NCBI GenBank assembly: GCA_017451425.1
Contig: JAFSPP010000014.1
Span: 1 to 64,000 of the forward strand
Origin: Clostridia bacterium
GTDB taxonomy: Bacteria > Bacillota > Clostridia > Oscillospirales > Acutalibacteraceae
Direction of reading: 5' to 3'
Length of the DNA stretch: 64,000 nt
Shown here: positions 1 to 64,000 of the stretch, piece by piece
Layout of the letters: every line of letters starts with the position of its first letter
How positions within the stretch are numbered: position 1 is the stretch's first letter
The notes under the pieces: generated by a model
What the model saw: the letters and a program-made list of their open reading frames with translations, nothing else
Database searches by the model: none
What the model was told of the DNA's origin: nothing
Made by a program: the position numbers and the translations under genes

Positions 1-1214
1 AGGCCGGCCTTGATGGTTTTGGGGTCAAGGTTGTCGGCCGTGTCGAGGCGCGTGTGGTAGTAGCGCGCGGGCGTGGGGTCCATTGCTGCAAGGCAGCAGG
101 CCTTTATGCCGCCCTGCGCAAGCGCCGCAGCGTCGGACGAGCCGAAGAAGACATTGGCATAAGGCAGGTCAAGGCCGGCATTTTTTGAGGCCTCTTTTAC
201 GAGACCCGCGACCTTGGGGTCGAGTTTAACCGTGCCTGACATATCCTTGTTGTAGACACCCATGAAATCGTAGTCACGGAGTGTGTCCGTGCAAATACAG
301 ATTGTCTCGATGTCCTCCTTTGAGAACTCGTCGGTATGGAGCTTCGCGAAGGCTTTCGCGCCGCGAAGTCCGGCCTCCTCGCATCCGGTGGACATGCACA
401 CAACCTCGGTGTTTTCGAAACGTATGTCATTGTCCTTTAAAAACTGCATTACGGCCATTGAGCCGAAAACACCTGTCAGGTTGTCATTGGCACCCGGCAC
501 AACGAGTTTCCAGTTTACAAACCTCGTTATCAGGACCATCTCGGGGATGGTGATGAAGAGGAATATAAGCGCTATGACCTTCAGCACGCCTGTCGTGCAG
601 AGACCGCAGAGCAGAAGAATCGCTATTATAAGGTCCGCGACAAGACAGACAATGCCGATTGCGATGATTGTAGTCAGCAGTCTGCCTCCGCCGAGATATG
701 TATAGCGCCACTCGTATGCGGAGTCAATGTGGCCGGAGAAGACTATTCTCTTCTTTGTCTCCCCCGCTGCCCTGCGCGTGCAGATGACATTAGATGATTC
801 ACGCTCCGGGAAGAGAGGGTCAAGGAACTCCTTATAGAAGAGGAACTCTCCGAGAATGCACGCGACTGAGACAAGCGTGAAGAGCAATCCGACCCATACG
901 GCCGCAAGACCCTTAGAACCGAAGTCTCCGAGTATTGCGAGAATCATGGATATGGCGGCGAGGAACATGCAGACGCCGTCTATGAGCACCCATCCCATGA
1001 AGGCCTTGGGATGAAGTTTAAACGGCTCCCTGACGACCTCGTCGGCCGTGGCCTTCATGTGCTCGGCGACATAGTCCTGCGCCCTGCGCTCGGACTCCTC
1101 GCCGGACTCACGGGGACCTATGGTCCCTATGACGTTTTTTATCTGTTCCTCAACATAGCCTGAATACTTATCAAGCTGTGCGTCAAAATTGTTTACGGCT
1201 TCTTTAGCAAGCAT
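1..1214 (-). CDS. Membrane-embedded M28 family metallopeptidase, C-terminus cut by window edge
   Basis: The frame is open from the ATG at 1214 to the window start, so the gene is partial (about 404 codons seen, no stop). It reads as a zinc-dependent aminopeptidase-type M28 protein: GHIDSAYEW, GANDNLTG, CEEAGLRG, CTDTLRD and a late YYHTRLDT carry the expected His/Asp/Glu/Asp/His metal ligands. Hydrophobic segments lie before the first ligand and again between the GHIDS and GANDN motifs, so the catalytic fold appears interrupted by membrane helices. GGAGG precedes the ATG. It is a tandem paralogue of the next gene, whose TAA ends one base upstream of this start, so the two are surely co-transcribed. 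The substrate is unknown; an exopeptidase acting at the membrane is an inference. Confidence 0.85.
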   Translation of the reverse strand, partial: MLAKEAVNNFDAQLDKYSGYVEEQIKNVIGTIGPRESGEESERRAQDYVAEHMKATADEVVREPFKLHPKAFMGWVLIDGVCMFLAAISMILAILGDFGSKGLAAVWVGLLFTLVSVACILGEFLFYKEFLDPLFPERESSNVICTRRAAGETKKRIVFSGHIDSAYEWRYTYLGGGRLLTTIIAIGIVCLVADLIIAILLLCGLCTTGVLKVIALIFLFITIPEMVLITRFVNWKLVVPGANDNLTGVFGSMAVMQFLKDNDIRFENTEVVCMSTGCEEAGLRGAKAFAKLHTDEFSKEDIETICICTDTLRDYDFMGVYNKDMSGTVKLDPKVAGLVKEASKNAGLDLPYANVFFGSSDAAALAQGGIKACCLAAMDPTPARYYHTRLDTADNLDPKTIKAG

Positions 1215-1215
1215 C

Positions 1216-2463
1216 TTATGCCTCCTGCTTTGCGCCCTGATCGAACTTGTCAAGGACTCTGACAGATACGGCATAGCAGTCGGCAAGACCGCCGGCGTTC
1301 ATATTGGTGTATGTGTCCTTGCGGGTATGATAGTAGGACTCAAGCTTGTGGTTGAGGCCTGTGATACCCGTTGAACGGAAACCGCCCTGTGCGAATGCTG
1401 CGTTGTCCGTAGCTCCGCCGAGAGGCGGTACCATGCCCTTGTTGCAAAGAATATCAAGTTCCTGCGCAGCTTCCATAAAGAGGTCTGAGACATCCTTGTC
1501 GGCCTTAACCGTGGCATTGAGGTCGCGGTAGTTTACAAGGAGATATTTCGGATCGTAGATTGTGTCGTATGAGTAGATGAATGTGGGAACATCCCTGTAC
1601 TCACCCTTGTGAGCCTCGCACCATGCCTTCGCGCCGCGAAGACCGGCTTCCTCTGAACCTGTGAGGATAACACCTACCTCTGTGTTTTCGAGCTCAATAC
1701 CGGCATCCTTCATGGCCTTGAGTATGGAGATACCCATATAGCAGCCTGTGAGGTTGTCGTTTGCGCCGTCGACAACGCGGTAGGGATTCCACATGAAGAA
1801 CATGTAAATCCAGAACGGAGTAAAGAGAATGCCCCATGTACTGAGCTTCCAGATAAGTTCCGAAGCTCCGCCGTTTGCGATCACGATTATTGAAAGAACA
1901 AGGTAATAGAGCGCGCCTATTGCCGAGATGATTATAAGGCTCTCGAAGAGAACACCGCCGCCTATGTAGTTGGCGGGCCATTCCCAGGCAGCATCCGGAT
2001 GACCGTTGAAGAAGATTCTTCTCTTGACTTCACCCTTGCATGACTTTATGGCTGTAACGTTTGTGCCTGTCTTCTTCGGGAACATGAAGTCAACAATCTT
2101 CTTGTAGATACCGAACTGCAGGAACGCGAGCAGGAAGCCGAGAGCTATGAGTATCGTCGATACGATGTAAGCCACGGGCCCTGTTCCGAATCTGAAGAAA
2201 GCGACAGCTATGAAAATCAGTGAGAACGTGATGTGAATCCAGCCGTAGAAAGAGCCGGGGTTCTCATCAAATGACTCAATTTCAACTGTCTCACATCCGC
2301 AGTCCTTCTTCAGCACATCAGCCATGTACTCACAGGCTGCGCGCTCGCCCTCCGAACCGGGATCGCGTTTCGGAAGGTCCTTGCAGATATGCGTGATTTC
2401 TTTAATCATATACTGCGCGGATTGATCTTTCTGTGCTATTAAAGCATCAAACTTTTCACTCAT
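1216..2463 (-). CDS. Membrane-embedded M28 family metallopeptidase
   Basis: 415 residues. M28 metal-binding motifs are GHPDAAWEW (His155), DGANDNLTG (Asp236), GSEEAGLRG (Glu271/272), Asp300 in SYDTIYD, and His379 in YYHTRKDT. Four hydrophobic segments occur in two pairs, near residues 73-90 and 97-118, and near 170-197 and 208-225. The second pair separates the first two metal ligands, which in ordinary M28 enzymes are close together. An even number of helices would keep all catalytic pieces on one face of the membrane. GGGGG lies eight bases before the ATG. It sits between the DUF362 gene upstream and its own paralogue downstream. A peptidase role is well supported; substrate and topology are not visible. 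Confidence 0.88.
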   Translation of the reverse strand: MSEKFDALIAQKDQSAQYMIKEITHICKDLPKRDPGSEGERAACEYMADVLKKDCGCETVEIESFDENPGSFYGWIHITFSLIFIAVAFFRFGTGPVAYIVSTILIALGFLLAFLQFGIYKKIVDFMFPKKTGTNVTAIKSCKGEVKRRIFFNGHPDAAWEWPANYIGGGVLFESLIIISAIGALYYLVLSIIVIANGGASELIWKLSTWGILFTPFWIYMFFMWNPYRVVDGANDNLTGCYMGISILKAMKDAGIELENTEVGVILTGSEEAGLRGAKAWCEAHKGEYRDVPTFIYSYDTIYDPKYLLVNYRDLNATVKADKDVSDLFMEAAQELDILCNKGMVPPLGGATDNAAFAQGGFRSTGITGLNHKLESYYHTRKDTYTNMNAGGLADCYAVSVRVLDKFDQGAKQEA

Positions 2464-2478
2464 CTTCTATGCCCCCTT

Positions 2479-4188
2479 TCAATGGTTAAGTCCGTCTTTA
2501 CCGTATTTCTTGTTTATGTTAAGCGGAAGTGCGCAGAGCATGAGATATGTCTGCATCACAGCCTGCTTTACTCTCTTTATGGGGCCCATCCTCGGCATCG
2601 GGACTGAGATGTAGTCCTTCTCCATATCTTTCTTGGAGAGCTTCGGAAGCGGGAACACCGCGTCGTTGTGTGAGAGAGTCGGAGCATCACACGGCTTGCC
2701 TCTTAATGCGCCGAGCGCACGGACAAGTATCATCTCGACAAGGCGAAGGCCTGTCGGAATAAGCCATGGATTGGCCGGGTTTACAATCGGGATTACGGAG
2801 CCGCCCGCCATACAAATGAGCGAGGCGCACTTCGCGGGATCCGCACAACCTGTGGCCTTCCAGAAGCATATATCACCGCAGGTTGCGAGAGTACAGTTGC
2901 CCATTCCGTACTTCTTCATAGGAAGGGCCTCGAGGTCCTCCTTGGTGTAAGGCTTGCCGTTCTTGTCCCACCAGTAGCGGGTACCGTTTACGACAATGCC
3001 GGGGCCTTCAATTACGCATACCTTTACGTTTTCGCCCTTCATTGATTTCTTGTGGTTGAAGAAATCAAGTCCGAACTTGACTGAAGCGAGACAGCCGCCT
3101 GTGCAGGCCTGTTCTATCTGGAGGACCATCTCAGGTGTTACGCTGTTCGGGTCAGTTATCTCAGGTACACCCGGGAGGTTATGTCCGGTAACGGCCATGA
3201 GGTTCGGGAATTCACGCGCTGTCTTCTCATCCATCAGGCTCGCTATTGCCGGACGGAAAGGCGTGACGGTTGTGTCGCCGATAATCTCGACCTTATCATC
3301 GCCGAAGTTACGTTTCGTAGCCTCGATAAGGAGTTTATTCTTTTCAGGGTCGAAGCCCATCATATAAGTCGTGATTCTGTCAGCCTCAACAGACTGGTTC
3401 GAAGCGACAATCTTGCCGACCTTTACGGGGTCAACCGGCGAAGGTGTGTTTCCTTCGCCGCCGATAATACCGTCGATTACGGTGAGATTGGGCTTGAAGA
3501 GATAAAGGAGGTCTGCGAGCTTCTTGTCAATGTCATGGGTGTGGTTCCTCTCACGAAGGAAGTACGGAATTGTACCCATAGCATTCTTAAAGCCGAGCGT
3601 AACGCCGGTGTAGAGGTTGGTTTTCATCTTCGGCACGGAGATATAGTACGCGTCGCCTCTGACAACCTCATCAAGAATCTTAGGCAGATAGACCTCGTTC
3701 ATTACCTCTGCTTTGGGAAGTATATAACGTACGACGGGCTGAAGTTCCATCGCTATGAGTCCGGTATTGTAATACTTCGCAATTTTGTCATAACCTGCGG
3801 CCTTGAAAGCCGTCTTTGTCGGATAGGGCTTGCCTGCCGACTCAATGATGGTTATGTTATCGTTGTACTGCTTGATGTAGGATACGACAGCCTCAAACAC
3901 ACGCGGGTCAGTGTTCTCGGGATAATCCTTCTTGTCGAGAGATACATTGTGATAGACGAAAACGAGGTTCGGTTTGATGAGAATCCTCTTGTAGTCCTTG
4001 AGTTCGTCGGTAAAATGTGTCTTCTCGTCCAGGTCATCAAGAGCGGCATATACCGTCTCCCTGATAGCCTTGATGTCCTTGCGCTTGAAATACTTCTTCG
4101 TTCCGTAGTACTTCGGAAGCGAAGTGAAGTTATTCATATAGTCAAGCTTCGGGGCATCCTTGATGATTACATAACTCTTTGAAGCCAT
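2479..4188 (-). CDS. DUF362 domain protein with cysteine-rich C-terminal part
   Basis: 569 residues, no signal peptide. DUF362 hallmarks are the KPNLV segment around residue 73, KMKTNLYTGVTLGFKNAMG around residue 195, and DGIIGGEGNTP. The C-terminal third contains about eleven cysteines, including CTGGC and a run of spaced cysteines around residues 435-470 (NCTLATCGDIC, GCADPAKC, LIC), which could bind an iron-sulfur cluster or other metal, though not in a classical ferredoxin spacing. Members of DUF362 are mostly uncharacterised; some are annotated as iron-sulfur proteins. It is the first gene of the operon with the two M28 peptidases (15-base gap). GGGGG lies seven bases before the ATG. The biochemical role is unknown. 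Confidence 0.85.
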   Translation of the reverse strand: MASKSYVIIKDAPKLDYMNNFTSLPKYYGTKKYFKRKDIKAIRETVYAALDDLDEKTHFTDELKDYKRILIKPNLVFVYHNVSLDKKDYPENTDPRVFEAVVSYIKQYNDNITIIESAGKPYPTKTAFKAAGYDKIAKYYNTGLIAMELQPVVRYILPKAEVMNEVYLPKILDEVVRGDAYYISVPKMKTNLYTGVTLGFKNAMGTIPYFLRERNHTHDIDKKLADLLYLFKPNLTVIDGIIGGEGNTPSPVDPVKVGKIVASNQSVEADRITTYMMGFDPEKNKLLIEATKRNFGDDKVEIIGDTTVTPFRPAIASLMDEKTAREFPNLMAVTGHNLPGVPEITDPNSVTPEMVLQIEQACTGGCLASVKFGLDFFNHKKSMKGENVKVCVIEGPGIVVNGTRYWWDKNGKPYTKEDLEALPMKKYGMGNCTLATCGDICFWKATGCADPAKCASLICMAGGSVIPIVNPANPWLIPTGLRLVEMILVRALGALRGKPCDAPTLSHNDAVFPLPKLSKKDMEKDYISVPMPRMGPIKRVKQAVMQTYLMLCALPLNINKKYGKDGLNH

Positions 4189-4217
4189 ATAATTACCCCC
4201 TTTAAAAATACACTATT

Positions 4218-4246
4218 ATTTTAACAAAAAAAGGTCTCTCTTACAA
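4218..4246 (-). promoter_or_regulatory. Sigma-A promoter for DUF362-M28-M28 operon
   Basis: TTGTAA (4241-4246), 17-base spacer, TAAAAT (4218-4223), read on the minus strand, about 30 bases upstream of the DUF362 start. The -35 box lies inside the hairpin that ends the opposite-side neighbour's transcript. Confidence 0.5.
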
Positions 4247-4255
4247 GAAACCTTT
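4230..4255 (-). terminator. Intrinsic terminator after pyridoxal kinase gene
   Basis: Minus-strand hairpin AAAGGT...ACCTTT with an inner TCTT/GAGA helix, followed by a run of T (TTTTTTTG). It closes the transporter-kinase operon. Confidence 0.7.
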
Positions 4256-4269
4256 CAATGTAATATATA

Positions 4270-5109
4270 TTATTTTTCAAGGAGTTTGAGGTACTTCGGG
4301 ATGGCCTCCTCGAAGTTTACTCCGTACCAGTTGTAGTTCGGATCATTCATCGTGCACCTTATGCACTCGAGCGTGTACTCAACCGCAACGGCAAGGGCCT
4401 CGTAGACGGTAAGTCCGTTCATGAGAGCACCCGTGAATGAGGAGGCATAGATGTCGCCCGTGCCGTGGAAGGAAACCGGAAGATGTTCGTTGTAGTACTC
4501 GAATATCTCATCCTTCTCTTTGTCATAGCACATGACACCGAGTTTGCCCTCTTCAAAGCTCATGCCGGTAAGTACGGCATAGCGCGGACCCAAAGCCGCA
4601 AGTTTTTTCAGAATGTTTTCAATATAGTCGCGTGAATAACCTTCACCGATGTATTCCTCGCCGAGCATAAAGCAGGCCTCGGTGAGGTTCGGAAGGATGA
4701 CGTCAGCCTTGGCGCAGACTGTGGCCATGGCCTTTGCGAAATCTTCAGTAAATCCTTTATAAAGGCAGCCGTTATCAGCCATGGCGGGATCGACGACAAT
4801 AGCCGTGTCCGGGCCTTTGAAGTCGTCGAAGAACTTCTTTACGAGATCTATCTGCTCGAAGGAGCCGAGATAGCCTGTATAAATGGCATCAAACCCGAAT
4901 TTTTCCTTTTTCCAATGCTCTGAAATCGGAGTGATTTCAGATGTCAGGTCGTGGAAGGTAAAACCTTCTTTGAAAGCGGTATGTGTTGACAATACCGCCG
5001 TAGGTAAAATTGCGGCTTCCACTCCCGCTGCTGAAATAATGGGCAGTGCTACGGTGAGCGAGCACTTTCCTACACAGGAGATATCCTGGATTGAGACAAT
5101 GCGCGTCAT
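4270..5109 (-). CDS. pdxY: Pyridoxal/pyridoxamine kinase (PdxY type)
   Basis: 279 residues, usual length for the family. Phosphorylates pyridoxal or pyridoxamine with ATP in vitamin B6 salvage. The N-terminal SIQDISCVGKCSLT, the segment TAVLSTHTAF and the late GTGDIYASSF motif (Asp as catalytic base, Gly for the anion hole) fit the PdxK/PdxY ribokinase-fold family. The sibling HMP kinase ThiD shares the fold, but the SIQD start and STHT segment favour PdxY. The start codon overlaps the stop of the upstream transporter by four bases (ATGA), so translation is coupled. A joint job, with the transporter moving a B6 vitamer, is only suggested by context. Confidence 0.85.
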   Translation of the reverse strand: MTRIVSIQDISCVGKCSLTVALPIISAAGVEAAILPTAVLSTHTAFKEGFTFHDLTSEITPISEHWKKEKFGFDAIYTGYLGSFEQIDLVKKFFDDFKGPDTAIVVDPAMADNGCLYKGFTEDFAKAMATVCAKADVILPNLTEACFMLGEEYIGEGYSRDYIENILKKLAALGPRYAVLTGMSFEEGKLGVMCYDKEKDEIFEYYNEHLPVSFHGTGDIYASSFTGALMNGLTVYEALAVAVEYTLECIRCTMNDPNYNWYGVNFEEAIPKYLKLLEK

Positions 5110-6029
5110 TGCTCTTTCACCTCTTCTTTCTTGTTCTTTGAAGGCAGTTGTGATATCACTATCGCCGCCAGCATTATAAGACTTCCGATATATTCCCTTA
5201 CCGTCATCGCCTCATGCAGGAACAGAGCTCCCGTCAGCGCTGCGAACACGGACTCCATACAGAGTATGAGTGAGACAATCGAAATGTTTGTACCTTTTTG
5301 AGAGAAAATCTGCAGTGTATAAGCCACACCGCTCGACAATATTGCGGTGTACAGCAGAGGGCCGATGGTGTCCCCTACCATACCGGGTTCGGGGATCTGT
5401 CTGAAGGCGAGCATGAATCCCGCACAGACAACAGTCGCTACCGCGAACTCAAAACAGGACAGACGGACGGCATCCACCCGGAGGGAATACTTGTCAACGA
5501 AGGTCATCTGCACGGCATATGTCACCGCACAAAGAATGAGATATATGTCTGTCTTTTCTATGGTAAAGCCGTCCTTTATACAGAGAAGATAAAGGCCGAT
5601 TACGGCTATGAATATGCAAAGCCAGATACGAGCCGGCTGGCGCTTGCCGATTACCATTCCGATAATCGGAATGATGACGATGTAAAGAGCCGTCAGAAAG
5701 CCTGCCTTACCTGCTCCCGAGCCAATTCCCAGCTGCTGGAAATTCATGGCGACTGCGAGCGTAATGCCGCAGAGTATACCGCCCTTTACCATCTCCTTGT
5801 CGGAATGTTTGTAATCCGGTTCGAAGTTCGGATTCTTCTTCCTGATGAAATCAAAGACAAAGACCAGGATGACGAGAAAAGGAACCGCAAAGAGATTGCG
5901 GAAGGTATTGAAAGCAAACGGCGGCATTCTGTCTGCGCCGAGATACTGGGCCGCAAAGGCGGAACCCCAGATGAAAGCCGCGATAAGCGGCAGTATTGTC
6001 TGTCGTACGAAACTTGTATTTGAATTCAT
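5106..6029 (-). CDS. EamA/DMT superfamily transporter
   Basis: 307 residues with about ten hydrophobic segments arranged as two repeats of five, each repeat starting with an EamA-like segment (PLIAAFIWGSAFAAQYLG near the N-terminus; YAVQMTFVDKY near the middle). Family members export or import small metabolites; substrate unknown. It overlaps pdxY by four bases. There is no ribosome binding site upstream: the minus-strand bases before the ATG are A/T-rich and a TTGAAA-17-TAAAAT promoter ends only eight bases before the ATG, so the transcript is predicted to be leaderless or nearly so. A charged C-terminal tail (NKKEEVKEQ) is probably cytoplasmic. Confidence 0.85.
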   Translation of the reverse strand: MNSNTSFVRQTILPLIAAFIWGSAFAAQYLGADRMPPFAFNTFRNLFAVPFLVILVFVFDFIRKKNPNFEPDYKHSDKEMVKGGILCGITLAVAMNFQQLGIGSGAGKAGFLTALYIVIIPIIGMVIGKRQPARIWLCIFIAVIGLYLLCIKDGFTIEKTDIYLILCAVTYAVQMTFVDKYSLRVDAVRLSCFEFAVATVVCAGFMLAFRQIPEPGMVGDTIGPLLYTAILSSGVAYTLQIFSQKGTNISIVSLILCMESVFAALTGALFLHEAMTVREYIGSLIMLAAIVISQLPSKNKKEEVKEQ

Positions 6030-6037
6030 AATATAAG

Positions 6038-6066
6038 ATTTTAGTGTAATACACGTCCTATTTCAA
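6038..6066 (-). promoter_or_regulatory. Promoter giving an almost leaderless transporter mRNA
   Basis: TTGAAA (6061-6066), 17-base spacer, TAAAAT (6038-6043) on the minus strand. The expected start point is near 6031, 1-3 bases before the ATG at 6029. Confidence 0.6.
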
Positions 6067-6084
6067 GAGAAAGTTTATCAATGT

Positions 6085-6334
6085 AAAGATTAAAGGCGGC
6101 AACTTACGTTGCCGCCTTTCTGACTATTTCATTGGAGTTTACCTCACAGTTTAATTCCGAAAAAAGACTTAACTGTTCTTTGGACTCACCCTTTCAAATT
6201 ATTTCAGGTTAAACATCCGGTGGATTGTCCTCAAGTTGAATCATAACGTACCAACTCCGTTTTTAGTCTAGTCGCTAAAACCTCGATTGTACATTGGAAT
6301 CAATCCCTTCTTTATAAATTCGGAACCTTTTCTT
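6085..6334 (-). ncRNA. Unassigned structured RNA with its own promoter and terminator
   Basis: This 398-base space between genes has no plausible ORF. On the minus strand a near-perfect promoter starts a transcript near 6334 that ends in a strong hairpin at 6092-6119, giving an RNA of about 245 bases. Complementary segments suggest an ordered fold: TTCCGAA (6319-6325) with TTCGGAA (6155-6161); GGATTG (6301-6306) with CAATCC (6222-6227); hairpin TTTTAG/CTAAAA (6275-6280, 6261-6266); hairpin AGTTG/CAACT (6252-6256, 6234-6238). I do not see the signatures of tmRNA, SRP RNA or T-box. Candidates are 6S RNA, a raiA-type RNA, or a riboswitch leader for the transporter downstream. Transcription is well supported; identity is not. 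Confidence 0.65.
6092..6119 (-). terminator. Terminator of the structured RNA
   Basis: Perfect 12-base inverted repeat AAAGGCGGCAAC / GTTGCCGCCTTT with a four-base loop, followed on the minus strand by AATCTTT. The tail is only moderately T-rich. Confidence 0.75.
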
Positions 6335-6340
6335 GTCTCC

Positions 6341-6369
6341 AATATAACACCGTTTCCGGTATATGTCAA
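6341..6369 (-). promoter_or_regulatory. Strong sigma-A promoter of the structured RNA
   Basis: TTGACA (6364-6369), exactly 17 bases, TATATT (6341-6346) on the minus strand. A perfect -35 with a near-perfect -10 is among the best promoters in the window. The spacer contains CCG GAAA CGG, a tiny palindrome. Confidence 0.8.
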
Positions 6370-6427
6370 CATTTTCTACAAAAAATATTTGTTATTTTTT
6401 AGACAATTATGCAATATGTACAAATGT

Positions 6428-8086
6428 CTATATTGTTGCGGGATTTATCGGCGGTGCATCCGGACCATCGTAGTAGTAGCGTACATTCGCGGCCTGTGCA
6501 ATGTTCAGAGCGTGATCGGCTACACGTTCGAGGTCGGTCAGAGTCTCTACGAAGATGAGGCCCTGTGAGGAATGGCATTCGCCGTCGTGCAGACGTTTGA
6601 CGTGATTGTCCTTCATGACATCTACGAGATCGTCTACCGCCTGCTCCTCAAGGTAGATCTTGTTGTAGGCATCCTGAGAGGGCTCGAAGAGGTGGATGCA
6701 TGCATCGTTGAGAATATTTATGACATCGGTTACGAGCTCTTTAAGCTCAATCATGGCGTCATTGGAGAAAGGTTTATTCTCCTCTTTCATGCGGTTTGCG
6801 TAATCGATCATATTCTCGGCATGGTCGCCTATACGCTCAAGGTCGGTCGTGACATGGAACAGATGACCTATGTGAGCTGCGTCCTGCTCAGAGAGATTGA
6901 GGGACGAGCAGCGGATGAGCGCATCCGTTATGGCCTTATTAAGGAAGTCTATGGTCTTTTCAACCTTCATGAACTTCGCCTTGTCATAGGTCTCATCCGC
7001 AAAGAAGGTATCCGTTGCCGTCTTGAGGTTCTGCTTTGTGAGATCCTGCATACGGCGGATTTCCGCGTCTATCTGAGGGATGCATGTTACGGCTGAAGCA
7101 AGGCCGGCCTCGGTGATATACTCGAGTTTTCCGTCCTCGTGCTCCTTGTCCTCACCGCGTATTATCTTACGTGAGAGCCATGCGATCTGGTTTGCTATCG
7201 GGAATGTGACGAAGCACATGAGAATGCTGAACAATGTATTGGCGTTCGCCATCTGGCGGCTCGGGTCGGACGAAGTGGACTGAATGAGTCCGACAGCCTG
7301 GGGAAGCAGAAGGATGATGGCCATGAAAACGATTGCGCCTATTGTCTCTATTTCAACAACAATCGCCGCGACGCGCTTTGCGTCCTTGCGGCCGCCTATT
7401 GAGGCGAGAATCGGAGCTATTGAAGCACCTATGTTCATACCGAGCATAATGTAAAGGGCCGGTGTGAAGTCAATTGCTCCGGCAAGGAGCATCATCTGCA
7501 AGATACCGACTGATGCGGATACACTCTGCATTACGGCAGTGAAGATGACACCGAAGAGAACGCCGAGAAGCGGGTTCTCAAGGTTGGCAATTATCCTCTG
7601 GAACGACTCCATTTCACGGAGAGGTGTCATGGCACCGGACATCATGCCGAGACCGAGGAATAAAATACCGAGGCTCGCTACAACTGTGCCTAAGTACTTC
7701 ACTCTCTGATTCTTTATAAACATTGTTACAAAGACACCGGCAAAGATAAGTATGGTAGCGTAGTCCGAAATGTGGAACGCGATGAGCTGACCAGTGATCG
7801 TAGTACCTATCTTGGCACCGATGATAATACCGACTGTGCGCTCAAGCTGCATCAGGCCCGCATTTACAAAGCCCACGGCCATTGAACATATGGCGTTGGA
7901 ACTCTGGATGAGAGCCGTGAGGCCCGCACCTACAAGTACGGCAACAAAGCGCTTCTCGGTAAGTTTCGCAAGTATCTTTTTAAGATATTCGCCCGCCATC
8001 TCCTTTAAGGCGTCGGTCATCGAGTTCATTCCGAAAATGAACATCGCGATACCGCCGATAAGGGTGGCTACATTCTGAAAAGTCAT
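6428..8086 (-). CDS. Na/phosphate cotransporter family protein with PhoU-like C-terminal domain
   Basis: 552 residues. The N-terminal half holds two Na/Pi-cotransporter repeats with the typical QSS motif (ALIQSSNAICSM near residue 63, and a second VMQSVSASVGIL near residue 188) within hydrophobic helices. From about residue 330 the protein is soluble and helical with two PhoU-like segments containing DLERIGDHAENM and DLERVADHALNI, the metal/phosphate-regulatory signature. It probably imports phosphate with sodium, with the tail as a sensor. It follows pfkA by 21 bases and has a GGAGA site, so the two are probably co-transcribed; phosphate supply next to a phosphate-consuming glycolytic step is a reasonable link. 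Confidence 0.88.
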   Translation of the reverse strand: MTFQNVATLIGGIAMFIFGMNSMTDALKEMAGEYLKKILAKLTEKRFVAVLVGAGLTALIQSSNAICSMAVGFVNAGLMQLERTVGIIIGAKIGTTITGQLIAFHISDYATILIFAGVFVTMFIKNQRVKYLGTVVASLGILFLGLGMMSGAMTPLREMESFQRIIANLENPLLGVLFGVIFTAVMQSVSASVGILQMMLLAGAIDFTPALYIMLGMNIGASIAPILASIGGRKDAKRVAAIVVEIETIGAIVFMAIILLLPQAVGLIQSTSSDPSRQMANANTLFSILMCFVTFPIANQIAWLSRKIIRGEDKEHEDGKLEYITEAGLASAVTCIPQIDAEIRRMQDLTKQNLKTATDTFFADETYDKAKFMKVEKTIDFLNKAITDALIRCSSLNLSEQDAAHIGHLFHVTTDLERIGDHAENMIDYANRMKEENKPFSNDAMIELKELVTDVINILNDACIHLFEPSQDAYNKIYLEEQAVDDLVDVMKDNHVKRLHDGECHSSQGLIFVETLTDLERVADHALNIAQAANVRYYYDGPDAPPINPATI

Positions 8087-8107
8087 TCATTATCTCCTGT
8101 TCTTTAA

Positions 8108-9070
8108 TCAGATGGAAATTTCGTGCGCTGTCCTGTAAACGTCTATGTCAAGCTGTTTGGTCATTGAAAGAGCCTTGTCGATGGGATAATCAACGATTGT
8201 GCCTGCGTGTTCCGCTACAATACAGCTTCTGTCGTCATAGCGGAGAACACGGGCCGCGTAGTTACCCATGCGGGATGCGAGAACCCTGTCTCTTACCGTC
8301 GGAGAGCCGCCGCGCTGAACGTGGCCGAGGATTGTGGCCCTGGTCTCAATGCCGGTCTTCTCCTGAATCTCCTTGGCCATCTCGGGAGCGTCTCCGCAGC
8401 CCTCGGCAAGAATAATTACGAAGTGGCGCTTGCCTGTGGCAACCGTGCGCTTCATTACGTCTATTACATCTTTTTCCATATCGTAGGGAATTTCGGGTAC
8501 GAGGATGATTGTCGCGCCTACCGCGATACCGGAATAGAGAGCGATGTAGCCTGCGTCCCTTCCCATTACCTCTATGACAGAGCAGCGGGAGTGAGACTCG
8601 GTCGTGTCACGGACCTTGTCGACCATCTCCATGACTGTGTTGGTCGCTGTGTCATAGCCTATTGTATTGTCTGTGCAGGCGATATCGTTATCGATTGTGC
8701 CGGGTATGCCGACACATACTATTCCCCTCTTTGAGAGGTCCTGGGCACCGCGGAAGGAACCGTCGCCGCCGATGATAACGAGGCCTTCAATGCCGAGTGC
8801 CTTGCACATCTCGGCGGCCTTTTCCTGACCGGCCTCGGTCTTGAAACCTTCGCTGCGCGCGGAGTGAAGAATTGTGCCGCCCCGGTTGATTATGTTGGAT
8901 ACCGAGCGGAGATTCATCTCCACGACGTCGCCTTTCATAAGGCCTTCGTAGCCGTTCTTGATTCCGAGAACATGCATATTGTTCTCAATTGCCGTACGTA
9001 CCACAGCACGGATTGCGGCATTCATGCCCGGGGCATCGCCGCCGCTTGTGAGTACTCCAATGGTTTTCAT
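8108..9070 (-). CDS. pfkA: ATP-dependent 6-phosphofructokinase
   Basis: 320 residues from ATG 9070, the normal bacterial PfkA length; an upstream in-frame start would add 18 untypical residues, and GGAGG lies ten bases before 9070. Phosphorylates fructose 6-phosphate in glycolysis. SGGDAPGMNAAIR forms the ATP site, GGDGS indicates ATP rather than pyrophosphate as donor (PPi enzymes usually have GGDDS), and GIPGTIDNDI carries the catalytic aspartates. Allosteric effector-site arginines appear conserved (RATILGHVQRGG). It follows dnaE, an arrangement common in Clostridia, but has its own promoter. Confidence 0.95.
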   Translation of the reverse strand: MKTIGVLTSGGDAPGMNAAIRAVVRTAIENNMHVLGIKNGYEGLMKGDVVEMNLRSVSNIINRGGTILHSARSEGFKTEAGQEKAAEMCKALGIEGLVIIGGDGSFRGAQDLSKRGIVCVGIPGTIDNDIACTDNTIGYDTATNTVMEMVDKVRDTTESHSRCSVIEVMGRDAGYIALYSGIAVGATIILVPEIPYDMEKDVIDVMKRTVATGKRHFVIILAEGCGDAPEMAKEIQEKTGIETRATILGHVQRGGSPTVRDRVLASRMGNYAARVLRYDDRSCIVAEHAGTIVDYPIDKALSMTKQLDIDVYRTAHEISI

Positions 9071-9114
9071 ATATCTTAAACCTCCATATCTGAAGCCAAT
9101 TTTCACCAAATAAC

Positions 9115-9143
9115 AGTATCGCATTATTCTGTATATATGTCAA
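9115..9143 (-). promoter_or_regulatory. Promoter of pfkA
   Basis: TTGACA (9138-9143), 17-base spacer, GATACT (9115-9120) on the minus strand; perfect -35 and a weaker -10. It lies about 45 bases upstream of the pfkA start. Confidence 0.6.
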
Positions 9144-9158
9144 TTAATTACACTATCT

Positions 9159-9184
9159 ATGGGTTTAGAAAAAAAGAAACCCAT
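9159..9184 (-). terminator. Probable terminator after dnaE
   Basis: Inverted repeat ATGGGTTT / AAACCCAT around a ten-base loop that is T-rich in the RNA. No long T-tract follows, so it may be partial. Confidence 0.45.
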
Positions 9185-9220
9185 TTCAAAAGTTTTTGTG
9201 CAACTTTTTTCATGGATTTC

Positions 9221-12200
9221 TTATTGAAGTACGACATTTTCATCGCCCAGAAGGGCTTTAAGTTCCGCCGTCAGGCCCTCTCCGGCCGCGGATGTGCCGT
9301 GCTGTTCATATTCTTTTGTGTCAAGGAAATAAAAATATACGGGTGTGTCGCCTGCGCCGTCGAACATCAGCATTTCCTCAGCCTGCGCCCTTCTCTCATC
9401 CCCGCTGTCCGCGAATCTGAGGAAGAGTCCTTTTTTCTTCTTCCTGCCCTGATTCTTCGAATAAGGGGTTATGCGTGTGACCTTCAGTGAAGGTTTTTCA
9501 TCCGCCGAGACGGAGAGGCGGGCATCGACGACGAAGACCCCGTTCTCGCGCAAGAGGCTTCCGACCTGCGCGTAGGTCTTCGGAAAGATTGTGAGCTCGA
9601 TGCCGCCGGTTACGTCCTCGGCGGTAGCCGTAGCCATGGTGGCGGAGGCCTTTGTAAGCTTCACATGAATTCCGGAAATCATACACAGCAGGACAACAGA
9701 GTCATTGTCCTTGTAGCGTGAGGTTCCGTCCTCCGTAGCGGCAAGGAGTTCACAGATTCTTGCGGAGCCGAGGCGTTTTGCCGCTTCGGTATACTCCTGC
9801 ATGGGGTGTCCGGAGATATAAAGACCGGTTGTCTCCTTCTCGTAAAGAAGTATGTCGGTCTTTGAAAACTCAGGCAGGTCGGGCGCGACCGGACCCGAGG
9901 TCTTTGCGGATGTCTCACTGCCGAGGTCGAAGAAGCCCATCTGGCCCTCGACATTGCGGCGCCTGTCACTGTCGAGCTCACCGATTATGTCGGGCAGAAG
10001 CGTAAGCATCTGGCGGCGGTTTAGTCCGAGACCGTCAAGAGCGCCGCATTTTATGAGCGCTTCAGCCGCCTTGCGGTTGAAAGTACGGCCGTGGACGCGC
10101 TTTAAGAACTCATAGAGCGAGGTGAAAGGTCCGCCGAGCTCGCGCTCGCGCACAATCTCGTCTATAAGTCCGCGTCCGAGGCCCTTCACTCCTAGCAGGC
10201 CGAAGACTATTTTGCCGTCCTCTATGGTGAAGTCCGCGAAGCTCCTGTTCACGTGCGGCGGCAGAACTTCAATGCCGATATTGTTACACTCGGCAATATA
10301 CTCGACAACCTTGTCCGTCCAGGAGAGGACACTCGTTATCTGCGAGGCCATGAATTCCGCCGGGAAGTGACATTTGAGATAGGCAGTCTGATAAGCGAGA
10401 TTTGCGTATGCAGCGGCATGTGATTTATTGAACGCGTAGGACGCGAAACTCACCATGTCTTCGAAAATTGACTCCGCAGTCTTCTTGTCTATGCCGTTTC
10501 CCGCGCATCCGGATACGAAGTTTTCACGCTCCTTCTGCATGACGTCGTGCTTTTTCTTTGAGACGGCGCGACGCATGATATCCGCGTGTCCCAACGAGTA
10601 TCCGGCGAGTTCACGGCAGATCTGCATTACCTGTTCCTGGTATACGATACAGCCGTAGGTCACGCCGAGTATGCCTTCAAGCTGAGGAGTCTTGTAGCGG
10701 ATATCCTCGGGATGATGTCTGTTGTGAATATAGGTCGGAATCGAGTCCATGGGGCCCGGCCTGTAGAGCGATGTAAGGGCTATGAGGTCCTCGACTGAGG
10801 TGGGCTTGAACTGCATCAGCACGTTCTTCAGTCCGCCTGACTCAAACTGGAATACACCTTCGGTGTCTCCCCTGCCGAACATCCTGAATGTCTCCTCATC
10901 GCTCTGGTCGATATCCCTCACGGAGAAGTCCGGGAATGTCTTTCTTATGAACTTTTCGCAGTTGTCGATGACCGTCAGGGTGCGAAGGCCGAGGAAGTCC
11001 ATCTTCAGAAGGCCCAGTTCCTCAAGCGTGGTCATGGGATACTGCGTAATGACGGAGTCGTCCTTCTTTGCCATCGGCACATAGGTATAAACCGGGTCGC
11101 GGGTGATTACAACACCCGCGGCATGTGTCGAGGTGTGCCTCGGCATACCCTCAATCCGCAGCGAATATTCTATGAGCTGTCTGATTTCGGGATCTGTCGC
11201 CGTCATCTCCTGTATCTCGGGGGTCAGGTCTATGGCCCTCTGAAGGTCATGGCCGAGGCGCCACGGTATGAGCTTTGTAATCCTGTCCACCTTGGCGTAG
11301 GGTATGTCAAGTACGCGGCCCACGTCCTTTACCGCGGCGCGCGCGGCAAGGGTTCCGAAGGTGACTATCTGAGCCACGTGGTCCGCCCCGTATTTTTCAA
11401 CGACATAGTCTATGACCTCTCCCCTGCGCTCATAGCAGAAGTCGATGTCAAAGTCCGGCATGGACACGCGCTCGGGATTTAAGAAACGCTCAAAGAGCAG
11501 GTTGTATTTCATCGGGTCAATGTCGGTAATGCCCACGCAGTACGCGACAATACTGCCCGCGCCGGAACCACGGCCGGGGCCTACGGGTATGCCCTTGGAC
11601 TTCGCGAAGCGGACGAAATCGTAGACTATGAGGTAGTAGTCGGTGTAACCCATGCTGTCAACCACACCGAGCTCATAGTCAAACCGCTTTCTGTACTCCG
11701 CGAGCGTCTCCTCGGGGAAGCCCTTATAGCGCTTATTGAAACCCGCCGTGGCGAGCGCGCGCAGATACTCCGCGTGGTCCCTTCCGTCGGGCACTTCAAA
11801 ATGAGGAAGTTTGATTACTCCGAACTCGAATTCCACATTGCAGCGTTCAGCTATGAGTCCGGTGTTGTCAATCGCCTCAGGCGCTTCCGGGAAGAGTTTT
11901 CTCATCTCCTCCTCGGACTTCACATAGAACTCGTCCGTGCGGAAGTCGAGGCCGGTGTCCTCTTCTATCGTATGGTTGGTGCCTATGCACACAAGTATTT
12001 TCTGAATTATCGCATCCTCTTTGCGGATATAGTGGCAGTCATTTGTTGCAACGAGCGGGATATTTGTCTCGTGCGCAAGCCTGATAAGGTCCGGAAGAAT
12101 TCTCTCCTGATCAGGAAGATGATGGTTCTGAATCTCTATGAAGAAATTCCCCTCGCCCATAATCTCCTTATACTCAAGAGCGAGGGCTTTTGCCTCCTCA

Positions 12201-12649
12201 TACTGACCGAAACGGAGCTTGGAAGGGATTTCACCCTGGAGGCACGCAGAGAGTGCTATAAGGCCCTTTGAGTGCTTTTTCAGCAGTTCCTTATCAATTC
12301 TCGGCTTGGAGTAGAAACCCTCAGTAAAGGAGTCAGAGACCATTTTAATGAGGTTTTCATAGCCCTCGTTGTTCTCACAAAGTAAAACCAGGTGATGACG
12401 GATCTTTGCAGCGGGAGTGGACTTATCGTGCATGTCATCGGCGATGTAGCACTCGCAGCCTATAATCGGCTTGATTCCCTTGGCCTTACATGCTTTGTAA
12501 AAGTCAACAGCCCCGTACATACCGCCGTGGTCCGTAATGGCCACGGAAGTCTGTCCGAGGTCGCTTATTCTCTGAACAAGCTCTTTTATTCTGCATGCGC
12601 CGTCCAGGAGACTGTATTCGGTATGTAAGTGCAAATGAGTGAAACTCAT
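9221..12649 (-). CDS. dnaE: DNA polymerase III alpha subunit (DnaE type)
   Basis: About 1142 residues. Replicative polymerase of the C family, DnaE form, not PolC (no internal exonuclease domain). The N-terminal PHP domain begins FTHLHLHTEYSLLDG. GPGRGSGAGSIVAY and PDFDIDFCYERRGEVIDY hold the palm aspartates; helix-hairpin-helix and an OB-fold near residues 985-1075 follow. The ATG at 12649 overlaps the whiA stop (ATGA) and gives the typical short DnaE N-terminus; a GTG nine bases earlier is possible. Order murB-whiA-dnaE-pfkA is a known clostridial pattern. The C-terminal tail after the OB-fold contains a low-complexity lysine run (KKKKG). Confidence 0.95.
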   Translation of the reverse strand: MSFTHLHLHTEYSLLDGACRIKELVQRISDLGQTSVAITDHGGMYGAVDFYKACKAKGIKPIIGCECYIADDMHDKSTPAAKIRHHLVLLCENNEGYENLIKMVSDSFTEGFYSKPRIDKELLKKHSKGLIALSACLQGEIPSKLRFGQYEEAKALALEYKEIMGEGNFFIEIQNHHLPDQERILPDLIRLAHETNIPLVATNDCHYIRKEDAIIQKILVCIGTNHTIEEDTGLDFRTDEFYVKSEEEMRKLFPEAPEAIDNTGLIAERCNVEFEFGVIKLPHFEVPDGRDHAEYLRALATAGFNKRYKGFPEETLAEYRKRFDYELGVVDSMGYTDYYLIVYDFVRFAKSKGIPVGPGRGSGAGSIVAYCVGITDIDPMKYNLLFERFLNPERVSMPDFDIDFCYERRGEVIDYVVEKYGADHVAQIVTFGTLAARAAVKDVGRVLDIPYAKVDRITKLIPWRLGHDLQRAIDLTPEIQEMTATDPEIRQLIEYSLRIEGMPRHTSTHAAGVVITRDPVYTYVPMAKKDDSVITQYPMTTLEELGLLKMDFLGLRTLTVIDNCEKFIRKTFPDFSVRDIDQSDEETFRMFGRGDTEGVFQFESGGLKNVLMQFKPTSVEDLIALTSLYRPGPMDSIPTYIHNRHHPEDIRYKTPQLEGILGVTYGCIVYQEQVMQICRELAGYSLGHADIMRRAVSKKKHDVMQKERENFVSGCAGNGIDKKTAESIFEDMVSFASYAFNKSHAAAYANLAYQTAYLKCHFPAEFMASQITSVLSWTDKVVEYIAECNNIGIEVLPPHVNRSFADFTIEDGKIVFGLLGVKGLGRGLIDEIVRERELGGPFTSLYEFLKRVHGRTFNRKAAEALIKCGALDGLGLNRRQMLTLLPDIIGELDSDRRRNVEGQMGFFDLGSETSAKTSGPVAPDLPEFSKTDILLYEKETTGLYISGHPMQEYTEAAKRLGSARICELLAATEDGTSRYKDNDSVVLLCMISGIHVKLTKASATMATATAEDVTGGIELTIFPKTYAQVGSLLRENGVFVVDARLSVSADEKPSLKVTRITPYSKNQGRKKKKGLFLRFADSGDERRAQAEEMLMFDGAGDTPVYFYFLDTKEYEQHGTSAAGEGLTAELKALLGDENVVLQ

Positions 12650-13611
12650 CCCTTCCACCCGAGTCCTTCCGCTGTTTCAAGTATCTTCTGAAGCCTGTGG
12701 TTTACGCCCGACTTCGAAATGGGTTCTTTTACATTGTCCGCAAGGTCGCCCAGCGTGAAGTCCTCATTCTCAAGACGGAGAATGGCAAGTTCACGCAGTT
12801 CATCGGGCAGGAATCCAAGCCCCTTCGCCTCCTCTATGAAACGGATGGCCTCTATCTGCCTGTACGCGGCGTCAAAGGCTCTTCCCGAGTTGGCGTTTTC
12901 AAAATTCATCTTGCGGTTGACGCGGTTGCGCATGTCCTTGTACATGCGCGTTCCCATGACCTCGAGCGCCGCGTCGGGAGCGCCCATGAAGGTTAGAATG
13001 TTCTCGATGCTCTCGCTGTCCTTGAAGTAGACTACGTGAACACCCTTCCTGAGAATATATTTCGGTTCAAACTCTCTTCTGCTCAGGTCAACCGTACCGT
13101 CCTCATCGGGAAGATGGATCTCGGTAATGAGCTTTAAGAGGTCGTCGCAGAGCACCTTATGAGCCATGACGAATTCCAGATGATAGTCCTTCTGCGGATC
13201 AGTAATGGTGCCGCATGAAAGGAAGGCGCCGCGAAGAAGCGCGGCCATACAGCACTCGTCCTCAATGTTGCTCCGGTACATCCTGCGGTTTACCTCCGCG
13301 CCCGTATGGCCGAAATATTCGAGCACCGCGGCGCGTTCCTCAGGCTTTTTAATGTCGACCCTGTACTTGCCCGAACTTGTCACGACGGGTTTATAAGAGG
13401 CGCCTGTTATATTGCCGGCATAGGCGGCAAAGAGTTTTGCCACCTGTTCATGCTCGGTCTTTATGCATATCTCGCGCGATGTAAAATCGCGGCAGAAAAG
13501 GAATATACCGTACATCTCGGCGTGAATACAGCACGGTTTCATGCCGCCCATCGCGCGGGCAAGTTCACTTTTCTCTATGAGTTCATCCTTTACGTCGGAC
13601 GCAAACGACAC
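12646..13611 (-). CDS. whiA: WhiA family DNA-binding protein
   Basis: 321 residues from GTG 13611. An in-frame GTG nine bases earlier lies within the GGGAGG ribosome site itself; starting at 13611 gives MSFASDVKDEL, the usual WhiA N-terminus, with eight-base spacing. The family combines a LAGLIDADG homing-endonuclease-like fold without endonuclease activity (C..GAFLSCGTITDP near residue 130) and a C-terminal helix-turn-helix (TLGDLADNV...SGVNHRLQKI). It affects sporulation in actinobacteria and cell division in Bacillus. The start lies 18 bases after murB and its stop overlaps dnaE. Confidence 0.93.
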   Translation of the reverse strand: MSFASDVKDELIEKSELARAMGGMKPCCIHAEMYGIFLFCRDFTSREICIKTEHEQVAKLFAAYAGNITGASYKPVVTSSGKYRVDIKKPEERAAVLEYFGHTGAEVNRRMYRSNIEDECCMAALLRGAFLSCGTITDPQKDYHLEFVMAHKVLCDDLLKLITEIHLPDEDGTVDLSRREFEPKYILRKGVHVVYFKDSESIENILTFMGAPDAALEVMGTRMYKDMRNRVNRKMNFENANSGRAFDAAYRQIEAIRFIEEAKGLGFLPDELRELAILRLENEDFTLGDLADNVKEPISKSGVNHRLQKILETAEGLGWKG

Positions 13612-13628
13612 TGTATTCACCTCCCGTG

Positions 13629-14528
13629 TCAGATAATCCTTACTTCAGGTTCAAGTTCCACACCCTTCTGTTCCCTTACGGTCTTCTGAATGTGTTCCAT
13701 GAGCTCGAGCACATCCTTCGATGTGGCTCCGCCGGTGTTGATTACAAAACCGGCATGTTTTTCCGATACCTGAGCGCCGCCTACGCTGTAGCCTTTGAGG
13801 CCGCACTCATCTATAAGGGCGGCAGCAAAATAGCCCTCCGGGCGCTTGAACGTGCTGCCTGCCGAAGGATATTCGAGCGGCTGCTTCGCCTTGCGGCGGC
13901 GCTGCACGTCATCCATATTGTTCTTTATACCCTCTGCGCTGTCCTGCTCAAGATGGAAGATTACGGACGTGATGATGAGGTCCGAATCCACATAGGCCGA
14001 ATGACGGTATGAGAAGTCGAGCTGTGAGCCCTGGAAAGAACCCTTCTCGCCGTCAAGGTCCATGTGATTGACAACCCAGATGACGTCCTTCATCTCTCCG
14101 CCGTAGGCGCCCGCATTCATGAATGCGGCTCCGCCCACCGTGCCGGGTATTCCGAAGGCAAACTCAAGACCGCCGAGTGAGTACTCGAGCGCAAATCTGC
14201 AGAGGTCGACGAGCTTTGCTCCCGCCTGTACCTTCACCAGGTCGTTTCCGGCATATTCTATCTTGGAGAATTCATTTCCCATGACTATGACTATGCCGTC
14301 GATGCCCTCGTCGCGCACGAGCACGTTCGAGCCGTTGCCGAGCACTATCGGCTTCACGCCTTCGGCCTTGCAGGCCTTCAGTATGGCCGACAGGGAATCG
14401 GTTGAGTCCGGCTCGACAAGAAGCCGTGCGGGACCTCCTATACGGAATGTCGTGAACTTCGACATATCGGCATTTTCGGTATATTTGCAGCCGCATTCGC
14501 GGCACGCGTTTATTACTTTCTCGTACAT
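13629..14528 (-). CDS. murB: UDP-N-acetylenolpyruvoylglucosamine reductase
   Basis: 299 residues. FAD enzyme reducing UDP-GlcNAc-enolpyruvate to UDP-MurNAc, the second committed step of peptidoglycan synthesis, in the cytoplasm. TFRIGGPARLLVEP and GNGSNVLVRDEGI bind FAD; GIPGTVGGAAFMNAGAYG is the family core; AGSTFKRPEG contains the catalytic serine, and a C-terminal ELEPEVRII matches family ends. GGTGG precedes the ATG. It lies between glcK (9-base gap) and whiA. In many relatives rapZ and yvcK stand between murB and whiA; they are absent here. Confidence 0.95.
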   Translation of the reverse strand: MYEKVINACRECGCKYTENADMSKFTTFRIGGPARLLVEPDSTDSLSAILKACKAEGVKPIVLGNGSNVLVRDEGIDGIVIVMGNEFSKIEYAGNDLVKVQAGAKLVDLCRFALEYSLGGLEFAFGIPGTVGGAAFMNAGAYGGEMKDVIWVVNHMDLDGEKGSFQGSQLDFSYRHSAYVDSDLIITSVIFHLEQDSAEGIKNNMDDVQRRRKAKQPLEYPSAGSTFKRPEGYFAAALIDECGLKGYSVGGAQVSEKHAGFVINTGGATSKDVLELMEHIQKTVREQKGVELEPEVRII

Positions 14529-14537
14529 AGTTCCACC

Positions 14538-15431
14538 TTAAAGATTGGCAGCGCCGATAAGTCCGGCATCGTTGCCTAAAGTTGCCGCGCGGATTACGGT
14601 CTGTACCGAGGCATTTTTGGTGTACCTCTTCTTCTCAACCTTCTCACGCAGAGGTTTTAAAATAAACTCTCCCTGCGCGGCGACTCCTCCGCCTATGCAT
14701 ATCATCTCAGGCTGGAAGATATTTATGAGGTTCGTGATTCCGTCCGCAAGATACTCGGTATAGTCATCTATAATCTCGAGTGCACGCAGGTTGTCGGCGT
14801 GCGCCAGGTCGAAGACATCCTTCGCTCCGGTGATGTCCGGGAACGCCTCCTTCGCGACGTTCACCAGGGCCGTAGCAGAGGCATACTGCTCAAAACAGCC
14901 TATACGGCCGCACTTGCAGGGAATACCCTCACGGTCAATTACCATATGACCTATCTCTCCGGCGGCACCGTTTACGCCTGTAAGGAGTTTGCCGCCGAGA
15001 ATAATGCCGCCGCCTACTCCCGTGCCGAGTGTCACGGCAATGAAATTGCGCGTGCCCTTTCCGCAGCCTGCAATCTGTTCGCCGAGGGCGGCGCAGTTCG
15101 CGTCATTGCCCACACGGCACACAAGACCCAGTCTCTCCTCCAGCATCTCACGAAGAGGGGTGTTCACAAAGCCCAAATTGGCATCGTTTTCAACCACGCC
15201 CTCCGCGTTCACCGCTCCGGGCGTACCTATGCCTACGACGGATATCTCATCCATGCGGACAAAGGCTTTGGATGCCACGCTCCGTACGAGCGCGGCAATA
15301 CTGTCCGCAATCTCGTCAGGCGTCTTCGGCAGTCCCGTCGGCACGCTTTCCTTTGCGACTATTTTATTGTCAAACCCGACGACAGCCGCTGCAATATTGG
15401 TGCCGCCGAGATCAATTCCGATTTTATACAT
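14538..15431 (-). CDS. glcK: ROK family glucokinase
   Basis: 297 residues. Phosphorylates glucose with ATP. GIDLGGTNIAAAVV is the phosphate-1 motif; the zinc-binding CKCGRIGCFEQYAS matches the ROK signature C-x-C-G-x2-G-C-x-E; EIGHMVID provides the glucose-binding Glu and His. It has no repressor helix-turn-helix at the N-terminus, which supports kinase over NagC-type regulator. Another sugar such as N-acetylmannosamine or fructose cannot be excluded. The GAGGTG ribosome site sits right at the foot of a large hairpin. Confidence 0.88.
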   Translation of the reverse strand: MYKIGIDLGGTNIAAAVVGFDNKIVAKESVPTGLPKTPDEIADSIAALVRSVASKAFVRMDEISVVGIGTPGAVNAEGVVENDANLGFVNTPLREMLEERLGLVCRVGNDANCAALGEQIAGCGKGTRNFIAVTLGTGVGGGIILGGKLLTGVNGAAGEIGHMVIDREGIPCKCGRIGCFEQYASATALVNVAKEAFPDITGAKDVFDLAHADNLRALEIIDDYTEYLADGITNLINIFQPEMICIGGGVAAQGEFILKPLREKVEKKRYTKNASVQTVIRAATLGNDAGLIGAANL

Positions 15432-15443
15432 TTTTTCACCTCA

Positions 15444-15473
15444 AAAGTGGGTATGCGAGCGCATACCCACTTT
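15444..15473 (-). terminator. 13-bp hairpin between transketolase operon and glcK
   Basis: Perfect inverted repeat AAAGTGGGTATGC / GCATACCCACTTT with a four-base loop. On the minus strand it is followed by only TTTTG and then the glcK ribosome site, so it may terminate the operon upstream, or act as a processing or stabilising hairpin. Confidence 0.6.
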
Positions 15474-15482
15474 CAGTTTTAG

Positions 15483-16283
15483 TTACATGGCGAGTTCCTG
15501 AATATAGAACATGTATTCAGAGAGCTGTACGCCGAATTCGGGGCCGCCCTTCATGATAAGCTGACGGTTTGCAGTCATCTTGAACATGTCGCCCTTGCCC
15601 ATGAGAATCATAAGCGCGGATACGGGGCAGTCAAACGCCATTGTAAAGAACGGGTCAGATCTCGGATAAAGTCCCTTACCCGCCTTTGACTGACCGTTAC
15701 CTACATGGAGATAAGCGGCGAGGTCGGGATAACCGATAACCTCGAACTGATAGCAGCGGTCGGGTGATTTCTTAACCCACTCCGCAACTTTCGGATTGCC
15801 CATCTTGTTGAGGGCTGAAATACCGGTTGAAAGAAGATAGAAGAAGCACTTTATGGTGAGAAGCTGTGTCTTCTCATCCTCTGGAATCTCAGTCGCCGTA
15901 AGGACTGATGACATCTTGAGGAGAACCATCATAAAGAGAGCAAACTTCGGAAGGCTTCTTATTTTGAAGAAAGGAAGCTGTGAGAAATCGCCCTTCATGA
16001 AGGCATTCATCTTCTCCATTGAGGAGAAAGCGAGTTCGCCGGAGATTCTCTTCCTGCCGGTGTAGACACCCTGGTGAACTTCCCATACACCGTCTTCAAC
16101 TATGAAGTGTACGGCTTCCTTGCCCTTGCCGCCTGTCTTGGCGGAAACCTGATAAACCGCGTTTATCCTGAGCAGTGTGTAGAGTTTGTTGATAAGCGGA
16201 TCATCGGTTGCTATTACTTTCATGAGAGGTAAAGCACCTGCCATGAAAACTTTGTTTATATAACGAGTTTCATCGTTTGGCAT
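15483..16283 (-). CDS. SCP2-like (sterol carrier protein 2 fold) protein A
   Basis: 266 residues, no signal peptide. I assign it to the SCP2 lipid-binding fold from two similar halves: AVHFIVEDGVWEV followed by FSSMEKMNAFMKGDFSQLP, and a C-terminal FDCPVSALMILMGKGDMFK plus LIMKGGPEFGVQLSEYM, which resembles the SCP2 pattern of a hydrophobic strand, a G-K/D-containing helix and a final G-D/P-E-x-A-x-x-L. A hydrophobic helix lies near residues 125-160. SCP2 proteins bind acyl chains or other hydrophobic ligands. It is the last gene of the transketolase/aminotransferase operon (17-base gap). GGGGAGG precedes the ATG. Assignment is by pattern only. Confidence 0.6.
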   Translation of the reverse strand: MPNDETRYINKVFMAGALPLMKVIATDDPLINKLYTLLRINAVYQVSAKTGGKGKEAVHFIVEDGVWEVHQGVYTGRKRISGELAFSSMEKMNAFMKGDFSQLPFFKIRSLPKFALFMMVLLKMSSVLTATEIPEDEKTQLLTIKCFFYLLSTGISALNKMGNPKVAEWVKKSPDRCYQFEVIGYPDLAAYLHVGNGQSKAGKGLYPRSDPFFTMAFDCPVSALMILMGKGDMFKMTANRQLIMKGGPEFGVQLSEYMFYIQELAM

Positions 16284-16300
16284 AATTCTTTCCTCCCCTA

Positions 16301-17314
16301 TTAATACTCATCTTCCCAGTTGTCCCTGCCGCCGAGCTTGACACCGAGCAGATCGGCTGCGGCTGCTGCCACGCCGTTTGCATCAATGCCGGCTATTGTG
16401 AGGAGGTCCTCCTGGAGTCCTATTGTCGAGAAGCTGTTGTCATGACCGAGCATCTTGAACTTGCAGGGTCTGCCGTATTCGGCAATGACTTCAGCGACGG
16501 CTGAGCCGAGGCCGCCCTGAAGGACATGGTCCTCAACGGTAACAATACAGCCTGTCTCGTCAATCGCACGGATGATAGCCTCTTTGTCTATAGGCTTGAG
16601 TGTGTGCATGTTGAGTACGCGTGCATGGATATCACAGTCATACTCGAGCATGTTTGCGGCCTGAAGTGCCTGATAAACACCTGCACCGATACCTATGAAC
16701 GTGGCATCTCTGCCCTTCTTGAGTTCATCGGCCTTGTCCCATACGAAGTTTACGGAATCCGGTCCGCCGCCGTAAACGACTGCGTCAAATCCGCGGTTGA
16801 TACGGATGTAAACGGGACCCGGGATATCGTAGGATGCCAGAACGAGTTTGTATGCTTCTGCACCGTCTGCGGGACACATGACAGTCATGTTCGGAAGAGA
16901 ACGTGCAACTGCAAGGTCGATAATCGCATGGTGCGTGGAGCCTGCCTGTCCGAAGGATGTGCCCGCATGTGATGCAAGAATCTTTACGGGTACATTCTGG
17001 TAGCAGATATCCGTGTGAATCTGATCAAGGGAACGTGCGGCTGCAAAAATCGAGAAGGTCGATGCATAAGGCACGAATCCGTTCTTTGCGAGACCCGCGG
17101 CAATACCGAACATGTTCTGCTCGGCTATACCCACGTTTATGAGTCTCTCGGGGAAAGCCTTTACGAACGGTGCTATTTTGGTGGACTTTGCAAGGTCCGC
17201 CGTGAGAGCAATAACGTCAGCATGCTTTTCGCCGAGGTCGTGAAGTGCTTTACCGTAGTATTCAGCAGTAGTGAGCTGTTCAGCCTCAATACTGGTATAC
17301 GCCATTCCGCCCAT
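16301..17314 (-). CDS. Transketolase-like protein, C-terminal subunit
   Basis: 337 residues. Equivalent to the pyrimidine-binding and C-terminal domains of transketolase or DXP synthase: GIAEQNMFGIAAGLAKNG has the conserved Glu that activates thiamine diphosphate, LASHAGTSFGQAGSTHH follows, and PADGAEAYKL starts the C-terminal domain. Together with the next gene upstream it forms one complete two-subunit enzyme. The ATG overlaps the TAA of that gene by one base (TAATG), so translation is coupled, with GGAGGG upstream. Split transketolases occur in sugar and sugar-derivative pathways; the substrate here is not evident from the sequence. Confidence 0.88.
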   Translation of the reverse strand: MGGMAYTSIEAEQLTTAEYYGKALHDLGEKHADVIALTADLAKSTKIAPFVKAFPERLINVGIAEQNMFGIAAGLAKNGFVPYASTFSIFAAARSLDQIHTDICYQNVPVKILASHAGTSFGQAGSTHHAIIDLAVARSLPNMTVMCPADGAEAYKLVLASYDIPGPVYIRINRGFDAVVYGGGPDSVNFVWDKADELKKGRDATFIGIGAGVYQALQAANMLEYDCDIHARVLNMHTLKPIDKEAIIRAIDETGCIVTVEDHVLQGGLGSAVAEVIAEYGRPCKFKMLGHDNSFSTIGLQEDLLTIAGIDANGVAAAAADLLGVKLGGRDNWEDEY

Positions 17315-18210
17315 TATTTGCCCTCCTTTTCCGCACGCTCGCAGCGCTCTTTGTAATAAGCGTCAAGTGACGCAAATGCTTTGGCAGCCTTCTCGTCATC
17401 AAGGGAGCCGTAATGCCAGAGGTAGTTGTCCTTCATGAAGTCAACGCCCTCGCCCTTGAATGTGTCGAAGACAATTGCGGTCGGCTTGTCGCCTCCCTTG
17501 TTGCGATACTCTATCGCAGCTTCCAGAGCCTCATTGATTTCGGAAAGATTGTGTCCGTCAACCCTGTAAGTGTTGCAGTTGAATGCATTGAACTTCCTGT
17601 CGAGAGGTTCGATGTTCATCTCATCGGCAACACGTCCGTCAATCATGCACTTGTTGTTGTCAACCATGATGACGAGGTTTGAGAGTTTGAACTGAGCGGC
17701 ACTCATTATGCCTTCCCAGTTTGAGCCCTCGTTCATTTCACCGTCGCCGCAGAGAACAAAGGTCATATAGTCCTTGTTGCGGAACCTGGCTGCAAGGGCA
17801 GCACCTACGCCGAGTGAAATTCCGTGTCCGAGTGAACCGGTCGAGAAATCGACACCTTTGACTTTGTTTGAGTCAAGATGCATGCCTATCTTTGCTCCGG
17901 TGAGGTTGAATATCTTCAGCTCCTCAACAGGCATGTAACCGTAATCCACGAGAACAGGGGCATAACCTACGGCAGCATGACCCTTTGAGAGTACAAAGCG
18001 GTCTCTGTCCTCGTATTCGGGATTCTTCGGATCGAGTTTCATGATTCTGTAATAGAGCACCGTCAGGATATCCATACAGGACATGGCGCCTCCGATATGT
18101 CCCGAACCGCCCCAGATGGCTGTCTGAAGAGTCAGACGACGAAGTTCGTCGGCCTTCTTTTCAAGGCGGAGCCATTCGGCCTTATCGAAAGGCCCGTAAT
18201 TTGCCGGCAT
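17314..18210 (-). CDS. Transketolase-like protein, N-terminal subunit
   Basis: 298 residues. Thiamine diphosphate-binding half: SGHIGGAMSCMDILTVLYY, SKGHAAVGYAPVL, TGSLGHGISLGVGAALAAR, and the Mg/ThDP motif GDGEMNEGSNWEGIM...VDNNK. Length fits family two-gene transketolases. Transketolases move a two-carbon ketol unit from a ketose to an aldehyde. It lies between the aminotransferase (18-base gap) and the C-terminal subunit. Because the operon also holds two SCP2-like proteins and no sugar-catabolic enzymes, a dedicated biosynthetic acceptor seems more likely than the pentose phosphate pathway; that is inference. Confidence 0.9.
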   Translation of the reverse strand: MPANYGPFDKAEWLRLEKKADELRRLTLQTAIWGGSGHIGGAMSCMDILTVLYYRIMKLDPKNPEYEDRDRFVLSKGHAAVGYAPVLVDYGYMPVEELKIFNLTGAKIGMHLDSNKVKGVDFSTGSLGHGISLGVGAALAARFRNKDYMTFVLCGDGEMNEGSNWEGIMSAAQFKLSNLVIMVDNNKCMIDGRVADEMNIEPLDRKFNAFNCNTYRVDGHNLSEINEALEAAIEYRNKGGDKPTAIVFDTFKGEGVDFMKDNYLWHYGSLDDEKAAKAFASLDAYYKERCERAEKEGK

Positions 18211-18228
18211 TTGAATTATCTCCTTTCT

Positions 18229-19503
18229 TCACTTTATAAGACCCATGTCGGGATGACGCTCGGCCACAACCGAGAAGGCATCATCAGCGACATCGATAGT
18301 GTACTCGATATCTTCATCGGTAAGCGCCGCATTGATAAAGTGATTATGATGCGACGTAAAGAAAATTCCGCGGCTTACACACTCCGCTACCCATTCCTGA
18401 TGCAGGAAAAGGCTGTCATCATTCGCAATGCGGAAATAGAAGAGCGCGGGTTCACCCGATACGACGAGGTCGATATTGTGTCTCTTGCCCGCTTCGACGA
18501 GTCCCTGTGTGAGCTTTGTGCCCTTCTCACGGAACATGGTCGGGATGTCGAGTTTCTTCATCTTGTTTATGCAGGCAATACAGGCCGCAAACGGCTCGGC
18601 AGAGAGCCAGTATGAACCTGTGTATACGACAGAGGAAGCAGTGTTCTTCATATGTTCGCCGCCGCAGACGCATGACATGTTGTAGCCGTTTGCAAGCGCC
18701 TTGCAGAAGCAGATGAGGTCTGCCTTGAAGCCGTAATAATGGTCTGAGCCGGCAAGATCGAGACGGAAACCGGTACGGACGTCATCGATGACGAGAACCA
18801 TTCCGTGGTCATCACAGAACTTGCGGACCGCAGCCCACTGTTCCTTGGTGGCGCAGACATTATCGTAGAAATTGCCGTGGTCATACGGCTGGGCAATGAT
18901 ACCTGCAATATCACCGTGGTTTTCATCATAAGCCCTCTGAAGAGCCTCCATGTCAAACCAAGGAATTATAATGTTGTTCGCTACCTCTTCGGGAAGGATA
19001 CCGGGATAGTCGGCTTTCTGGGCCCACTGGAAGTCACCGTGATAGTAACCCTTGAAGAGGATCATCTTCTTTTTGCCTGTATGAGCTCTTGCGCACATGA
19101 CACCGAAGGTTGTCGCGTCGGAGCCGTTCTTCATGAAGAAGGCCCAGTCAGCGCAGTCGACAGTGTCCTTGAGAAGTTCCGCGCACTCTACCATTTTGTA
19201 CGATACGGAGGTTGTACAGTTGCCTTTTCTGAGTTGTTCTATGGCAGCGGCGTCTACATCATCATCGCAATAACCCAAAACGTTCGGACCGTAGGCGCAC
19301 ATATAGTCGATGTAGCGGTTGCCGTCCACATCCCAGAAATATGTACCCTTGGCATGGTCACTCATAAGTGGCCACTTTGTAATCGGCAGGAAAAGACCCT
19401 CCGAGGGACCGAGGTGGCCGTATACGCCTGACGGGACAGCAGCGAGCGCCCTGTCAAACCACTTTTTTGATTCCGTGTGTGTATATTCAGGATATTTACT
19501 CAT
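18229..19503 (-). CDS. Class III PLP-dependent aminotransferase (glutamate-1-semialdehyde aminotransferase-like)
   Basis: 424 residues from ATG 19503, which has GGAGGG eight bases upstream; an earlier in-frame start would overlap the previous gene. Fold-type I class III features: FMKNGSDATTFGVMCARAHTG, GYYHGDFQW, VIDDVRTGFR (PLP-binding Asp) and FCKALANGY with the Schiff-base lysine. It most resembles HemL-type or amino-acid/keto-sugar aminotransferases, but no haem genes are nearby. In this operon it could aminate the hydroxyketone made by the transketolase. The substrate is unknown. Unlike HemL it has many cysteines (CFCKA, CVCGG, CIACINK). Confidence 0.85.
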   Translation of the reverse strand: MSKYPEYTHTESKKWFDRALAAVPSGVYGHLGPSEGLFLPITKWPLMSDHAKGTYFWDVDGNRYIDYMCAYGPNVLGYCDDDVDAAAIEQLRKGNCTTSVSYKMVECAELLKDTVDCADWAFFMKNGSDATTFGVMCARAHTGKKKMILFKGYYHGDFQWAQKADYPGILPEEVANNIIIPWFDMEALQRAYDENHGDIAGIIAQPYDHGNFYDNVCATKEQWAAVRKFCDDHGMVLVIDDVRTGFRLDLAGSDHYYGFKADLICFCKALANGYNMSCVCGGEHMKNTASSVVYTGSYWLSAEPFAACIACINKMKKLDIPTMFREKGTKLTQGLVEAGKRHNIDLVVSGEPALFYFRIANDDSLFLHQEWVAECVSRGIFFTSHHNHFINAALTDEDIEYTIDVADDAFSVVAERHPDMGLIK

Positions 19504-19516
19504 TATCTGTCCCTCC

Positions 19517-20281
19517 TTACGCAAGATAAGCACTTACTCTGTCCAGGATGCGGTTTATGTTGTCAATCATATTGCACATACCCGCAAGACGGATATTGCC
19601 CGCACAGAGTTCAGCCATGGTCGACGCCGTTCCGTTAAAGAGCGAGTTTGCAAGATCAATTGAGTTGAATTCCATTATTGCACGCGGTTTTTCCGATTTT
19701 TCCTTCCTGAGGGAAAGGATATGGTCTTTTGCGATAACCGTTACATATACCTTGTCGGAAATGCCCATTGAAATCTCGCCGTCAACAATGTTCGAAGCGG
19801 ATACTTTGCTTATTTCATCGGTGTTTCCGAGCGCACATATTGCGCCGCCTATGACGTACATTGTCAGAATTGTTGATTTTTCAAAAAACTCTCTGTCCTT
19901 AAGGTCGGAATCTGACGGTCTCAGATACCGTGTGAGAATGTTAGTGAGTTTTGTAAACGGACCGAGCAGGAATGTAAGAACCTGCTTGGGGTTCTTTGAA
20001 GGAATTCCCGGCTTTGAATTGTCAATCAGGTTGTTGAAGCCGTTCGGTGACAAAAATGACATTTTACATGTGCAACCGGCGTCACCTTCGGTCAGTTTAC
20101 AGCCGTCTTTCGTGAAATTGAGAGTGAAGCAGGGGCCTCCTTTTACGTCAAAGCAAAAGTTTACGGGCCTCTCAAGGCCCTGACAGATTGCCTTGGCTTC
20201 GCTGTCAAGATCACACAGATTTTCAAGTGCAGCAAGCACACCGTACGCGTTTACAAACGCCATAGCTTTTGCATCTTTCAA
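19517..20281 (-). CDS. SCP2-like protein B, first gene of the transketolase/aminotransferase operon
   Basis: 254 residues from TTG 20281, with AGGAGGAG eight to nine bases upstream; an internal ATG (20260) is a weaker choice. The two-part pattern resembles protein A: RPVNFCFDVKGGPCFTLNF with LSPNGFNNLID in the first half, and IMEFNSIDLANSLFNGTAST with AELCAGNIRLAGMCNMIDNI in the second, both close to SCP2 lipid-carrier spacing. A hydrophobic stretch (ILTMYVIGGAICALG) lies near the middle. No signal peptide. It is 13 bases upstream of the aminotransferase start. Lipid or hydrophobic ligand binding is inferred, not shown. Confidence 0.6.
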   Translation of the reverse strand: MKDAKAMAFVNAYGVLAALENLCDLDSEAKAICQGLERPVNFCFDVKGGPCFTLNFTKDGCKLTEGDAGCTCKMSFLSPNGFNNLIDNSKPGIPSKNPKQVLTFLLGPFTKLTNILTRYLRPSDSDLKDREFFEKSTILTMYVIGGAICALGNTDEISKVSASNIVDGEISMGISDKVYVTVIAKDHILSLRKEKSEKPRAIMEFNSIDLANSLFNGTASTMAELCAGNIRLAGMCNMIDNINRILDRVSAYLA

Positions 20282-20337
20282 ATTGAATCTCCTCCTTTTC
20301 TTTTTCGAATTACTGCCTCCGTACGTTCTTAATCCTT

Positions 20338-20366
20338 ATTCTAACACTTTGAATATAATCTGTCTA
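20338..20366 (-). promoter_or_regulatory. Promoter of the SCP2/transketolase/aminotransferase operon
   Basis: TAGACA (20361-20366), 17-base spacer, TAGAAT (20338-20343) with TGn before the -10, on the minus strand. The sequence ACTTTGAATA occurs twice in this intergenic region (20346-20355, inside the spacer, and 20386-20395), a possible regulator site. Confidence 0.6.
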
Positions 20367-20405
20367 TTTAATATATTTTGAATTTACTTTGAATAGTTTT
20401 CACTT

Positions 20406-20437
20406 TTGTGGAAGTCCGTCACCCCAAGTGTTATAAT
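20406..20437 (+). promoter_or_regulatory. Promoter of ald
   Basis: TATAAT (20432-20437) preceded by TGT, an extended -10. The -35 is poor (TTGTGG at 20406-20411 would be 20 bases away). Transcription would start about 50 bases before the ald start. Confidence 0.5.
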
Positions 20438-20492
20438 CTGGGTGCGTGAAAACACGCAGAAGAAAATTATTCATAAGAATGGAGGTAGAATT

Positions 20493-21653
20493 ATGTTAAT
20501 CGGTATTCCAAAGGAAATCATGCACGAAGAAAACCGCGTGTCCGCAACACCCCAGACGGTTGCAGAATACGTAAAAATGGGCAACACGGTCCTTGTCGAA
20601 TCCGGCGCAGGCAAAGGCGCATACTTCTCTGACGAAGACTATATTGCCGCGGGCGCGCAAATAACCGAAGACGCAGAAACAGTTTATTCAGAAGCCGACG
20701 TCATCCTGAAAGTCAAAGAACCTCTTTTCAATGAATCAAAGGGCAGGCACGAAATTGAAATGATGCACGAAGAACAGTATCTCATAACCTTCATACATCC
20801 CGCCTCCCCTGCAAACCACAACATGGTCAGGCAGATGGCCGAAAAAGGGATTATTTCAATCACCCTTGACGGCATACCGCGTATTCCGAAGGCACAGGCA
20901 ATGGATGCCCTTATTTCCATGTCTGCCTGCGCAGGTTACAAGGGAATGCTCATGGCCGCCGATCGCTTACCGTCATTCATGCCGGGCATAATGAGCTCAT
21001 CCGGCATGACAGATCCCGCAAAAGTCCTCGTGTTGGGCGTGGGAGTAGCCGGTATGAGGGCACTGATAACGGCAAAATCCCTCGGTGCCGAAACCTACGG
21101 CGCGGACATACACCCCAAAGGCAGGCAAAATGCCGTGGACTGCGGTGCCGTAAGCATCGACATTTCGGTTGATCCTGACCTCGCAATGGACTCCGACGGA
21201 AAGACTCTCCGTCTGCCCGAGGAAGTCCTCGCGCAAAAGCGCGAAGTACTGGCGGAGCACCTCCCCGATATGGACATAGTGTTCTGTTCGGCTCTCATTC
21301 CGGGAAAGGTCGCCCCTATCCTCATAACCGAGGACATGGTAAAAAAGATGCGCCCCGGTTCTGTCATAGTGGACATCTCCATTGACCAGGGCGGAAACTG
21401 TGAAATCACTCCGAAAGGCGATATTGAAATCAAACACGGAGTGACCATAATCGGCACAAAGAACATTCCCGGGCTCTTACCCACGAGTTCAACAAGGATG
21501 TTCGCAAACAATGTTCTTGAATTGATGAAACACATCACAAAAGACGGAAAAATCGAACTCGACACAGACGACGAAATCATCAGGTCAGCTCTGACGACCG
21601 CAGGAGGAAAAATAGTTCACGCCGGGGCTCTTGAAGCAATGGGAATCTCATAA
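20493..21653 (+). CDS. ald: Alanine dehydrogenase
   Basis: 386 residues from ATG 20493, with GGAGG at 20481-20485; the longer in-frame start lacks family resemblance. NAD-dependent oxidative deamination of alanine to pyruvate, or the reverse. N-terminal IGIPKEIMHEENRVSATP is the AlaDH/transhydrogenase signature; LKVKEP and FIHPAS carry the catalytic Lys and His; VLGVGVAGMRAL is the NAD-binding glycine loop. It is slightly longer than the usual 370 residues because of a segment around residues 225-250 (DSDGKTLRLPEE). It is single, divergent from the transketolase operon, and ends in a shared terminator. Confidence 0.93.
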   Translation: MLIGIPKEIMHEENRVSATPQTVAEYVKMGNTVLVESGAGKGAYFSDEDYIAAGAQITEDAETVYSEADVILKVKEPLFNESKGRHEIEMMHEEQYLITFIHPASPANHNMVRQMAEKGIISITLDGIPRIPKAQAMDALISMSACAGYKGMLMAADRLPSFMPGIMSSSGMTDPAKVLVLGVGVAGMRALITAKSLGAETYGADIHPKGRQNAVDCGAVSIDISVDPDLAMDSDGKTLRLPEEVLAQKREVLAEHLPDMDIVFCSALIPGKVAPILITEDMVKKMRPGSVIVDISIDQGGNCEITPKGDIEIKHGVTIIGTKNIPGLLPTSSTRMFANNVLELMKHITKDGKIELDTDDEIIRSALTTAGGKIVHAGALEAMGIS

Positions 21654-21668
21654 AAGACAATAAAAAAG

Positions 21669-21692
21669 AACCGGCTCCGAAAGGAGCCGGTT
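21669..21692. terminator. Bidirectional terminator between ald and hprK
   Basis: Perfect 10-base inverted repeat AACCGGCTCC / GGAGCCGGTT with GAAA loop, followed by TTTT on the plus strand and by TTCTTTTTT on the minus strand. Confidence 0.85.
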
Positions 21693-21701
21693 TTTTCGGT
21701 T

Positions 21702-22682
21702 TTAAGCGTTGTGCCAGACATCGAGGTCTGTGGGCTTGTTGTCGTTCTCCTCATCGAGCATTCCGAGATTGGAAAGGAGCTCTTTTGCGGAGTTATAGCC
21801 CATCTTCTTCTGGCGGTTGTTTATGGCCGCAACCTCAATGATAACGGCGAGGTTGCGTCCCGGGGATACGGGTACTGTGCAGAGCGGAACATTTACGCCG
21901 AGGATGCTTATGTCCTCCTCGTCAATGCCCATGCGCTCATAGGCCTTGGTGTCGTCCCAGGCCTCAAGGTCGACAACGAGGTCGATTCTCGAGGTGTTTT
22001 TTACCGACTTCATACCGAAGAGTCTGCGGGCATCGATGATGCCGACGCCGCGGAGTTCAATAAAGTGTCGGATATTATCAGGGGCGGAGCCTACAAGTGT
22101 CCTCTTCGACACTTTTCTTATCTCAACGGCGTCGTCGGCCACGAGACGGTGCCCGCGGTTTATAAGCTCAACGACATTTTCGGACTTGCCCACGCCGCTG
22201 TCTCCGGTGATGAGAACACCTTCACCGAAGACCTCGACGAGCACGCCGTGGCGTGTCTCGCGCTCGGCAAGTTCGACATTGAGATAGGATACGAGTGACG
22301 AGACTGAGAACGAAGTCTCACTGTCGCTCTTCAGAAGAGGGACCTCATACTTCTTCGCAAAAGGCATAAAGAGTTCAACAATATCCTCTGTGACACTGAC
22401 GGAGAAGACTATTGCCTTCGGATGCCTTGACATGAGCCTTTCCACGCAGTCCTCAGCCTTTTCATTCTCCGGAAGTCCCTTGAGGAAGAGCTGTTCCGAA
22501 TTGCCTATGAACTGAATTCTGTTTGCGGAGAAGTTTACATCGTCACGGGCAAGAATAAGACCGGGACGCGAAACCTCCATGGCCGATACCATAACCTCCT
22601 CCGGCGGTACCGGAGAAAAGATTTCGGTATAGCCTTCCGAAGCAATTATTTTACTCAGTGAAACAGAATAATTCGTAGCCAT
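21702..22682 (-). CDS. hprK: HPr kinase/phosphorylase
   Basis: 326 residues. Phosphorylates HPr on serine and reverses it, setting carbon catabolite repression. The P-loop GDSGVGKSE near residue 158 and the signature ELRGVGIIDARRLFG near residue 215 are intact; a conserved VADDAVEI and PVSPGRNLAVIIEVAA follow. The start has AAGGGAACGG upstream. It is 22 bases downstream of the flavoenzyme gene and not in the usual neighbourhood (lgt, rapZ, yvcK, murB). Its presence suggests a PTS or at least HPr-based regulation elsewhere in the genome. Confidence 0.94.
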   Translation of the reverse strand: MATNYSVSLSKIIASEGYTEIFSPVPPEEVMVSAMEVSRPGLILARDDVNFSANRIQFIGNSEQLFLKGLPENEKAEDCVERLMSRHPKAIVFSVSVTEDIVELFMPFAKKYEVPLLKSDSETSFSVSSLVSYLNVELAERETRHGVLVEVFGEGVLITGDSGVGKSENVVELINRGHRLVADDAVEIRKVSKRTLVGSAPDNIRHFIELRGVGIIDARRLFGMKSVKNTSRIDLVVDLEAWDDTKAYERMGIDEEDISILGVNVPLCTVPVSPGRNLAVIIEVAAINNRQKKMGYNSAKELLSNLGMLDEENDNKPTDLDVWHNA

Positions 22683-22703
22683 ATCCGTTCCCTTTCTTAA
22701 AGC

Positions 22704-24809
22704 TTATTTTATGGAGAGTGCCGCTCTGTAAGCGGTATGTGTGGCATTTGCAACACGGCCGACCTGTGCGGCATCACCGACAGAGCATGTCGGAGCAATT
22801 GCCTTGATATCGTCGGAGAGACCGGTCGCCCTGACACCGAGAGCAAGAACAACATAGTCACAAGGAACTGTCTTGCGGCGTCCGGGAACGTCCGCGTCTT
22901 CAAGAATGACGCAGTCGCTCTTCATCTCGACAAGCTTGTAGCCTGTGATGAACTGTGTACCCTTAGCCTCAAGCTTCGGAACGACGTCATCAAGATGCTG
23001 CTGCCATGTGCCCGGAGCAATCTCCTTGGCCATTTCAACGATTGTGATCTTGTTTCCGTCCTCAGCAAGGAGTTCGGAGGTCTCAAGTCCGGTCATACCG
23101 GAACCGATTACGGCGATGTTCTTGCCCGTGGGCCTGAACTGACCTGTCAGCACCTCTGTTACCGTGCATACGTTGGGAAGGTCATAACCGGGGATTTTCG
23201 GCTTGATTGCAGCGCCGCCGGTAGCGTCGATAATAGCTATCGGAGCGAGAGCCTTAACCGATTCGGGAGTTGCGGGAGCATTGACCCTGATCTCTACGCC
23301 GGCCTTGTCACAGGCGGTCTTGAGGTCCTGGATAGCCCAGCGGAGCTTCTCCTTCTTCGGAGGCCTTGCGGCAAACTCGAACTGTCCGCCGAGATAGTCA
23401 TTCTTCTCAAACAGTGTTACCTTGAATCCGCGCTGGCCGAGTGTCTTGGCCGCCATGAGGCCTGCAGGGCCGCCGCCGATAACGACAACGGGTCTGCCTG
23501 CGCCGTCCTTCGGAGGTTCAAGGCTGTAATCGAGTTCCTTACAGGCGCGGGGATTAAGCGCGCATTCAAGGGCGGTGTTCTGCATTGCACCGTGCATCAT
23601 TGACTCTATACAGTAGAGGCAGCAGATACAGCGCTGGATGTCCTCGGGATGTCCCGCCTCAGCCTTTGAAGCCCAGTAAGGGTCGGCAATGAGCGGACGG
23701 CCGAGGCCGATGATATCCTGTGTTCCCTCTTCGAGCTGCTTCTCTGCCTGCTCGGGAGTACGGATGAGATTGGCTGCGATGACGGGTATTTTGACTGCGG
23801 CCTTGACAGCGGCTGCATTGCCCTTTCTCCAGCCGAGTTCGAATGTTGTCGGCTCAAGCCAGGAGTTCATCGTGTCATAAGTACCCGAAGAGATATCTAT
23901 GGCGTCTATGCCGTATGACTCGAGCATCTTTGCAATCTCAACACCTTCATCGAGGCGGAGACCCATGTCGTAGCCGTACATGCGATAGTATTCATCAACC
24001 GTAAGACGTACGGTAATCGGATAGTCAGGTCCGCACTTGGCTCTGATTTTTTCGATAATTTCCTTTATGATGCGGCAGCGGTTTTCAAGAGATCCGCCGT
24101 ATTCATCCTCACGTCTGTTGGTATAGGGTGAGAGGAACTGCTGGAGCAGGTAACCGTGCGATGCATGGAGCATTACACCGTCAATGCCGGCCTCTTTGCA
24201 GCGGCGGGCGCCCTCAGCGAACTCGTCTTCTATCTTGCCTATCTCCCACTTTGTGAGAGCACGTGTCTTCTGTGTCTTTACGGGAGAAGAGCCTATGCCT
24301 GTGGGAACGTTCGATGCAGATACAACCGGAAGATAAAAATGGTGCATGAAGGGGTTTTCGAAATAATCAAAGTACTTTGTCATTCCGAAGAAGGCCTTCC
24401 ACCACAGAGGTCCCACGGGTGTGCCGCCGAGGACATCAGCGAGTTTCCATGCGGTTACTACGAGCTGATAGGTCTGACGTCCCGTGTGATGCAGCTGCAC
24501 GAAAACCTTAGCGCCGTACTTATGGCACTCGTCCGCAAGTTTTCTGAGCCCGGGAATACAGTGATTGTGTGTTACCGAGAGCTGAAGCGGGCTTGTTGCG
24601 CCTGTCCAGTCGGAAATACGCGTAACCTCAGTCTGGATGAGGCCGGTGCCGCCCTTTGCGCGCTCACCGTAATAGGCGATAAGTTTATCGCCCGCTGTAC
24701 CGTCAAGTTCCGCAACACCAACGAGCATGGGCTCAAGGGCAATACGGTTCTTGATTTCGACGTTGCCTATCTTGATAGGCTCAAACATCTTCGGATAGTA
24801 CTGGTTCAT
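22704..24809 (-). CDS. Old Yellow Enzyme-type NADH:flavin oxidoreductase with FAD/NAD domain
   Basis: 701 residues from ATG 24809 (GGAGCG nine bases upstream). Three modules: an FMN TIM barrel to about residue 375; a cysteine cluster CICCLYCIE...NPRAC for a [4Fe-4S] cluster; then FAD (GGGPAGLMAAKTLGQRG) and NAD (VIGSGMTGLETSE) Rossmann folds. This is the architecture of 2,4-dienoyl-CoA reductase, trimethylamine dehydrogenase and clostridial enoate and bile acid (BaiCD/BaiH) reductases. It probably reduces an activated C=C bond with NADH; the substrate cannot be read from sequence. It is co-transcribed with hprK. Confidence 0.87.
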   Translation of the reverse strand: MNQYYPKMFEPIKIGNVEIKNRIALEPMLVGVAELDGTAGDKLIAYYGERAKGGTGLIQTEVTRISDWTGATSPLQLSVTHNHCIPGLRKLADECHKYGAKVFVQLHHTGRQTYQLVVTAWKLADVLGGTPVGPLWWKAFFGMTKYFDYFENPFMHHFYLPVVSASNVPTGIGSSPVKTQKTRALTKWEIGKIEDEFAEGARRCKEAGIDGVMLHASHGYLLQQFLSPYTNRREDEYGGSLENRCRIIKEIIEKIRAKCGPDYPITVRLTVDEYYRMYGYDMGLRLDEGVEIAKMLESYGIDAIDISSGTYDTMNSWLEPTTFELGWRKGNAAAVKAAVKIPVIAANLIRTPEQAEKQLEEGTQDIIGLGRPLIADPYWASKAEAGHPEDIQRCICCLYCIESMMHGAMQNTALECALNPRACKELDYSLEPPKDGAGRPVVVIGGGPAGLMAAKTLGQRGFKVTLFEKNDYLGGQFEFAARPPKKEKLRWAIQDLKTACDKAGVEIRVNAPATPESVKALAPIAIIDATGGAAIKPKIPGYDLPNVCTVTEVLTGQFRPTGKNIAVIGSGMTGLETSELLAEDGNKITIVEMAKEIAPGTWQQHLDDVVPKLEAKGTQFITGYKLVEMKSDCVILEDADVPGRRKTVPCDYVVLALGVRATGLSDDIKAIAPTCSVGDAAQVGRVANATHTAYRAALSIK

Positions 24810-24865
24810 GATAATCGCTCCTTCAAGATTTTTTGCCAAACGGTGGTTTCAAGTTAACCTCATAG

Positions 24866-24894
24866 ATTATACCTAAAAACATCACTCGTGTAAA
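24866..24894 (-). promoter_or_regulatory. Promoter of the flavoenzyme-hprK unit
   Basis: TTTACA (24889-24894), 17-base spacer, TATAAT (24866-24871) on the minus strand. The -35 lies inside the last codons of cdd, so the unit has its own promoter despite following the nucleoside operon closely. Confidence 0.65.
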
Positions 24895-25286
24895 TTAAAA
24901 GTAAGAGGCAAAAGTTCGTTAAATTTATAACTTACGGTTTTGCCCTCCCCGTTCCTCAGGTAAACATCGAAATCCGATGATACAAACTCCGAGAGAGCCT
25001 GGCGGCAGGTGCCGCAGGGATAGCAGGGATCTGCCGGTACTCCGTCGGGGCCGCCCGTTATGGCGATGGCGGTAAATTCCGTATGTCCCTCCGACACGGC
25101 CTTGAAGAGGGCCGTGCGCTCGGCACAGTTCGTCACGCCATAGGAGGCATTCTCGACATTGCAGCCCGTAAAGACCGTGCCGTCGCTGCACAGGAGCGCG
25201 GCCCCGACCTTGAAATTCGAATACGGTGCATAAGCGAGATGCATTGCGTTTTCAGCCTGTTTTAAAAGTTCTTCGGGTGTAATCAT
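24882..25286 (-). CDS. cdd: Cytidine deaminase
   Basis: 134 residues from ATG 25286, which has GAGG upstream; an earlier in-frame start would overlap deoB. Deaminates cytidine and deoxycytidine to the uridine forms. The zinc site is CAERTALF and PCYPCGTCRQ: three cysteines, typical of the small tetrameric Gram-positive enzyme. AYAPYSNFKVGAALL binds the nucleoside. It ends the nucleoside salvage operon. Confidence 0.95.
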   Translation of the reverse strand: MITPEELLKQAENAMHLAYAPYSNFKVGAALLCSDGTVFTGCNVENASYGVTNCAERTALFKAVSEGHTEFTAIAITGGPDGVPADPCYPCGTCRQALSEFVSSDFDVYLRNGEGKTVSYKFNELLPLTFNLHE

Positions 25287-25293
25287 AGTTACC

Positions 25294-26481
25294 TCATTTT
25301 TTCGTGAATCTGTAAAACTCATTCGGTGTGAATGTCACCTCCGACAGGAAGCTCTCACCGTCGAGGTCAGTCAGATATCCGAACAGATCCTCGATCGTTT
25401 TTCCTATGTCTGCGTATGTTTTGCGTGTCCCGAGATTTGCTGCGGGACCCCCTCTCGTATACCAGAGGAGAGGAATATATTCGCGTGTATGGTCGGTGTG
25501 AGCCGTAAATGACGGGTCACAGCCGTGGTCGGCGGTAATGATTAAGACATCGTCCTCGCGGAGTTTCGTCAGGAACTTCGAAAGCCAGGCATCAAACTCC
25601 GAGATTGCCGCGGCATAGCCGTCAATATCCCTCCTGTGGCCATAGAGCATATCAAAGTCCACGAGGTTGGCAAAGCAGAGACCGTCAAAGTCACGCTCGG
25701 CCACCGAGTCCAGGACCTCCATGCCGTTGGCATTACCCGTTGTAGGATTGCTCTCTGTCACGCCGGAACCCGCGAATATGTCGCTTATTTTTCCTATCGA
25801 GATTACGTCCTTGCCGTAGTACTTAAGGACATTGAGCAGCGTGCCCGGAGGCGTCAGTGAAAAGTCATGGCGGCGAGGGGTGCGTGTATAGTTCCCCGAG
25901 GTGCCGGTAAACGGCCTCGCTATGACCCTGCCGACGGGCACTATCTCCCTCGCGATTTTGCAGTACTCATAGAGCTGCTCGACGGGGACAACGTCCTCGT
26001 GGGCAGCGATCTGGAATACGGAATCTGCGGATGTGTAGACGATGAGTTTTCCCGTAGCTACGTGCTCCTCGCCGTAGTCGCGGATGACGTCCGTGCCTGA
26101 GTAAGGCTTGTTTACAAGCCATCCCCTGCCCGTGCGCTTTTCAAACTCATCCATTATCACAGGCGGGAATCCGTCAGGATAGGTCGGCAGAGGCTCGGGA
26201 CTTATGTGTCCGCAGATCTCCCAGTGACCTATGGTCGTATCCTTGCCCTGTGAAGCCTCGGCACATCTGCCGAAAGATGCCATGGGGCTTGAGAACGAAG
26301 GCAGAAAATCCACGCCTTCAATGTTGAAGAGTCCGAGCTTTTCCAGGGTCGGCGCGGAGAACTTATCCGAGCCGGAAACCGCTTTTATTGTATTCGCTCC
26401 GATATCACCGAAAGCCCCGGCATCGGGCAGTTCGCCCACACCGAAGCTGTCGAGTACTATCATGAATACACGCTTTGACAT
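25294..26481 (-). CDS. deoB: Phosphopentomutase
   Basis: 395 residues, typical length. Converts (deoxy)ribose 1-phosphate to 5-phosphate. VFMIVLDSFGVGELPDA holds the metal Asp and is the DeoB N-terminus; KDTTIGHWEICG includes the phosphorylated Thr; ITADHGCDPSF and TDHTREYIP are the remaining alkaline-phosphatase-fold metal ligands. Its start overlaps the deoD stop by one base (TGATG). It links the nucleoside phosphorylases to deoC. Confidence 0.96.
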   Translation of the reverse strand: MSKRVFMIVLDSFGVGELPDAGAFGDIGANTIKAVSGSDKFSAPTLEKLGLFNIEGVDFLPSFSSPMASFGRCAEASQGKDTTIGHWEICGHISPEPLPTYPDGFPPVIMDEFEKRTGRGWLVNKPYSGTDVIRDYGEEHVATGKLIVYTSADSVFQIAAHEDVVPVEQLYEYCKIAREIVPVGRVIARPFTGTSGNYTRTPRRHDFSLTPPGTLLNVLKYYGKDVISIGKISDIFAGSGVTESNPTTGNANGMEVLDSVAERDFDGLCFANLVDFDMLYGHRRDIDGYAAAISEFDAWLSKFLTKLREDDVLIITADHGCDPSFTAHTDHTREYIPLLWYTRGGPAANLGTRKTYADIGKTIEDLFGYLTDLDGESFLSEVTFTPNEFYRFTKK

Positions 26482-27209
26482 CAGTCTGCCTCCCTGTCGA
26501 GTTCAACAGCAGTACCCAGGGCAATCTCCATCATCTGCGTGAAAGAGGTCTGCCTGGCCTCAGCGTCCAGGAACTGATTCTTAAGCGGACAGTCCGAGAT
26601 TGTGCAGATGGCGAGCGCGTTCTTTCCTGCTCTTGCGGCCTCCATATAAAGGGCTGCCGCCTCCATCTCAGTCGCAAGGACATTGTGCATCTTCTGCCAG
26701 GCCGAGAGGTCATGGGTATCGTCATAGAAGGTGTCAGATGAATAGATTGATCCCACCTTCATTTCAATGCCGAGATCGGCAGCCACATCGACTGCCGTCT
26801 TCAGCAGTTTAAAGCTCGCCGTCGGCGCATATCTGCCGGGCAGACTGTACTGCGCTTCGAAATTTGAATTCGTGCACGCCGACATGGCGGCAACGACATC
26901 GCGCAGTTCTATGTCGTCGGCTATGCCGCCGGCGGTGCCTATGCGGATTATGTTATCAACATCATAGAAGTTGAACAGTTCGTGTGAATAGATTGCCATG
27001 GAAGGCATACCCATGCCTGAGGCCATGACAGAGACGCGGGTGCCCTTGTAGAATCCCATATATCCCTGAATGCCGCGCACGTTGTTCACGAGTTTCGCGT
27101 CAGTCAGGAAGTTCTCCGCGATAAATTTCGCGCGCAGCGGGTCGCCGGGCATGAGCACGGTCTTTGCGAAATCCGCAGGTGAAGCTGTGTTATGAGGTGT
27201 AGGTGTCAT
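26481..27209 (-). CDS. deoD: Purine nucleoside phosphorylase, DeoD type
   Basis: 242 residues. Hexameric PNP that cleaves purine (deoxy)nucleosides with phosphate. MPGDPLRAKFIAENFL, a conserved GMGMPSMAIYSHELF and the late TEMEAAALY and CTISDCPL motifs identify the DeoD group; the SDC segment holds the catalytic Asp. Its ATG overlaps the patatin gene's TAA. Confidence 0.95.
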   Translation of the reverse strand: MTPTPHNTASPADFAKTVLMPGDPLRAKFIAENFLTDAKLVNNVRGIQGYMGFYKGTRVSVMASGMGMPSMAIYSHELFNFYDVDNIIRIGTAGGIADDIELRDVVAAMSACTNSNFEAQYSLPGRYAPTASFKLLKTAVDVAADLGIEMKVGSIYSSDTFYDDTHDLSAWQKMHNVLATEMEAAALYMEAARAGKNALAICTISDCPLKNQFLDAEARQTSFTQMMEIALGTAVELDREAD

Positions 27210-28051
27210 TAAAACATCTCCTTTATTTCATTCATGCGCGCAGCCGCGACATCATAGCCGTGATGATAAAACGCGGCGAGTTTATCCGTATCGCTCTCCA
27301 TTGAGTCTATCATTTTATCGGCATCGGGCCTCAGTATTACGGCCTTTCCCTCTGCTTCGAGTTTTTCGCAGAAGGCTATCTCTGCGTTATACATCTCAGA
27401 CCTTCTCCTGAGCGCTTCGGCCAGTTTGGGATACTTACCGTTCATCGCCTTCGCGCCCATCTCCATCTTCGGGTCAAAGTCCTTCTTTCTGTAACCGAGA
27501 GGTCTGGTCAGCACAATCAGCAATTTGTCGCATCCGTCCTTTACGGCCTTCTCCGCGGGAATCGAGTCGGCAATGCCTCCGTCATAGTACGGCACGCCGT
27601 CAATCTCAATTGCCGGGAAAAACAGAGGCTGTGCGCAGGTCGCCTTGAGCATTGTGGCCTTCTCATCCAGCTTCATTCCGTCCAGATACTCGGCCTCACC
27701 CGTCAGGGCGTTTGTGACACCCACGACAACCTTATCTCCGCTGTTTCTGTAAGTTTCAAAATCAAACGGCACAAGTTTCATCGGAACTTCCTCATAGAGG
27801 AATTTCAGACCGAAGAGACTCTTCTCCTTCGGATAGTTCAAAAGACCGAAATACCTTCTGTCGTTTCTGTAAGTTGTCGTTATCTTATAATTTCTTCCGT
27901 TCTGTCTCGAAACATATGACACACCGTCGGTGATACCGGCGGAAACGCCTATGACATACGGAAAATGAATGTCATTATCCAGCAGGGCATCCATGACGCC
28001 GCTTGAGAACATGGGGCGCATGCTGCCGCCTTCAAGTACGAGTCCCTGCAT
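27209..28051 (-). CDS. Patatin-like phospholipase family protein
   Basis: 280 residues. Serine hydrolase with the patatin dyad: oxyanion loop LEGGSMRPMFSSG, nucleophile GVSAG near residue 38, and DGGIADSIP with the catalytic Asp near residue 157. The length and N-terminal GLVLEGGSMR match the bacterial YjjU-like group. No signal peptide. It is embedded in the nucleoside operon, translationally coupled on both sides (one-base overlaps with deoC and deoD). Why an acyl hydrolase belongs there is not obvious. Confidence 0.88.
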   Translation of the reverse strand: MQGLVLEGGSMRPMFSSGVMDALLDNDIHFPYVIGVSAGITDGVSYVSRQNGRNYKITTTYRNDRRYFGLLNYPKEKSLFGLKFLYEEVPMKLVPFDFETYRNSGDKVVVGVTNALTGEAEYLDGMKLDEKATMLKATCAQPLFFPAIEIDGVPYYDGGIADSIPAEKAVKDGCDKLLIVLTRPLGYRKKDFDPKMEMGAKAMNGKYPKLAEALRRRSEMYNAEIAFCEKLEAEGKAVILRPDADKMIDSMESDTDKLAAFYHHGYDVAAARMNEIKEMF

Positions 28052-28719
28052 TACAAAAGTCCCTCCGACTTAACTATCTTCACAATTCTGCTCGTGCCGA
28101 GCCTGTCAGCACCGAGAGCCAGGAATTTCTCGGCATCCTCTATTGAGGAGATACCTCCTGCGGCCTTGATCCTGGTGCTGCTCTTCATCTCATCGAGAGT
28201 TTTCTTAAACAGTTCAACATCATGGAATGTCGCGCCGGCCTTCGAGAAACCCGTCGAGGTCTTGATGAATTCGGCATTTGACTCGCTGACAATCCTCGTG
28301 ATCTTCACAATCTCCTCGTCAGTCAGCTCGCAGGTCTCCACTATGACCTTCAGCACCTTGCCGCAGCAATGGGCTTTGACTTCATTTATCTCGGCCAGGA
28401 TCTCATCATACTTTCCGTCTTTCAGCCAGCCGAGATTAATAACCATATCTATTTCATCGGCACCGTCGAGCACTGCCGAACGGGCCTCGTCACACTTGAC
28501 GAACGTCGTGTTATAGCCGTTCGGGAAGCCGATGACGGTGCAGACAGGCACCCTGTGGTGCAGGTAGTCCGCGCACTGCTTAACATATGACGGCGGCACG
28601 CAGACAGACGCCGTCTTATACAGAACCGCATCGTCGCAGAGGGCCTTTATCTCCTCCCACGTCGCCGTCGGGCTGAGCAATGTATGGTCGACCTTCGCCA
28701 GAATATCCCTAATTTCCAT
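28051..28719 (-). CDS. deoC: Deoxyribose-phosphate aldolase
   Basis: 222 residues from ATG 28719, with AGAAGGTG six bases upstream; a GTG nine bases earlier is a weaker choice. Cleaves deoxyribose 5-phosphate to acetaldehyde and glyceraldehyde 3-phosphate. KVDHTLLSP is the N-terminus; LKVIVETCEL and FIKTSTGFSKAGAT contain the Schiff-base lysine and active-site residues; AAGGISSIEDAEKFLALGADRLGTS closes the barrel. It feeds nucleoside carbon into glycolysis. Confidence 0.95.
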   Translation of the reverse strand: MEIRDILAKVDHTLLSPTATWEEIKALCDDAVLYKTASVCVPPSYVKQCADYLHHRVPVCTVIGFPNGYNTTFVKCDEARSAVLDGADEIDMVINLGWLKDGKYDEILAEINEVKAHCCGKVLKVIVETCELTDEEIVKITRIVSESNAEFIKTSTGFSKAGATFHDVELFKKTLDEMKSSTRIKAAGGISSIEDAEKFLALGADRLGTSRIVKIVKSEGLL

Positions 28720-28853
28720 AAGTTTCACCTTCTAAAATTGCAAGGGAGGGTGAGGTGTTTGCCGACGGAAACCACCGTATTATTTGCGACCTACACTTAA
28801 AAGTCTACAAATCTCTGCAAATACTCGAGGTGTGTTTCCCGGCGGTAAATGCC
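28720..28853. other. 134-base gap between pdp and deoC, no feature found
   Basis: This is the only sizeable gap within the nucleoside operon. I see no ORF, no convincing hairpin with a T-tract and no good promoter. Confidence 0.4.
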
Positions 28854-30158
28854 TCAGCGTCCCAGAACTTTATATATCAGAGTTTCCTCAGCTGGTTGAG
28901 TATCCGAGAACTCAATGGCATTGAGAATCATCTGCTCAGCCTGAGGAATCTTGTCTTCCATGTCAGTACAGAGCACTGCTATGACATCGCCCTCCGTGAG
29001 CTTATCTCCGGTCTTTTTAAGCAGCGAGATGCCGGCCTTGTAGTCAATGGGGTCACCCTTCTTCTCGCGGCCGGCGCCGAGCACGACGGAGGCTATGCCT
29101 ACCTGTTCGGCATTCATGTGCGAGATAAAGCCGCCGCGGGGACTTTTCACCTCATGGGAATACTGCGGGGCCGGGAAGAGCGACGGGTCGTCAAGGACGG
29201 CCGTGTCGCCGCCCTGGGCAGAGACCATGGCCTTCAGTTTCTCAAAGGCGCTGCCGTCCTCAAGGACTTCAAGAACCTTGGGCCTTGCCTCGTCGGCAGC
29301 GCAGTCAAAGCAGGATGCGTACATGAGGCTCGCGATTTCGACGCAGACCTCGCGAAGGTCGGCGGGACCGCCGCCTTTCAGCACGTCAACAGCCTCTTTG
29401 ACTTCGAGTATATTGCCTATATTTACGCCTAACGGCGTGTCCATATTCGTGATTACGGCAGTCATTTTCCTGCCGGCCATGGTGCCGATTTCCACCATGG
29501 CTTTTGCGAGCTCTTCCGCGGCAGCCGGAGTCTTCATAAAGGCTCCGGAACCGCAGGTTACGTCGAGCACTATGTGCCGGCTGCCGCCCGCGAGCTTCTT
29601 TGAGATTATTGATGAAGCGATGAGAGGTACGGATTCCACGGTTGCGGTGACATCACGGAGGGCATAGAGTTTCTTGTCTGCGGGCGTCAGATTGCCTGAC
29701 TGCCCTATTACCGAGATGCCTATGTCCTTTACCTGACCGAAGAACTCATCGGATGAGAGTTCGACTTTAAAGCCCGGTATGGACTCGAGTTTGTCGACCG
29801 TTCCTCCGGTGTGGCCGAGGCCTCTGCCGCTCATCTTCGCTACCGTGCAGCCCAGTGCGGCTGCGACAGGCGCCACGACGAGGGTTACCTTGTCGCCCAC
29901 ACCTCCCGTGGAATGTTTGTCGACGGTTTTGTCGCCTAAAACGGTGAGGTCAAGCATGTCACCGCTCTTCGCCATTGCGAGTGTGAGGTCAGTCGTCTCT
30001 CTCGGTGTCATATCGGAGAAGAACACCGCCATACAGAGGGCGGATGCCTGATAATCCGGGATCGAGCCGTCGACATAACCGGAAATAAAGAAGTTTATCT
30101 CCTCAGTCGTCAGTTCATTGCCGTCCCTTTTCTTTTTTATGATGTCGTACATTCTCAT
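28854..30158 (-). CDS. pdp: Pyrimidine-nucleoside (thymidine) phosphorylase
   Basis: 434 residues from ATG 30158 (GAGGTG upstream); the longer in-frame start adds untypical hydrophobic residues. Splits thymidine, deoxyuridine or uridine with phosphate. The signature SGRGLGHTGGTVDKLESIPG is present, with DKHSTGGVGDKVTLVVAP for phosphate and KKLAGGSRHIVLDVTCGSGA for base binding. Family length about 433. First gene of the operon that continues to deoC, patatin, deoD, deoB and cdd. A -10-like TATAAT (30181-30186) lies upstream without a clear -35. Confidence 0.95.
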   Translation of the reverse strand: MRMYDIIKKKRDGNELTTEEINFFISGYVDGSIPDYQASALCMAVFFSDMTPRETTDLTLAMAKSGDMLDLTVLGDKTVDKHSTGGVGDKVTLVVAPVAAALGCTVAKMSGRGLGHTGGTVDKLESIPGFKVELSSDEFFGQVKDIGISVIGQSGNLTPADKKLYALRDVTATVESVPLIASSIISKKLAGGSRHIVLDVTCGSGAFMKTPAAAEELAKAMVEIGTMAGRKMTAVITNMDTPLGVNIGNILEVKEAVDVLKGGGPADLREVCVEIASLMYASCFDCAADEARPKVLEVLEDGSAFEKLKAMVSAQGGDTAVLDDPSLFPAPQYSHEVKSPRGGFISHMNAEQVGIASVVLGAGREKKGDPIDYKAGISLLKKTGDKLTEGDVIAVLCTDMEDKIPQAEQMILNAIEFSDTQPAEETLIYKVLGR

Positions 30159-30190
30159 GGGCCACACCTCTTTAATGAATATTATACTAT

Positions 30191-30240
30191 AAAAAGAGAA
30201 GAAGAGCCACACCGAGTTGGTGTGACTCTTCCCCTCTTTT
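30191..30240 (-). terminator. Terminator after putP
   Basis: Long stepped hairpin around CACACC / GGTGTG with flanking AAGAG/CTCTT and AAAAGAG/CTCTTTT pairs; T-rich tail (TCTCTTTTTAT) on the minus strand. Confidence 0.7.
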
Positions 30241-30259
30241 AATGGGATTTTAACAATGA

Positions 30260-31762
30260 TTACTCATCGTTGGATACATCTGTGGCTTTGTCGAATATGG
30301 CTTCGACTTCCTGTGACGGAGCCTTTGTGAGAAGCGTTACAACTACTGCAACGATTGTTGCGGCAATGACGCCGGGAACGATTTCATAGACGCCTGTCTT
30401 TGCAGTAAGAGTGTACAGCCAGACAATATCTACTGCGGCGCCGATTACAATACCCGCAACAGCGCCAGGATAGTTGAAGCGCTTCCAGAAGAGTGAAAGC
30501 AGAACAACGGGTCCGAAAGAAGCACCGAAGATACCCCAGGCATTGTCAACCATTTCCATGATTGCCTGAGCCCCCTGGCCCTTCGCGTTGGCAATAAAGA
30601 AGGCAACTACGGTTACGAGAAGAACGACCAGTCGTCCCACCCATAAAACCTCTTTTTCAGAGGCCTGCTTTCTGAGAATGGGCTTGTAGATATCGCTTGT
30701 GAAAGCGGAACTTGCGACGAGGAGCTGAGAGTCGGCAGTTGACATTGAAGCCGCGATAATGGCCGCAAGAAGAATACCTGCGATGAATGACGGGAAGTAT
30801 TCACGTGCGAATACTATGAATATGGTCTTCTGGAGACCGGCCTCAAGAAGCTCGGCACCGAAAATCATACGTCCGTAGTATGCGACGAGTATTGCGCAGA
30901 GAAGTGTGATTACAACCCATACGCTGCCGACAACGGCGGATTTTTTAAGCATGGAAGGCTTTTCAACAGCCATGAAGCGAACAAGGATATGCGGCATTCC
31001 GAAGTAGCCGAGACCCCAGCCGAAGCCGGTTACGATATCCTGCCATGAAGCACTGAAGAGATTGCCGGTGAATGCCGGATACTCACCCACTGCCTGTACA
31101 TTTGCGGCGATAACCGCGGGATCTACGTTCTTTATGTGAATAGCGGCGAAGATAGGCACGAGGAGAAGCGCCACGAACATAAGCGTTCCCTGGAGGAAGT
31201 CAGTTGATGAAACCGCCTTGAAGCCGCCGAGGAATGTATATGTGAGAATGATTGCCGCAAAGATAATCATTGCGGTCTTTGTGGAGAGACTCGGGATGAG
31301 AGTCGTGAACACCGTGGAACCGGCAACAAATGCGGACGCAACATAGAGCGTAAATGCTATAAGGAAGATTACGGCGCAGACTATTGCGAGCGCAGGTGAC
31401 TTCGAAGCGAATCTGTTGGTCAGATACTGAGGAAGTGTTATGGAGTCACCGGAGGCCTTTGAGAACCTTCTGAGCCTCTGAGAGCAGAGGAACCAGTTTG
31501 CGATTGTACCGCATGCGAGACCGATACCGATCCACGCCTGTCCCATACCGAAAGCAAGCATTGAACCCGGGAGACCCATGAGAAGCCATGCGCTCATGTC
31601 GGATGCCTGCGCAGAGAGAGCGGTTACCCAGGGACCCATCTTACGGCCGCCGAGGAAGTACTCCTTCTGGTTTGCGTTTTTCATTGTCTGAAGGAAGAAG
31701 TAAATACCTACTCCCATCATGCATACAAAGTAGAGAATAAAAGCTAAAATTTCTCCGTTCAT
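30260..31762 (-). CDS. putP: Sodium/proline symporter (PutP type)
   Basis: 500 residues from ATG 31762, with GGGGG ten bases upstream; the longer frame starts lack this. Solute:sodium symporter family with about 13 membrane helices. The motif SAQASDMSAWLLMGLPGSML in the second helix is close to the PutP sodium/proline site, and GFGWGLGYFGMPHILVRFMA is the core loop typical of PutP. Imports proline with sodium for nutrition or osmotic balance; a related substrate is possible. Single-gene unit with promoter and terminator. Upstream stands a TetR regulator gene transcribed the same way. Confidence 0.9.
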   Translation of the reverse strand: MNGEILAFILYFVCMMGVGIYFFLQTMKNANQKEYFLGGRKMGPWVTALSAQASDMSAWLLMGLPGSMLAFGMGQAWIGIGLACGTIANWFLCSQRLRRFSKASGDSITLPQYLTNRFASKSPALAIVCAVIFLIAFTLYVASAFVAGSTVFTTLIPSLSTKTAMIIFAAIILTYTFLGGFKAVSSTDFLQGTLMFVALLLVPIFAAIHIKNVDPAVIAANVQAVGEYPAFTGNLFSASWQDIVTGFGWGLGYFGMPHILVRFMAVEKPSMLKKSAVVGSVWVVITLLCAILVAYYGRMIFGAELLEAGLQKTIFIVFAREYFPSFIAGILLAAIIAASMSTADSQLLVASSAFTSDIYKPILRKQASEKEVLWVGRLVVLLVTVVAFFIANAKGQGAQAIMEMVDNAWGIFGASFGPVVLLSLFWKRFNYPGAVAGIVIGAAVDIVWLYTLTAKTGVYEIVPGVIAATIVAVVVTLLTKAPSQEVEAIFDKATDVSNDE

Positions 31763-31790
31763 AGATAAAACCCCCTTTGGGAATGGAGAT

Positions 31791-31819
31791 ATTCTAACAT
31801 GACGAATACCTAAAATCAA
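31791..31819 (-). promoter_or_regulatory. Promoter of putP
   Basis: TTGATT (31814-31819), 17-base spacer, TAGAAT (31791-31796) on the minus strand. Upstream lie two copies of ATAGACTA (31833-31840, 31899-31906) and a near-palindrome CCAAA...TTTTGG (about 31845-31867), possible regulator sites. Confidence 0.6.
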
Positions 31820-31933
31820 TACAGAACAAAGTATAGACTATTTTCCAAACTAAATTCTATATTTTGGCAAAATTTTACTTTATTATAGGGATTTATGAAT
31901 AGACTAAAATGAGAAACACAACAAAAACAAAAA

Positions 31934-31963
31934 GTGGAATCTGCATCGCGATACAAATTCCAC
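31934..31963 (-). terminator. Terminator after the TetR gene
   Basis: Hairpin with outer stem GTGGAAT / ATTCCAC. The inner part pairs better in the minus-strand RNA through G-U pairs, and TTTTTGTTTTTGTT follows. Confidence 0.8.
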
Positions 31964-31970
31964 TCTTAAA

Positions 31971-32549
31971 TTATACCTTTATAAACGCGAGAAGCTGAGG
32001 CATGAGCTTTGCCGCATAGTCCTTCAGGGGATAATCCCCGTTGCAGATACACCAGTCATAGAGCAGGCCGCGCTCCAAAAGAGCATAGGTCTTCACTATG
32101 TCGTTTGTCGAGAGATCCGCTCTTATCTCCCCCGCCTTCTGACCGTCAGACACAACCTCACGGAGAAGTTTATAGTACATGCGGTTGTAGTCGAGAAGCT
32201 GCTTTTCGCCTTTGGTCACGAGCTGGGAGGAATAGAGTCTGCCGAGGAGGTCGAGTGAGACGGAGTCCTCTATCATTCCGAAGAGGGCGGAATTCATAAA
32301 GAGCAGCCTGTCAAAGGAGTTCTTTATTGTCCGGACCTCAGGGGATATCTCCTCGTACTTCTCGTCAAAGAGATATGAGAGGGATCCCATAAGTTCATCT
32401 TTTGACTTGAAGTAGTGATAGAAGGAGCCTTTGGAAGTCTTCGATTCGGCGATTATCTCGTCAACTGTCGTATCTTCGTAGCCCTGCTCATAGAAGAGTT
32501 TCCAGGCAGCGGCAACGATTTTGCTCTTTGTAGTATTTGACTTTTTCAT
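31971..32549 (-). CDS. TetR/AcrR family transcriptional regulator
   Basis: 192 residues. N-terminal helix-turn-helix is classical: ILE/VAAAWKLFYEQGYEDTTVDEI followed by SKTSKGSFYHYFKSKDEL. The ligand-binding C-terminal part (residues 60-192) is helical and shows no family I recognise. It follows the DUF4364 gene by six bases and so is transcribed with mreB, an uncommon place for a TetR gene. The target could be its own operon or putP next door; neither is shown. Confidence 0.92.
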   Translation of the reverse strand: MKKSNTTKSKIVAAAWKLFYEQGYEDTTVDEIIAESKTSKGSFYHYFKSKDELMGSLSYLFDEKYEEISPEVRTIKNSFDRLLFMNSALFGMIEDSVSLDLLGRLYSSQLVTKGEKQLLDYNRMYYKLLREVVSDGQKAGEIRADLSTNDIVKTYALLERGLLYDWCICNGDYPLKDYAAKLMPQLLAFIKV

Positions 32550-32555
32550 GGTCTG

Positions 32556-33122
32556 TTACTCTATCATGAGTCCGGCAAGAATGCTCGAATACACCTTTGC
32601 CGGATCCTCAAGGAAATTGTCCTTCACCTTTTCGGCGAGATCACGGTCGCCGGAGAAGATAGAGAGTTCCATAAGGGTGGACTCCCCTGCCTTCATGGTG
32701 AAAGTGACAGTATAGCCGTCCTGTGCGGGCTCAATCTTTACCTCGTTTTCCTTCGCGTTGCGTTCAAGGGTAATAAGATGTATGGCGGAGCGGATGGCAT
32801 TTTCACGCACCGTCTTGGGGAGGTCCTTCTCAACGAGAGATACGGCCTCCTTGCCGGACTCGGTCACGTGGAGATATTCCTTGTCATCGACAAGATCACC
32901 GGTCACGCTGCCGTTTGAGAGAAGATCTGAAACGGCATCCATGGCCTCGAAGTAATTGGCTATGCCGCGTTCCTGCATTATGCTGCCTATCTGCTCCCTT
33001 GTGAGACCGCCGTCTATGTTCTTGAGAAGATAGCAGACAAGGACCTTTATCTCATCCTTACTGCGAAGTCCGCCCGGGATTATGCCCTCATCGAGCGCGT
33101 CGAATTCAGTGTAATTCTCCAA
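32556..33122 (-). CDS. DUF4364 family protein
   Basis: 188 residues from TTG 33122, with AGGAGG nine bases upstream. Residues 25-100 look like a winged helix (EIKVLVCYLLKNIDGGLTREQIGSIM; YLHVTESGKEAVSLVEKDLP), and the C-terminal half is a beta-rich segment ending in EDPAKVYSSILAGLM. DUF4364 is widespread in Clostridia and uncharacterised; a role as a DNA-binding regulator is suggested by the fold. It starts two bases after the mreB stop, so the two are tightly coupled. Confidence 0.85.
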   Translation of the reverse strand: MENYTEFDALDEGIIPGGLRSKDEIKVLVCYLLKNIDGGLTREQIGSIMQERGIANYFEAMDAVSDLLSNGSVTGDLVDDKEYLHVTESGKEAVSLVEKDLPKTVRENAIRSAIHLITLERNAKENEVKIEPAQDGYTVTFTMKAGESTLMELSIFSGDRDLAEKVKDNFLEDPAKVYSSILAGLMIE

Positions 33123-33123
33123 A

Positions 33124-34176
33124 TCAGTAAACCTCCTTGTCCTCTTCTATTCCGCCGGTGATATCCTGTCTGGACTTGAACAGATAGCCGTTCTCCTCCA
33201 GGAAGAATTTATCGCCGAGCACCTTTTCTATGCCTTTTATAACACAGTTTAAGGGGTCGTCGGCAACCCTTGTGTTAATCTTCGTAAGCTTGCTTATCGC
33301 CTGGTCTATGCCGAAGAGCTGGGCCGTGCCGCCCGTCAGGATAATGCCCTCTTCTATGATATCGGCGACAAGTTCGGGCGGAGTGCGTTCAAAGACATCC
33401 CTTACAGCCTCAAGGATCATCTTGATGTGTTCCCTCATCGCGAGGTAGACCTCGTTGGAGGTTATCTCGAAGTCTAAAGGCATGCCGGTGAAGTAGTCTT
33501 TTCCGCGCGCGAAGGCAGCTGTCTCCTCGCGACGCAGGAAGGCACAGCCGACCTGTTTCTTTATCTCCTCCGCCGTCTGTTCGCCGATTATGATATCGCG
33601 CTCGCGGCGGCAGTAGCGGACAATGTCCTCATTGAGAGCGTTGCCGGCGACCTTCACACTGGAGGCCACGGCCATCGTGCCCATGGTGATTACGGCGATA
33701 TCCGTCGTACCTCCGCCGAGGTCGACAATCATGACGCCGCTCGGATGGTCTATGTCAATGCCCGCACCGATGGCCGCCGCCAGGGGTTCCTCCATGAGGC
33801 AGGCCCTACCTGCGCCGCTCGCGGTGATGACATCGAGGATTGTACGCTTTTCAAGGTTCGTCACAGAACCGGGCATACTGATTATGATATTCGGTTTGAA
33901 GATTCTGTTTCCGCAGATCTGTTTGATGTAGTAACGGAGCATGTGCTCGGTTACGGTGAAGTCGGATACCACTCCGTCCTTCATCGGACGGACAACGCTG
34001 ACCGAGTCGGGCTCCCTTCCCAGCATTTTAAGCGCGGGCCTTCCGATGGCCATAATCTTGCCCGTGGTCTTCCTGTAGGCGACTATGGAAGGTTCGGAGA
34101 CAACTACTCCCTTGCCCTCCACACAGGCAATCAGTGAAGTGGTACCGAGATCAATTCCGATATTGATTCCCAGCAT
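33124..34176 (-). CDS. mreB: MreB/Mbl family bacterial actin
   Basis: 350 residues. Actin-fold protein that organises lateral cell wall synthesis. IGIDLGTTSLIACVEGKGVVVSEPSIVA is the phosphate-1 motif; IVDLGGGTTDIAVI is phosphate-2; EEGIILTGGTAQL is the adenosine motif. It is not followed by mreC/mreD, which argues for an Mbl- or MreBH-like paralogue. GAGGTG precedes the ATG. The C-terminus has an unusual acidic tail (GGIEEDKEVY). Confidence 0.9.
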   Translation of the reverse strand: MLGINIGIDLGTTSLIACVEGKGVVVSEPSIVAYRKTTGKIMAIGRPALKMLGREPDSVSVVRPMKDGVVSDFTVTEHMLRYYIKQICGNRIFKPNIIISMPGSVTNLEKRTILDVITASGAGRACLMEEPLAAAIGAGIDIDHPSGVMIVDLGGGTTDIAVITMGTMAVASSVKVAGNALNEDIVRYCRRERDIIIGEQTAEEIKKQVGCAFLRREETAAFARGKDYFTGMPLDFEITSNEVYLAMREHIKMILEAVRDVFERTPPELVADIIEEGIILTGGTAQLFGIDQAISKLTKINTRVADDPLNCVIKGIEKVLGDKFFLEENGYLFKSRQDITGGIEEDKEVY

Positions 34177-34232
34177 TTTACACCTCTGAAGAAAACTAGA
34201 CTGAAGTCTGTACTTTCTTTCGCGTAAACTTC

Positions 34233-34238
34233 ATTATA
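34233..34238 (-). promoter_or_regulatory. -10 box upstream of mreB
   Basis: TATAAT on the minus strand, about 57 bases before the mreB start; the -35 (TTTATT) is weak. Confidence 0.4.
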
Positions 34239-34267
34239 CTATCATTCATTTATAAAATAAATACCTT

Positions 34268-34936
34268 TTATTTTCGCGGAGTCAGCGTGGCACAGGCTAT
34301 GTGGACTGACTTCGCGCCGGAAAACAGGAGCACGCGGGCACAGGCCTTACAGGTGGCGCCGGTCGTCAGAATGTCATCCACCAGCAGGATGCGTTTACCG
34401 ACTACGGACCGGCCTCTGTTCAGGCTGTAGGCGCTCTCAATATTCTTCTGCCTGTGCTCCGCGTCCAGCAGATGCTGGACCTGTGTGTCCCTGCTCTTTC
34501 GGAGCAGCTCGCAGTCACGCTCGTAGCCGAGACGCATCTGCTCCGCTATGAGCCGGCTCTGGTTGTAGCCGCGCTCGGCGAGGCTCGCACGGGTCGCAGG
34601 CACGCAGGTGAGAATATCAAACTCCAGACCGTAGAACTTTGCCCGGACCTCGCGCTCCAGCTCCGCCGCGAAAAACGGCGCGGACGAGATATCCGAGCTG
34701 AACTTCAGCCTCTGCATTGCGTTCTTTACCGCGCCGTCATACAAAAGCGGCGACGCGACATTTTCAAGTTCGCGGTCCGGGCGCGTTATTGTCTCCGCAC
34801 ATTCCCCGCAGAAAAAATGAGCGAGCAGAAAATCTCCGGGCCGGTTTTCGTCCAAGATATACTCTCCGCAGGAGATGCACTTCTCGGGAAAGACCAGGTT
34901 TAAGAGTTTTTCTGCTCCGCTGATTGATTTTGACAT
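34268..34936 (-). CDS. comF: ComF family protein (phosphoribosyltransferase fold)
   Basis: 222 residues. N-terminal zinc-finger-like part (PEKCISCGEY ... FFCGECAETI) followed by a PRTase-type domain with the PRPP loop RILLVDDILTTGATCKAC. ComFC is needed for DNA uptake during transformation, but comF-like genes are also common in organisms not known to be competent. It lies two bases after recD2, and the pairing with a DNA helicase fits a DNA-processing role. Confidence 0.92.
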   Translation of the reverse strand: MSKSISGAEKLLNLVFPEKCISCGEYILDENRPGDFLLAHFFCGECAETITRPDRELENVASPLLYDGAVKNAMQRLKFSSDISSAPFFAAELEREVRAKFYGLEFDILTCVPATRASLAERGYNQSRLIAEQMRLGYERDCELLRKSRDTQVQHLLDAEHRQKNIESAYSLNRGRSVVGKRILLVDDILTTGATCKACARVLLFSGAKSVHIACATLTPRK

Positions 34937-34938
34937 GA

Positions 34939-37158
34939 CTATTCCGCCTTCAGTAAGTATTTCAGGGCGGAATATCTTTTGATTTTTCTGTCGTTTTCGA
35001 CCATTCTGAGTATGGTCTCACGGGTTCCTATGGTGATCATCTTGCTCTTTGCCCTCGTCACCGCAGTGTAGAAGAGATTGCGGTAACAGAGGTTCGGCGG
35101 CACGCCTATAACCGGCATTATAACCGCCTCAAACTCGCTGCCCTGACTCTTGTGAACCGTCACGGCATAGGCGAGTTCGAGTTCCTTGAAACTCTCTGCC
35201 GGGTAGGTGGCGACTCTGCCGCCAAAGTCTATCTTCATGACGGCCGCGCGCCTGTCTATCGAGAGCAGGGTACCTATATCGCCGTTGAAGATGCCTTCAC
35301 CCTGCTCGACTTTGCCGCGCGCGTCCCTGCGCTCCCAGACAATGTCATAGTTGTTTTTGATCTGCATGACCTTGTCGCCTTCCCTGAAGGTGCGGGCCAT
35401 GTTCTTATACTCGTTCTTGCCCTTGGCCGGAGGGTTTACGGCCTCCTGCAGAAGACGATTGAGGTTTGCGGTTCCCGTATCGCCTTTTCTGCTCGGGCAG
35501 AGGACCTGAATGTCCTTTACGGGATCGTACCCGTATGCCTTCGGCAGTCTGTTCCGGTAAAGGTCTATTATGTCATAGACGGCTTTGTCGCTGCTCTCCC
35601 TCTCCATGTGGAAGAAGTCGTTGTCTACACGGGAGAGGTCGGGCTCCTCGCCGCTCACAATCCTGTGGGCGTTTGTGACTATGAGGCTCTGCATTGCCTG
35701 CCTGAAGACCTCTGAAAGTTCCACTACGGGAAGAAGTCCGGACTCCAGGAGGTCGTGCAGCACGCTGCCCGCTCCGACAGCCGGAAGCTGGTCGTTGTCT
35801 CCCACCATTATCAGGCGGCAGCCAATCGGCAGCGCTGAGAGCAGGGCCGAGAAGAGTATGACATCCACCATCGAGAGCTCATCGACGATGAGCACATCGG
35901 CCTCGATGGGATTCTTCTCGTTCCTCTTGAAGGCCATGCGGTCATCGCTGCCCCGCTCCGCCTCAAGGAGCCTGTGTATGGTGCTCGCCTCCTTGCCCGT
36001 AATCTCGGACATGCGCTGCGCCGCACGTCCCGTAGGGGCACAGAGGACGACATTCAGGCCGTCTCTCTCAAAGAGTTCGAGTATACCGTTTACGGTAGTA
36101 GTCTTTCCCGTACCGGGCCCGCCGGTCAGTATGAGCACTCCCTTCTGGGCGGCAGTCATTATAGCCTCTTTCTGGAGTTTTTCATATGTTATTCCGTTGG
36201 CCTTTTCGAGTTTCTCTATCTCCTTGTCGAGAGTGCGCCTTCCCGCGGGCGGGAACTTCACCATCATCTTTATCTTATATGCGGCCATACACTCCGCCTC
36301 ATGTATGTAAGGCAGTGAGAGATACTCCTTGCCATCCATCTCAAAGGCGGTGAGCTGCCTCTGTTCGACAAGGGTATCCATTGCAATGTCTATGGTGTCC
36401 TTATCTATATCTAAGAGGTCAGAACACGGGGAGAGCATCTTCTCCCTCGGAAGACAGGTATGTCCGTTACTTGAGAGATTGTATGCGACAACATGCAATA
36501 TGCCCGCTTCAATCCTGTATTCGGGCTTCGTCGCCTGAGGCAGTGCGGCCGCAATTGCGTCAGCGCGTTCAAAACTTATGCCTATCTCGGGTATACAGAG
36601 CATATAAGGGTTTTCCGTAACCCTGAGGACTGCATAGCCTCCGAAGACACGGAAGACATTTATACTCTCGTTTGCGGTGAGCCCAAGCGCCTCAAGTTTA
36701 ATCATTATCTCGCGGACCTCATTGGTCTTGCGAAACTCCTCGCTTATGGCTTTTGCCTTCGCCGCGGTTATTCCCTTTATCTTTGCGAGGCGTTCGGGGT
36801 CGTTCTCAATTACATCGAACGCGTCCTCACCGAATGCCTCTATTATCTTTACAGCCGTGGACGGGCCCACGCCCTTTACCGCACCCGACGAGAGGTACTT
36901 CAGCATGGTCGCCGCAGTTGACGGCATGGCCCTCTCAACCGACTCGGCGCGAAACTGCCTGCCGAAGGTCGGATGTCTGTCCCAGTTGCCGGTGAAGTGA
37001 ACCTCCTCGCCCGCCGCTATCTCCGGCAGGACGCCTACGACGGTTATGAGTTCACCGTCCTCGCTTGCGACATCAAGCACGGTATAGCCGGTATCTTCCT
37101 TACGATAGATTATCTCTTCGGCAACACCGAAAAGATTGTCCATATCTTCCGTCAGCAC
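34939..37158 (-). CDS. recD2: RecD2 family ATP-dependent DNA helicase
   Basis: 739 residues from GTG 37158, which is eight bases from AGGAGG; an in-frame GTG nine bases earlier overlaps the ribosome site. 5'-3' SF1B helicase of genome maintenance, not part of RecBCD (absent; AddAB is present instead). N-terminal OB and helix-hairpin-helix region (GVGPSTAVKIIEAFG; ITAAKAKAISEEF), Walker A GGPGTGKTTTVNGI, Walker B DVLIVDELSMVD, and C-terminal AYAVTVHKSQGSEF with TAVTRAK. Length is typical. Confidence 0.94.
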   Translation of the reverse strand: MLTEDMDNLFGVAEEIIYRKEDTGYTVLDVASEDGELITVVGVLPEIAAGEEVHFTGNWDRHPTFGRQFRAESVERAMPSTAATMLKYLSSGAVKGVGPSTAVKIIEAFGEDAFDVIENDPERLAKIKGITAAKAKAISEEFRKTNEVREIMIKLEALGLTANESINVFRVFGGYAVLRVTENPYMLCIPEIGISFERADAIAAALPQATKPEYRIEAGILHVVAYNLSSNGHTCLPREKMLSPCSDLLDIDKDTIDIAMDTLVEQRQLTAFEMDGKEYLSLPYIHEAECMAAYKIKMMVKFPPAGRRTLDKEIEKLEKANGITYEKLQKEAIMTAAQKGVLILTGGPGTGKTTTVNGILELFERDGLNVVLCAPTGRAAQRMSEITGKEASTIHRLLEAERGSDDRMAFKRNEKNPIEADVLIVDELSMVDVILFSALLSALPIGCRLIMVGDNDQLPAVGAGSVLHDLLESGLLPVVELSEVFRQAMQSLIVTNAHRIVSGEEPDLSRVDNDFFHMERESSDKAVYDIIDLYRNRLPKAYGYDPVKDIQVLCPSRKGDTGTANLNRLLQEAVNPPAKGKNEYKNMARTFREGDKVMQIKNNYDIVWERRDARGKVEQGEGIFNGDIGTLLSIDRRAAVMKIDFGGRVATYPAESFKELELAYAVTVHKSQGSEFEAVIMPVIGVPPNLCYRNLFYTAVTRAKSKMITIGTRETILRMVENDRKIKRYSALKYLLKAE

Positions 37159-37190
37159 AAGGTTCACCTCCTCTTTGATAATACTAATTC

Positions 37191-37196
37191 ATTATA
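37191..37196 (-). promoter_or_regulatory. -10 box upstream of recD2
   Basis: TATAAT on the minus strand, 33 bases before the recD2 start. No -35 is visible (the position falls in the rnpB terminator). Confidence 0.35.
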
Positions 37197-37201
37197 ACAA
37201 A

Positions 37202-37228
37202 AAAGGGTGCATCGTGCGCACCCCTTTT
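37202..37228 (-). terminator. Terminator of rnpB
   Basis: Hairpin GGGTGC / GCACCC flanked by A and T tracts; TTTTTTG on the minus strand. Confidence 0.8.
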
Positions 37229-37238
37229 TCATATAGCG

Positions 37239-37571
37239 TGATAGGATCTGTAAGCCGAGTTCTGTCTTTTAAGGCAATCATCTATCTAGACCGCCCATTG
37301 CTGAGCGGTTCAAGCCACCCTTCTGCTTTATAGCGGCCGAGCAAGCCTTGCAAGTCGGTGTTGCTCCGGATGGGGTTTACATGGCCACGATGTCTCCACC
37401 GTGCCGGTGAGCTCTTACCTCGCCTTTCCACCCTTACTGCGCAAGCGCAGCGGTATATCTCTGTTGCACTTTCCCTAAGGTCACCCTCGGCGGCCGTTAG
37501 CCGTCATCCTGCTCTTCGGGGCTCGGACTTTCCTCCCGCGTAACACGCCGGCGACTGCCCAATCCAATCAC
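37239..37571 (-). ncRNA. rnpB: RNase P RNA, bacterial class A
   Basis: Catalytic RNA that matures tRNA 5' ends. On the minus strand I read the conserved blocks in order: GAGGAAAGTCCGAGC near 37535 (CR I), GGTAAGAGCTCACCG near 37415 (CR II-III), and AGAACTCGGCTTACAG near the 3' end (CR V). The two ends pair (GTGATTGGAT with ATCCTATCAC, one mismatch), giving helix P1 and ends at 37571 and 37239, about 333 bases. A promoter ends seven bases before the 5' end and a terminator follows, so the boundaries agree. Confidence 0.97.
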
Positions 37572-37577
37572 GCGCCT

Positions 37578-37606
37578 ATTTTACCCAAATGCGGCATTAA
37601 AGTCAA
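37578..37606 (-). promoter_or_regulatory. Promoter of rnpB
   Basis: TTGACT (37601-37606), 17-base spacer, TAAAAT (37578-37583) on the minus strand, placing the start exactly at helix P1. Confidence 0.8.
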
Positions 37607-37687
37607 TAACCGCGCAGTACAATAAGGTTTACTTTTAATAAAATATTTGCTAAACTGTATTTATGTTTTTAAAGGTGGTGTAACATC

Positions 37688-38368
37688 TTGAGCAAAAATA
37701 GCGAAAGAAAACCATTGCCCAGGCGTGCATTTATAGTATGCTTCACCCTGATATTCCTGATTGCGCAGCTTGTTTTCTTTATAATTACATTATCAAGCAT
37801 GCCCATCATCAAGGACACCATAGACATGTCGAGCAGATTCAATCAGATCTTTGCCGCAACCCTTGATGAGTACTATCTCGTGGCATGTATCTCAGCTTCC
37901 GTAATTGAGGGACTCTGCCTGGTAATAGCATCATATCTCTTTGCGGAGAGGCACTGGCCGGCTCTCATTACCCTCATCACAATGTCGGTGAACTTCCTGG
38001 TCTGCCTGCTCACATTCATCGGACTCTACTTCATAGACCTGAGAAATGTATACTTCACCATCCAGGTCACCTTCCTGATTCCGATAATCACAATATTCCT
38101 CTCCAGCGTCTTCATCATCGATGACACCGTGGATGTTTTAAACGGCAAGTATGAAAAACACCTGTCCAAGATTACGAGAAACGTCCAGGAGAGACTCGAC
38201 ACCTCAATTGAGAAGACAAGGACAAAGACAAAAAGAGGAACTCTCAGGCCCGCGGACAATCCCAACAGGGAACTCGTAAGAATACCGGCCACCGAAGAGG
38301 GCACCCTCCTTCGGGCAAACGATATCTCACAGGCCGCGGCCAACACAATCCCGAATCTCGGCAAATAA
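37688..38368 (+). CDS. Unknown four-helix membrane protein
   Basis: 226 residues from TTG 37688, with GGTGGTG upstream; no ATG is available in frame. Four hydrophobic helices lie near residues 14-38, 62-82, 90-112 and 118-142, followed by a charged cytoplasmic tail rich in Lys/Arg/Thr (KTRTKTKRGTLRP). No family is recognised. It stands alone between rnpB and hemW with its own terminator, so it is probably monocistronic. Codon use looks like its neighbours. Confidence 0.75.
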   Translation: MSKNSERKPLPRRAFIVCFTLIFLIAQLVFFIITLSSMPIIKDTIDMSSRFNQIFAATLDEYYLVACISASVIEGLCLVIASYLFAERHWPALITLITMSVNFLVCLLTFIGLYFIDLRNVYFTIQVTFLIPIITIFLSSVFIIDDTVDVLNGKYEKHLSKITRNVQERLDTSIEKTRTKTKRGTLRPADNPNRELVRIPATEEGTLLRANDISQAAANTIPNLGK

Positions 38369-38374
38369 AAAAAC

Positions 38375-38400
38375 AAACCTGAGGAGGAATCCTCAGGTTT
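38375..38400. terminator. Bidirectional terminator between membrane protein gene and hemW
   Basis: Perfect 11-base inverted repeat AAACCTGAGGA / TCCTCAGGTTT with GGAA loop; T tracts follow on both strands (longer on the minus strand). Confidence 0.85.
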
Positions 38401-38403
38401 TCT

Positions 38404-39489
38404 TTATATCATTTCAAGTATTTCGAAGATGACGCGGTTTGACATCAGAAAACCGCGTCTGTTAAGTTTCAGGGTGGTGGCGCCCGCCTCGATGAAAGGC
38501 GCGAGGTCAGCCCTGGCGGCAACGCGTCCGGCAAAGTCGGCGGGAAGGTCTGACACGCCCTCCGCGAGGCGAAGGCCGAGCATGAGTCTCTCTTCGATTG
38601 AACCGCCCGGCCCGTCATCGACGGTGCCGGCACCCGAAATAAAAGCATTTATGTCAGACGGGAAAAAGAAACGCCTGCCGTCGGCAAAGGAGTGTGCCGC
38701 CGGACCGATTCCGAGGTATTCCTCGTCTCTCCAGTATTTCAGATTGTGCCTGCTCTCAAAACCCGGCACGGCAAAGTTTGAAATCTCATACTGTTTAAGG
38801 CCCGCTGACTCCAATGTGTCGCAGGTCAGTTCATACATGTCACAGACTTCGTCCTCGGAGGGCAGAGCAAGGCTTTCCCTCCTGTTGAAGAACACGGTGC
38901 CCTCTTCAAGTTTAAGCATATATGCGCTTATGTGGGGCACTTTAAGGCCCGTACAGAATTCAAGAGTTTCAATAAGGCTCTCCCTGTCCTGACCGGGCAC
39001 ACCGAGCATTACATCAAGAGAGATATTCTCAATGCCTGCGGCGCGCACCAGCGCGACCGCCTGTTTTACGCGGGCGGCGTCCGAGGCGCGGCCGAGCGCG
39101 CGGCGCTCCCCGTCCGACGCGGACTGGAGGCCCAGCGACACGCGGTTGACGCCTGCCGCAAAGACTGCCGGCAGAAAGCTTTCGAGATCCGACGAGGGAT
39201 TGCACTCAACGGTTATCTCCGCATCCGGTGCGACATCGAAGTTTTCACGTACGGCCTGCAGCATATCGGCGACAAAGGAGCCGGGCACGGCAGAGGGCGT
39301 ACCTCCGCCGAAATAGATTGTGTCGACCGGACGGCGGCCGTAAATATGAGAAAAAGAGGCAGTGGTGTTCACTACTGCCTCTGTGTATTTTTGCATGAGT
39401 TCCCCGTCCGGTCTGACCTTGTAAAAGTCACAGTACGGGCAAAACGACCTGCAAAAAGGGATGTGGATGTAAATGCCCATCGGCTTCAT
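38404..39489 (-). CDS. hemW: HemW family radical SAM protein
   Basis: 361 residues. N-terminal IYIHIPFCRSFCPYCDFYK has the C-x3-C-x2-C motif for the [4Fe-4S]-SAM cluster; GGGTPSAVP is the SAM glycine motif; SLGLQSASD and SLDVMLGVPGQ are typical of the group. HemW is a haem chaperone, often misannotated as coproporphyrinogen III oxidase HemN; the short N-terminus and the lack of haem genes here favour HemW. It follows lepA by 12 bases, the order known from Bacillus. Confidence 0.92.
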   Translation of the reverse strand: MKPMGIYIHIPFCRSFCPYCDFYKVRPDGELMQKYTEAVVNTTASFSHIYGRRPVDTIYFGGGTPSAVPGSFVADMLQAVRENFDVAPDAEITVECNPSSDLESFLPAVFAAGVNRVSLGLQSASDGERRALGRASDAARVKQAVALVRAAGIENISLDVMLGVPGQDRESLIETLEFCTGLKVPHISAYMLKLEEGTVFFNRRESLALPSEDEVCDMYELTCDTLESAGLKQYEISNFAVPGFESRHNLKYWRDEEYLGIGPAAHSFADGRRFFFPSDINAFISGAGTVDDGPGGSIEERLMLGLRLAEGVSDLPADFAGRVAARADLAPFIEAGATTLKLNRRGFLMSNRVIFEILEMI

Positions 39490-39500
39490 GCTGATCCCTC

Positions 39501-41309
39501 TCAGTCGTCGAGTTTAAGAACCGCCATGAACGCCTCCTGCGGCACCTCAACGGTACCGAACTGGCGCATGCGCTTCTTACCCTCCTTCTGTTTCTCGAGC
39601 AATTTCTTCTTTCTGGTTATGTCACCGCCGTAGCACTTGGCAAGTACGTCCTTGCGCATGGCCTTTACGGTCTCCCTGGCGATTATCTTACCGCCGATTG
39701 ACATCTGGATGGGTATTTCAAAGAGCTGACGCGGGATGTTCTCCTTGAGCTTCTCTGCAATCTTCCTGGCCTTGTTGTAAGCCTTTTCGGAATGAATGAT
39801 GAAGGAGAGCGCGTCTATCTGGTCACCGTTCAGGAGAACGTCAAGTTTGACGAGGTCTGACTGGCGGTAACCCATAATTTCATAGTCGAGCGAGGCATAG
39901 CCCCTCGTGCGCGACTTCAATACGTCAAAGAAATCGTAGATGATTTCGTTGAGCGGAAGCTCGTAATGAATATCAACTCTGTCCGGTGTGATATAGGACA
40001 TATCGCGGAAGGTTCCCCTTCTGTCCTGGCAGAGGTCCATAATCTGTCCGACATAGTCGGGCGGAGAATAGATGTGCGCGTTTACTATCGGTTCCTCGGA
40101 GAACTGAATGGTCGCGGGGTCAGGATAGTTTGAGGGGTTGTCTATCTCTACCACCTGGCCGTTGGTCAGATGGATTTTGTAGATGACGCTGGGTATGGTG
40201 GTGACGAGGTCGAGATCGTATTCACGCTCGAGCCTCTCCTGGATTATCTCAAGATGTAAAAGACCCAAAAAGCCGCAGCGGAATCCGAAGCCCAGGGCAC
40301 CCGATGTCTCGGGTTCAAAGCTTAAGGCGGCATCGTTGAGTTGAAGCTTGGCGAGAGCCTCTTTCAGGGCCTCATAGTCAGCGCCGTCGGCCGGATATAT
40401 ACCGCAGAATACCATCGGATTGACCTTGCGGTATCCGGGCAGGGCCTGCGGCGCGGGATTTGTCGCCAGGGTCACGGTGTCACCTACCCTGGCCTCGGAA
40501 ACGGTCTTGATTGAGGCGGTAATATAACCGACCTCACCCGCTCTGAGCGAGGGTGCGGACTCCATGGTCTGGGCGCGCATATAGCCGACTTCAACTACCG
40601 TGAGCTCGGCACCCGTGGACATTAGGCGCATGGTGTCGCCCGCCTTTATTGTGCCGTCGACGATTCGCACGTACACGATTACGCCCTTGTAACTGTCGTA
40701 GATTGAGTCGAAGATAAGGGCGCGCAGGGGTGCGTGCTCATCACCCGTCGGCGGCGGCACGATCTTTACAATCTGCTCGAGCACCTGCTCCACGTTCTCG
40801 CCTGTCTTGGCGGAGACGCGCGGTGCCTCGCTGCAGTCAAGTCCGATAATATCCTCTACCTCCTTGCACACCTCTTCGGGATGTGCTGCAGGGAGGTCAA
40901 TTTTGTTTATGACGGGGCAGATTTCGAGGTCGTGGTCCAGGGCGAGATATGTGTTCGCCAGTGTCTGGGCCTCTATGCCCTGTGTGGAGTCAACAATCAA
41001 AACCGCCCCCTCGCAGGCCGCGAGCGAGCGTGATACCTCATAGTTGAAGTCAACATGGCCCGGGGTGTCTATGAGATTGAGCTCATAGACCTGTCCGTCC
41101 TCAGCCTTGTAGTCGAGTTTTACGGCATGCGCCTTTATGGTTATGCCGCGCTCGCGCTCAAGGTCCATGTTGTCGAGGAGCTGTTCCGTCATATCGCGCT
41201 TCGCCACCATGCCGGTAAGTTCGAGCAGACGGTCAGCCAGTGTGGACTTACCGTGGTCGATATGCGCTATTATGGAAAAGTTCCTTATGTTCTGTTTATA
41301 GTCGGACAA
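39501..41309 (-). CDS. lepA: Elongation factor 4
   Basis: 602 residues from TTG 41309, giving [20 protein letters not shown], the standard LepA N-terminus; AGGTGA lies about six bases upstream. Longer frames would overlap the neighbour. Ribosomal GTPase that acts on stalled or back-translocated ribosomes. [16 protein letters not shown] (P-loop), [14 protein letters not shown], and a C-terminal LepA-specific domain with KMR-like basic end ([11 protein letters not shown]). The usual length is about 600. Confidence 0.96.
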
Positions 41310-41310
41310 A

Positions 41311-41571
41311 TCAATCACCTGACTGTCCCGAAATCCAGGCCTCTGCCTCAAGAAGCCCTTCGGGACTATACTCAAATTCTTTCTTTTCGGTTCTGCCGGC
41401 CGCATCCTCAACCTCAAAGCAATTGTTTCTGTATGTGGCGGCAACGAAGACCTTGTCGGTCTCGTTTATGTTCTTCGGGAACACTTTGTATCTGAAACTT
41501 CCCACGCTGCCGGAATAGGTGTTCTTCTGGCACATGTAGTCAAAGCGCGGGATTTTAATCTCTGTACTCAT
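41311..41571 (-). CDS. Small unknown protein upstream of lepA
   Basis: 86 residues. A genuine gene is supported by AGGAG eight bases before the ATG, by a start right after the lipoprotein gene and by a stop one base before the lepA start. It is acidic, without membrane segments or recognised motif; two cysteines, and a beta-rich pattern ([30 protein letters not shown]). No family recognised. Confidence 0.7.
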
Positions 41572-41579
41572 GGATACTC

Positions 41580-43469
41580 CTAGTTTACGCGAAGATAGCT
41601 CATCGGCTGGATTGTAAGGCCGTTGTAATAGCTGACTTCACTGTTGTAGTTTACGTAGATGTATGTGCCCTTGTTGAACTCGGAGACATAGAGTCCGTCC
41701 TTGAGCTTCTTGTGGTCGGTCATCTTTGCTGAGCGCAGGTCTGAAAGCGCCGCATCAAAGGTCCTGTAGGCGTCGAGAGCCTGCTGTGACCACAGCTCGT
41801 AGTAGTTCTTCTCCTTGCTGTCGAAAGTGAGATTATAGGCAGGCATGGCGCCGTATTCAAGGCAGCGCAGAAGCATCCTGTCGTAATCGTCAACAGAATT
41901 GAGATAAGGGCTTGTATACTCAACCGTGCCGCGAAGAACCATCTGTACGAAAGGCTCAGCCGAATAGATGGCCGACTCCGGATAAGACGGTTTTATCGGA
42001 AGGCACGATACGATGTTCGCATTCTTCAAAGTGTAGAGGTTGCCGTTGTCCACCATTATGCTCTTGTTTGTAGAGAGCGAGATGGACTGATTGAAGATAC
42101 TCTCGGCAAATTCCTGACGCGATACAGACTCCGTCGAAGGCAGGATTGTACCTACATCACCGAGGCAGTAACCCTTGAAGTCATATTTCTTCACGTTCTT
42201 GATGAAGGACATGACGTTGGATGTCAGGTCCTTTGTCGTAGTGGCTTTTCCGTCAAAGAAATTGGCTGTGACATAGAAACCGAAGCCCTGGGAAGAGAGA
42301 TATGACATGAGTGAGTCAAGGGCCTCTCTGCTGCCGAACTTTGACTGTACGCGGAACTTCTTCAGAAGATTGTCATAGCGCAGATTGAGGGCATTTATTC
42401 CCTTGGCCTTAAGTACCGAGACCATGTCCTCGGCGTTCTCGTACTTGTTCTTTGAGTCCGCGGCTATGGTTATGTTTACGGGGAGATTACCCTCCTCTGC
42501 AACGGTACGTGTGGACATCATACCGTCACGCACCATCTCCTCACGGCACATGGATGCGAGTGAAGAGCAGGTTGCTGCAGAACCGGAGATAAACTTGTAT
42601 GAGACCTTGAGGACCTGATTGGCGGGATATGAAAAAGCGGCAGAGACGTAATCCGTAGCTCCGGTCGTCGCCTTTATTTTCGAAATCGCGTCGCCGCCGG
42701 TGACAATACCGGCGAAGGCGGCGTCGCCGTGCTTTAAGCCGAAGGCGCCGAATACGGCCGGGTGCTTGTTCTCCTCCGTCCTCGTAAGGTCAGCGCCGTA
42801 TGTGTCGAGGACATATACGGCCTCCTCGGACGAGGTCAGGTCAATGAGAGCGCCCGGTCCGTCCGGAATGACGATGAAATCCCCGCCCTGCGGGTCAGAG
42901 ACCGCGCCGAAGGTCGGAAGAATTTCAATGCTGATTATTGTTACGTCCTTGCTGACTGAGGATGTGTCGACAGATGCGGAGAGTACGCCGTCCTCAAGTT
43001 TGAAACTCAGGGTAAGATCCACGCCGATTGACGGGTTCTTCGCCTTGTCCCTGAACTTATACTGGATGTCGAGTCCCTCGGCACTTGTCGCCACCTTAGC
43101 TCCGCCGAGAGCGACGGCATTGTCCTGTGAATTGAGCTTATACCACTTGACGCCGTCGGTGACCTCGACATTGAGGAGTGCGCCTACGCTGTTCTCGACG
43201 GTCGGCATTGAATAGTCAATATTACCCGTCGTGTCCTTGAGCGCTATGGCGCAGTTCGCCTCATCGAGCAGAAGTTCATAGAGTCCGGATTTTAAAACCG
43301 ACTGGTAATTCTCCGGTACGGAAGTATGATACTGCGTGCCCTGGGCAGTATTTTCCACAACCTTGAGGCTCTCCTCCGTAAAGTGGGAGTTACAGCCTGC
43401 AAAACTGAGGACAAGTGCCAGGGCAAGCAAGATACAGATAAGTTTTTTCGTTGAAAACAGGTTCTTCAT
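41580..43469 (-). CDS. DUF5696 domain lipoprotein
   Basis: 629 residues. N-terminal signal with lipobox: hydrophobic residues 9-25 ending in LSFAGC, so lipid-anchored on the outer face of the membrane. The domain signature FIVIPDGPGALIDL near residue 205 and the C-terminal half, with a TIM-barrel-like order of strands (GINALNLRYD, GFYVTANFF, GYCLGDVGTILP), fit DUF5696, which is thought to be related to glycoside-hydrolase barrels. Function is unknown. It lies between the acyl ligase and the small protein in the murC-hemW operon. Confidence 0.85.
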   Translation of the reverse strand: MKNLFSTKKLICILLALALVLSFAGCNSHFTEESLKVVENTAQGTQYHTSVPENYQSVLKSGLYELLLDEANCAIALKDTTGNIDYSMPTVENSVGALLNVEVTDGVKWYKLNSQDNAVALGGAKVATSAEGLDIQYKFRDKAKNPSIGVDLTLSFKLEDGVLSASVDTSSVSKDVTIISIEILPTFGAVSDPQGGDFIVIPDGPGALIDLTSSEEAVYVLDTYGADLTRTEENKHPAVFGAFGLKHGDAAFAGIVTGGDAISKIKATTGATDYVSAAFSYPANQVLKVSYKFISGSAATCSSLASMCREEMVRDGMMSTRTVAEEGNLPVNITIAADSKNKYENAEDMVSVLKAKGINALNLRYDNLLKKFRVQSKFGSREALDSLMSYLSSQGFGFYVTANFFDGKATTTKDLTSNVMSFIKNVKKYDFKGYCLGDVGTILPSTESVSRQEFAESIFNQSISLSTNKSIMVDNGNLYTLKNANIVSCLPIKPSYPESAIYSAEPFVQMVLRGTVEYTSPYLNSVDDYDRMLLRCLEYGAMPAYNLTFDSKEKNYYELWSQQALDAYRTFDAALSDLRSAKMTDHKKLKDGLYVSEFNKGTYIYVNYNSEVSYYNGLTIQPMSYLRVN

Positions 43470-43478
43470 AAACCGTCC

Positions 43479-45269
43479 TTACTTAAGCGGATTATTTTCG
43501 GAGTCCTTTTCCTCTTTCGGGGTCTCCTTGTCGTCCATATTTGCGTAACGCTTAATCTTCATCGTTGTGGTCTTGATGAACTCGTTGTCACGGAGCGTTA
43601 CTTTCTTTACGTTCTTATAATTCGGAAGTCTCTTGTTGAGGTCCTTGATAATCTCGTCAAAGAGACGCTCGAGCTCGCCGCCCGTGGGGGCGTCCTTGCC
43701 CTTCTCCGTATATTTCTTCTTTATTGCTTCGAAGTCGGGGAAAATCTTGGCCTCGACTATGGTCTCGTTCTCCTCTTCGTTGTCGAAGCCGACGACCATG
43801 GACTCGGCAATCAGAGGATTGTTGTTGAGGTGATACTCAATCTCCTCGGGATAGATATTCTTGCCGTTCTTCGTTACGATGACGTTCTTGATACGGCCGT
43901 GGATACGCAGGATTCCCTCTTCGTCCATTGAGCCGAGGTCACCGGTATGGAGGTAACCGAACTCGTCGATTGTCTCCTTTGTGAGCACGTCATCCTTATA
44001 GTAACCGAGCATTACGTTCGGACCTTTGACACAGATCTCACCTATTCCGTTGGAGTCCTCGTTGATGATTTTGACATCGAGTCCGGGGATGGGTTTGCCG
44101 ACGGAGTCAATCGTAAAGAGCTGGTCATGGTTGCAGGCTATGAGCGGAGCACACTCCGTCATGCCGTAGCCGATGTAGGATGTAATACCGAAGGTCTTGA
44201 AATCCTTTATGACTTCGGGACGTACCGCGGCCGCTCCTATAATAATAAGGCGCAGGCGGCCGCCGAAATTCTTCGTGATCTCCTCGAAGATACGGTCGTT
44301 CATGTTTACGCCTACGGCGTTTGTAGCCTCGGCAAGGATCTTACCGAAGGTGAGTTTGAGCCTTCCGCCCTTCTTCTCGGAGACGGCCTGCATTATACGG
44401 CCGTGGAACTTCTCGAGCATGAGAGGTACCGTGACGAAGATGGTGGGCTTGACCTCCTGAAGATTTCTCATCAGGTGCAGAAGGCTGTCGTTGAAAGCTA
44501 TGCAGGCGCCCATATAGAGAGGAATCAGAATGCCTTCCGTACACTCCATTGTATGGTGAATCGGGCATACCGAGAGATATTGGTCACCTGGGCCGCCTTT
44601 CGCGACCGAGCAGTTTGAAACTATTACGAAACAGATATTGGCCTGCGAGAGCATAACGCCCTTTGTGAGACCGGAAGTACCGGATGTGAAGCTGAGTACA
44701 GCCAGGGCATTCGGATCGATTTCAGCGCTTTTGTACTCGGCAACGCAGGGTGCGTTGTGCGAGAGTAGCTCATGGCCATGAGCCAGTAAATCGTGGAAGA
44801 GTATTGTGCCCGGCACGGCCTCTTTTCCCTCAAGAAGGACTATTTCAATTCCCTCGGGAAGTTCAGCCCTATGCTCTGAAATCTTTGAGTAGGACTTGTT
44901 GTCGACAAAGATGAGCTTGGTTTCTGAGACCTTGAGAATTGTGTTAATGTCCTCAAAATAGAGTTCCTTGTCTATGGGTACAACGATGCCCGAACCGATA
45001 TGCGCGGCAAGATATGTGAGAAGCCATTCGTATGAATTGCCACCCATTATCGCAACATTCTTTCTCGGCAGCCAGCCACGCTCCTGCATGGCGACACCGA
45101 GGGCATCTATCTCTGTACGAAACTGCGCGTATGTGACTTCGCTGTACTCACCATTCGGCTGTCTGAGTTTGAAGGCCGGCTCGTTCGCGAACTCCCTCGC
45201 GCTCTGATTCATCATGTCACGAAAATCGCGGATTTCCCTCATCTCATAAAGTGCTTTGTTGGTGTTCAT
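43479..45269 (-). CDS. AMP-forming acyl-CoA/acyl-ACP synthetase
   Basis: 596 residues. Adenylate-forming enzyme: SFTSGTSGLTKGVMLSQ is the AMP-binding motif; YGMTECAPLIACN and LHTGDLGSMDEEGIL are core motifs A5 and A7; GRIKNVIVTKNGKNIYPEEIE carries the C-terminal lysine. It resembles long-chain fatty acyl-CoA ligases (FadD/FAA group). It activates a fatty acid with ATP and CoA or a carrier. In this operon of cell envelope genes it may recycle membrane fatty acids; substrate is not shown. The start is 13 bases after the transpeptidase stop. Confidence 0.88.
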   Translation of the reverse strand: MNTNKALYEMREIRDFRDMMNQSAREFANEPAFKLRQPNGEYSEVTYAQFRTEIDALGVAMQERGWLPRKNVAIMGGNSYEWLLTYLAAHIGSGIVVPIDKELYFEDINTILKVSETKLIFVDNKSYSKISEHRAELPEGIEIVLLEGKEAVPGTILFHDLLAHGHELLSHNAPCVAEYKSAEIDPNALAVLSFTSGTSGLTKGVMLSQANICFVIVSNCSVAKGGPGDQYLSVCPIHHTMECTEGILIPLYMGACIAFNDSLLHLMRNLQEVKPTIFVTVPLMLEKFHGRIMQAVSEKKGGRLKLTFGKILAEATNAVGVNMNDRIFEEITKNFGGRLRLIIIGAAAVRPEVIKDFKTFGITSYIGYGMTECAPLIACNHDQLFTIDSVGKPIPGLDVKIINEDSNGIGEICVKGPNVMLGYYKDDVLTKETIDEFGYLHTGDLGSMDEEGILRIHGRIKNVIVTKNGKNIYPEEIEYHLNNNPLIAESMVVGFDNEEENETIVEAKIFPDFEAIKKKYTEKGKDAPTGGELERLFDEIIKDLNKRLPNYKNVKKVTLRDNEFIKTTTMKIKRYANMDDKETPKEEKDSENNPLK

Positions 45270-45281
45270 ATGAGTCCTCCG

Positions 45282-46073
45282 TTATTTCTTGTTCCAGGGA
45301 TTGTTCTTGTCGGGGTCTGTCGGATCCCATCCCTTGTTCGGGCTGTTTAAATCCATCTTCTTGAATTCGGGAACACCGAGCGGGCTCGGTGTGTCACTGT
45401 CATAAATAAAGACTATGCAGCGCCAGTCGATATTGTCATACATCCACTTGGCGTCGCCGGCTCTGAGCCTTACGCATCCGAGCGATGCAGCGGTTCCGAG
45501 TTTGTTGTACTCCTCGGACTCAAGTGAGCCCTTGTCCTGTGCGGTGTACGGAACGGAATGGAACCAGATCTGGTCCGTTATACGCAGGGTGTACTGCGCA
45601 TATGAGCCGTCAACCATCTTGAGCCATTCGTATTTGTCAGAAGTCTGGTAGGTGCCGAGAGGCGTCTCGCTGTCCCCGCCGATACCGACGGAGCACGGAA
45701 AGGCCTTAACCGCAACGGTGTACTCGTTGTTCGCGTCCTTCTCATAGATGGTTACGACGTTCATCTTTCTGTTTACGCCTACACAGTATTTATGATTCTT
45801 CGCATAGGCGGCGTCGGTCTCAAACGCTATGTCACGCTCATACGTGACGGTCTCCGTCGGAGCCTCCGTCGTGGTCTTTGTCGCAGCCTTTGAGGATGCC
45901 TCCTCCGCAGCCTTCTTCTTGTGGCTGTGGGAGATACAGCTGCTGAGAATGAGAACGAAGATGAGCAGAATAATGCCTATTCCGACCATCGTGGTTCTCC
46001 TGCGTCGCTGCATCATCAGCTGCCGCTTCGTCATATACTTGTTTTTATTGGTGTTTCTCGTGTACTTAGCCAT
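45282..46073 (-). CDS. L,D-transpeptidase (YkuD domain) with one membrane anchor
   Basis: 263 residues from ATG 46073 (GGAG eight bases upstream), overlapping the end of murC by eight bases. A basic N-terminus is followed by one membrane segment (about residues 29-45 from this start) and a Thr/Ala-rich linker. The YkuD catalytic motif is intact: WFHSVPY, then LGTAASLGCVRLRAGDA with the nucleophilic Cys. It makes 3-3 cross-links in peptidoglycan or attaches proteins to it outside the membrane, which fits its place behind murC. Confidence 0.9.
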   Translation of the reverse strand: MAKYTRNTNKNKYMTKRQLMMQRRRRTTMVGIGIILLIFVLILSSCISHSHKKKAAEEASSKAATKTTTEAPTETVTYERDIAFETDAAYAKNHKYCVGVNRKMNVVTIYEKDANNEYTVAVKAFPCSVGIGGDSETPLGTYQTSDKYEWLKMVDGSYAQYTLRITDQIWFHSVPYTAQDKGSLESEEYNKLGTAASLGCVRLRAGDAKWMYDNIDWRCIVFIYDSDTPSPLGVPEFKKMDLNSPNKGWDPTDPDKNNPWNKK

Positions 46074-47466
46074 TGGTCTTCTCCTCATAAGTCTTGGCCA
46101 TATACTGCGCGGCCTTGTAGATGTCTCCGCAGCCCAGGGTGATGATTAAATCGCCCGGTTCAGCCTTTGACATGACATAGTCTGCGACTTCCTTCTGAGT
46201 CTCATACCAGACGCTTCCGGGAATCAGCTTTGCAAGCTGTGATGTATAGACACCGTCCGTGTTGACTTCGCGCGAGCCCATGATTTCCGTCATAACGGCG
46301 TAGTCGGGAATTGAGAGGGCTTCGGCAAAGGCCTTCATATGTGTCTTCGTACGGGAATAAGTAAACGGCTGGAAAACTGCCCAGACGTGTTTGTAACCCA
46401 TTGTCATGACGGCAGAGAGTGTGGCTTTCAGCTCCGTCGGATGATGAGCATAGTCATCCGCGATGGTTATGCCGTCAAACTCTCCGAGCACCTCAAAGCG
46501 CCTGCCCGCTCCCCTGAAGTTGCCTATGGTCTTCGCTATGGCATCCATACCGATGCCGTTCTCGATGGCAACCGCCACTGCGGAGAGAGCGTTGAGCACG
46601 TTGTGCTTGCCGGGGATATTCAATGCGACATGTCCGATACGCTTGCCGTATGCAATGATGTCGAACTCGGGGAATGCTCCCCTGTTGTATGTGATGTTTT
46701 CAGCTGTGTAATCGTTTGAGGGATCAAAGCCGAAGGTGATGAATTTCTTTCCTTCCTTCGAAGTCATATTCTCAATGGCTCTGACCGTATTTGCGTCATC
46801 GCCGTTGTAAACGATGAGGTTTGTCGTCATATCCGCAAACTTCGTGAATGAACGGATGGAGTTCTCGATGGTTCCGAAGTATTCCATGTGGTCATTGTCG
46901 ATGTTCAGGATAATCGCGGTGTCCGGCGCAAGTTCCAGGAAGGTGTCTTTGAACTCGCAGGCCTCACAGACCATTGTCTGCGAAGAGCCAAAGCGGCCGT
47001 GGCTGTCGATGAGCGGAAGGCGTCCGCCTATGACAAGTGTCGGGTCGGCGCCGTTCTCAAGCAGCAGCTGCGACAGCAGCGAAGTCGTTGTCGTCTTGCC
47101 GTGTGTTCCGCAGACGCCTATACAGTTGTCATACATACGTGAAACGGCGCCGAAGAGTATTGCGCGTTCGACGCACGGCACGCCCGAGGCCTTCGCGGCC
47201 TCCAGTTCCGGGTTGCCCGGAAGTATGGCATTGGTATAGACGATGAGTTCCGGTTTAAACTGTTCGAGATTCTCCGGAACCTGCTCCATATTTATGACCG
47301 CACCGAGTGTGCGGAGTTTATTGATGTTATCACCAGGATTGTTGTCGGAACCCGTGAGCGTGTACCCCTTGGCTATGAGAATTTCGGCCAGAGGACACAT
47401 ACCGGAACCGCCTATTCCGATAAAGTGAATTCTGTTTATTTTTCCAAGCAAATCATCGATATGCAT
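46066..47466 (-). CDS. murC: UDP-N-acetylmuramate--L-alanine ligase
   Basis: 466 residues from ATG 47466, with GGGGG upstream. Adds L-Ala to UDP-MurNAc with ATP. HFIGIGGSGMCPLAEIL is the UDP-binding glycine motif; GTHGKTTTTSLL the ATP loop; IADDYAHHPTEL is characteristic of MurC/Mpl. Length suits MurC. It heads the operon that goes on to the L,D-transpeptidase, acyl ligase, DUF5696 lipoprotein, lepA and hemW. A TATAAT (47507-47512) stands about 40 bases upstream. Confidence 0.95.
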   Translation of the reverse strand: MHIDDLLGKINRIHFIGIGGSGMCPLAEILIAKGYTLTGSDNNPGDNINKLRTLGAVINMEQVPENLEQFKPELIVYTNAILPGNPELEAAKASGVPCVERAILFGAVSRMYDNCIGVCGTHGKTTTTSLLSQLLLENGADPTLVIGGRLPLIDSHGRFGSSQTMVCEACEFKDTFLELAPDTAIILNIDNDHMEYFGTIENSIRSFTKFADMTTNLIVYNGDDANTVRAIENMTSKEGKKFITFGFDPSNDYTAENITYNRGAFPEFDIIAYGKRIGHVALNIPGKHNVLNALSAVAVAIENGIGMDAIAKTIGNFRGAGRRFEVLGEFDGITIADDYAHHPTELKATLSAVMTMGYKHVWAVFQPFTYSRTKTHMKAFAEALSIPDYAVMTEIMGSREVNTDGVYTSQLAKLIPGSVWYETQKEVADYVMSKAEPGDLIITLGCGDIYKAAQYMAKTYEEKTNG

Positions 47467-47506
47467 GAACTGCCCCCAAAAAGACATTAATTAAATATAC
47501 TTAAAC

Positions 47507-47512
47507 ATTATA
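47507..47512 (-). promoter_or_regulatory. -10 box upstream of murC operon
   Basis: TATAAT on the minus strand in an A/T-rich region; the -35 is weak (TTTATT). Confidence 0.4.
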
Positions 47513-47602
47513 CAACACCTCAGTAAGAAAATAAACTAATATTTGTACACAATTATATTTTGGATGTCCCATTATTTACTCGCAGAAAATCCGCAAATAT
47601 GG

Positions 47603-47608
47603 TAGAAT
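47603..47608 (+). promoter_or_regulatory. Extended -10 upstream of addB
   Basis: TAGAAT preceded by TGG, 30 bases before the addB start; no good -35. Confidence 0.35.
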
Positions 47609-47637
47609 AAACGCATATCATCTGAAAGGATCACGAA

Positions 47638-50600
47638 ATGCTGAATCTTGTTCTAGGCCGTGCAGGCACAGGCAAAACCGAATATGTCAGAAATCTGCTC
47701 TGCGAAAAGGCAAAGTCCGGAAACGACAGGCTCCTGCTCATCGTTCCCGAACAGTTCTCCTATTCCTGTGAGCGCGCTGTTCTCGAGACGCTCGACACAA
47801 AGTCCGCTCAGAACATAGAAATACTCAGCTTCACACGTCTCGCTGACTTCGTAAACCGCAAAGTCGGCGGCATTAACGGAGCCGTCCTCGATGACGCCGA
47901 TGAGGTCATCCTCATGCTCCATACACTAAACGACATACAGGACAAACTGACCTTCTACAAGCGTCAGGCCATGAAGACATTTTTTGCCGAGGACCTCATC
48001 GTCCTCTTCTCGGAATTCCGCAAGGAATGCGTGACGACTGAGATTCTTCAGACTGCCGCCTCAAAGTCGGCAAATGCCACACTTAAGGCAAAACTGACAG
48101 ACCTCGCCTTAATCTTTGAGCGCTACACGGCCATTCTTGAGGAGAACAGCCTGACCAACGCTGACCTGACCGTCTATCAGGTAATCAATGCTCTCTGTGA
48201 GAACGATATTTTCAGCAAATATACAATCTGCATCGACGCATTCAAAGGCTTCACAGGCCAGGAACTTGAAATAATCAAATTGCTTGAGGCACAGGCAGAC
48301 GACCTGTATATCTCCCTCTGTGCCGACCCGGACTTCCTTGACAAAGATGATCCCTCCATGATCTTCGGCGCAGTCAGGGCGACAATAGCGAGCATTAAAA
48401 GTGTATGTAAAGAGAAGCCCAATATCATCGCACTGAAAGAGCAGCACCGCTTCAAGCGCGATTCTCTCGCCTTCATTGAGAAAGAAATCTTCACTGCGAG
48501 TGAAGCGAAGTTCGAAGAGAAAACAGATGACATTGTCCTCTTCTCCGCCGAGACAAAATACGACGAGTGCAACTTCATCGCCGCGAGCATACGAAAGCTC
48601 ATGCGCGAAAAAGAGATGCGCCTTCGCGACATTGCAATAATTACCCGGACCGAGGACGACTACAGAACTGATCTCGTGGCTGCCCTCGCCCGCTACGGTG
48701 TCCCCGTCTTCACTGACGAACGACAGCCTCTGAACAATCAGCCGATAATCGTTCTCTGCAAATCCCTCCTGAGTTTAATGATGAGCAGAGAGCTTCGGAC
48801 GAACGATATTTTAACCTTCCTGAAGACCGGTTTTTCTCCCCTCACCGAGGAAGAAGCCGCGGACCTGGAAAACTATGTTTTTACCTGGAATATCAAGGGA
48901 AAAGAGTGGGAATCTCCGTTCACGGGCGACCCGAACGGAGATGTCAGAGAGAAGGACGAGGAAGCCATAAACCGCATAAATACGTCGCGTGAGACCATCC
49001 TGTCCGAACTTGCCTACCTGAGAAACGGTTTAGACACAAAGAACGGCAAGAACTGTAAAGCAAAACCGCTTTACATCTCTGAAAAACTCTTCAATTTCCT
49101 TCAGAAGGAATACATAAAAACCAAGTTCAGAAACTACGCCGCCTCACTCAATGAGGCAGGCTTCTCAGAGCTCGCCGCGGAACAGAATCGTATATGGGAA
49201 TTCCTCGTTACCATCCTCAACAAGCTCGCCGTCATTCAGGGCGAGTATGAGATTACTCTCGAGATGTACAACGAACTCTTCTGCGCCGCCTGCGACATGG
49301 CAACGCTCGGAACTCTCCCCCACGGTCTCGATGAGATAACCATAGGTTCAGCCGACAGGACAAGACTCTCTAACCCGAGAGTTGTCTTTGTCTGCGGCGT
49401 CGTCGAAGGCGAGTTCCCGAAGAACATCTCCACAAGCAGCCTGCTTACCGGCAGCGACCGCGTACAGCTGCGCGAGAAACTCGGGGTCGAGCTCTCTCTT
49501 CCGAACGACCTCGCGGCCTGTGACGAGCGCTTCATAGCCTACTCTGCCGTCACATCCGCTACAGAAAAGCTCATTATTACATACCATCAGAAGAAGGGCG
49601 CGGAAGAGCCGCTCTCCCCCTCGCCCCTCTTTGAAGACATTAAGAACCGCTTTGACGAAAAAATCGTTGAAGACATTCTTCTGGACCAGAGTGAGACGGA
49701 TGCCTACTACTACAGCGAAACAAAGGACTCCGCCTTCTCAACATATGCCTCGGGCTACTGCAAGCGTTCAAAGAACAATGTCGAGGAGTACAACACCATC
49801 AAAGCCGTGCTCGACGAAACTCCCGGCTACGACGAGCGCCTCCGTGCACTTGAGACAGTAATCAATAAGAAACCGCAGATATTTGAGGACAAAGAGGTTG
49901 CGAGAGAACTCTTCGGCCGCAACATAGGCATGTCCGCCTCGCGCGCCGAAACCTTCTACAACTGCCCTTTCCAGTACTTCTGCAAATATGGTCTCAAGGT
50001 CTATCCCAGAAAGAAAGTCGCTGTCAACAACCTCATCCGCGGCTCGGCCGTTCACCATGTTCTCGAGTATATTGTCAGAGAATATAAAACCGGTATAGTA
50101 ACTCTCACAAAAGACGAACAGGCAAAACTCGTCGAGAAATACTTAAACCACTATCTCGAGGAGAACAACATAACCGAAATCTCAAAAGATCCCCGCTTCA
50201 AGCACGAGTTCAAGGACATCTGCCGTCAGGTTCTCTCCGTCCTTGAACGCATGATTGAGGAGTTCAGGGTTTCTGATTTCATCCCTGAAAAGTTTGAAAG
50301 CGATATAGTCTACGAACTCAAAGTGCCTGACGGTACAACCTTAAAACTGCGCGGCAACATTGACCGCGTTGACACATATGAAAAAGACGGCAACACATAC
50401 ATACGCGTTGTCGACTATAAGACCTATGTCAAGGAATTCCGGCTTGACCATGTCCTTGCCGGCCTCAACATGCAGATGCTCATCTACCTCTTCGCAGAAA
50501 GAGAGGCGGACGATTCCGTCACCCCTGCCGGCATCCTCTACTACAATGCCGGCGACGCATCGCTGAGTGCCAAAAGAAGAGATATCTCCGAGGAAGAAAA

Positions 50601-51000
50601 ACTTAAGCAGCGAATAGGGAACAAGAAGAGCAGCGGTCTTTTCTTAAAAGACACCGATGTCTTAAACGCCATGGAAAACGATGGCCAGGAGCGCTTCTAC
50701 AAGTTCTTCAAAGGTGGTGTTCCCCTTGACAATATCGTATCGGCTGAAGAGATGGGCAAGGTCAAAGAGATGGTTGACGACAACCTGATTAGAATGGCAC
50801 TCGCCCTTCACGACGGATTCATTGCCGTAAACCCCGTTATGGAAGAAACAGATAAGACCAAGCCCATAACCGGCTGCAAATACTGTGATTACGCAAATGT
50901 CTGCGGATTCGAAGGTGAAAGCTACCTTGTCCGCGACATAAGCAAACAGCTTACAAACGCAGAAGTATTTGAAAGATTGGACGGTGATGCAGATGACTAA
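47638..51000 (+). CDS. addB: ATP-dependent helicase/nuclease subunit B
   Basis: 1120 residues. AddAB resects double-strand breaks for RecA, replacing RecBCD. N-terminal Walker A GRAGTGKTEYVRN; an inactivated UvrD-like helicase core; a C-terminal RecB-type nuclease domain with VVDYKTY near residue 940. Four cysteines of the [4Fe-4S] staple are present: one in FYNCPFQYF near 780 and three in GCKYCDYANVCGF near 1080. AAAGGATCACGAA lies before the ATG. addA begins within its last eight bases. Confidence 0.95.
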   Translation: MLNLVLGRAGTGKTEYVRNLLCEKAKSGNDRLLLIVPEQFSYSCERAVLETLDTKSAQNIEILSFTRLADFVNRKVGGINGAVLDDADEVILMLHTLNDIQDKLTFYKRQAMKTFFAEDLIVLFSEFRKECVTTEILQTAASKSANATLKAKLTDLALIFERYTAILEENSLTNADLTVYQVINALCENDIFSKYTICIDAFKGFTGQELEIIKLLEAQADDLYISLCADPDFLDKDDPSMIFGAVRATIASIKSVCKEKPNIIALKEQHRFKRDSLAFIEKEIFTASEAKFEEKTDDIVLFSAETKYDECNFIAASIRKLMREKEMRLRDIAIITRTEDDYRTDLVAALARYGVPVFTDERQPLNNQPIIVLCKSLLSLMMSRELRTNDILTFLKTGFSPLTEEEAADLENYVFTWNIKGKEWESPFTGDPNGDVREKDEEAINRINTSRETILSELAYLRNGLDTKNGKNCKAKPLYISEKLFNFLQKEYIKTKFRNYAASLNEAGFSELAAEQNRIWEFLVTILNKLAVIQGEYEITLEMYNELFCAACDMATLGTLPHGLDEITIGSADRTRLSNPRVVFVCGVVEGEFPKNISTSSLLTGSDRVQLREKLGVELSLPNDLAACDERFIAYSAVTSATEKLIITYHQKKGAEEPLSPSPLFEDIKNRFDEKIVEDILLDQSETDAYYYSETKDSAFSTYASGYCKRSKNNVEEYNTIKAVLDETPGYDERLRALETVINKKPQIFEDKEVARELFGRNIGMSASRAETFYNCPFQYFCKYGLKVYPRKKVAVNNLIRGSAVHHVLEYIVREYKTGIVTLTKDEQAKLVEKYLNHYLEENNITEISKDPRFKHEFKDICRQVLSVLERMIEEFRVSDFIPEKFESDIVYELKVPDGTTLKLRGNIDRVDTYEKDGNTYIRVVDYKTYVKEFRLDHVLAGLNMQMLIYLFAEREADDSVTPAGILYYNAGDASLSAKRRDISEEEKLKQRIGNKKSSGLFLKDTDVLNAMENDGQERFYKFFKGGVPLDNIVSAEEMGKVKEMVDDNLIRMALALHDGFIAVNPVMEETDKTKPITGCKYCDYANVCGFEGESYLVRDISKQLTNAEVFERLDGDADD

Positions 51001-54000
51001 ATGGACCGGCCCCCAGCGCAAGGCCATTGAAGCCAGAGGTGAAGCCATCGTAGTCAGCGCAGCTGCAGGCTCCGGCAAGACCACCGTTCTCATACAGCGC
51101 ATAATTGAAATGGTAATAAATAAAGAGTGCACAATCGACAGAATGCTGATTGTCACCTTCACGCGCGCTGCAACTGCCGAGATTCGCTCAAGGCTCGCCA
51201 CTGCCATTACTGACGCCCTGAAAAAGGACCCGGACAACACCGAACTAATAAAACAGCAGATGCTCGTCCCCTCCGCGCACATCTACACAATGGACGCCTT
51301 CTGCTCAAACTTTGTCCGTGAAAACTTTGAGACCCTGGGCCTCACGCCCGACTTCAAAGTTCTCGATGAGGGTATGGCCCCCATCTACATTGCTGAGGCC
51401 TTAAACAACACTCTCGACAAATATTTCAGCGAGGACAGCGAGGAGTTCAGGCAGCTTCGTATGCTCCTCACGGAGAAGGGTTACAAGAGCACCACCCTCG
51501 AAAAGACCATAAAAGAAATATATGAAAAAAGCCGTGCCTATGCAGATCCTCAGGCAGCCTTAAAGAACGCTCTGTCATACTATGAATATGACGGACCGGT
51601 CGAGGATTCCCCGGCAGTAAAAGCTTTCGTTACATATTTCCTCGACTATACCGACTACCTTATTGACGGCATAAAGCACGGAATGGAATTCTTTGAAAGC
51701 GACCCGGAAATACTGACCAACAGCAACTGTGAACACAACTACTCAGTTCTGAAAACCGAGCTTCCGATCTATGAAGATTTCCGTGACGCGGTAAGCAGGG
51801 CTGACTTTGAAAAAGCCTTTTCCTTAAAGGACACTTTCAGATTCGGCAGCTGGCAGGTAAGCAAATACAACGGCACAGACTTTGATTTTTATGCCACACA
51901 GCAATACAGGGAAGCCCTCAAGAAGCTCATGAAAGGAGAAAAAGATCCTTTCAGCACAGACTGTATCACATGGACGCATTTCCTTGAAAAAGATATAAAG
52001 ACGGGACTTCCGCTGCTTAAGACGCTCATCAAGGCGGTAAACGACTTCGAAGCGGAATATAAAAAACTGAAAAGTGATAAAAACCTCATAGACTTTTCGG
52101 ACATGCAGCACTACGCCTATGACCTGCTGTATAACAAGGACGGAAGCAAGTCCGACAAAGCGAAAGATCTCGCCGAAAGTTTCGACCAGATTCTCATAGA
52201 TGAGTATCAGGACACCACCGACCTTCAGGACAAAATCTTCTCCGCGGTTTCAAGAGATGAGAAGAATCTGTTCATTGTCGGCGACATAAAGCAGAGCATC
52301 TATGGTTTCCGTAATGCCATGCCAGAGCTTTTCCTGTACAAGAAGGAAAACTATCCCCGTTCTCTTCATCTCGGTGAGAACTTCAGAAGTACATACGGCA
52401 TTATCGACTATGTAAACTTCGTCTTCTCACAAGTAATGACAAAGACCTGCGGAGACATTGATTACCGCAATGAAGATGAAAAGCTCATATACGGCGGAGA
52501 AGAAAAAGACAAGGACTTAAACCGCGGCGATGTAGAACTTCACGTTTTCGGAGACAGCCCTTATCATGTTGCTCAGAAGGAATCCGCCTTCGTCGCGAAA
52601 TTCATCACAGAGCGCATGGCTGAAGACGAGAATCTCTCCTACTCGGACTTTGCAATTCTGCTCAGAAAAACAGCTTACGGAGTGGGTCAGACCTATGCAG
52701 CAACGCTCAGTGACGCAAATATACCGGTCCTGTTCGCGGGAGATGAGGATTTCTTTGAAACAGCAGACACAAGAATTGTTCTGTCACTTCTCCATGTAAT
52801 TGACAATCCCGTTCAGGATATTCATCTGCTCGCAGTTTTAATGTCCCCCATCTTCAATTTCTCGGCGGACAAAGTTGCCGCAATCAGAGCAAAGGGAAAG
52901 AACAAGGATCACTCCCTTTACGCTAACCTGTTAAGCGAAGAAAAAGACGACGAGGAAGTTAAGAAAGTTCTCGACACCATCCGTCTTTACAGACAACTCT
53001 CCGTCGCCATGCCCGTAGGTGAGCTCATCAGGAAGATATATGATGACACCCTCCTGCCGAGCATTGTCGCTTCAATGCCAAACGGAATATCACGCCAGGC
53101 AAACCTTATGCTCCTGAGTGATTATGCTGACGGCTACGAACAAAACACTGAAATAGGCATTGGCAGTTTCGTCAGATTCCTGGACAGCTTGCTTGAAAAC
53201 GACCTGAGTCTTAAGACAGCATCGCTCACTGCAGGTAAGACAGATGCCGTAAAAATAATGACCATTCATAAGAGCAAAGGCCTGCAGTTCAAGTACTGTA
53301 TTGTGCCGGGACTGAATACCGCCTTCAAAAACGAATCTCATAACATACAGTTCGGACACGATATGGTTATGGGCATCAAGGCGCTGGACAAAGAGACCGG
53401 AGACCTTTTACCGTCTTTCATCAATGAACTGATGAAAATCGAACGCAGCAGGATTGAAACAGCAGAGGCGCTCCGCGTCCTCTATGTGGCAATGACAAGA
53501 GCGAAGGAAAAACTCATTCTGATAGGAAGCACAAATCTTGCAAAAGCTTCAAATATGAAGAATTTCATTCCGGATCTGCGTGAAAACAACACCCTGTATC
53601 CGCAAATGATAATGAATGCAAAGGACCCGCTTCAGATTCTGCTGGCAGCGACTTTCCATCATACAAACGCCTCTCCTCTGCTGCATGAAACCGATATCAA
53701 ATATCCGACAATAACTACCGAGACACCCATTTACTGCGAAGTCCATCACGATCCCGAGGAGACGGAGCAGGAAATTGAAACAGAGCAGCTGTCAACTGCG
53801 GTTGATAAGGATATGCTTGAAGAACTGAAGAAGCGCATGGAATATGAGTACCCTTATCTTGCGCTGGCAACGGTACCGACAAAAAGGTCTGCGTCAGCTA
53901 CGGAGGCAGCGGGCTTTGATGCGAGATACTTCGCGACTGCAATACCGGAGTTTATGCTTCAGAGAGGTCTTACGGCCGCACAGATAGGCACATGCCTGCA

Positions 54001-54481
54001 CAGATTCATGCAGTTTGCGGATTTCGAAAACGCAAAGACCGATCCCGGCAAAGAGGTCGAAAGGCTTACGGATCTGGGCTACTTCACGGAGAATGAAGCC
54101 CTGACAATAGACACTGATAAAATTAAGAGCTTCTTCAAATCGGACATCTATGCCAGAATGGAAAAGAGTCCGAACGTCATGCGGGAGAAGAAATTTGCAG
54201 TGCTTGTGCCTGCAAGCAGGTTCAATCCGGACCTGCCACCAGAACTCGCAAAAGAGACAGTGCTCATTCAGGGTATTGCCGACTGTGTCTTTGTTGAGGA
54301 CGACAAGCTTGTAATCGTTGACTACAAGACTGACAGGACGACTGTTGAGGAAGAACTTATAAATCGCCACAAGGCACAGCTTATGACCTACGCCGAGGCG
54401 CTCTCACAGGTACTCGGAATGGAAGTCAAGGCCGCCTATGTCTACGCCTTCAGCCTCGACAAAGAAATAAAAGTAATATAA
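50993..54481 (+). CDS. addA: ATP-dependent helicase/nuclease subunit A
   Basis: 1162 residues from ATG 50993, which gives MTKWTGPQRKAIEARG, the family N-terminus, and overlaps addB by eight bases; upstream in-frame starts exist. UvrD-type 3'-5' helicase: AAAGSGKTTVLIQRI, LIDEYQDTTDLQ, VGDIKQSIYGFRNA, TIHKSKGLQF and VAMTRAKEKL. The C-terminal RecB-family nuclease has VIVDYKTDR near residue 1110 and CLHRFMQF. Partner of AddB; recognises Chi-like sites in relatives. Terminator immediately downstream. Confidence 0.95.
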   Translation: MTKWTGPQRKAIEARGEAIVVSAAAGSGKTTVLIQRIIEMVINKECTIDRMLIVTFTRAATAEIRSRLATAITDALKKDPDNTELIKQQMLVPSAHIYTMDAFCSNFVRENFETLGLTPDFKVLDEGMAPIYIAEALNNTLDKYFSEDSEEFRQLRMLLTEKGYKSTTLEKTIKEIYEKSRAYADPQAALKNALSYYEYDGPVEDSPAVKAFVTYFLDYTDYLIDGIKHGMEFFESDPEILTNSNCEHNYSVLKTELPIYEDFRDAVSRADFEKAFSLKDTFRFGSWQVSKYNGTDFDFYATQQYREALKKLMKGEKDPFSTDCITWTHFLEKDIKTGLPLLKTLIKAVNDFEAEYKKLKSDKNLIDFSDMQHYAYDLLYNKDGSKSDKAKDLAESFDQILIDEYQDTTDLQDKIFSAVSRDEKNLFIVGDIKQSIYGFRNAMPELFLYKKENYPRSLHLGENFRSTYGIIDYVNFVFSQVMTKTCGDIDYRNEDEKLIYGGEEKDKDLNRGDVELHVFGDSPYHVAQKESAFVAKFITERMAEDENLSYSDFAILLRKTAYGVGQTYAATLSDANIPVLFAGDEDFFETADTRIVLSLLHVIDNPVQDIHLLAVLMSPIFNFSADKVAAIRAKGKNKDHSLYANLLSEEKDDEEVKKVLDTIRLYRQLSVAMPVGELIRKIYDDTLLPSIVASMPNGISRQANLMLLSDYADGYEQNTEIGIGSFVRFLDSLLENDLSLKTASLTAGKTDAVKIMTIHKSKGLQFKYCIVPGLNTAFKNESHNIQFGHDMVMGIKALDKETGDLLPSFINELMKIERSRIETAEALRVLYVAMTRAKEKLILIGSTNLAKASNMKNFIPDLRENNTLYPQMIMNAKDPLQILLAATFHHTNASPLLHETDIKYPTITTETPIYCEVHHDPEETEQEIETEQLSTAVDKDMLEELKKRMEYEYPYLALATVPTKRSASATEAAGFDARYFATAIPEFMLQRGLTAAQIGTCLHRFMQFADFENAKTDPGKEVERLTDLGYFTENEALTIDTDKIKSFFKSDIYARMEKSPNVMREKKFAVLVPASRFNPDLPPELAKETVLIQGIADCVFVEDDKLVIVDYKTDRTTVEEELINRHKAQLMTYAEALSQVLGMEVKAAYVYAFSLDKEIKVI

Positions 54482-54482
54482 A

Positions 54483-54510
54483 AAAAGCCCCTGATATCAG
54501 GGGCTTTTTC
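54483..54510 (+). terminator. Terminator of addBA
   Basis: Hairpin AAAAAGCCCCTGA / TCAGGGGCTTTTT, directly after the addA stop. Confidence 0.88.
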
Positions 54511-54512
54511 CC

Positions 54513-54541
54513 TTGATTTTAGGGGTAATATCACATATAAT
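54513..54541 (+). promoter_or_regulatory. Promoter of the DUF4160/DUF2442-HTH pair, with direct repeats
   Basis: TTGATT (54513-54518), 17-base spacer, TATAAT (54536-54541). TTGATT followed by AGGGGTAAT occurs twice, at 54513-54529 and 54553-54567, around the -10 and start point; a candidate operator for the HTH protein encoded downstream. Confidence 0.65.
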
Positions 54542-54586
54542 TGTATTGGGAATTGATTAGGGGTAATTAATGCCGGAGGTATTATT

Positions 54587-54841
54587 ATGCCTACAATCAG
54601 TTCCTTTTATGGGATAATCATTGTTATGTATCTGCGTAACAAAGAGCACAATCCCCCGCACATTCATGCAATCACGCAGGATTTTGATGCGCCGTTTCAG
54701 ATTTCAGACGGCGAAATTATGGACGGAGAGTTTCCCCCAAAAGCAAGTGCAATGGTTAAGGAGTTCATCCTTAAAAACCAAGATGATCTTTTGGAGATGT
54801 GGGAAACAGGCTGTTACAGAAAACTTCCTCCTTTAAAATGA
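54587..54841 (+). CDS. DUF4160 domain protein (toxin-antitoxin-like module)
   Basis: 84 residues, GGAGGT seven bases before the ATG. The pattern GIIIVMYLRNKEHNPPHIHA is the DUF4160 core (NPPHIH), followed by a helix with WETG. DUF4160 proteins are usually paired with DUF2442 proteins and are suspected to be toxin-antitoxin or related modules; activity is unknown. The stop overlaps a possible ATG of the next gene (ATGA at 54838). Confidence 0.88.
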   Translation: MPTISSFYGIIIVMYLRNKEHNPPHIHAITQDFDAPFQISDGEIMDGEFPPKASAMVKEFILKNQDDLLEMWETGCYRKLPPLK

Positions 54842-54861
54842 GTACGGAAGAAGGTGTATTT

Positions 54862-55326
54862 ATGTTTCACCGGGCAATGAGCCTTGAGTTTCTGGACGGA
54901 ACAAGTCTGAAAGTCAGGTTTCAGGACGGCGTTATAAAAAGCTACGATATGAAGGTACTGTTTAAGAAATACCCTCAGCTGAAAGCTTTAAAGGATCGTA
55001 AACTGTTCACTTCCGGAAAGCTTTTAAGTCCTTATGGTATTGTTTGGAACGATGAGCTTGATATTGAAACTGAAACAATCTATCAGGAAGGTGAAACTGT
55101 CGGTCAGGAAAATGCTGCAGACATGAGTTTTGCAGACGCCGTACGCAAAGCACGGGCAGAAGCAGGAATATCACAGATGCAACTCTCCGAGTTGACAGGA
55201 ATAGACCAATCTGATATTTCCAAGATAGAACGCGGTGTTGCAAATCCTTCTGTCTCAACACTGCAACGCATTGCAAAAGCGCTCGGAGGACGACTGTCAA
55301 TCACCATTGATTTTTCCATGACATAA
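54862..55326 (+). CDS. DUF2442 domain fused to XRE-type helix-turn-helix
   Basis: 154 residues from ATG 54862 (AAGGTG seven bases upstream); an in-frame ATG at 54838 overlapping the previous stop is an alternative. N-terminal DUF2442 (FHRAMSLEFLDGTSLKVRF; SPYGIVWNDELDI) and a C-terminal Cro/C1-type domain (SFADAVRKARAEAGISQMQL; DISKIERGVANPSVSTL). The fusion suggests that the protein represses its own promoter and neutralises or partners the DUF4160 protein. That is inference from architecture. Confidence 0.87.
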   Translation: MFHRAMSLEFLDGTSLKVRFQDGVIKSYDMKVLFKKYPQLKALKDRKLFTSGKLLSPYGIVWNDELDIETETIYQEGETVGQENAADMSFADAVRKARAEAGISQMQLSELTGIDQSDISKIERGVANPSVSTLQRIAKALGGRLSITIDFSMT

Positions 55327-55332
55327 TACACA

Positions 55333-55363
55333 AAAAACGGCCCTCTTTTGAAGGGCCGTTTTT
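55333..55363. terminator. Bidirectional terminator between DUF2442-HTH and zip gene
   Basis: Inverted repeat AAAAACGGCCCT / AGGGCCGTTTTT with a seven-base loop, A/T tracts on both sides. Confidence 0.85.
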
Positions 55364-55371
55364 GACTCCGT

Positions 55372-56154
55372 CTATCCGAGTGCGACGTCAAGTGACATCA
55401 TAAGTATAAAGCCTATTGATAACATTACAACGCCTATGTTGGAATGCTCGCCCTCTGACATTTCGGGAATAAGTTCTTCCACCACGACATACATCATGGC
55501 ACCCGCGGCAAAAGCGAGCAGATAAGGCATAACAGGCACGATTAATCCCGTAGCCAGAATTGTTATGACAGCGGCTACAGGCTCAACAATGCCTGAGAGC
55601 AGGCCATAGAGAAAGGCTTTGCCCTTTTTATTCCACTCGGCATTAAGCGGCATTGAAATAATAGCGCCCTCGGGGAAGTTCTGTATGGCAATTCCAAGCG
55701 CCAGCGCAAAAGCTCCGCCGGAAGTGATAGCGGCAGAACCGGATTTAAGTCCCGCATAAATTACACCTACTGCCATTCCCTCGGGAATATTGTGCAGTGT
55801 TACCGCGAGAACCATCATTGTTGTACGGGCAAGGCGGCTTTTCGGACCTTCGGCTTTTTCCGCATTCATATGCAGATGCGGTATTACCGTATCAAGCAGA
55901 AGCAGAAAAGCTATGCCAAAAGCGAATCCTACGGCAGCCGGGACAAATGCAAATTTTCCCATCTCTTCCGACTGCTGCATTGCGGGAATGAGCAGACTCC
56001 AGACAGAAGCTGCGACCATTACTCCCGCGGCAAAGCCGGTAAGGGCGCGCTTCACCTGCCTATTGAGAGATTTTTTCATAAAGAAAACACATGCGGCGCC
56101 GGCCGTCGTGCCGATAAAGGGTATCAGTATACCCGAAAGTATTTCCTGATTCAT
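55372..56154 (-). CDS. ZIP family divalent metal transporter
   Basis: 260 residues, about eight membrane helices. The ZIP signature helices carry VTLHNIPEGMAVG and IAIQNFPEGAII, the metal-binding H/N-x-x-P-E-G motifs. Imports zinc, iron or manganese. A short His/acid loop (VIPHLHMNAEKAEG) lies between helices 3 and 4. A DtxR/MntR-like palindrome at the promoter suggests iron or manganese control, which would favour those metals over zinc. Single gene. Confidence 0.9.
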   Translation of the reverse strand: MNQEILSGILIPFIGTTAGAACVFFMKKSLNRQVKRALTGFAAGVMVAASVWSLLIPAMQQSEEMGKFAFVPAAVGFAFGIAFLLLLDTVIPHLHMNAEKAEGPKSRLARTTMMVLAVTLHNIPEGMAVGVIYAGLKSGSAAITSGGAFALALGIAIQNFPEGAIISMPLNAEWNKKGKAFLYGLLSGIVEPVAAVITILATGLIVPVMPYLLAFAAGAMMYVVVEELIPEMSEGEHSNIGVVMLSIGFILMMSLDVALG

Positions 56155-56189
56155 AATTGTTGTTCAAGCTTACCTTTCTGAAAATTAAG

Positions 56190-56213
56190 TTTAGTTAGCC
56201 TATGCTAACTAAA
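56190..56213. promoter_or_regulatory. DtxR/MntR-like operator at the zip promoter
   Basis: Perfect ten-base inverted repeat TTTAGTTAGC / GCTAACTAAA with spacer CTAT. It touches the last base of the -10 box and covers the start point. It resembles the DtxR family consensus TTAGGTTAGsCTAACCTAA. Confidence 0.7.
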
Positions 56214-56241
56214 TTATTGCACATAATGCGGTTAAAAGCAA
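56213..56241 (-). promoter_or_regulatory. Promoter of zip transporter gene
   Basis: TTGCTT (56236-56241), 17-base spacer, AATAAT (56213-56218) on the minus strand, followed directly by the palindrome. Confidence 0.55.
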
Positions 56242-56244
56242 GTT

Positions 56245-56270
56245 AAAAGCTCCCCGGACGGGGAGCTTTT
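56245..56270 (-). terminator. Terminator after the sensor kinase gene
   Basis: Hairpin AAAAGCTCCCC / GGGGAGCTTTT with loop of four. The tail TTTTAAC on the minus strand is short. Confidence 0.75.
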
Positions 56271-56281
56271 GGTGTTTAAAT

Positions 56282-58714
56282 TCAGTCTTTTGATTTCGGA
56301 AGGGCTATGGTGACCTTGAAGAGGTCGCCGTCGACCGAGAGGTTGAAGCGTCCGCCCTGGAGTTCCGTGAGGGACTTGGCGATTGAGAGGCCGAGGCCCG
56401 AACCCTCGTTGGTGCGTGACTCTTCACCCTGAACAAAGCGGTCGGTAAGACGCTCGACATCGAAGTGCATCTCGTCCTTAGCGACATTCTTCATGGTGAT
56501 GCTGGCGAACGTGCTGCCGGAGGCGATGTCAAGGTAGACACGTGAGCCCGGCATCGCATACTTCTTGACATTTGAGAAGAGATTCTCGAGAATGCGGTAG
56601 GTCTTCTGTCCGTCAGCGACAATGTATACGGGGTCTTCCGGAGCGCTTATCTTGAGCTCAAGGTTCGCGTCCTTTAAATCGTCCTCATATTCGCCGTAAA
56701 TCTGCTCTGTGAGCTCGTTTACGTCTATTTTCACCATATTGAGTGTCACATTGCCCGAAGAGGCTTTGGATGCCTCCACGAGGTCCTCAACGAGTTTCTT
56801 GAGTCTGTGTGATTTCTCATCGAGAACGCCTATATACTCGTTCGCTGTCGCGTCCTCAATATCACACTGTTTCAAAAGGTCAGTGTATGTGATGATTGAG
56901 GTCAGAGGAGTCTTAAGGTCATGTGAGACATTAGTGATGAGTTCGGTCTTCATGCGCTCTGACTTTGTGGCCTCATCGATTGCAATGTTCAGACCGTTTG
57001 TGAGGTTGTTTACGTTCTCGCCCATCGACTGAAGAGCTGCGGGCATGACATCTACATCGACCGCGAAATCGTAGTCTCCGCCCTCCGCCTTTGTGAGAGC
57101 TGATGAGATGGCGTCAAGTCCCTTGGAGAGCTTGAGAACATAGATGAACATGGCTATTGAGGCGACTACCGCTATACCCGCTCCGATGAACGGTATGCAG
57201 GCGGCGGCGACCATTACGACAAGGTACGCTATGAAGACATAGAAGACACGCTTCTTTATCTCACCGTTTGTGATCTTGTTGATGCCCGAGTTCGCCCAGC
57301 GCTTAAATGCCGGCCAGTTCTTGATGAATACTTTATATATGATGGTATTCTTCCAGAATGTCCTGTTCTTTCCCTGTCTTGAAGCTGACATCAGCCATTC
57401 AATGAAGAAGAGATTTGAGAGAACGGTTATTACCGCCACTATGAGCGATGGCTTGAAGTTCCAGTTCACGAACTCAAGGTAAATACCCATGGGAGCTATA
57501 GCGCATCCCATAACCAGCATGACGGACATAACGAAGTGAATGCTGTTCGGAAGTTTGTCGAGAAGGGTCTCCTTCATCTTGCCGTCCTCGCCCCTGTTGC
57601 CCGCGAATACCGCAAGAAGAACAAGGGTCAGTATCCATGCCGCGAAGCAGATGATTGTATTGCGCAGTCTCTCGCTCACGGAATCGGACATTGCCTTCCA
57701 GTCTTTATAGATACCGGAGAATACATCGTTGCCGTCCGGAGTTAAATCAACATAGATGAACATATCGTACTTGTCCATGTCGAGTGTGCCGAAGCAGTAG
57801 TTATAGTAATCGTTCTCTGAGGTGATGTAGTTTCCGGAGATGAATTTCTGTCCGGTCTCCAAAACGTTACGAAGCGCACGGCTTATGGAGAATTCTCCTC
57901 CGACAACGCTTGCCCTGTAATCATCCTTGTCGGGATAATGGGCCGCAGCCTCCTCTATTGTTTCGGCATTCTCGATATTTGTATATATCATACCGTTCGT
58001 CTTGTTGAGAAGGAAGTATCTGTATGAAGTGAGTTCAGAGAGTTCAGCTTTCAGGTTGGCATAATCTGTCTTGAAAGAACCTTTCTGGGTTGCAAGCTCA
58101 GCCTGCATCTGCTTTGTAAGGTCCTCAGATATTCCGTCTTTGTCGATATTTGCCTCATCGACCGGGAAGCCCTTGTAATAACGGACACCGTCTATGGTAG
58201 TAATACCGTGAATTTCATAGTCGCCCAGCTGAACAAAGCTGCGGTCTGCCTGAATCTGCTGTTCTGAAGAGAACGAGATAATTTCAACGCCGTCAAAACC
58301 GGGATATGTATAGACTTCCCGCTCATAATCATATTCGTAATTGCTCTCTATGAAGCTTATCTGCTCCTGGAGAATGCGGCCGTCAATATTCTTCTGATAA
58401 CGGTCGCGGAGTTCCGCCTCATATTTCGCAAAAGCTTCACCGGACTCGACGAACTCGTCGTCAACATATTTTGAAGCAAGTGAGCGTACCTTTCCCGTCT
58501 CGGAGCGGATCTGCTTTGCAAAGGTTGAATTACCATTGCCGAGCACCGTCTCCATTGAGTCGAGGGAGGTCAGATAACCATCCGTGTTCTCAATATAGAA
58601 CTGGACAAGCTGCTGGCCGAAGAAGTAGGTTGTGACAAATAAAACGCAGGAGGCGATAATGAGTATCACCTTTATGATTGTGCGTTTAAGATTCTTTGTC
58701 GATTTTGTATCCAA
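56282..58714 (-). CDS. Large membrane sensor histidine kinase
   Basis: 810 residues from TTG 58714; no ATG follows for about 40 residues, so the start overlaps the regulator gene by 29 bases. One N-terminal helix (residues 12-34), a large probably extracellular region to about residue 345, then five or more helices to about 535, then a HAMP-like part, the dimerisation H-box TNVSHDLKTPLTSIITY near residue 600, and an ATPase domain (ENLFSNVKKYAMPGS; EGSGLGLSIAKSL). The multi-helix block in the middle is unusual for a kinase of this class. The signal is unknown. Confidence 0.88.
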   Translation of the reverse strand: MDTKSTKNLKRTIIKVILIIASCVLFVTTYFFGQQLVQFYIENTDGYLTSLDSMETVLGNGNSTFAKQIRSETGKVRSLASKYVDDEFVESGEAFAKYEAELRDRYQKNIDGRILQEQISFIESNYEYDYEREVYTYPGFDGVEIISFSSEQQIQADRSFVQLGDYEIHGITTIDGVRYYKGFPVDEANIDKDGISEDLTKQMQAELATQKGSFKTDYANLKAELSELTSYRYFLLNKTNGMIYTNIENAETIEEAAAHYPDKDDYRASVVGGEFSISRALRNVLETGQKFISGNYITSENDYYNYCFGTLDMDKYDMFIYVDLTPDGNDVFSGIYKDWKAMSDSVSERLRNTIICFAAWILTLVLLAVFAGNRGEDGKMKETLLDKLPNSIHFVMSVMLVMGCAIAPMGIYLEFVNWNFKPSLIVAVITVLSNLFFIEWLMSASRQGKNRTFWKNTIIYKVFIKNWPAFKRWANSGINKITNGEIKKRVFYVFIAYLVVMVAAACIPFIGAGIAVVASIAMFIYVLKLSKGLDAISSALTKAEGGDYDFAVDVDVMPAALQSMGENVNNLTNGLNIAIDEATKSERMKTELITNVSHDLKTPLTSIITYTDLLKQCDIEDATANEYIGVLDEKSHRLKKLVEDLVEASKASSGNVTLNMVKIDVNELTEQIYGEYEDDLKDANLELKISAPEDPVYIVADGQKTYRILENLFSNVKKYAMPGSRVYLDIASGSTFASITMKNVAKDEMHFDVERLTDRFVQGEESRTNEGSGLGLSIAKSLTELQGGRFNLSVDGDLFKVTIALPKSKD

Positions 58715-59378
58715 TGCCCCACACCACCTTAATGTATTTAGGATCTTTCGGATTGATCTCTATCTTTTCGCGAATTCTGCGGATGTGGACCGTTACGGTC
58801 TTTTCGGTAGCGAAGGCCTCTTCGTGCCAGACCGCTTCGTAGATCTGATTTGTGGAGAGAACGTGACCCATGTTTTCCATGAGGTACTCAAGTATCTTGT
58901 ACTCCGTCGCGGTGACCTTTACGGGCTCGCCGTCAACCGATACGGTCTTTGCCTCAGTGTCGAGTTCAAGACCTCCGGAGCGGAGTATCGTGTCCTTTGT
59001 CTCAAGGCTTCCGAGAGTTGTATAACGTCTTATCTGTGATTTGACTCTCGCTACAAGTTCGAGTGGGTTGAAGGGTTTTGTAACATAGTCGTCGGCTCCG
59101 AATGAGAGACCGGCAATCTTGTCAGTGTCCTCCGACTTCGCAGATAAAAGTATAATAGGTATATTTTTATCTTTACGAAGTTTACTTGTCACCGTAAGGC
59201 CGTCCATGCCCGGCATCATTATGTCAAGGATGATGCAGTGCAGTTCGGCATTCTCGGCAACCGTCAGCGCCTCCATTCCGTTTGTCGCGCGATAGACCTT
59301 GTAACCTTCATTCTGAAGATAGATCTCAACGGAATCGAGTATGGCCTTGTCGTCGTCACATACAAGTACGTTATACAT
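58686..59378 (-). CDS. OmpR family response regulator
   Basis: 230 residues from ATG 59378 (GGAGG nine bases upstream); a longer in-frame start is less likely. Receiver domain: acidic pocket VCDDDKAILD, phosphorylated Asp in ILDIMMPGMDG, Thr/Ser in LLSAKS and Lys in VTKPFNPLEL. C-terminal winged helix with TATEYKILEYLMEN and VTVHIRRIREKIE. Cognate partner of the kinase encoded directly downstream. A TGn-TACAAT (59409-59414) is upstream. Confidence 0.94.
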   Translation of the reverse strand: MYNVLVCDDDKAILDSVEIYLQNEGYKVYRATNGMEALTVAENAELHCIILDIMMPGMDGLTVTSKLRKDKNIPIILLSAKSEDTDKIAGLSFGADDYVTKPFNPLELVARVKSQIRRYTTLGSLETKDTILRSGGLELDTEAKTVSVDGEPVKVTATEYKILEYLMENMGHVLSTNQIYEAVWHEEAFATEKTVTVHIRRIREKIEINPKDPKYIKVVWGIGYKIDKES

Positions 59379-59408
59379 TTCATGTTCCTCCAAAATTTTG
59401 TCTACGGT

Positions 59409-59414
59409 ATTGTA
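59409..59414 (-). promoter_or_regulatory. Extended -10 of the two-component operon
   Basis: TACAAT preceded by TGG on the minus strand, 30 bases before the regulator start; no clear -35. Confidence 0.4.
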
Positions 59415-59440
59415 CCACAAAATTCGTCTATATACATTAA

Positions 59441-59473
59441 AAACCCGTGCAATTACAAAAATTGCACGGGTTT
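59441..59473 (-). terminator. Terminator after rpoD
   Basis: Perfect 14-base inverted repeat AAACCCGTGCAATT / AATTGCACGGGTTT with a five-base loop and TTTTTAATG tail on the minus strand. Confidence 0.88.
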
Positions 59474-59491
59474 CTTACAGAATGGTTACAA

Positions 59492-60589
59492 TCAGTCGAG
59501 GAAATCCTTAAGCTTCTTTGAGCGGCTTGGATGGCGGAGCTTGCGAAGCGCCTTCGCCTCAATCTGACGGATACGCTCACGGGTTACGTTGAACTCGCGG
59601 CCGACTTCCTCAAGGGTGCGCGGGTGGCCGTCCTCGAGACCGAAACGCAGAGAGAGGACCTTCTCCTCTCTCGGAGTGAGGGTCTTTAAGACCTCGGCCA
59701 GCTGCTCTTTGAGAAGCAGCATAGAGGCCGCGTCAGCCGGGGCGAGCGCGTCATCATCGGGGATGAAATCACCGAGATGCGAGTCCTCTTCCTCGCCGAT
59801 AGGCGTCTCAAGGGAAACAGGTTCCTGAGCGACGCGAAGGATCTCTCTTACCTTTTCAACCGGCATGTCGAGTTCCTTGGCTATCTCTTCAGCCGTAGGA
59901 TCTCTGCCGTTTTTATGGAGCAGTATGGAGTTTGTCTTTTTAACTTTGTTGATAGTCTCAACCATGTGAACCGGGATACGGATGGTTCTGGCCTGGTCGG
60001 CTATGGCACGGGTGATCGCCTGACGGATCCACCATGTGGCATATGTCGAGAACTTGAAGCCCTTGGTGTAGTCGAACTTGTCAACGGCCTTGATAAGACC
60101 GAGGTTGCCCTCCTGGATAAGGTCAAGGAAGGACATGCCGCGGCCGACATAGCGCTTCGCTATGGAGACTACGAGACGGAGGTTTGACTCGGCGAGCTTT
60201 TTCTTCGCGGCCTCATCGCCCTCGGAAATACGGATGGCGAGATCTATCTCCTCCTCGGGAGTAAGGAGAGGCACGCGGCCTATCTCTTTCAGATAGACCT
60301 TTACCGGGTCGTCCATCGCGGCGTTCTTCGTTGACTCGTCAACGACGCCGAGCTCGATTGCCGACGGAAGTTCAAGATCAAAGTTGAGTGATTCAAGAGC
60401 AGCGGAACCGAGGTCATCTATAATCTCGATATCGTTGTGCTCAAGTGTGGCATAGAGTTTGTCGAGGTCATTCATGTCCATGTCGATCTCGACAATAGCA
60501 GCATCTATATCGTTTGTCGATAAGCTGCCCTGTGCCTTGCCCTTCTCTATGAGGGCATCAATCACATTGGTTTTCTTTTCATCTGCCAT
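59492..60589 (-). CDS. rpoD: Primary sigma factor
   Basis: 365 residues, a short RpoD/SigA without the long non-conserved insert of E. coli. Regions 1.2 to 4.2 are complete: [21 protein letters not shown], the region 2 block [20 protein letters not shown] followed by [15 protein letters not shown], and the region 4 helix-turn-helix [20 protein letters not shown]. The start directly follows the dnaG stop, with the ribosome site inside dnaG. Its promoters fit the TTGACA/TATAAT boxes seen here. Confidence 0.97.
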
Positions 60590-62317
60590 TTAACTGTCTC
60601 CTCTTTTGAATAATTTGAGATATTCTTCGTCACTGAGTGATGCGGCGTTACCCAGGTTCTGCTTCTTTTTCTCCTCTTTGAGGATTTTAATGCAGTCCCT
60701 GACCTCGTCCAGTGTGTTTGAGACGAGGAGCTCGCCGTTTTTCAGCTTTACAAGGTTTGAAATCTCCTCACCCGAGAGTTCGGATGAGATGAAGTCGAGT
60801 TCAATCGACTGACCGGAGCCGGTTCGCTCCGCGAAGACGGCATAGATATGCCTGTAGCCTTCGCTTATGAAGTCATCCGGTGTAAGTTCTGTTTCAATCT
60901 TCTTTAAGAAGTCCGGACTCTTCATCAAAGTCGCGATTATTGTCTCTTCTGCCCTGTAAGCCTTAAGGTGAACTGTCGGTTTTACGAGGTCTCTCGCGAG
61001 TCCGGAGAAGTCACTCCTTGAGGCGCGCCTTGCAATACGCCGCTCGGCGTCCTTCACCTGGACCATTATCGCGTCTTTCGAGACACCTGTTTCCTCGGCC
61101 AGACGGGAGGCATAAATATCCTTCTCAATTGCGCTCAGCGGCGCAAGCACAGGCACGGCCTTCGTTAAGTATTTTGCGCGCCCGTCGTCCGTGGAGATGT
61201 CAAGACCGTCTCGTATACTTACAAGTTTGTATTCTATATCGTTCATGGCGCCTGAGAGTATGCTCTTCCAGCGCTCAGGACCGAATTTTTTGATTACTTC
61301 ATCGGGATCCTTCGCATCCGTATATGTGAGCGGATGTACGGCAAGCGGAGTTCGCGTCAGCTTGCCGAGTGCCTTCTGCAGGGCGTCACGGCCCGCCTCG
61401 TCACTGTCATACGAGAGGTAGACCTTTGAGCAGTAGTGCGAAATCAGTCTCACCTGCTCGTCCGTCAGTGCCGTACCCTGGCCCGCGACGGCATTTGTAA
61501 AGCCGGCCTGGTGAAGGGCTATGACGTCCATATAACCCTCACAGAGAATCAGGCTGTCCTCCTTTGAGGACTTCGCGAAGTTCAGTGCGAAAAGATTCTG
61601 TCCCTTTTTGTAGATGAGGGTGTCCCTCGTGTTTATGTATTTAGGTTTGGTGTCATCCATGACCCTGCCGCCGAAGGCGACGACATTGCCGCGCAGGTCA
61701 ATGATAGGTGTCATCACCCTGTTACGGAATGTGGGATAAAGGCTGCCCTTCTGTGATTTCCTGGCGAGGTCCGCCTCGAAGAGTTCCTGATTCGAGTAAC
61801 CCTTTGAGCGCATATGGCTCATAAAGATATCCCAGTCGTCAGGGGCGTAGCCCAGCCCGAAATGCGTTATGGTTTTCGGAGTGAGTCCGCGGCCGAGCCA
61901 GTAATTCAGTCCGGCGCTGCCCTTCTGTGATTTCATGTACTCATGGAAGAAGCGCGCAGCCTCCTTGTTCATCTCGAGCATGCGCTTTTTCTTCCGGATT
62001 ATCGTGTCGTCATACTCCTCGTCGGGCATGTTGAGTCCCGCCCTGTCGGCAAGGAACTTAACCGCCTCAATATACTCGAGGTTTTCAATGTCGCGGATGA
62101 AGGTAATGGCATCTCCGCCCTTTCCGCAGCCGAAGCAGTAGAAGGAGCGCGTGTCCTCATATACAACAAAGGACGGGGTCTTCTCGTTGTGGAAGGGACA
62201 GAGGCCCTTCGACAGCCGTCCGGCGCGCTTCAGGTCGACATATTCGCCTATCAGGTCCTCAATGTCTATACGGTCCCTGAGCTGCTCCAAAAACCGGTCA
62301 CTCAATCGCACTGCCAC
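60590..62317 (-). CDS. dnaG: DNA primase
   Basis: 575 residues from GTG 62317 (GGAGGGG eight bases upstream). Synthesises RNA primers at the fork. N-terminal zinc ribbon CPFHNEKTPSFVV ... YCFGCGKGG (three Cys, one His); TOPRIM catalytic core ILCEGYMDVIAL and YDSDEAGRDA; C-terminal region about residues 435-575 for DnaB helicase contact. Part of the U32-dgt-dnaG-rpoD macromolecular synthesis operon. Confidence 0.96.
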   Translation of the reverse strand: MAVRLSDRFLEQLRDRIDIEDLIGEYVDLKRAGRLSKGLCPFHNEKTPSFVVYEDTRSFYCFGCGKGGDAITFIRDIENLEYIEAVKFLADRAGLNMPDEEYDDTIIRKKKRMLEMNKEAARFFHEYMKSQKGSAGLNYWLGRGLTPKTITHFGLGYAPDDWDIFMSHMRSKGYSNQELFEADLARKSQKGSLYPTFRNRVMTPIIDLRGNVVAFGGRVMDDTKPKYINTRDTLIYKKGQNLFALNFAKSSKEDSLILCEGYMDVIALHQAGFTNAVAGQGTALTDEQVRLISHYCSKVYLSYDSDEAGRDALQKALGKLTRTPLAVHPLTYTDAKDPDEVIKKFGPERWKSILSGAMNDIEYKLVSIRDGLDISTDDGRAKYLTKAVPVLAPLSAIEKDIYASRLAEETGVSKDAIMVQVKDAERRIARRASRSDFSGLARDLVKPTVHLKAYRAEETIIATLMKSPDFLKKIETELTPDDFISEGYRHIYAVFAERTGSGQSIELDFISSELSGEEISNLVKLKNGELLVSNTLDEVRDCIKILKEEKKKQNLGNAASLSDEEYLKLFKRGDS

Positions 62318-62352
62318 GGCTACCCCTCCTTCCGTCAGTTTCGTTTTTTATG

Positions 62353-63351
62353 TCAGTCAACCCAGAAAACGGGTATGAAGAGTTTGTTGTAAGTCGAGAG
62401 AGCATAGTGGTCGCTCATGCCGCTGATGTAATCGCAGGCGGCCCGCTCCACACTCTCGTTCGCGGCGACGGCCCTGTACTCATCCGTCATCTCATCGGGA
62501 TGCTGTACGAAGTAGTCGTAAAGTTTCGCGACTATCTCCATCGCCTTGCCCTCCTCACCTTTGCAGATGGGGTTGGTGTAGACCTTTTCGAACATGAAGT
62601 CGTGAATGTCCTTGTACGCCTTTTCAATCTCCGGCGCCATTTTGATCTCCCTGTCCGAGCTCTCTATGATTGACAGCACCATGGTGTTGATGCGCTTTGT
62701 CTTGCTATATCCGAGTATATCGCGAAGATCAGTCGGGATATCGTCCTCGGTTAAAATACCCGCGCGCTCGGCGTCATCAATATCGTGGTTTATGTAGGCT
62801 ATGTGGTCAGCGTACTTCACTATTCTACCCTCAAGGGTGTCCGCTTCTTTACCCACGGTATGACAGACTATGCCGTCGCGCACTTCATAAGTCAGGTTCA
62901 GGCCGCGGCCTTCCTTCTCAAGGACATCGACTACGCGGAGGCTCTGCTCATAGTGTTTGAAACCTCCGGGGAACGCCGCGTCGAGGGCACGCTCTCCGGC
63001 GTGGCCGAAAGGCGTGTGACCGAGGTCGTGGCTGAGAGCAATGGCCTCCGTCAGGTCCTCGTTCATACGGAGGGCGCGGGCTATTGTCCTCGCAATCTGC
63101 GAAACCTCGAGCGTATGTGTGAGTCTTGTCCTGTAATGGTCACCGGTAGGTGCCAGAAAGACCTGTGTCTTATGCTTGAGCCTTCTGAAGGAACTCGAGT
63201 GGATTATCCTGTCGCGGTCGCGCTGGTAAGCGGTGCGGATAGGGTCCTCCTCCTCAAAACTAAGGCGCCCCTTCGTCTCGGCGCAGTGCTGCGCGTAAGG
63301 CGAAAGAGTAAGTGCCTCAATCTTCAAAGTCTCTTCCCTGATGTTTTCCAT
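62353..63351 (-). CDS. dgt: Deoxyguanosinetriphosphate triphosphohydrolase-like protein
   Basis: 332 residues from ATG 63351, which overlaps the upstream stop (TAATG) and has AGGGA upstream; a longer in-frame start is disfavoured. HD-domain enzyme that removes triphosphate from dNTPs. RDRDRIIHSSSFRRLKHKTQ and the HD motif THTLEVSQIARTIAR with LSHDLGHTPFGHAGE are complete. In Clostridia dgt commonly stands before dnaG-rpoD. Confidence 0.94.
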   Translation of the reverse strand: MENIREETLKIEALTLSPYAQHCAETKGRLSFEEEDPIRTAYQRDRDRIIHSSSFRRLKHKTQVFLAPTGDHYRTRLTHTLEVSQIARTIARALRMNEDLTEAIALSHDLGHTPFGHAGERALDAAFPGGFKHYEQSLRVVDVLEKEGRGLNLTYEVRDGIVCHTVGKEADTLEGRIVKYADHIAYINHDIDDAERAGILTEDDIPTDLRDILGYSKTKRINTMVLSIIESSDREIKMAPEIEKAYKDIHDFMFEKVYTNPICKGEEGKAMEIVAKLYDYFVQHPDEMTDEYRAVAANESVERAACDYISGMSDHYALSTYNKLFIPVFWVD

Positions 63352-64000
63352 TATTCGTCCCTGATTTTTCTGAGTATTGAGCCGGCGGGTATCTGTCTGT
63401 CGCACTTTATGCGGATCTTCGCCATCGGATTCGGTGCGACGTCGACCTCCTCGCCGTCTTCGTTTATCATTAACTCTGCTTTAATCGTGAAAGGTTCGGT
63501 CTGCGGCATGAGGACCTCAAGTTCATCACCCTTGAAAAAACGATTCCTCTGGATGACTTCAAGGTACTCACCGTCAGAGCCTGAAACGTTCGCCACTATG
63601 TCCCATTCGCGGATGTAAATTCCGTCATAGTAGACGTGTGCGTTCTCATTCGGGCTGTTGAAATAAAAGCCCGTACAGTAGTCTCTGTAGCTTATCTTCC
63701 TCATCTCGTCGATTATCCACTGCGAGGGTCTGAAATCGACGGACGGGTTTTTAAGGCACTCATCTATTGCCGCGCGATATGCGTTTGTGACTGCGGCGGC
63801 ATAGTATGCCGACTTCGCGCGGCCCTCTATCTTGAAACTGTCGACGCCCGCGTCGACCAGCTCGCCGATGTGCTCTATCATGCACATATCCTGCGAGTTC
63901 AAGATATAGGTTCCTTCCTCGGAGTCCGTGATTTCAAAATACTGGCCGGGGCGCTTCTCCTCCACCAGATGGTATTTCCAGCGGCAGGGCTGGGCGCAGT
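63351..64000 (-). CDS. Peptidase U32 family protein, N-terminus cut by window edge
   Basis: About 216 codons are seen, with the stop at 63351 and the frame open to the window end. The U32 cluster motif CAQPCRWKYHLVEEKRPG is at the beginning, followed by YILNSQDMCMIEHIGEL and FKIEGRAKSAYYAA, which define the family. The C-terminal domain (about 90 residues ending in RQIPAGSILRKIRDE) resembles the extra domain of the YrrO/TrhP2 subgroup, which helps make 5-hydroxyuridine in tRNA. Prephenate-derived chemistry with a [4Fe-4S] cluster is known for relatives, so the peptidase name is probably misleading. Confidence 0.9.
   Translation of the reverse strand, partial: CAQPCRWKYHLVEEKRPGQYFEITDSEEGTYILNSQDMCMIEHIGELVDAGVDSFKIEGRAKSAYYAAAVTNAYRAAIDECLKNPSVDFRPSQWIIDEMRKISYRDYCTGFYFNSPNENAHVYYDGIYIREWDIVANVSGSDGEYLEVIQRNRFFKGDELEVLMPQTEPFTIKAELMINEDGEEVDVAPNPMAKIRIKCDRQIPAGSILRKIRDE

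Follow-up and report, generated by a model that had tools for sequence, protein, structure and literature searches.

6S RNA mimics promoters and sequesters RNA polymerase. In toxic minigenes of the lambda barI type, which are phage elements and cause peptidyl-tRNA drop-off, an AUG, one codon and a stop lie behind a strong Shine-Dalgarno site (SD). Leader minigenes, such as mg2 of axe-txe and those of EHEC LEE esp and ler, likewise consist of a strong SD, an AUG, one or a few codons and a stop (PMC8708949). Two-codon mini-ORFs act in cis, probably via RNA protection, and minigenes with a strong SD allow re-initiation without dissociation (PMC8708949). In B. subtilis, RNA becomes more stable with a ribosome-binding site close to its 5' end (PMC3997798). 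The STAB-SD of cry3A and related 5' stabilisers (Agaisse and Lereclus 1996, cited in PMC3997798) have an SD that complements the 16S 3' end but no start codon that could be used. Last, the Gram-positive RosA is a stand-alone RNA in which G-rich regions are repeated and a 7-codon ORF may be present (PMC8216469).

We analysed a stretch of 64,000 nucleotides (the window) from a member of Candidatus Limimonas, Acutalibacteraceae, which is the genus referred to throughout. Judged from its sequence, one interval of the window appears to be an RNA gene in its own right that consists of ribosome-binding units in tandem. This RNA would be loaded with ribosomes and would most likely act as a decoy of initiation, a tentative reading to which we give a little less than an even chance. 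It seems to represent a kind of RNA not described before, built for holding ribosomes rather than making protein.

The array shares the strong SD, the AUG, the one or few codons and the stop with leader minigenes. RNA protection by ribosome occupancy is thought to operate in those minigenes, which also re-initiate on a strong SD, and we infer that both may apply to the window RNA. However, leader minigenes are one or two elements in the leader of a protein gene, whereas the arrays form a whole independent gene, are conserved across an order and have a common spacer motif. One kind of unit, which carries AAG instead of AUG, resembles the STAB-SD in having no usable start codon, and in many relatives an SD lies near the 5' end; the STAB-SD is a single element upstream of a coding gene, while the units are repeated and mostly have starts and frames. 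The likeness to 6S RNA is that of a small stable RNA gene from the same neighbourhood in relatives, with a possible analogy in that each would mimic the target of a large machine. However, the array has neither the 6S structure nor a match to RF00013, it has ribosome-binding repeats rather than a promoter-like bubble, and 6S RNA is present separately. RosA and RsaI are also stand-alone Gram-positive RNAs in which G-rich segments recur and a tiny ORF may be present, but in the array every such segment forms a complete initiation site whose frame is closed after a few codons. Unlike the phage minigenes of the barI type, the array is chromosomal, multi-unit and conserved.

The features of the locus are the following (asterisks mark stop codons).

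6341-6369, minus strand: promoter with -35 TTGACA (6369-6364), 17-nt spacer and TG-extended -10 TATATT (6346-6341); 11/12 matches
6088-6335, minus strand: predicted transcript of about 245 nt, bounded by promoter and terminator
6268-6312, minus strand: unit 1, SD and spacer AAGAAGGGATTGATTCCA, ATG at 6294, mini-ORF MYNRGFSD*
6209-6259, minus strand: unit 2, SD CGGAG, ATG at 6244, mini-ORF MIQLEDNPPDV*
6199-6232, minus strand: possible unit 2b, inside unit 2, GAGGACAATCCACCGG, ATG at 6216, MFNLK* in a different frame
6169-6195, minus strand: unit 3, GAAAGGGTGAGTCCA, then AAG at 6180 in place of a start codon
6124-6147, minus strand: unit 4, GTGAGGTAAACTCCA, ATG at 6132, mini-ORF MK* (ATG AAA TAG)
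6080-6119, minus strand: intrinsic terminator AAAGGCGGCAACGTAAGTTGCCGCCTTT with a U-rich tail; 12-bp hairpin at 6119-6092

The RNA gene lies on the minus strand, as do its two neighbours, a Na/Pi-cotransporter/PhoU gene at 6428-8086 and an EamA transporter gene at 5106-6029. A promoter-like site for EamA itself is found at 6066-6038, past the RNA terminator. The promoter TTGACA-17-TATATT is the top-scoring promoter-like site in the region, and its position and sequence are conserved within the genus; the 5' start of the transcript is placed from it, about 6-7 nt past the -10. The terminator stem shows compensatory changes across the genus, with three pairs altered on both sides. Thus, the near-perfect promoter and the strong hairpin terminator described in an earlier note on this DNA both stand and, together with conservation in the genus, they support its proposal of an independently transcribed RNA gene. 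The same note had seen no ORF here. This is correct for long ORFs, of which there is none between promoter and terminator, but not for short ones: the RNA contains four to five very short ORFs, each behind an SD.

The repeated, conserved unit is (A)AAGG-x-TGAGTCC-AATG (or AAAG), which combines an SD, extended complementarity to the 16S 3' end and a tiny ORF. In most units the extension is provided by a conserved TGAGTCCA-type spacer next to the SD; then comes an AUG with a stop 1-11 codons on, or an AAG replacing the AUG. Unit 1 forms a duplex of -15.1 kcal/mol with the 16S tail, and its counterparts in relatives encode MYN* or MHN*. The peptide of unit 2, MIxxED[NTS]PP[DK], is conserved in 7 genus genomes, with 3/4/6 variable sites over the codon positions. 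Unit 2b is the weakest unit and is absent from some relatives; it resembles TCCACC units found elsewhere. The frame of unit 3 reads AAG AAC AGT TAA, with the in-frame TAA two codons after the AAG. Unit 4 ends about 5 nt from the terminator.

A DNA search of relatives found the homologous stretch in 9 genus genomes, including that of the window. Unit 4 (GGTAAACTCCAATG) is present in 9/11 genus genomes and in 5/5 of those with a completeness of at least 90%. This last unit occurs once more in G003 and G010. In a sense-oriented alignment, the blocks that are invariant in the genus are unit 3 GTGAGTCCAA and unit 4 GAGGTAAACTCCAATGAA-TA, not stems, and little is conserved between units. The frames of the mini-ORFs vary among relatives yet remain closed (MYN*, MHN*, MN*, MC*, MK*). 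The string TGAGTCCRAWG occurs once in the 1.48-Mb genome of the window, within unit 3 of the RNA. It is therefore not the organism's general ribosome-binding site, and we rejected an ordinary RBS consensus as its explanation.

The closure of the mini-ORFs is well beyond chance. In a motif scan that was blind to ORFs and compared the unit alone with about 85,000 species genomes, we found 52 distinct ATG contexts, with matches nearly all in Ruminococcus, Oscillospiraceae and Clostridia. An in-frame stop lies within three codons in 43/52 of these contexts, compared with 7 and 5 in the other two frames. Shuffles of the contexts were closed in frame in 11.1 +/- 3.0 cases, with a maximum of 25 in 3000 shuffles. 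A second set of 21 loci, which has a few places in common with the first, gave 27/39 closed in frame against 5 and 8 (shuffles 10.2 +/- 2.7). Thus, as in minigenes, an SD and a start are followed by a very short ORF that is closed above chance in both sets. Met-Tyr-Arg is the most frequent peptide. AAG contexts are less clear: no in-frame bias is seen for a stop within three codons (12/35 vs 20 and 10), and within six codons 31/35 are closed in frame vs 22 and 16.

We took the universal 16S 3' end GGUUGGAUCACCUCCUUUCU as the pairing partner of the units; the assembly of the window does not contain that stretch. The motif GAAAGGGTGAGTCCAA pairs with this tail at -16.3 kcal/mol with one bulged G, and 11/2000 shuffles did as well. 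The AAG unit (unit 3), which is third in the window array and not 5'-most, reaches -15.4 kcal/mol. For the spacer alone 111/2000 shuffles were as good, i.e. it beats about 94% of them, which is suggestive of a spacer that extends the 16S pairing. The bulged G of GUGA-G-UCC is conserved, though pairing with 16S would not require it. Because of this conservation, and because the spacer beats only that share of shuffles, something other than 16S may read the spacer motif.

Outside its terminator, the RNA is not a folded one. The whole RNA folds at z = -2.88 relative to shuffles, but this is because of the terminator: with the terminator removed, z = +0.23 and 120/200 shuffles fold equally well. 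The 'several long-range complementary segments' that the earlier note had reported are therefore at chance level, and we rejected a folded RNA with long-range pairing on the basis of shuffle folding and covariation. The note had asked for compensatory changes in related genomes; RNAalifold on the genus alignment places them in the terminator, with almost none elsewhere. Hairpins between units are also at chance level (mean z -0.35 and -0.71). Rfam 15, at gathering and at permissive (E<=10) thresholds, gave no family match for the interval, and the weak E<=10 matches are the terminator hairpin or chance. The arrays of relatives have no Rfam family match either. This agrees with the earlier failure to recognize a tmRNA, SRP RNA or T-box, and it speaks against the raiA and riboswitch candidates raised at the same time. 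6S RNA, another of those candidates, was rejected because RF00013 does not match the interval at either threshold; the clear 6S RNA of this genome is on another contig (G000:C1:9010-9197, 57 bits). The note's further suggestion, a riboswitch leader ahead of the transporter-kinase operon, is unlikely because EamA has its own promoter-like site and other genera place such an RNA elsewhere. Thus, although promoter, terminator and the z-score of the whole RNA would suit a classical structured non-coding RNA (6S-like, raiA-like or riboswitch), the fold without terminator, the Rfam results and the separate 6S gene leave this reading with hardly any probability. CsrA-type binding is not favoured, as on our reading of the sequence the shared core has no GGA.

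The motif GGTGAGTCCAATG is present in many families of the window's order, and we read arrays in several of them; arrays of 2-7 or more units occur across many families of the order. In a wider sample of the class, most matches outside the order look like chance and lie inside genes; three loci outside the order (L080, L091 and L092) have a unit and a short ORF. Relatives of the array occur in a wide range of Clostridia from gut and rumen and are frequently encoded back-to-back with 6S RNA. In one layout, seen at 39 loci (35 distinct places) of other genera, the array is divergent from a DUF1292 gene, and all units but one are on the divergent side. The first ORF often has 15-18 codons (MVSE.., MDSE.., MEGTS..), followed by ORFs of 1-2 codons and AAG units. 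In 22/39 of these loci, DUF1292 has a 6S RNA next to it that scores above the gathering threshold, on the DUF1292 strand except in L175.

In a second layout, GAAAGGGTGAGTCCAATGTACARGTAA opens the transcript, a variable stretch comes next and AGAAAGAGAGGTTAAA..ATG (MLDIKSEQK*) is at the end, and the final codons and stop of this last ORF belong to the terminator stem. The distance from the end of the -10 box to GAAAGGG is most often 9 nt (21/48), so if transcription starts about 7 nt past the -10, the SD is at the extreme 5' end. Loci that match GAAAGGGTGAGTCCAATG (L111, L116, L119, L125, L130, L134, L138, L139, L142, L147, L149, L171, L177 and L189) have a minimal first ORF of M-Y-R/K-stop or similar. 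Their last ORF is of the MLDIKSEQK type, with its final codons and stop inside a long terminator stem, and some carry further MYx* units, spaced by 43-56 nt. Across this group there is no Rfam match.

In the genus of the window, the DUF1292-6S locus has no array, and the RNA is found between the Na/Pi transporter and EamA instead. We infer from this that the RNA gene probably relocated to the gap between the Na/Pi and EamA genes. The window RNA has the other traits of the arrays of the order, namely the GGTGAGTCC-type spacer, mini-ORFs, an AAG unit and its own promoter and terminator; its homology with the 6S-linked arrays rests on the units, not on an alignment of the parts between them.

Each ribosome bound to an mRNA takes up roughly 30 nt of it. 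The start-to-start distance of consensus units is at least 43 nt (19 loci, 44 gaps), a count that leaves out the possible unit 2b, which lies 28 nt from unit 2 and would break this rule. Gaps cluster at 43-57 nt (19/44), with 48-57 nt being frequent, and another group lies at 102-122 nt. Thus, all units could be occupied simultaneously, and the spacing suits one bound ribosome per unit. In Ruminococcus flavefaciens FD-1 (L187) MR* units are repeated at 70-nt steps, and in L186 AAG units are repeated at steps of about 235 nt. By these repeats, and by the extra units in G003 and G010, arrays are seen to expand by tandem copying of units. The expansion in L187 and L186 suggests that selection may act on the number of units as such.

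Based on the architecture of these arrays and its conservation, we propose a model of how they would engage ribosomes. Ribosomes or 30S subunits would load on every unit. Loaded ribosomes would initiate, terminate almost immediately and could re-initiate on the same strong SD; at the AAG unit, ribosomes or 30S subunits might be held without a start codon. As these ribosomes do not travel, they would coat the whole RNA and shield it from 5' exonuclease and endonuclease. The least certain step is the purpose, which would most likely be that of a decoy: the array would stand in for translation initiation regions and engage initiating ribosomes or 30S subunits. This would apply if one RNA gene can yield enough transcript to occupy a meaningful share of the ribosomes. 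Several findings count against a decoy. By the usual rules, translation cannot begin at the AAG unit, where the bias towards an in-frame stop is weak; the conserved bulged G, the rank of the spacer among shuffles and the conserved peptide of unit 2 also count against it. A broader claim would be that the arrays form a new class of regulatory RNA, the counterpart of 6S RNA on the side of translation, which imitates translation initiation regions and ties up initiating ribosomes or 30S subunits in a reversible manner; we consider this possible but doubtful.

Parked ribosomes may do nothing more than stabilise the transcript, in the manner of a STAB-SD or mini-ORF at the 5' end, with the function residing in the parts between units or in another activity of the RNA. 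Such a role is in line with the single units of 1-3 codons that precede genes resembling those for exported proteins, with the SD at the very 5' end of the MYR*-type RNAs and the variable middle after it, and with the stabilisation of a long RNA by a 5'-proximal ribosome-binding site in B. subtilis (PMC3997798). However, little is conserved between units in the genus, and seven or more units exceed the needs of a 5' block; we regard this explanation as unlikely, though worth serious consideration. We slightly prefer a decoy over stabilisation alone because units are multiplied, little else is conserved, and relatives lie back-to-back with 6S RNA. The repeats might alternatively act as a sponge of the RosA/RsaI type, in which G-rich, SD-like repeats titrate C-rich sRNAs that block ribosome-binding sites. 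The repeats would indeed bind any anti-SD-like sRNA, and the known RNA has a comparable build (PMC8216469), but neither the same-frame AUG-stop in 43/52 contexts nor the spacing of at least 43 nt is explained by titration, which makes a sponge improbable.

PPD is a known EF-P-dependent stall motif. The conserved peptide of unit 2 (MIxxEDNPPD), which contains it, is better suited to a stalling leader peptide than to a plain trap. When one mini-ORF is translated, for instance with a stall at the Pro-Pro of MIxLEDNPPD, this could gate the next unit and finally the terminator. The RNA would then sense the state of translation (the level of EF-P, a tRNA or an initiation factor) and govern readthrough into the next gene, which is EamA in the genus. 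Unit 4 stops just short of the terminator, and in MYR*-type RNAs the last ORF (MLDIKSEQK*) ends within its stem, which would suit a relay of this kind. On the other hand, EamA has a promoter-like site of its own, inter-unit hairpins are at chance level, and we saw no common regulated gene: the array is separate in L056, where the next gene is apparently convergent, and beside DUF1292. We therefore give such a relay a low probability, about that of the sponge.

If the arrays hold ribosomes as a decoy would, then translation initiation itself is the target of a dedicated RNA in common Clostridia of gut and rumen. Control of initiation of this kind is known from proteins; we found no other stand-alone RNA of repeated initiation sites. 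Open-licence papers yielded analogues and no stand-alone gene of tandem mini-ORFs, and a description elsewhere is possible. If true, this would also mean that selection acts on ORFs of 1-3 codons, below anything that gene finders report, and that initiation, immediate termination and re-initiation could be studied on the arrays as a compact natural system. A long version occurs in a cultured species, R. flavefaciens FD-1, and is thus testable.

Several single loci show further variation. Single units with ORFs of 1-3 codons lead genes that resemble exported-protein genes in L052 (MVHL*), L054 (MFS*), L055 (MGS*) and L062 (MG*). In L033, L036, L040 and L061, the first ORF (MVSEEASYQFAGLAAAL*, MVTEETSYSFAGLAAAL*, MVSEIEQQFRTARLAGAH* and MVQSESSQIGGLRPAI*) includes a near-complement of its own GGTGAGTCC site, e.g. 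GGACTCGCC, and the coding sequence could therefore mask the site at which it is initiated. In L056:900-2200, the whole RNA gene is present in two tandem copies about 580 nt apart, each with promoter, unit and terminator. The window also contains a bacterial RNase P RNA of class A (37235-37570, minus strand, 265.5 bits). In L205:1464-3492, the array (2692-3004) points at an RNase P RNA gene on the opposite strand (3147-3492), and DUF1292 and 6S RNA lie on its other side, which places three small-RNA genes within about 2 kb.

What the first reader, a model, noticed from the sequence alone, without database searches (positions are those of the whole stretch)
15483..20281. SCP2 - aminotransferase - split transketolase - SCP2 operon: candidate for an undescribed aminated lipid or aminoalcohol pathway
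Five genes are tightly packed in one operon: two proteins with SCP2-like (acyl-binding) patterns flank a class III aminotransferase and a complete two-subunit transketolase. I know of no pathway with this set. Established chemistry: transketolase adds a two-carbon ketol unit to an aldehyde, and an aminotransferase turns a ketone into an amine. With a fatty aldehyde as acceptor, the product would be a 1,3-dihydroxy-2-ketone, and amination would give a 2-amino-1,3-diol, that is a sphingoid-like base made without serine palmitoyltransferase. This is inference; a sugar-derived or other hydrophobic acceptor is equally open. No sugar-catabolic genes stand alongside.
Basis: partly seen in the sequence, partly recalled or inferred. 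Interest (0 to 1): 0.75.

Follow-up and report, generated by a model that had tools for sequence, protein, structure and literature searches.

The report
Lipid-type aminotransferase and transketolase operon
Gut bacteria related to the cholesterol-reducing Eubacterium coprostanoligenes, which lack the genes to make fatty acids, share a five-gene operon that probably strips the amino group from a sphingoid-base-like lipid and then splits its carbon chain with a transketolase altered for oily substrates; no such route was found described in the papers searched.

Summary
In detail: five tightly packed minus-strand genes encode a double-SCP2 protein, a class III aminotransferase, a split transketolase and a second double-SCP2 protein. 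The order is intact in 66 of 80 related loci, all from gut-type Clostridia including E. coprostanoligenes, while flanks vary. Three results sharpen the reading. (1) The aminotransferase is not an ordinary GSA aminomutase: its nearest solved relative is FumI, which deaminates the sphingoid-like hydrolysed fumonisin. (2) The transketolase is an accessory paralogue; a canonical split enzyme is encoded elsewhere. It keeps catalytic residues but has lost D469 (Ala or Ser in 65/65), its salt-bridge partner R91, and phosphate-binding R358 (63/65). D469A in E. coli transketolase is known to favour a non-hydroxylated aliphatic aldehyde. (3) Operon genomes lack fatty-acid synthesis almost without exception; this genome also has no SPT-like enzyme but has FakA/PlsX/PlsY. 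Best explanation: a sphingoid base is deaminated at C2, and transketolase cuts C2-C3, giving a fatty aldehyde and passing the ketol to a sugar phosphate. Substrate and direction are inferred; nothing was assayed. FASII loss and partner-gene co-occurrence are partly clade traits.

The parts
19517..20281 (-). SCP2-A: double SCP2-fold protein, 254 aa, first gene of the operon, TTG start
   Evidence: ORF; no Pfam/NCBIfam hit; AlphaFold pLDDT 93.9, C-terminal half matches SCP-2L 1ikt Z 11.0 and SdsA1 SCP2 domain; conserved next to AT in all loci with enough contig
18229..19503 (-). AT: FumI-like class III PLP aminotransferase (probable ATG start at 19503; longer GTG ORF to 19533)
   Evidence: PF00202 E 2.7e-36; best solved relative FumI 6hbs 275 bits vs 152 for the next, a GSAM; 40 residues invariant in sampled operon ATs shared with FumI but not E. 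coli HemL or AT2
17314..18210 (-). TKN: N-terminal (ThDP-binding) subunit of accessory split transketolase
   Evidence: PF00456 E 6e-46; best solved match 6yak split-TK N subunit; R91->N
16301..17314 (-). TKC: Pyr + C-terminal subunit of accessory split transketolase
   Evidence: PF02779/PF02780; D469->A, R358->A, E468->Q, L466->F, N522->F with catalytic residues kept
15483..16283 (-). SCP2-B: double SCP2-fold protein, 266 aa, last gene of the operon
   Evidence: ORF; no Pfam hit; AlphaFold pLDDT 89.7, C-terminal half matches SCP-2L 1ikt Z 11.6 and fatty-acid-bound insect SCP2 1pz4 Z 10.2

Best explanation
The operon is a scavenging pathway for long-chain 2-amino-1,3-diols (free sphingoid bases such as sphinganine or sphingosine, which reach the gut from diet, host and Bacteroides). 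Step 1: the FumI-like aminotransferase moves the C2 amino group to a keto acid (pyruvate in FumI), giving a 1,3-dihydroxy-2-ketone. Step 2: the accessory transketolase cleaves C2-C3, releasing a fatty aldehyde two carbons shorter than the base (hexadecanal from sphinganine) and passing the glycolaldehyde unit to an aldose phosphate, so that the head becomes a pentose-phosphate intermediate. The two double-SCP2 proteins present or hold the greasy intermediates. The aldehyde can then be oxidised (an aldehyde:ferredoxin-oxidoreductase-like gene is present) and reused through FakA-PlsX-PlsY, which suits hosts that cannot make fatty acids. Shown: gene order, folds, enzyme families, residue changes, absence of FASII genes. 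Inferred: substrate, direction, order of steps, fate of the aldehyde.
For: Conserved order. AT nearest to FumI; FumI transfers the 2-amino group of the sphingoid-like hydrolysed FB1 to pyruvate (PMC2933618). TK: accessory, with a canonical split TK elsewhere; D469 lost (Ala 64, Ser 1 of 65), R91->N in 64 with 1 unresolved, R358->A/S in 63/65, all three kept in 7/7 housekeeping TKs. In E. coli TK, D469 salt-bridges R91 (PMC5073344); D469A improves propionaldehyde use only and raises the propionaldehyde/glycolaldehyde activity ratio from 0.04 to 0.20, and several D469 variants take linear aliphatic aldehydes (PMC3657141). SCP2 folds, matches including fatty-acid-bound SCP2 1pz4 and the SCP2 domain of alkylsulfatase SdsA1. 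FASII ketoacyl synthase missing in own genome and 19 other operon genomes of the 60-relative set and in 24 of 25 named operon genomes including E. coprostanoligenes, the other having one weak partial hit; own genome also lacks FabH/FabD/FabZ/AccB and any Kbl-like (SPT superfamily) hit but has FakA, PlsX, PlsY, ACP and an AOR-like gene. A Novosphingobium FumI homologue sits with a class II aldolase and a sugar kinase, and operon relatives carry an AT + class II aldolase pair nearby: amine to ketone, then C-C cleavage. Earlier cholesterol-reducing eubacteria were reported to need plasmenylethanolamine or brain lipid (PMC8468837).
Against: AT is only about 37% identical to FumI, and FumI homologues sit in varied clusters, so family does not fix substrate. 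Known TKs, including D469S/T variants, favour 3S ketodiols, whereas natural sphinganine is 3R (general knowledge); the TK would need other facial selectivity. Three of four phosphate-contact positions (S385, H461, R520) are retained, so sugar phosphates may still bind. No ceramidase, uptake or aldehyde gene lies in the operon. FASII loss is partly a clade trait: operon-negative G016 and G024, nested among operon genera in the DnaE tree, also lack it, and G088 (60% complete) has TK-SCP2-B and FabF.
Confidence: 0.4

Rival explanations
1. Same chemistry, opposite direction: transketolase joins a ketol donor to an imported or lipid-derived fatty aldehyde and the aminotransferase makes a sphingoid-like 2-amino-1,3-diol without serine palmitoyltransferase, for membrane lipid.
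For: Reactions are reversible in principle; own genome has no SPT-like enzyme and cannot make fatty acids; the operon genes persist in a genome of about 1.1 Mb (G032), which fits a structural role.
Against: No N-acyltransferase, head-group or aldehyde-forming gene recognised in or conserved beside the operon; the characterised relative FumI is a deaminase; aldolase and kinase genes near the operon in relatives suggest breakdown.
Confidence: 0.15
2. The operon handles another hydrophobic or aryl amino alcohol or amino ketone (for example plant-derived), not a sphingoid base, with the same AT then TK logic.
For: D469 changes also open E. coli TK to aromatic aldehydes and the split TK of Carboxydothermus takes phenylacetaldehyde (PMC7661550); FumI relatives occur in varied clusters.
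Against: Two double-SCP2 carriers point to long alkyl or sterol-like ligands; FumI is nearer than any other solved class III aminotransferase.
Confidence: 0.25
3. Sugar route: TK and AT act on an amino sugar or ketose (for example for glycans or an antibiotic-like product) and the SCP2 proteins are structural.
For: S385, H461 and R520 (phosphate contacts) retained; some class III ATs act on sugars (C-6' aminotransferases are among PDB hits).
Against: Loss of D469 (alpha-hydroxyl recognition), R91 and R358 fits a sugar substrate poorly; no glycan or nucleotide-sugar genes are conserved in the flanks; SCP2 proteins accompany both halves.
Confidence: 0.12
4. The genes are neighbours for regulatory convenience, with no shared pathway (TK as a spare pentose-phosphate enzyme).
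For: Two halves (SCP2-A-AT and TKN-TKC-SCP2-B) can separate.
Against: 66 of 80 loci keep all five in order while flanks vary; separated halves still co-occur in G032; the TK active site is re-shaped in a uniform way and a canonical TK exists elsewhere.
Confidence: 0.08

Closest known systems
FumI aminopentol aminotransferase of the Sphingopyxis sp. MTA144 fumonisin (fum) degradation cluster (PDB 6hbs, 6hbv)
   Same: Closest solved relative of the operon AT; shares 40 family-specific residues; deaminates C2 of a sphingoid-like amino alcohol to a 2-ketone.
   Different: Its substrate has a methyl at C1, so its ketone is no ordinary transketolase donor; about 37% identity; no TK or SCP2 partner is known to me in the fum cluster.
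Split transketolase of Carboxydothermus hydrogenoformans (6yak) and canonical transketolase TktA
   Same: Same family, two-subunit layout, ThDP and catalytic residues conserved.
   Different: Operon enzyme lacks D469, R91 and (63/65) R358; it is a second TK next to a canonical one.
Sphingosine kinase / S1P lyase route of sphingoid-base breakdown
   Same: Proposed outcome is alike: fatty aldehyde two carbons shorter plus a two-carbon head piece.
   Different: S1P lyase is a PLP retro-aldol enzyme acting on the phosphorylated amine and releases phosphoethanolamine (PMC6148460); here the amine would be removed first and a ThDP enzyme would cut.
SCP2 / SCP-2L lipid carriers (human MFE-2 SCP-2L 1ikt, insect SCP2 1pz4, alkylsulfatase SdsA1 C-terminal domain)
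   Same: SCP2 fold in both flanking proteins.
   Different: Two SCP2-like domains in tandem, sequence outside the Pfam SCP2 model, tied to an AT-TK pair.
FumI-homologue cluster with class II aldolase and sugar kinase (Novosphingobium capsulatum plasmid, NZ_CP140001)
   Same: FumI-like AT beside C-C cleavage genes.
   Different: Aldolase and sugar kinase rather than a transketolase; function not known to me.

Membership tests
FumI-type aminopentol aminotransferases | Sequence nearer to FumI than to GSAM (HemL) and other class III ATs | tested here: met
   275 vs 152 bits in PDB search; 40 shared specific residues; in the tree, rooted on the HemL/AT2 group, operon ATs and the FumI clade fall together (split support 0.999), each as its own clade.
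FumI-type aminopentol aminotransferases | Transaminates the C2 amine of a sphingoid-like long-chain amino alcohol with pyruvate | not testable with these tools
   Needs purified enzyme.
Transketolase | ThDP-binding and catalytic residues (H26, H66, H100, D155, E160, N185, H261, D381, E411, H473 in E. coli numbering) | tested here: met
   All conserved in 65/65 operon TKs.
Pentose-phosphate (housekeeping) transketolase | D469 for alpha-hydroxyl recognition with R91 partner, and R358 for phosphate | tested here: not met
   D469->A/S 65/65, R91->N 64 with 1 unresolved, R358->A/S 63/65; all kept in 7 housekeeping TKs; separate canonical TK present.
SCP2 domain proteins | SCP2 fold | tested here: met
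   Foldseek E 6.5e-05 and 1.2e-03 to SCP2 chains; VIA Z 11.0 (rmsd 2.9, 110 aligned) and 11.6 (rmsd 3.0, 113 aligned) to 1ikt.
SCP2 domain proteins | Match to Pfam SCP2 model PF02036 | tested here: not met
   No hit for either protein; the only own-genome hit is elsewhere.
SCP2 domain proteins | Binds a hydrophobic ligand in an internal cavity | not testable with these tools
   Model coordinates could not be analysed for cavities; needs ligand co-purification or crystal structure.
SPT-based sphingolipid synthesis | Alpha-oxoamine synthase (SPT/Kbl-like) gene in the genome | tested here: not met
   tblastn of E. coli Kbl (381 aa) against all 1,481,549 bases held: no hit at E 0.01; assembly 95% complete.
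Type II fatty-acid synthesis host | Ketoacyl synthase and partners present | tested here: not met
   No FabF/FabH/FabD/FabZ/AccB; AccC gives only weak partial hits; PF00109 absent in own and 24 of 25 named operon genomes.
Sphingosine-1-phosphate lyase pathway | S1P lyase and long-chain-base kinase genes | not tested
   No search made for these families.

The most novel reading that the evidence does not exclude
A transketolase-based sphingoid-base lyase pathway: gut Clostridia that cannot make fatty acids break sphingoid bases by transamination and ketol transfer instead of phosphorylation and S1P lyase, with paired double-SCP2 carriers; a linked second aminotransferase, sugar-type kinase and class II aldolase module would handle 4-hydroxylated bases (phytosphingosine) by retro-aldol cleavage.
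Probability: 0.25. Interest if true: 0.88.

Novelty: new variant of a known kind. Interest (0 to 1): 0.68.

Why it matters
Many gut Clostridia of this group are known mainly as MAGs and their lipid economy is obscure. If right, this gives a new phosphorylation-free way to cut sphingoid bases, a natural transketolase that already carries the D469 change engineers made for aliphatic aldehydes, and a reason why E. coprostanoligenes-type bacteria would depend on host or dietary lipid. It would tie the cholesterol-reducing group to sphingolipid turnover in the gut and can be tested directly with a cultured strain (ATCC 51222) and two purified enzymes.

Tried and rejected
Housekeeping TK: rejected, a canonical split TK exists in every operon genome examined and the operon TK is re-shaped. 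GSA aminomutase: rejected, FumI is far nearer. SCP2-like as a false impression: rejected by structure prediction, though no Pfam hit. Phylogenetic co-occurrence as proof of function: weakened. AT2 and the FGGY kinase show nearly the same pattern as the operon, but a neighbouring OYE gene used as a control is also confined to operon genera, 8 of 10, and the DnaE tree groups most operon genera together, so clade history and strict thresholds explain much of it. FASII association: 0/13 vs 24/30 genomes in the family (Fisher 7e-7, not corrected for relatedness), 0/10 vs 18/40 genera (p 0.009), but partly a clade trait and G088 is an exception. No solved-structure sequence match for SCP2-A; SCP2-B was not searched that way. 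No paper found linking transketolase with sphingoid-base aminotransfer (one hit, a fungal metabolomics paper); searches on gut sphinganine and E. coprostanoligenes with sphingosine gave, from titles and abstract openings, reviews and microbiome association studies; the library is open-licence PMC papers only. Plasmid search for AT gave only relatives under 60% identity.
Full report
Observation. Downstream lie a ROK kinase and murB, which stay next to the operon only in close relatives. Upstream is a divergent AlaDh/PNT-like gene.

Conservation. One genome scan gave 80 loci, from gut-type Clostridia including E. coprostanoligenes ATCC 51222, Clostridium sp. CAG:678 and CAG:217. All five genes keep order and strand in 66; in 8 the contig ends inside the operon; in 6 SCP2-A and AT stand without TK beside them. 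Flanks vary between groups. In G032 the two halves lie on different contigs and in G008 the order is TKN-TKC-SCP2-B-SCP2-A. So there are two modules, usually joined, still found together when apart in G032.

SCP2 proteins. AlphaFold models (pLDDT 93.9 and 89.7) show two SCP2-like halves in each protein. The C-terminal halves match human MFE-2 SCP-2L (Z 11.0 and 11.6), fatty-acid-bound insect SCP2 and the SCP2 domain of alkylsulfatases. That each protein holds two SCP2 domains is read from the secondary-structure order; most alignments cover the C-terminal half. A hydrophobic pocket was not measured.

Aminotransferase. The nearest solved relative is FumI (275 bits; next GSAM 152), confirmed with the E. 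coprostanoligenes enzyme. Forty positions invariant in the sampled operon ATs are shared with FumI and absent in E. coli HemL and the second aminotransferase AT2. FumI deaminates C2 of hydrolysed fumonisin B1 with pyruvate (PMC2933618). Identity is only about 37% and FumI homologues sit in varied clusters, so this suggests rather than proves a sphingoid-like substrate.

Transketolase. Genomes with the operon also hold a canonical split TK elsewhere. Aligned with E. coli TktA and seven housekeeping TKs, 65 operon TKs keep the catalytic and ThDP residues but have D469->A/S (65/65), R91->N (64, one unresolved), R358->A/S (63), and mostly E468->Q, L466->F and N522->F. In E. coli TK, D469 salt-bridges R91 (PMC5073344), and D469A shifts preference to propionaldehyde, with several D469 variants taking linear aliphatic aldehydes (PMC3657141). 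The operon enzyme thus carries naturally a change that engineers made. S385, H461 and R520 remain, so one partner may still be a phosphorylated sugar. A caution: the variants tabulated there, except those with D469Y, favour 3S products, while natural sphinganine is 3R.

Host. This genome (all 1,481,549 bases held) has no FabF, FabH, FabD, FabZ or AccB and only weak partial AccC hits, but has PlsX and ACP, FakA and PlsY, and no Kbl/SPT-like gene. Ketoacyl synthase is absent from the operon genomes among 60 relatives and from 24 of 25 named operon genomes, the other having a weak partial hit. In a 394-genome sample of the order, operon-bearing members of the family had no strong ketoacyl synthase (0/13, one weak hit) against 24/30 others. 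G088, outside the family and 60% complete, has both. The DnaE tree puts operon-negative G016 and G024, which also lack it, among operon genera with modest support, so absence of FASII is partly a trait of the clade. An aldehyde:ferredoxin-oxidoreductase-like gene with a ferredoxin-like gene nearby is present. Earlier cholesterol-reducing eubacteria were reported to need plasmenylethanolamine or brain lipid (PMC8468837).

Second module. AT2 plus a two-domain class II aldolase lies near the operon in 11 of the 80 loci. In this genome, on another contig, it sits opposite a TetR gene, a xylulokinase-like FGGY kinase and an LMW phosphatase. AT2 and the kinase follow the operon almost exactly across 60 genomes, but a control gene is also confined to operon genera and operon genera cluster in the tree, so this is moderate evidence only. 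A Novosphingobium FumI homologue sits with a class II aldolase, a PfkB-type kinase and TetR.

Mechanism. Putting these together, the likeliest path is sphingoid base -> 2-ketone (AT) -> fatty aldehyde + ketol passed to an aldose phosphate (TK), with SCP2 carriers, in bacteria that must scavenge acyl chains. Genes, order, folds, residues and gene absences are shown; substrate, direction and fate of products are inferred.

Novelty. The library searched holds no paper joining transketolase and sphingoid-base aminotransfer as a pathway, but it covers open-licence PMC papers only. The enzymes are of known families; the combination and use appear undescribed.

Noticed in passing
window 22704-24839 (-): 711-aa OYE/Fe-S flavoenzyme near BaiCD and bilirubin reductase long form, below the curated cut-offs; a second copy elsewhere in the genome, and strict-threshold homologues confined to operon genera. 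Possibly a steroid or bile-pigment reductase in this cholesterol-reducer group.
   Followed up: partly
window 20406-21653 (+): AlaDh/PNT-like gene divergent from the operon, nearest to transhydrogenase alpha but below cut-off.
   Followed up: no
L159:11229-16890 (own genome, contig C21): Second module: LMW phosphatase, FGGY xylulokinase-like, TetR, opposite AT2 and a two-domain class II aldolase; conserved in operon genera.
   Followed up: partly
L175:5623-8237 (own genome): Aldehyde:ferredoxin-oxidoreductase-like gene followed by a ferredoxin-like gene; possible sink for fatty aldehyde.
   Followed up: no
L158:306-2783 (own genome): 826-aa fusion of a xylose-isomerase-like TIM barrel with an AMP-binding acyl ligase.
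   Followed up: no
G000 and relatives: Many genomes of this order have no ketoacyl synthase match (172 of 394); how they obtain acyl chains is not clear.
   Followed up: partly
L119 (Agrobacterium plasmid): A FumI-like AT lies near a fused alpha-ketoacid dehydrogenase E1 alpha/beta (a ThDP enzyme), another AT + ThDP pairing.
   Followed up: no
L272 (G088:C18): TK-SCP2-B half outside the main family, with the D469->A change, in a genome that also has FabF; contig ends before any AT.
   Followed up: partly
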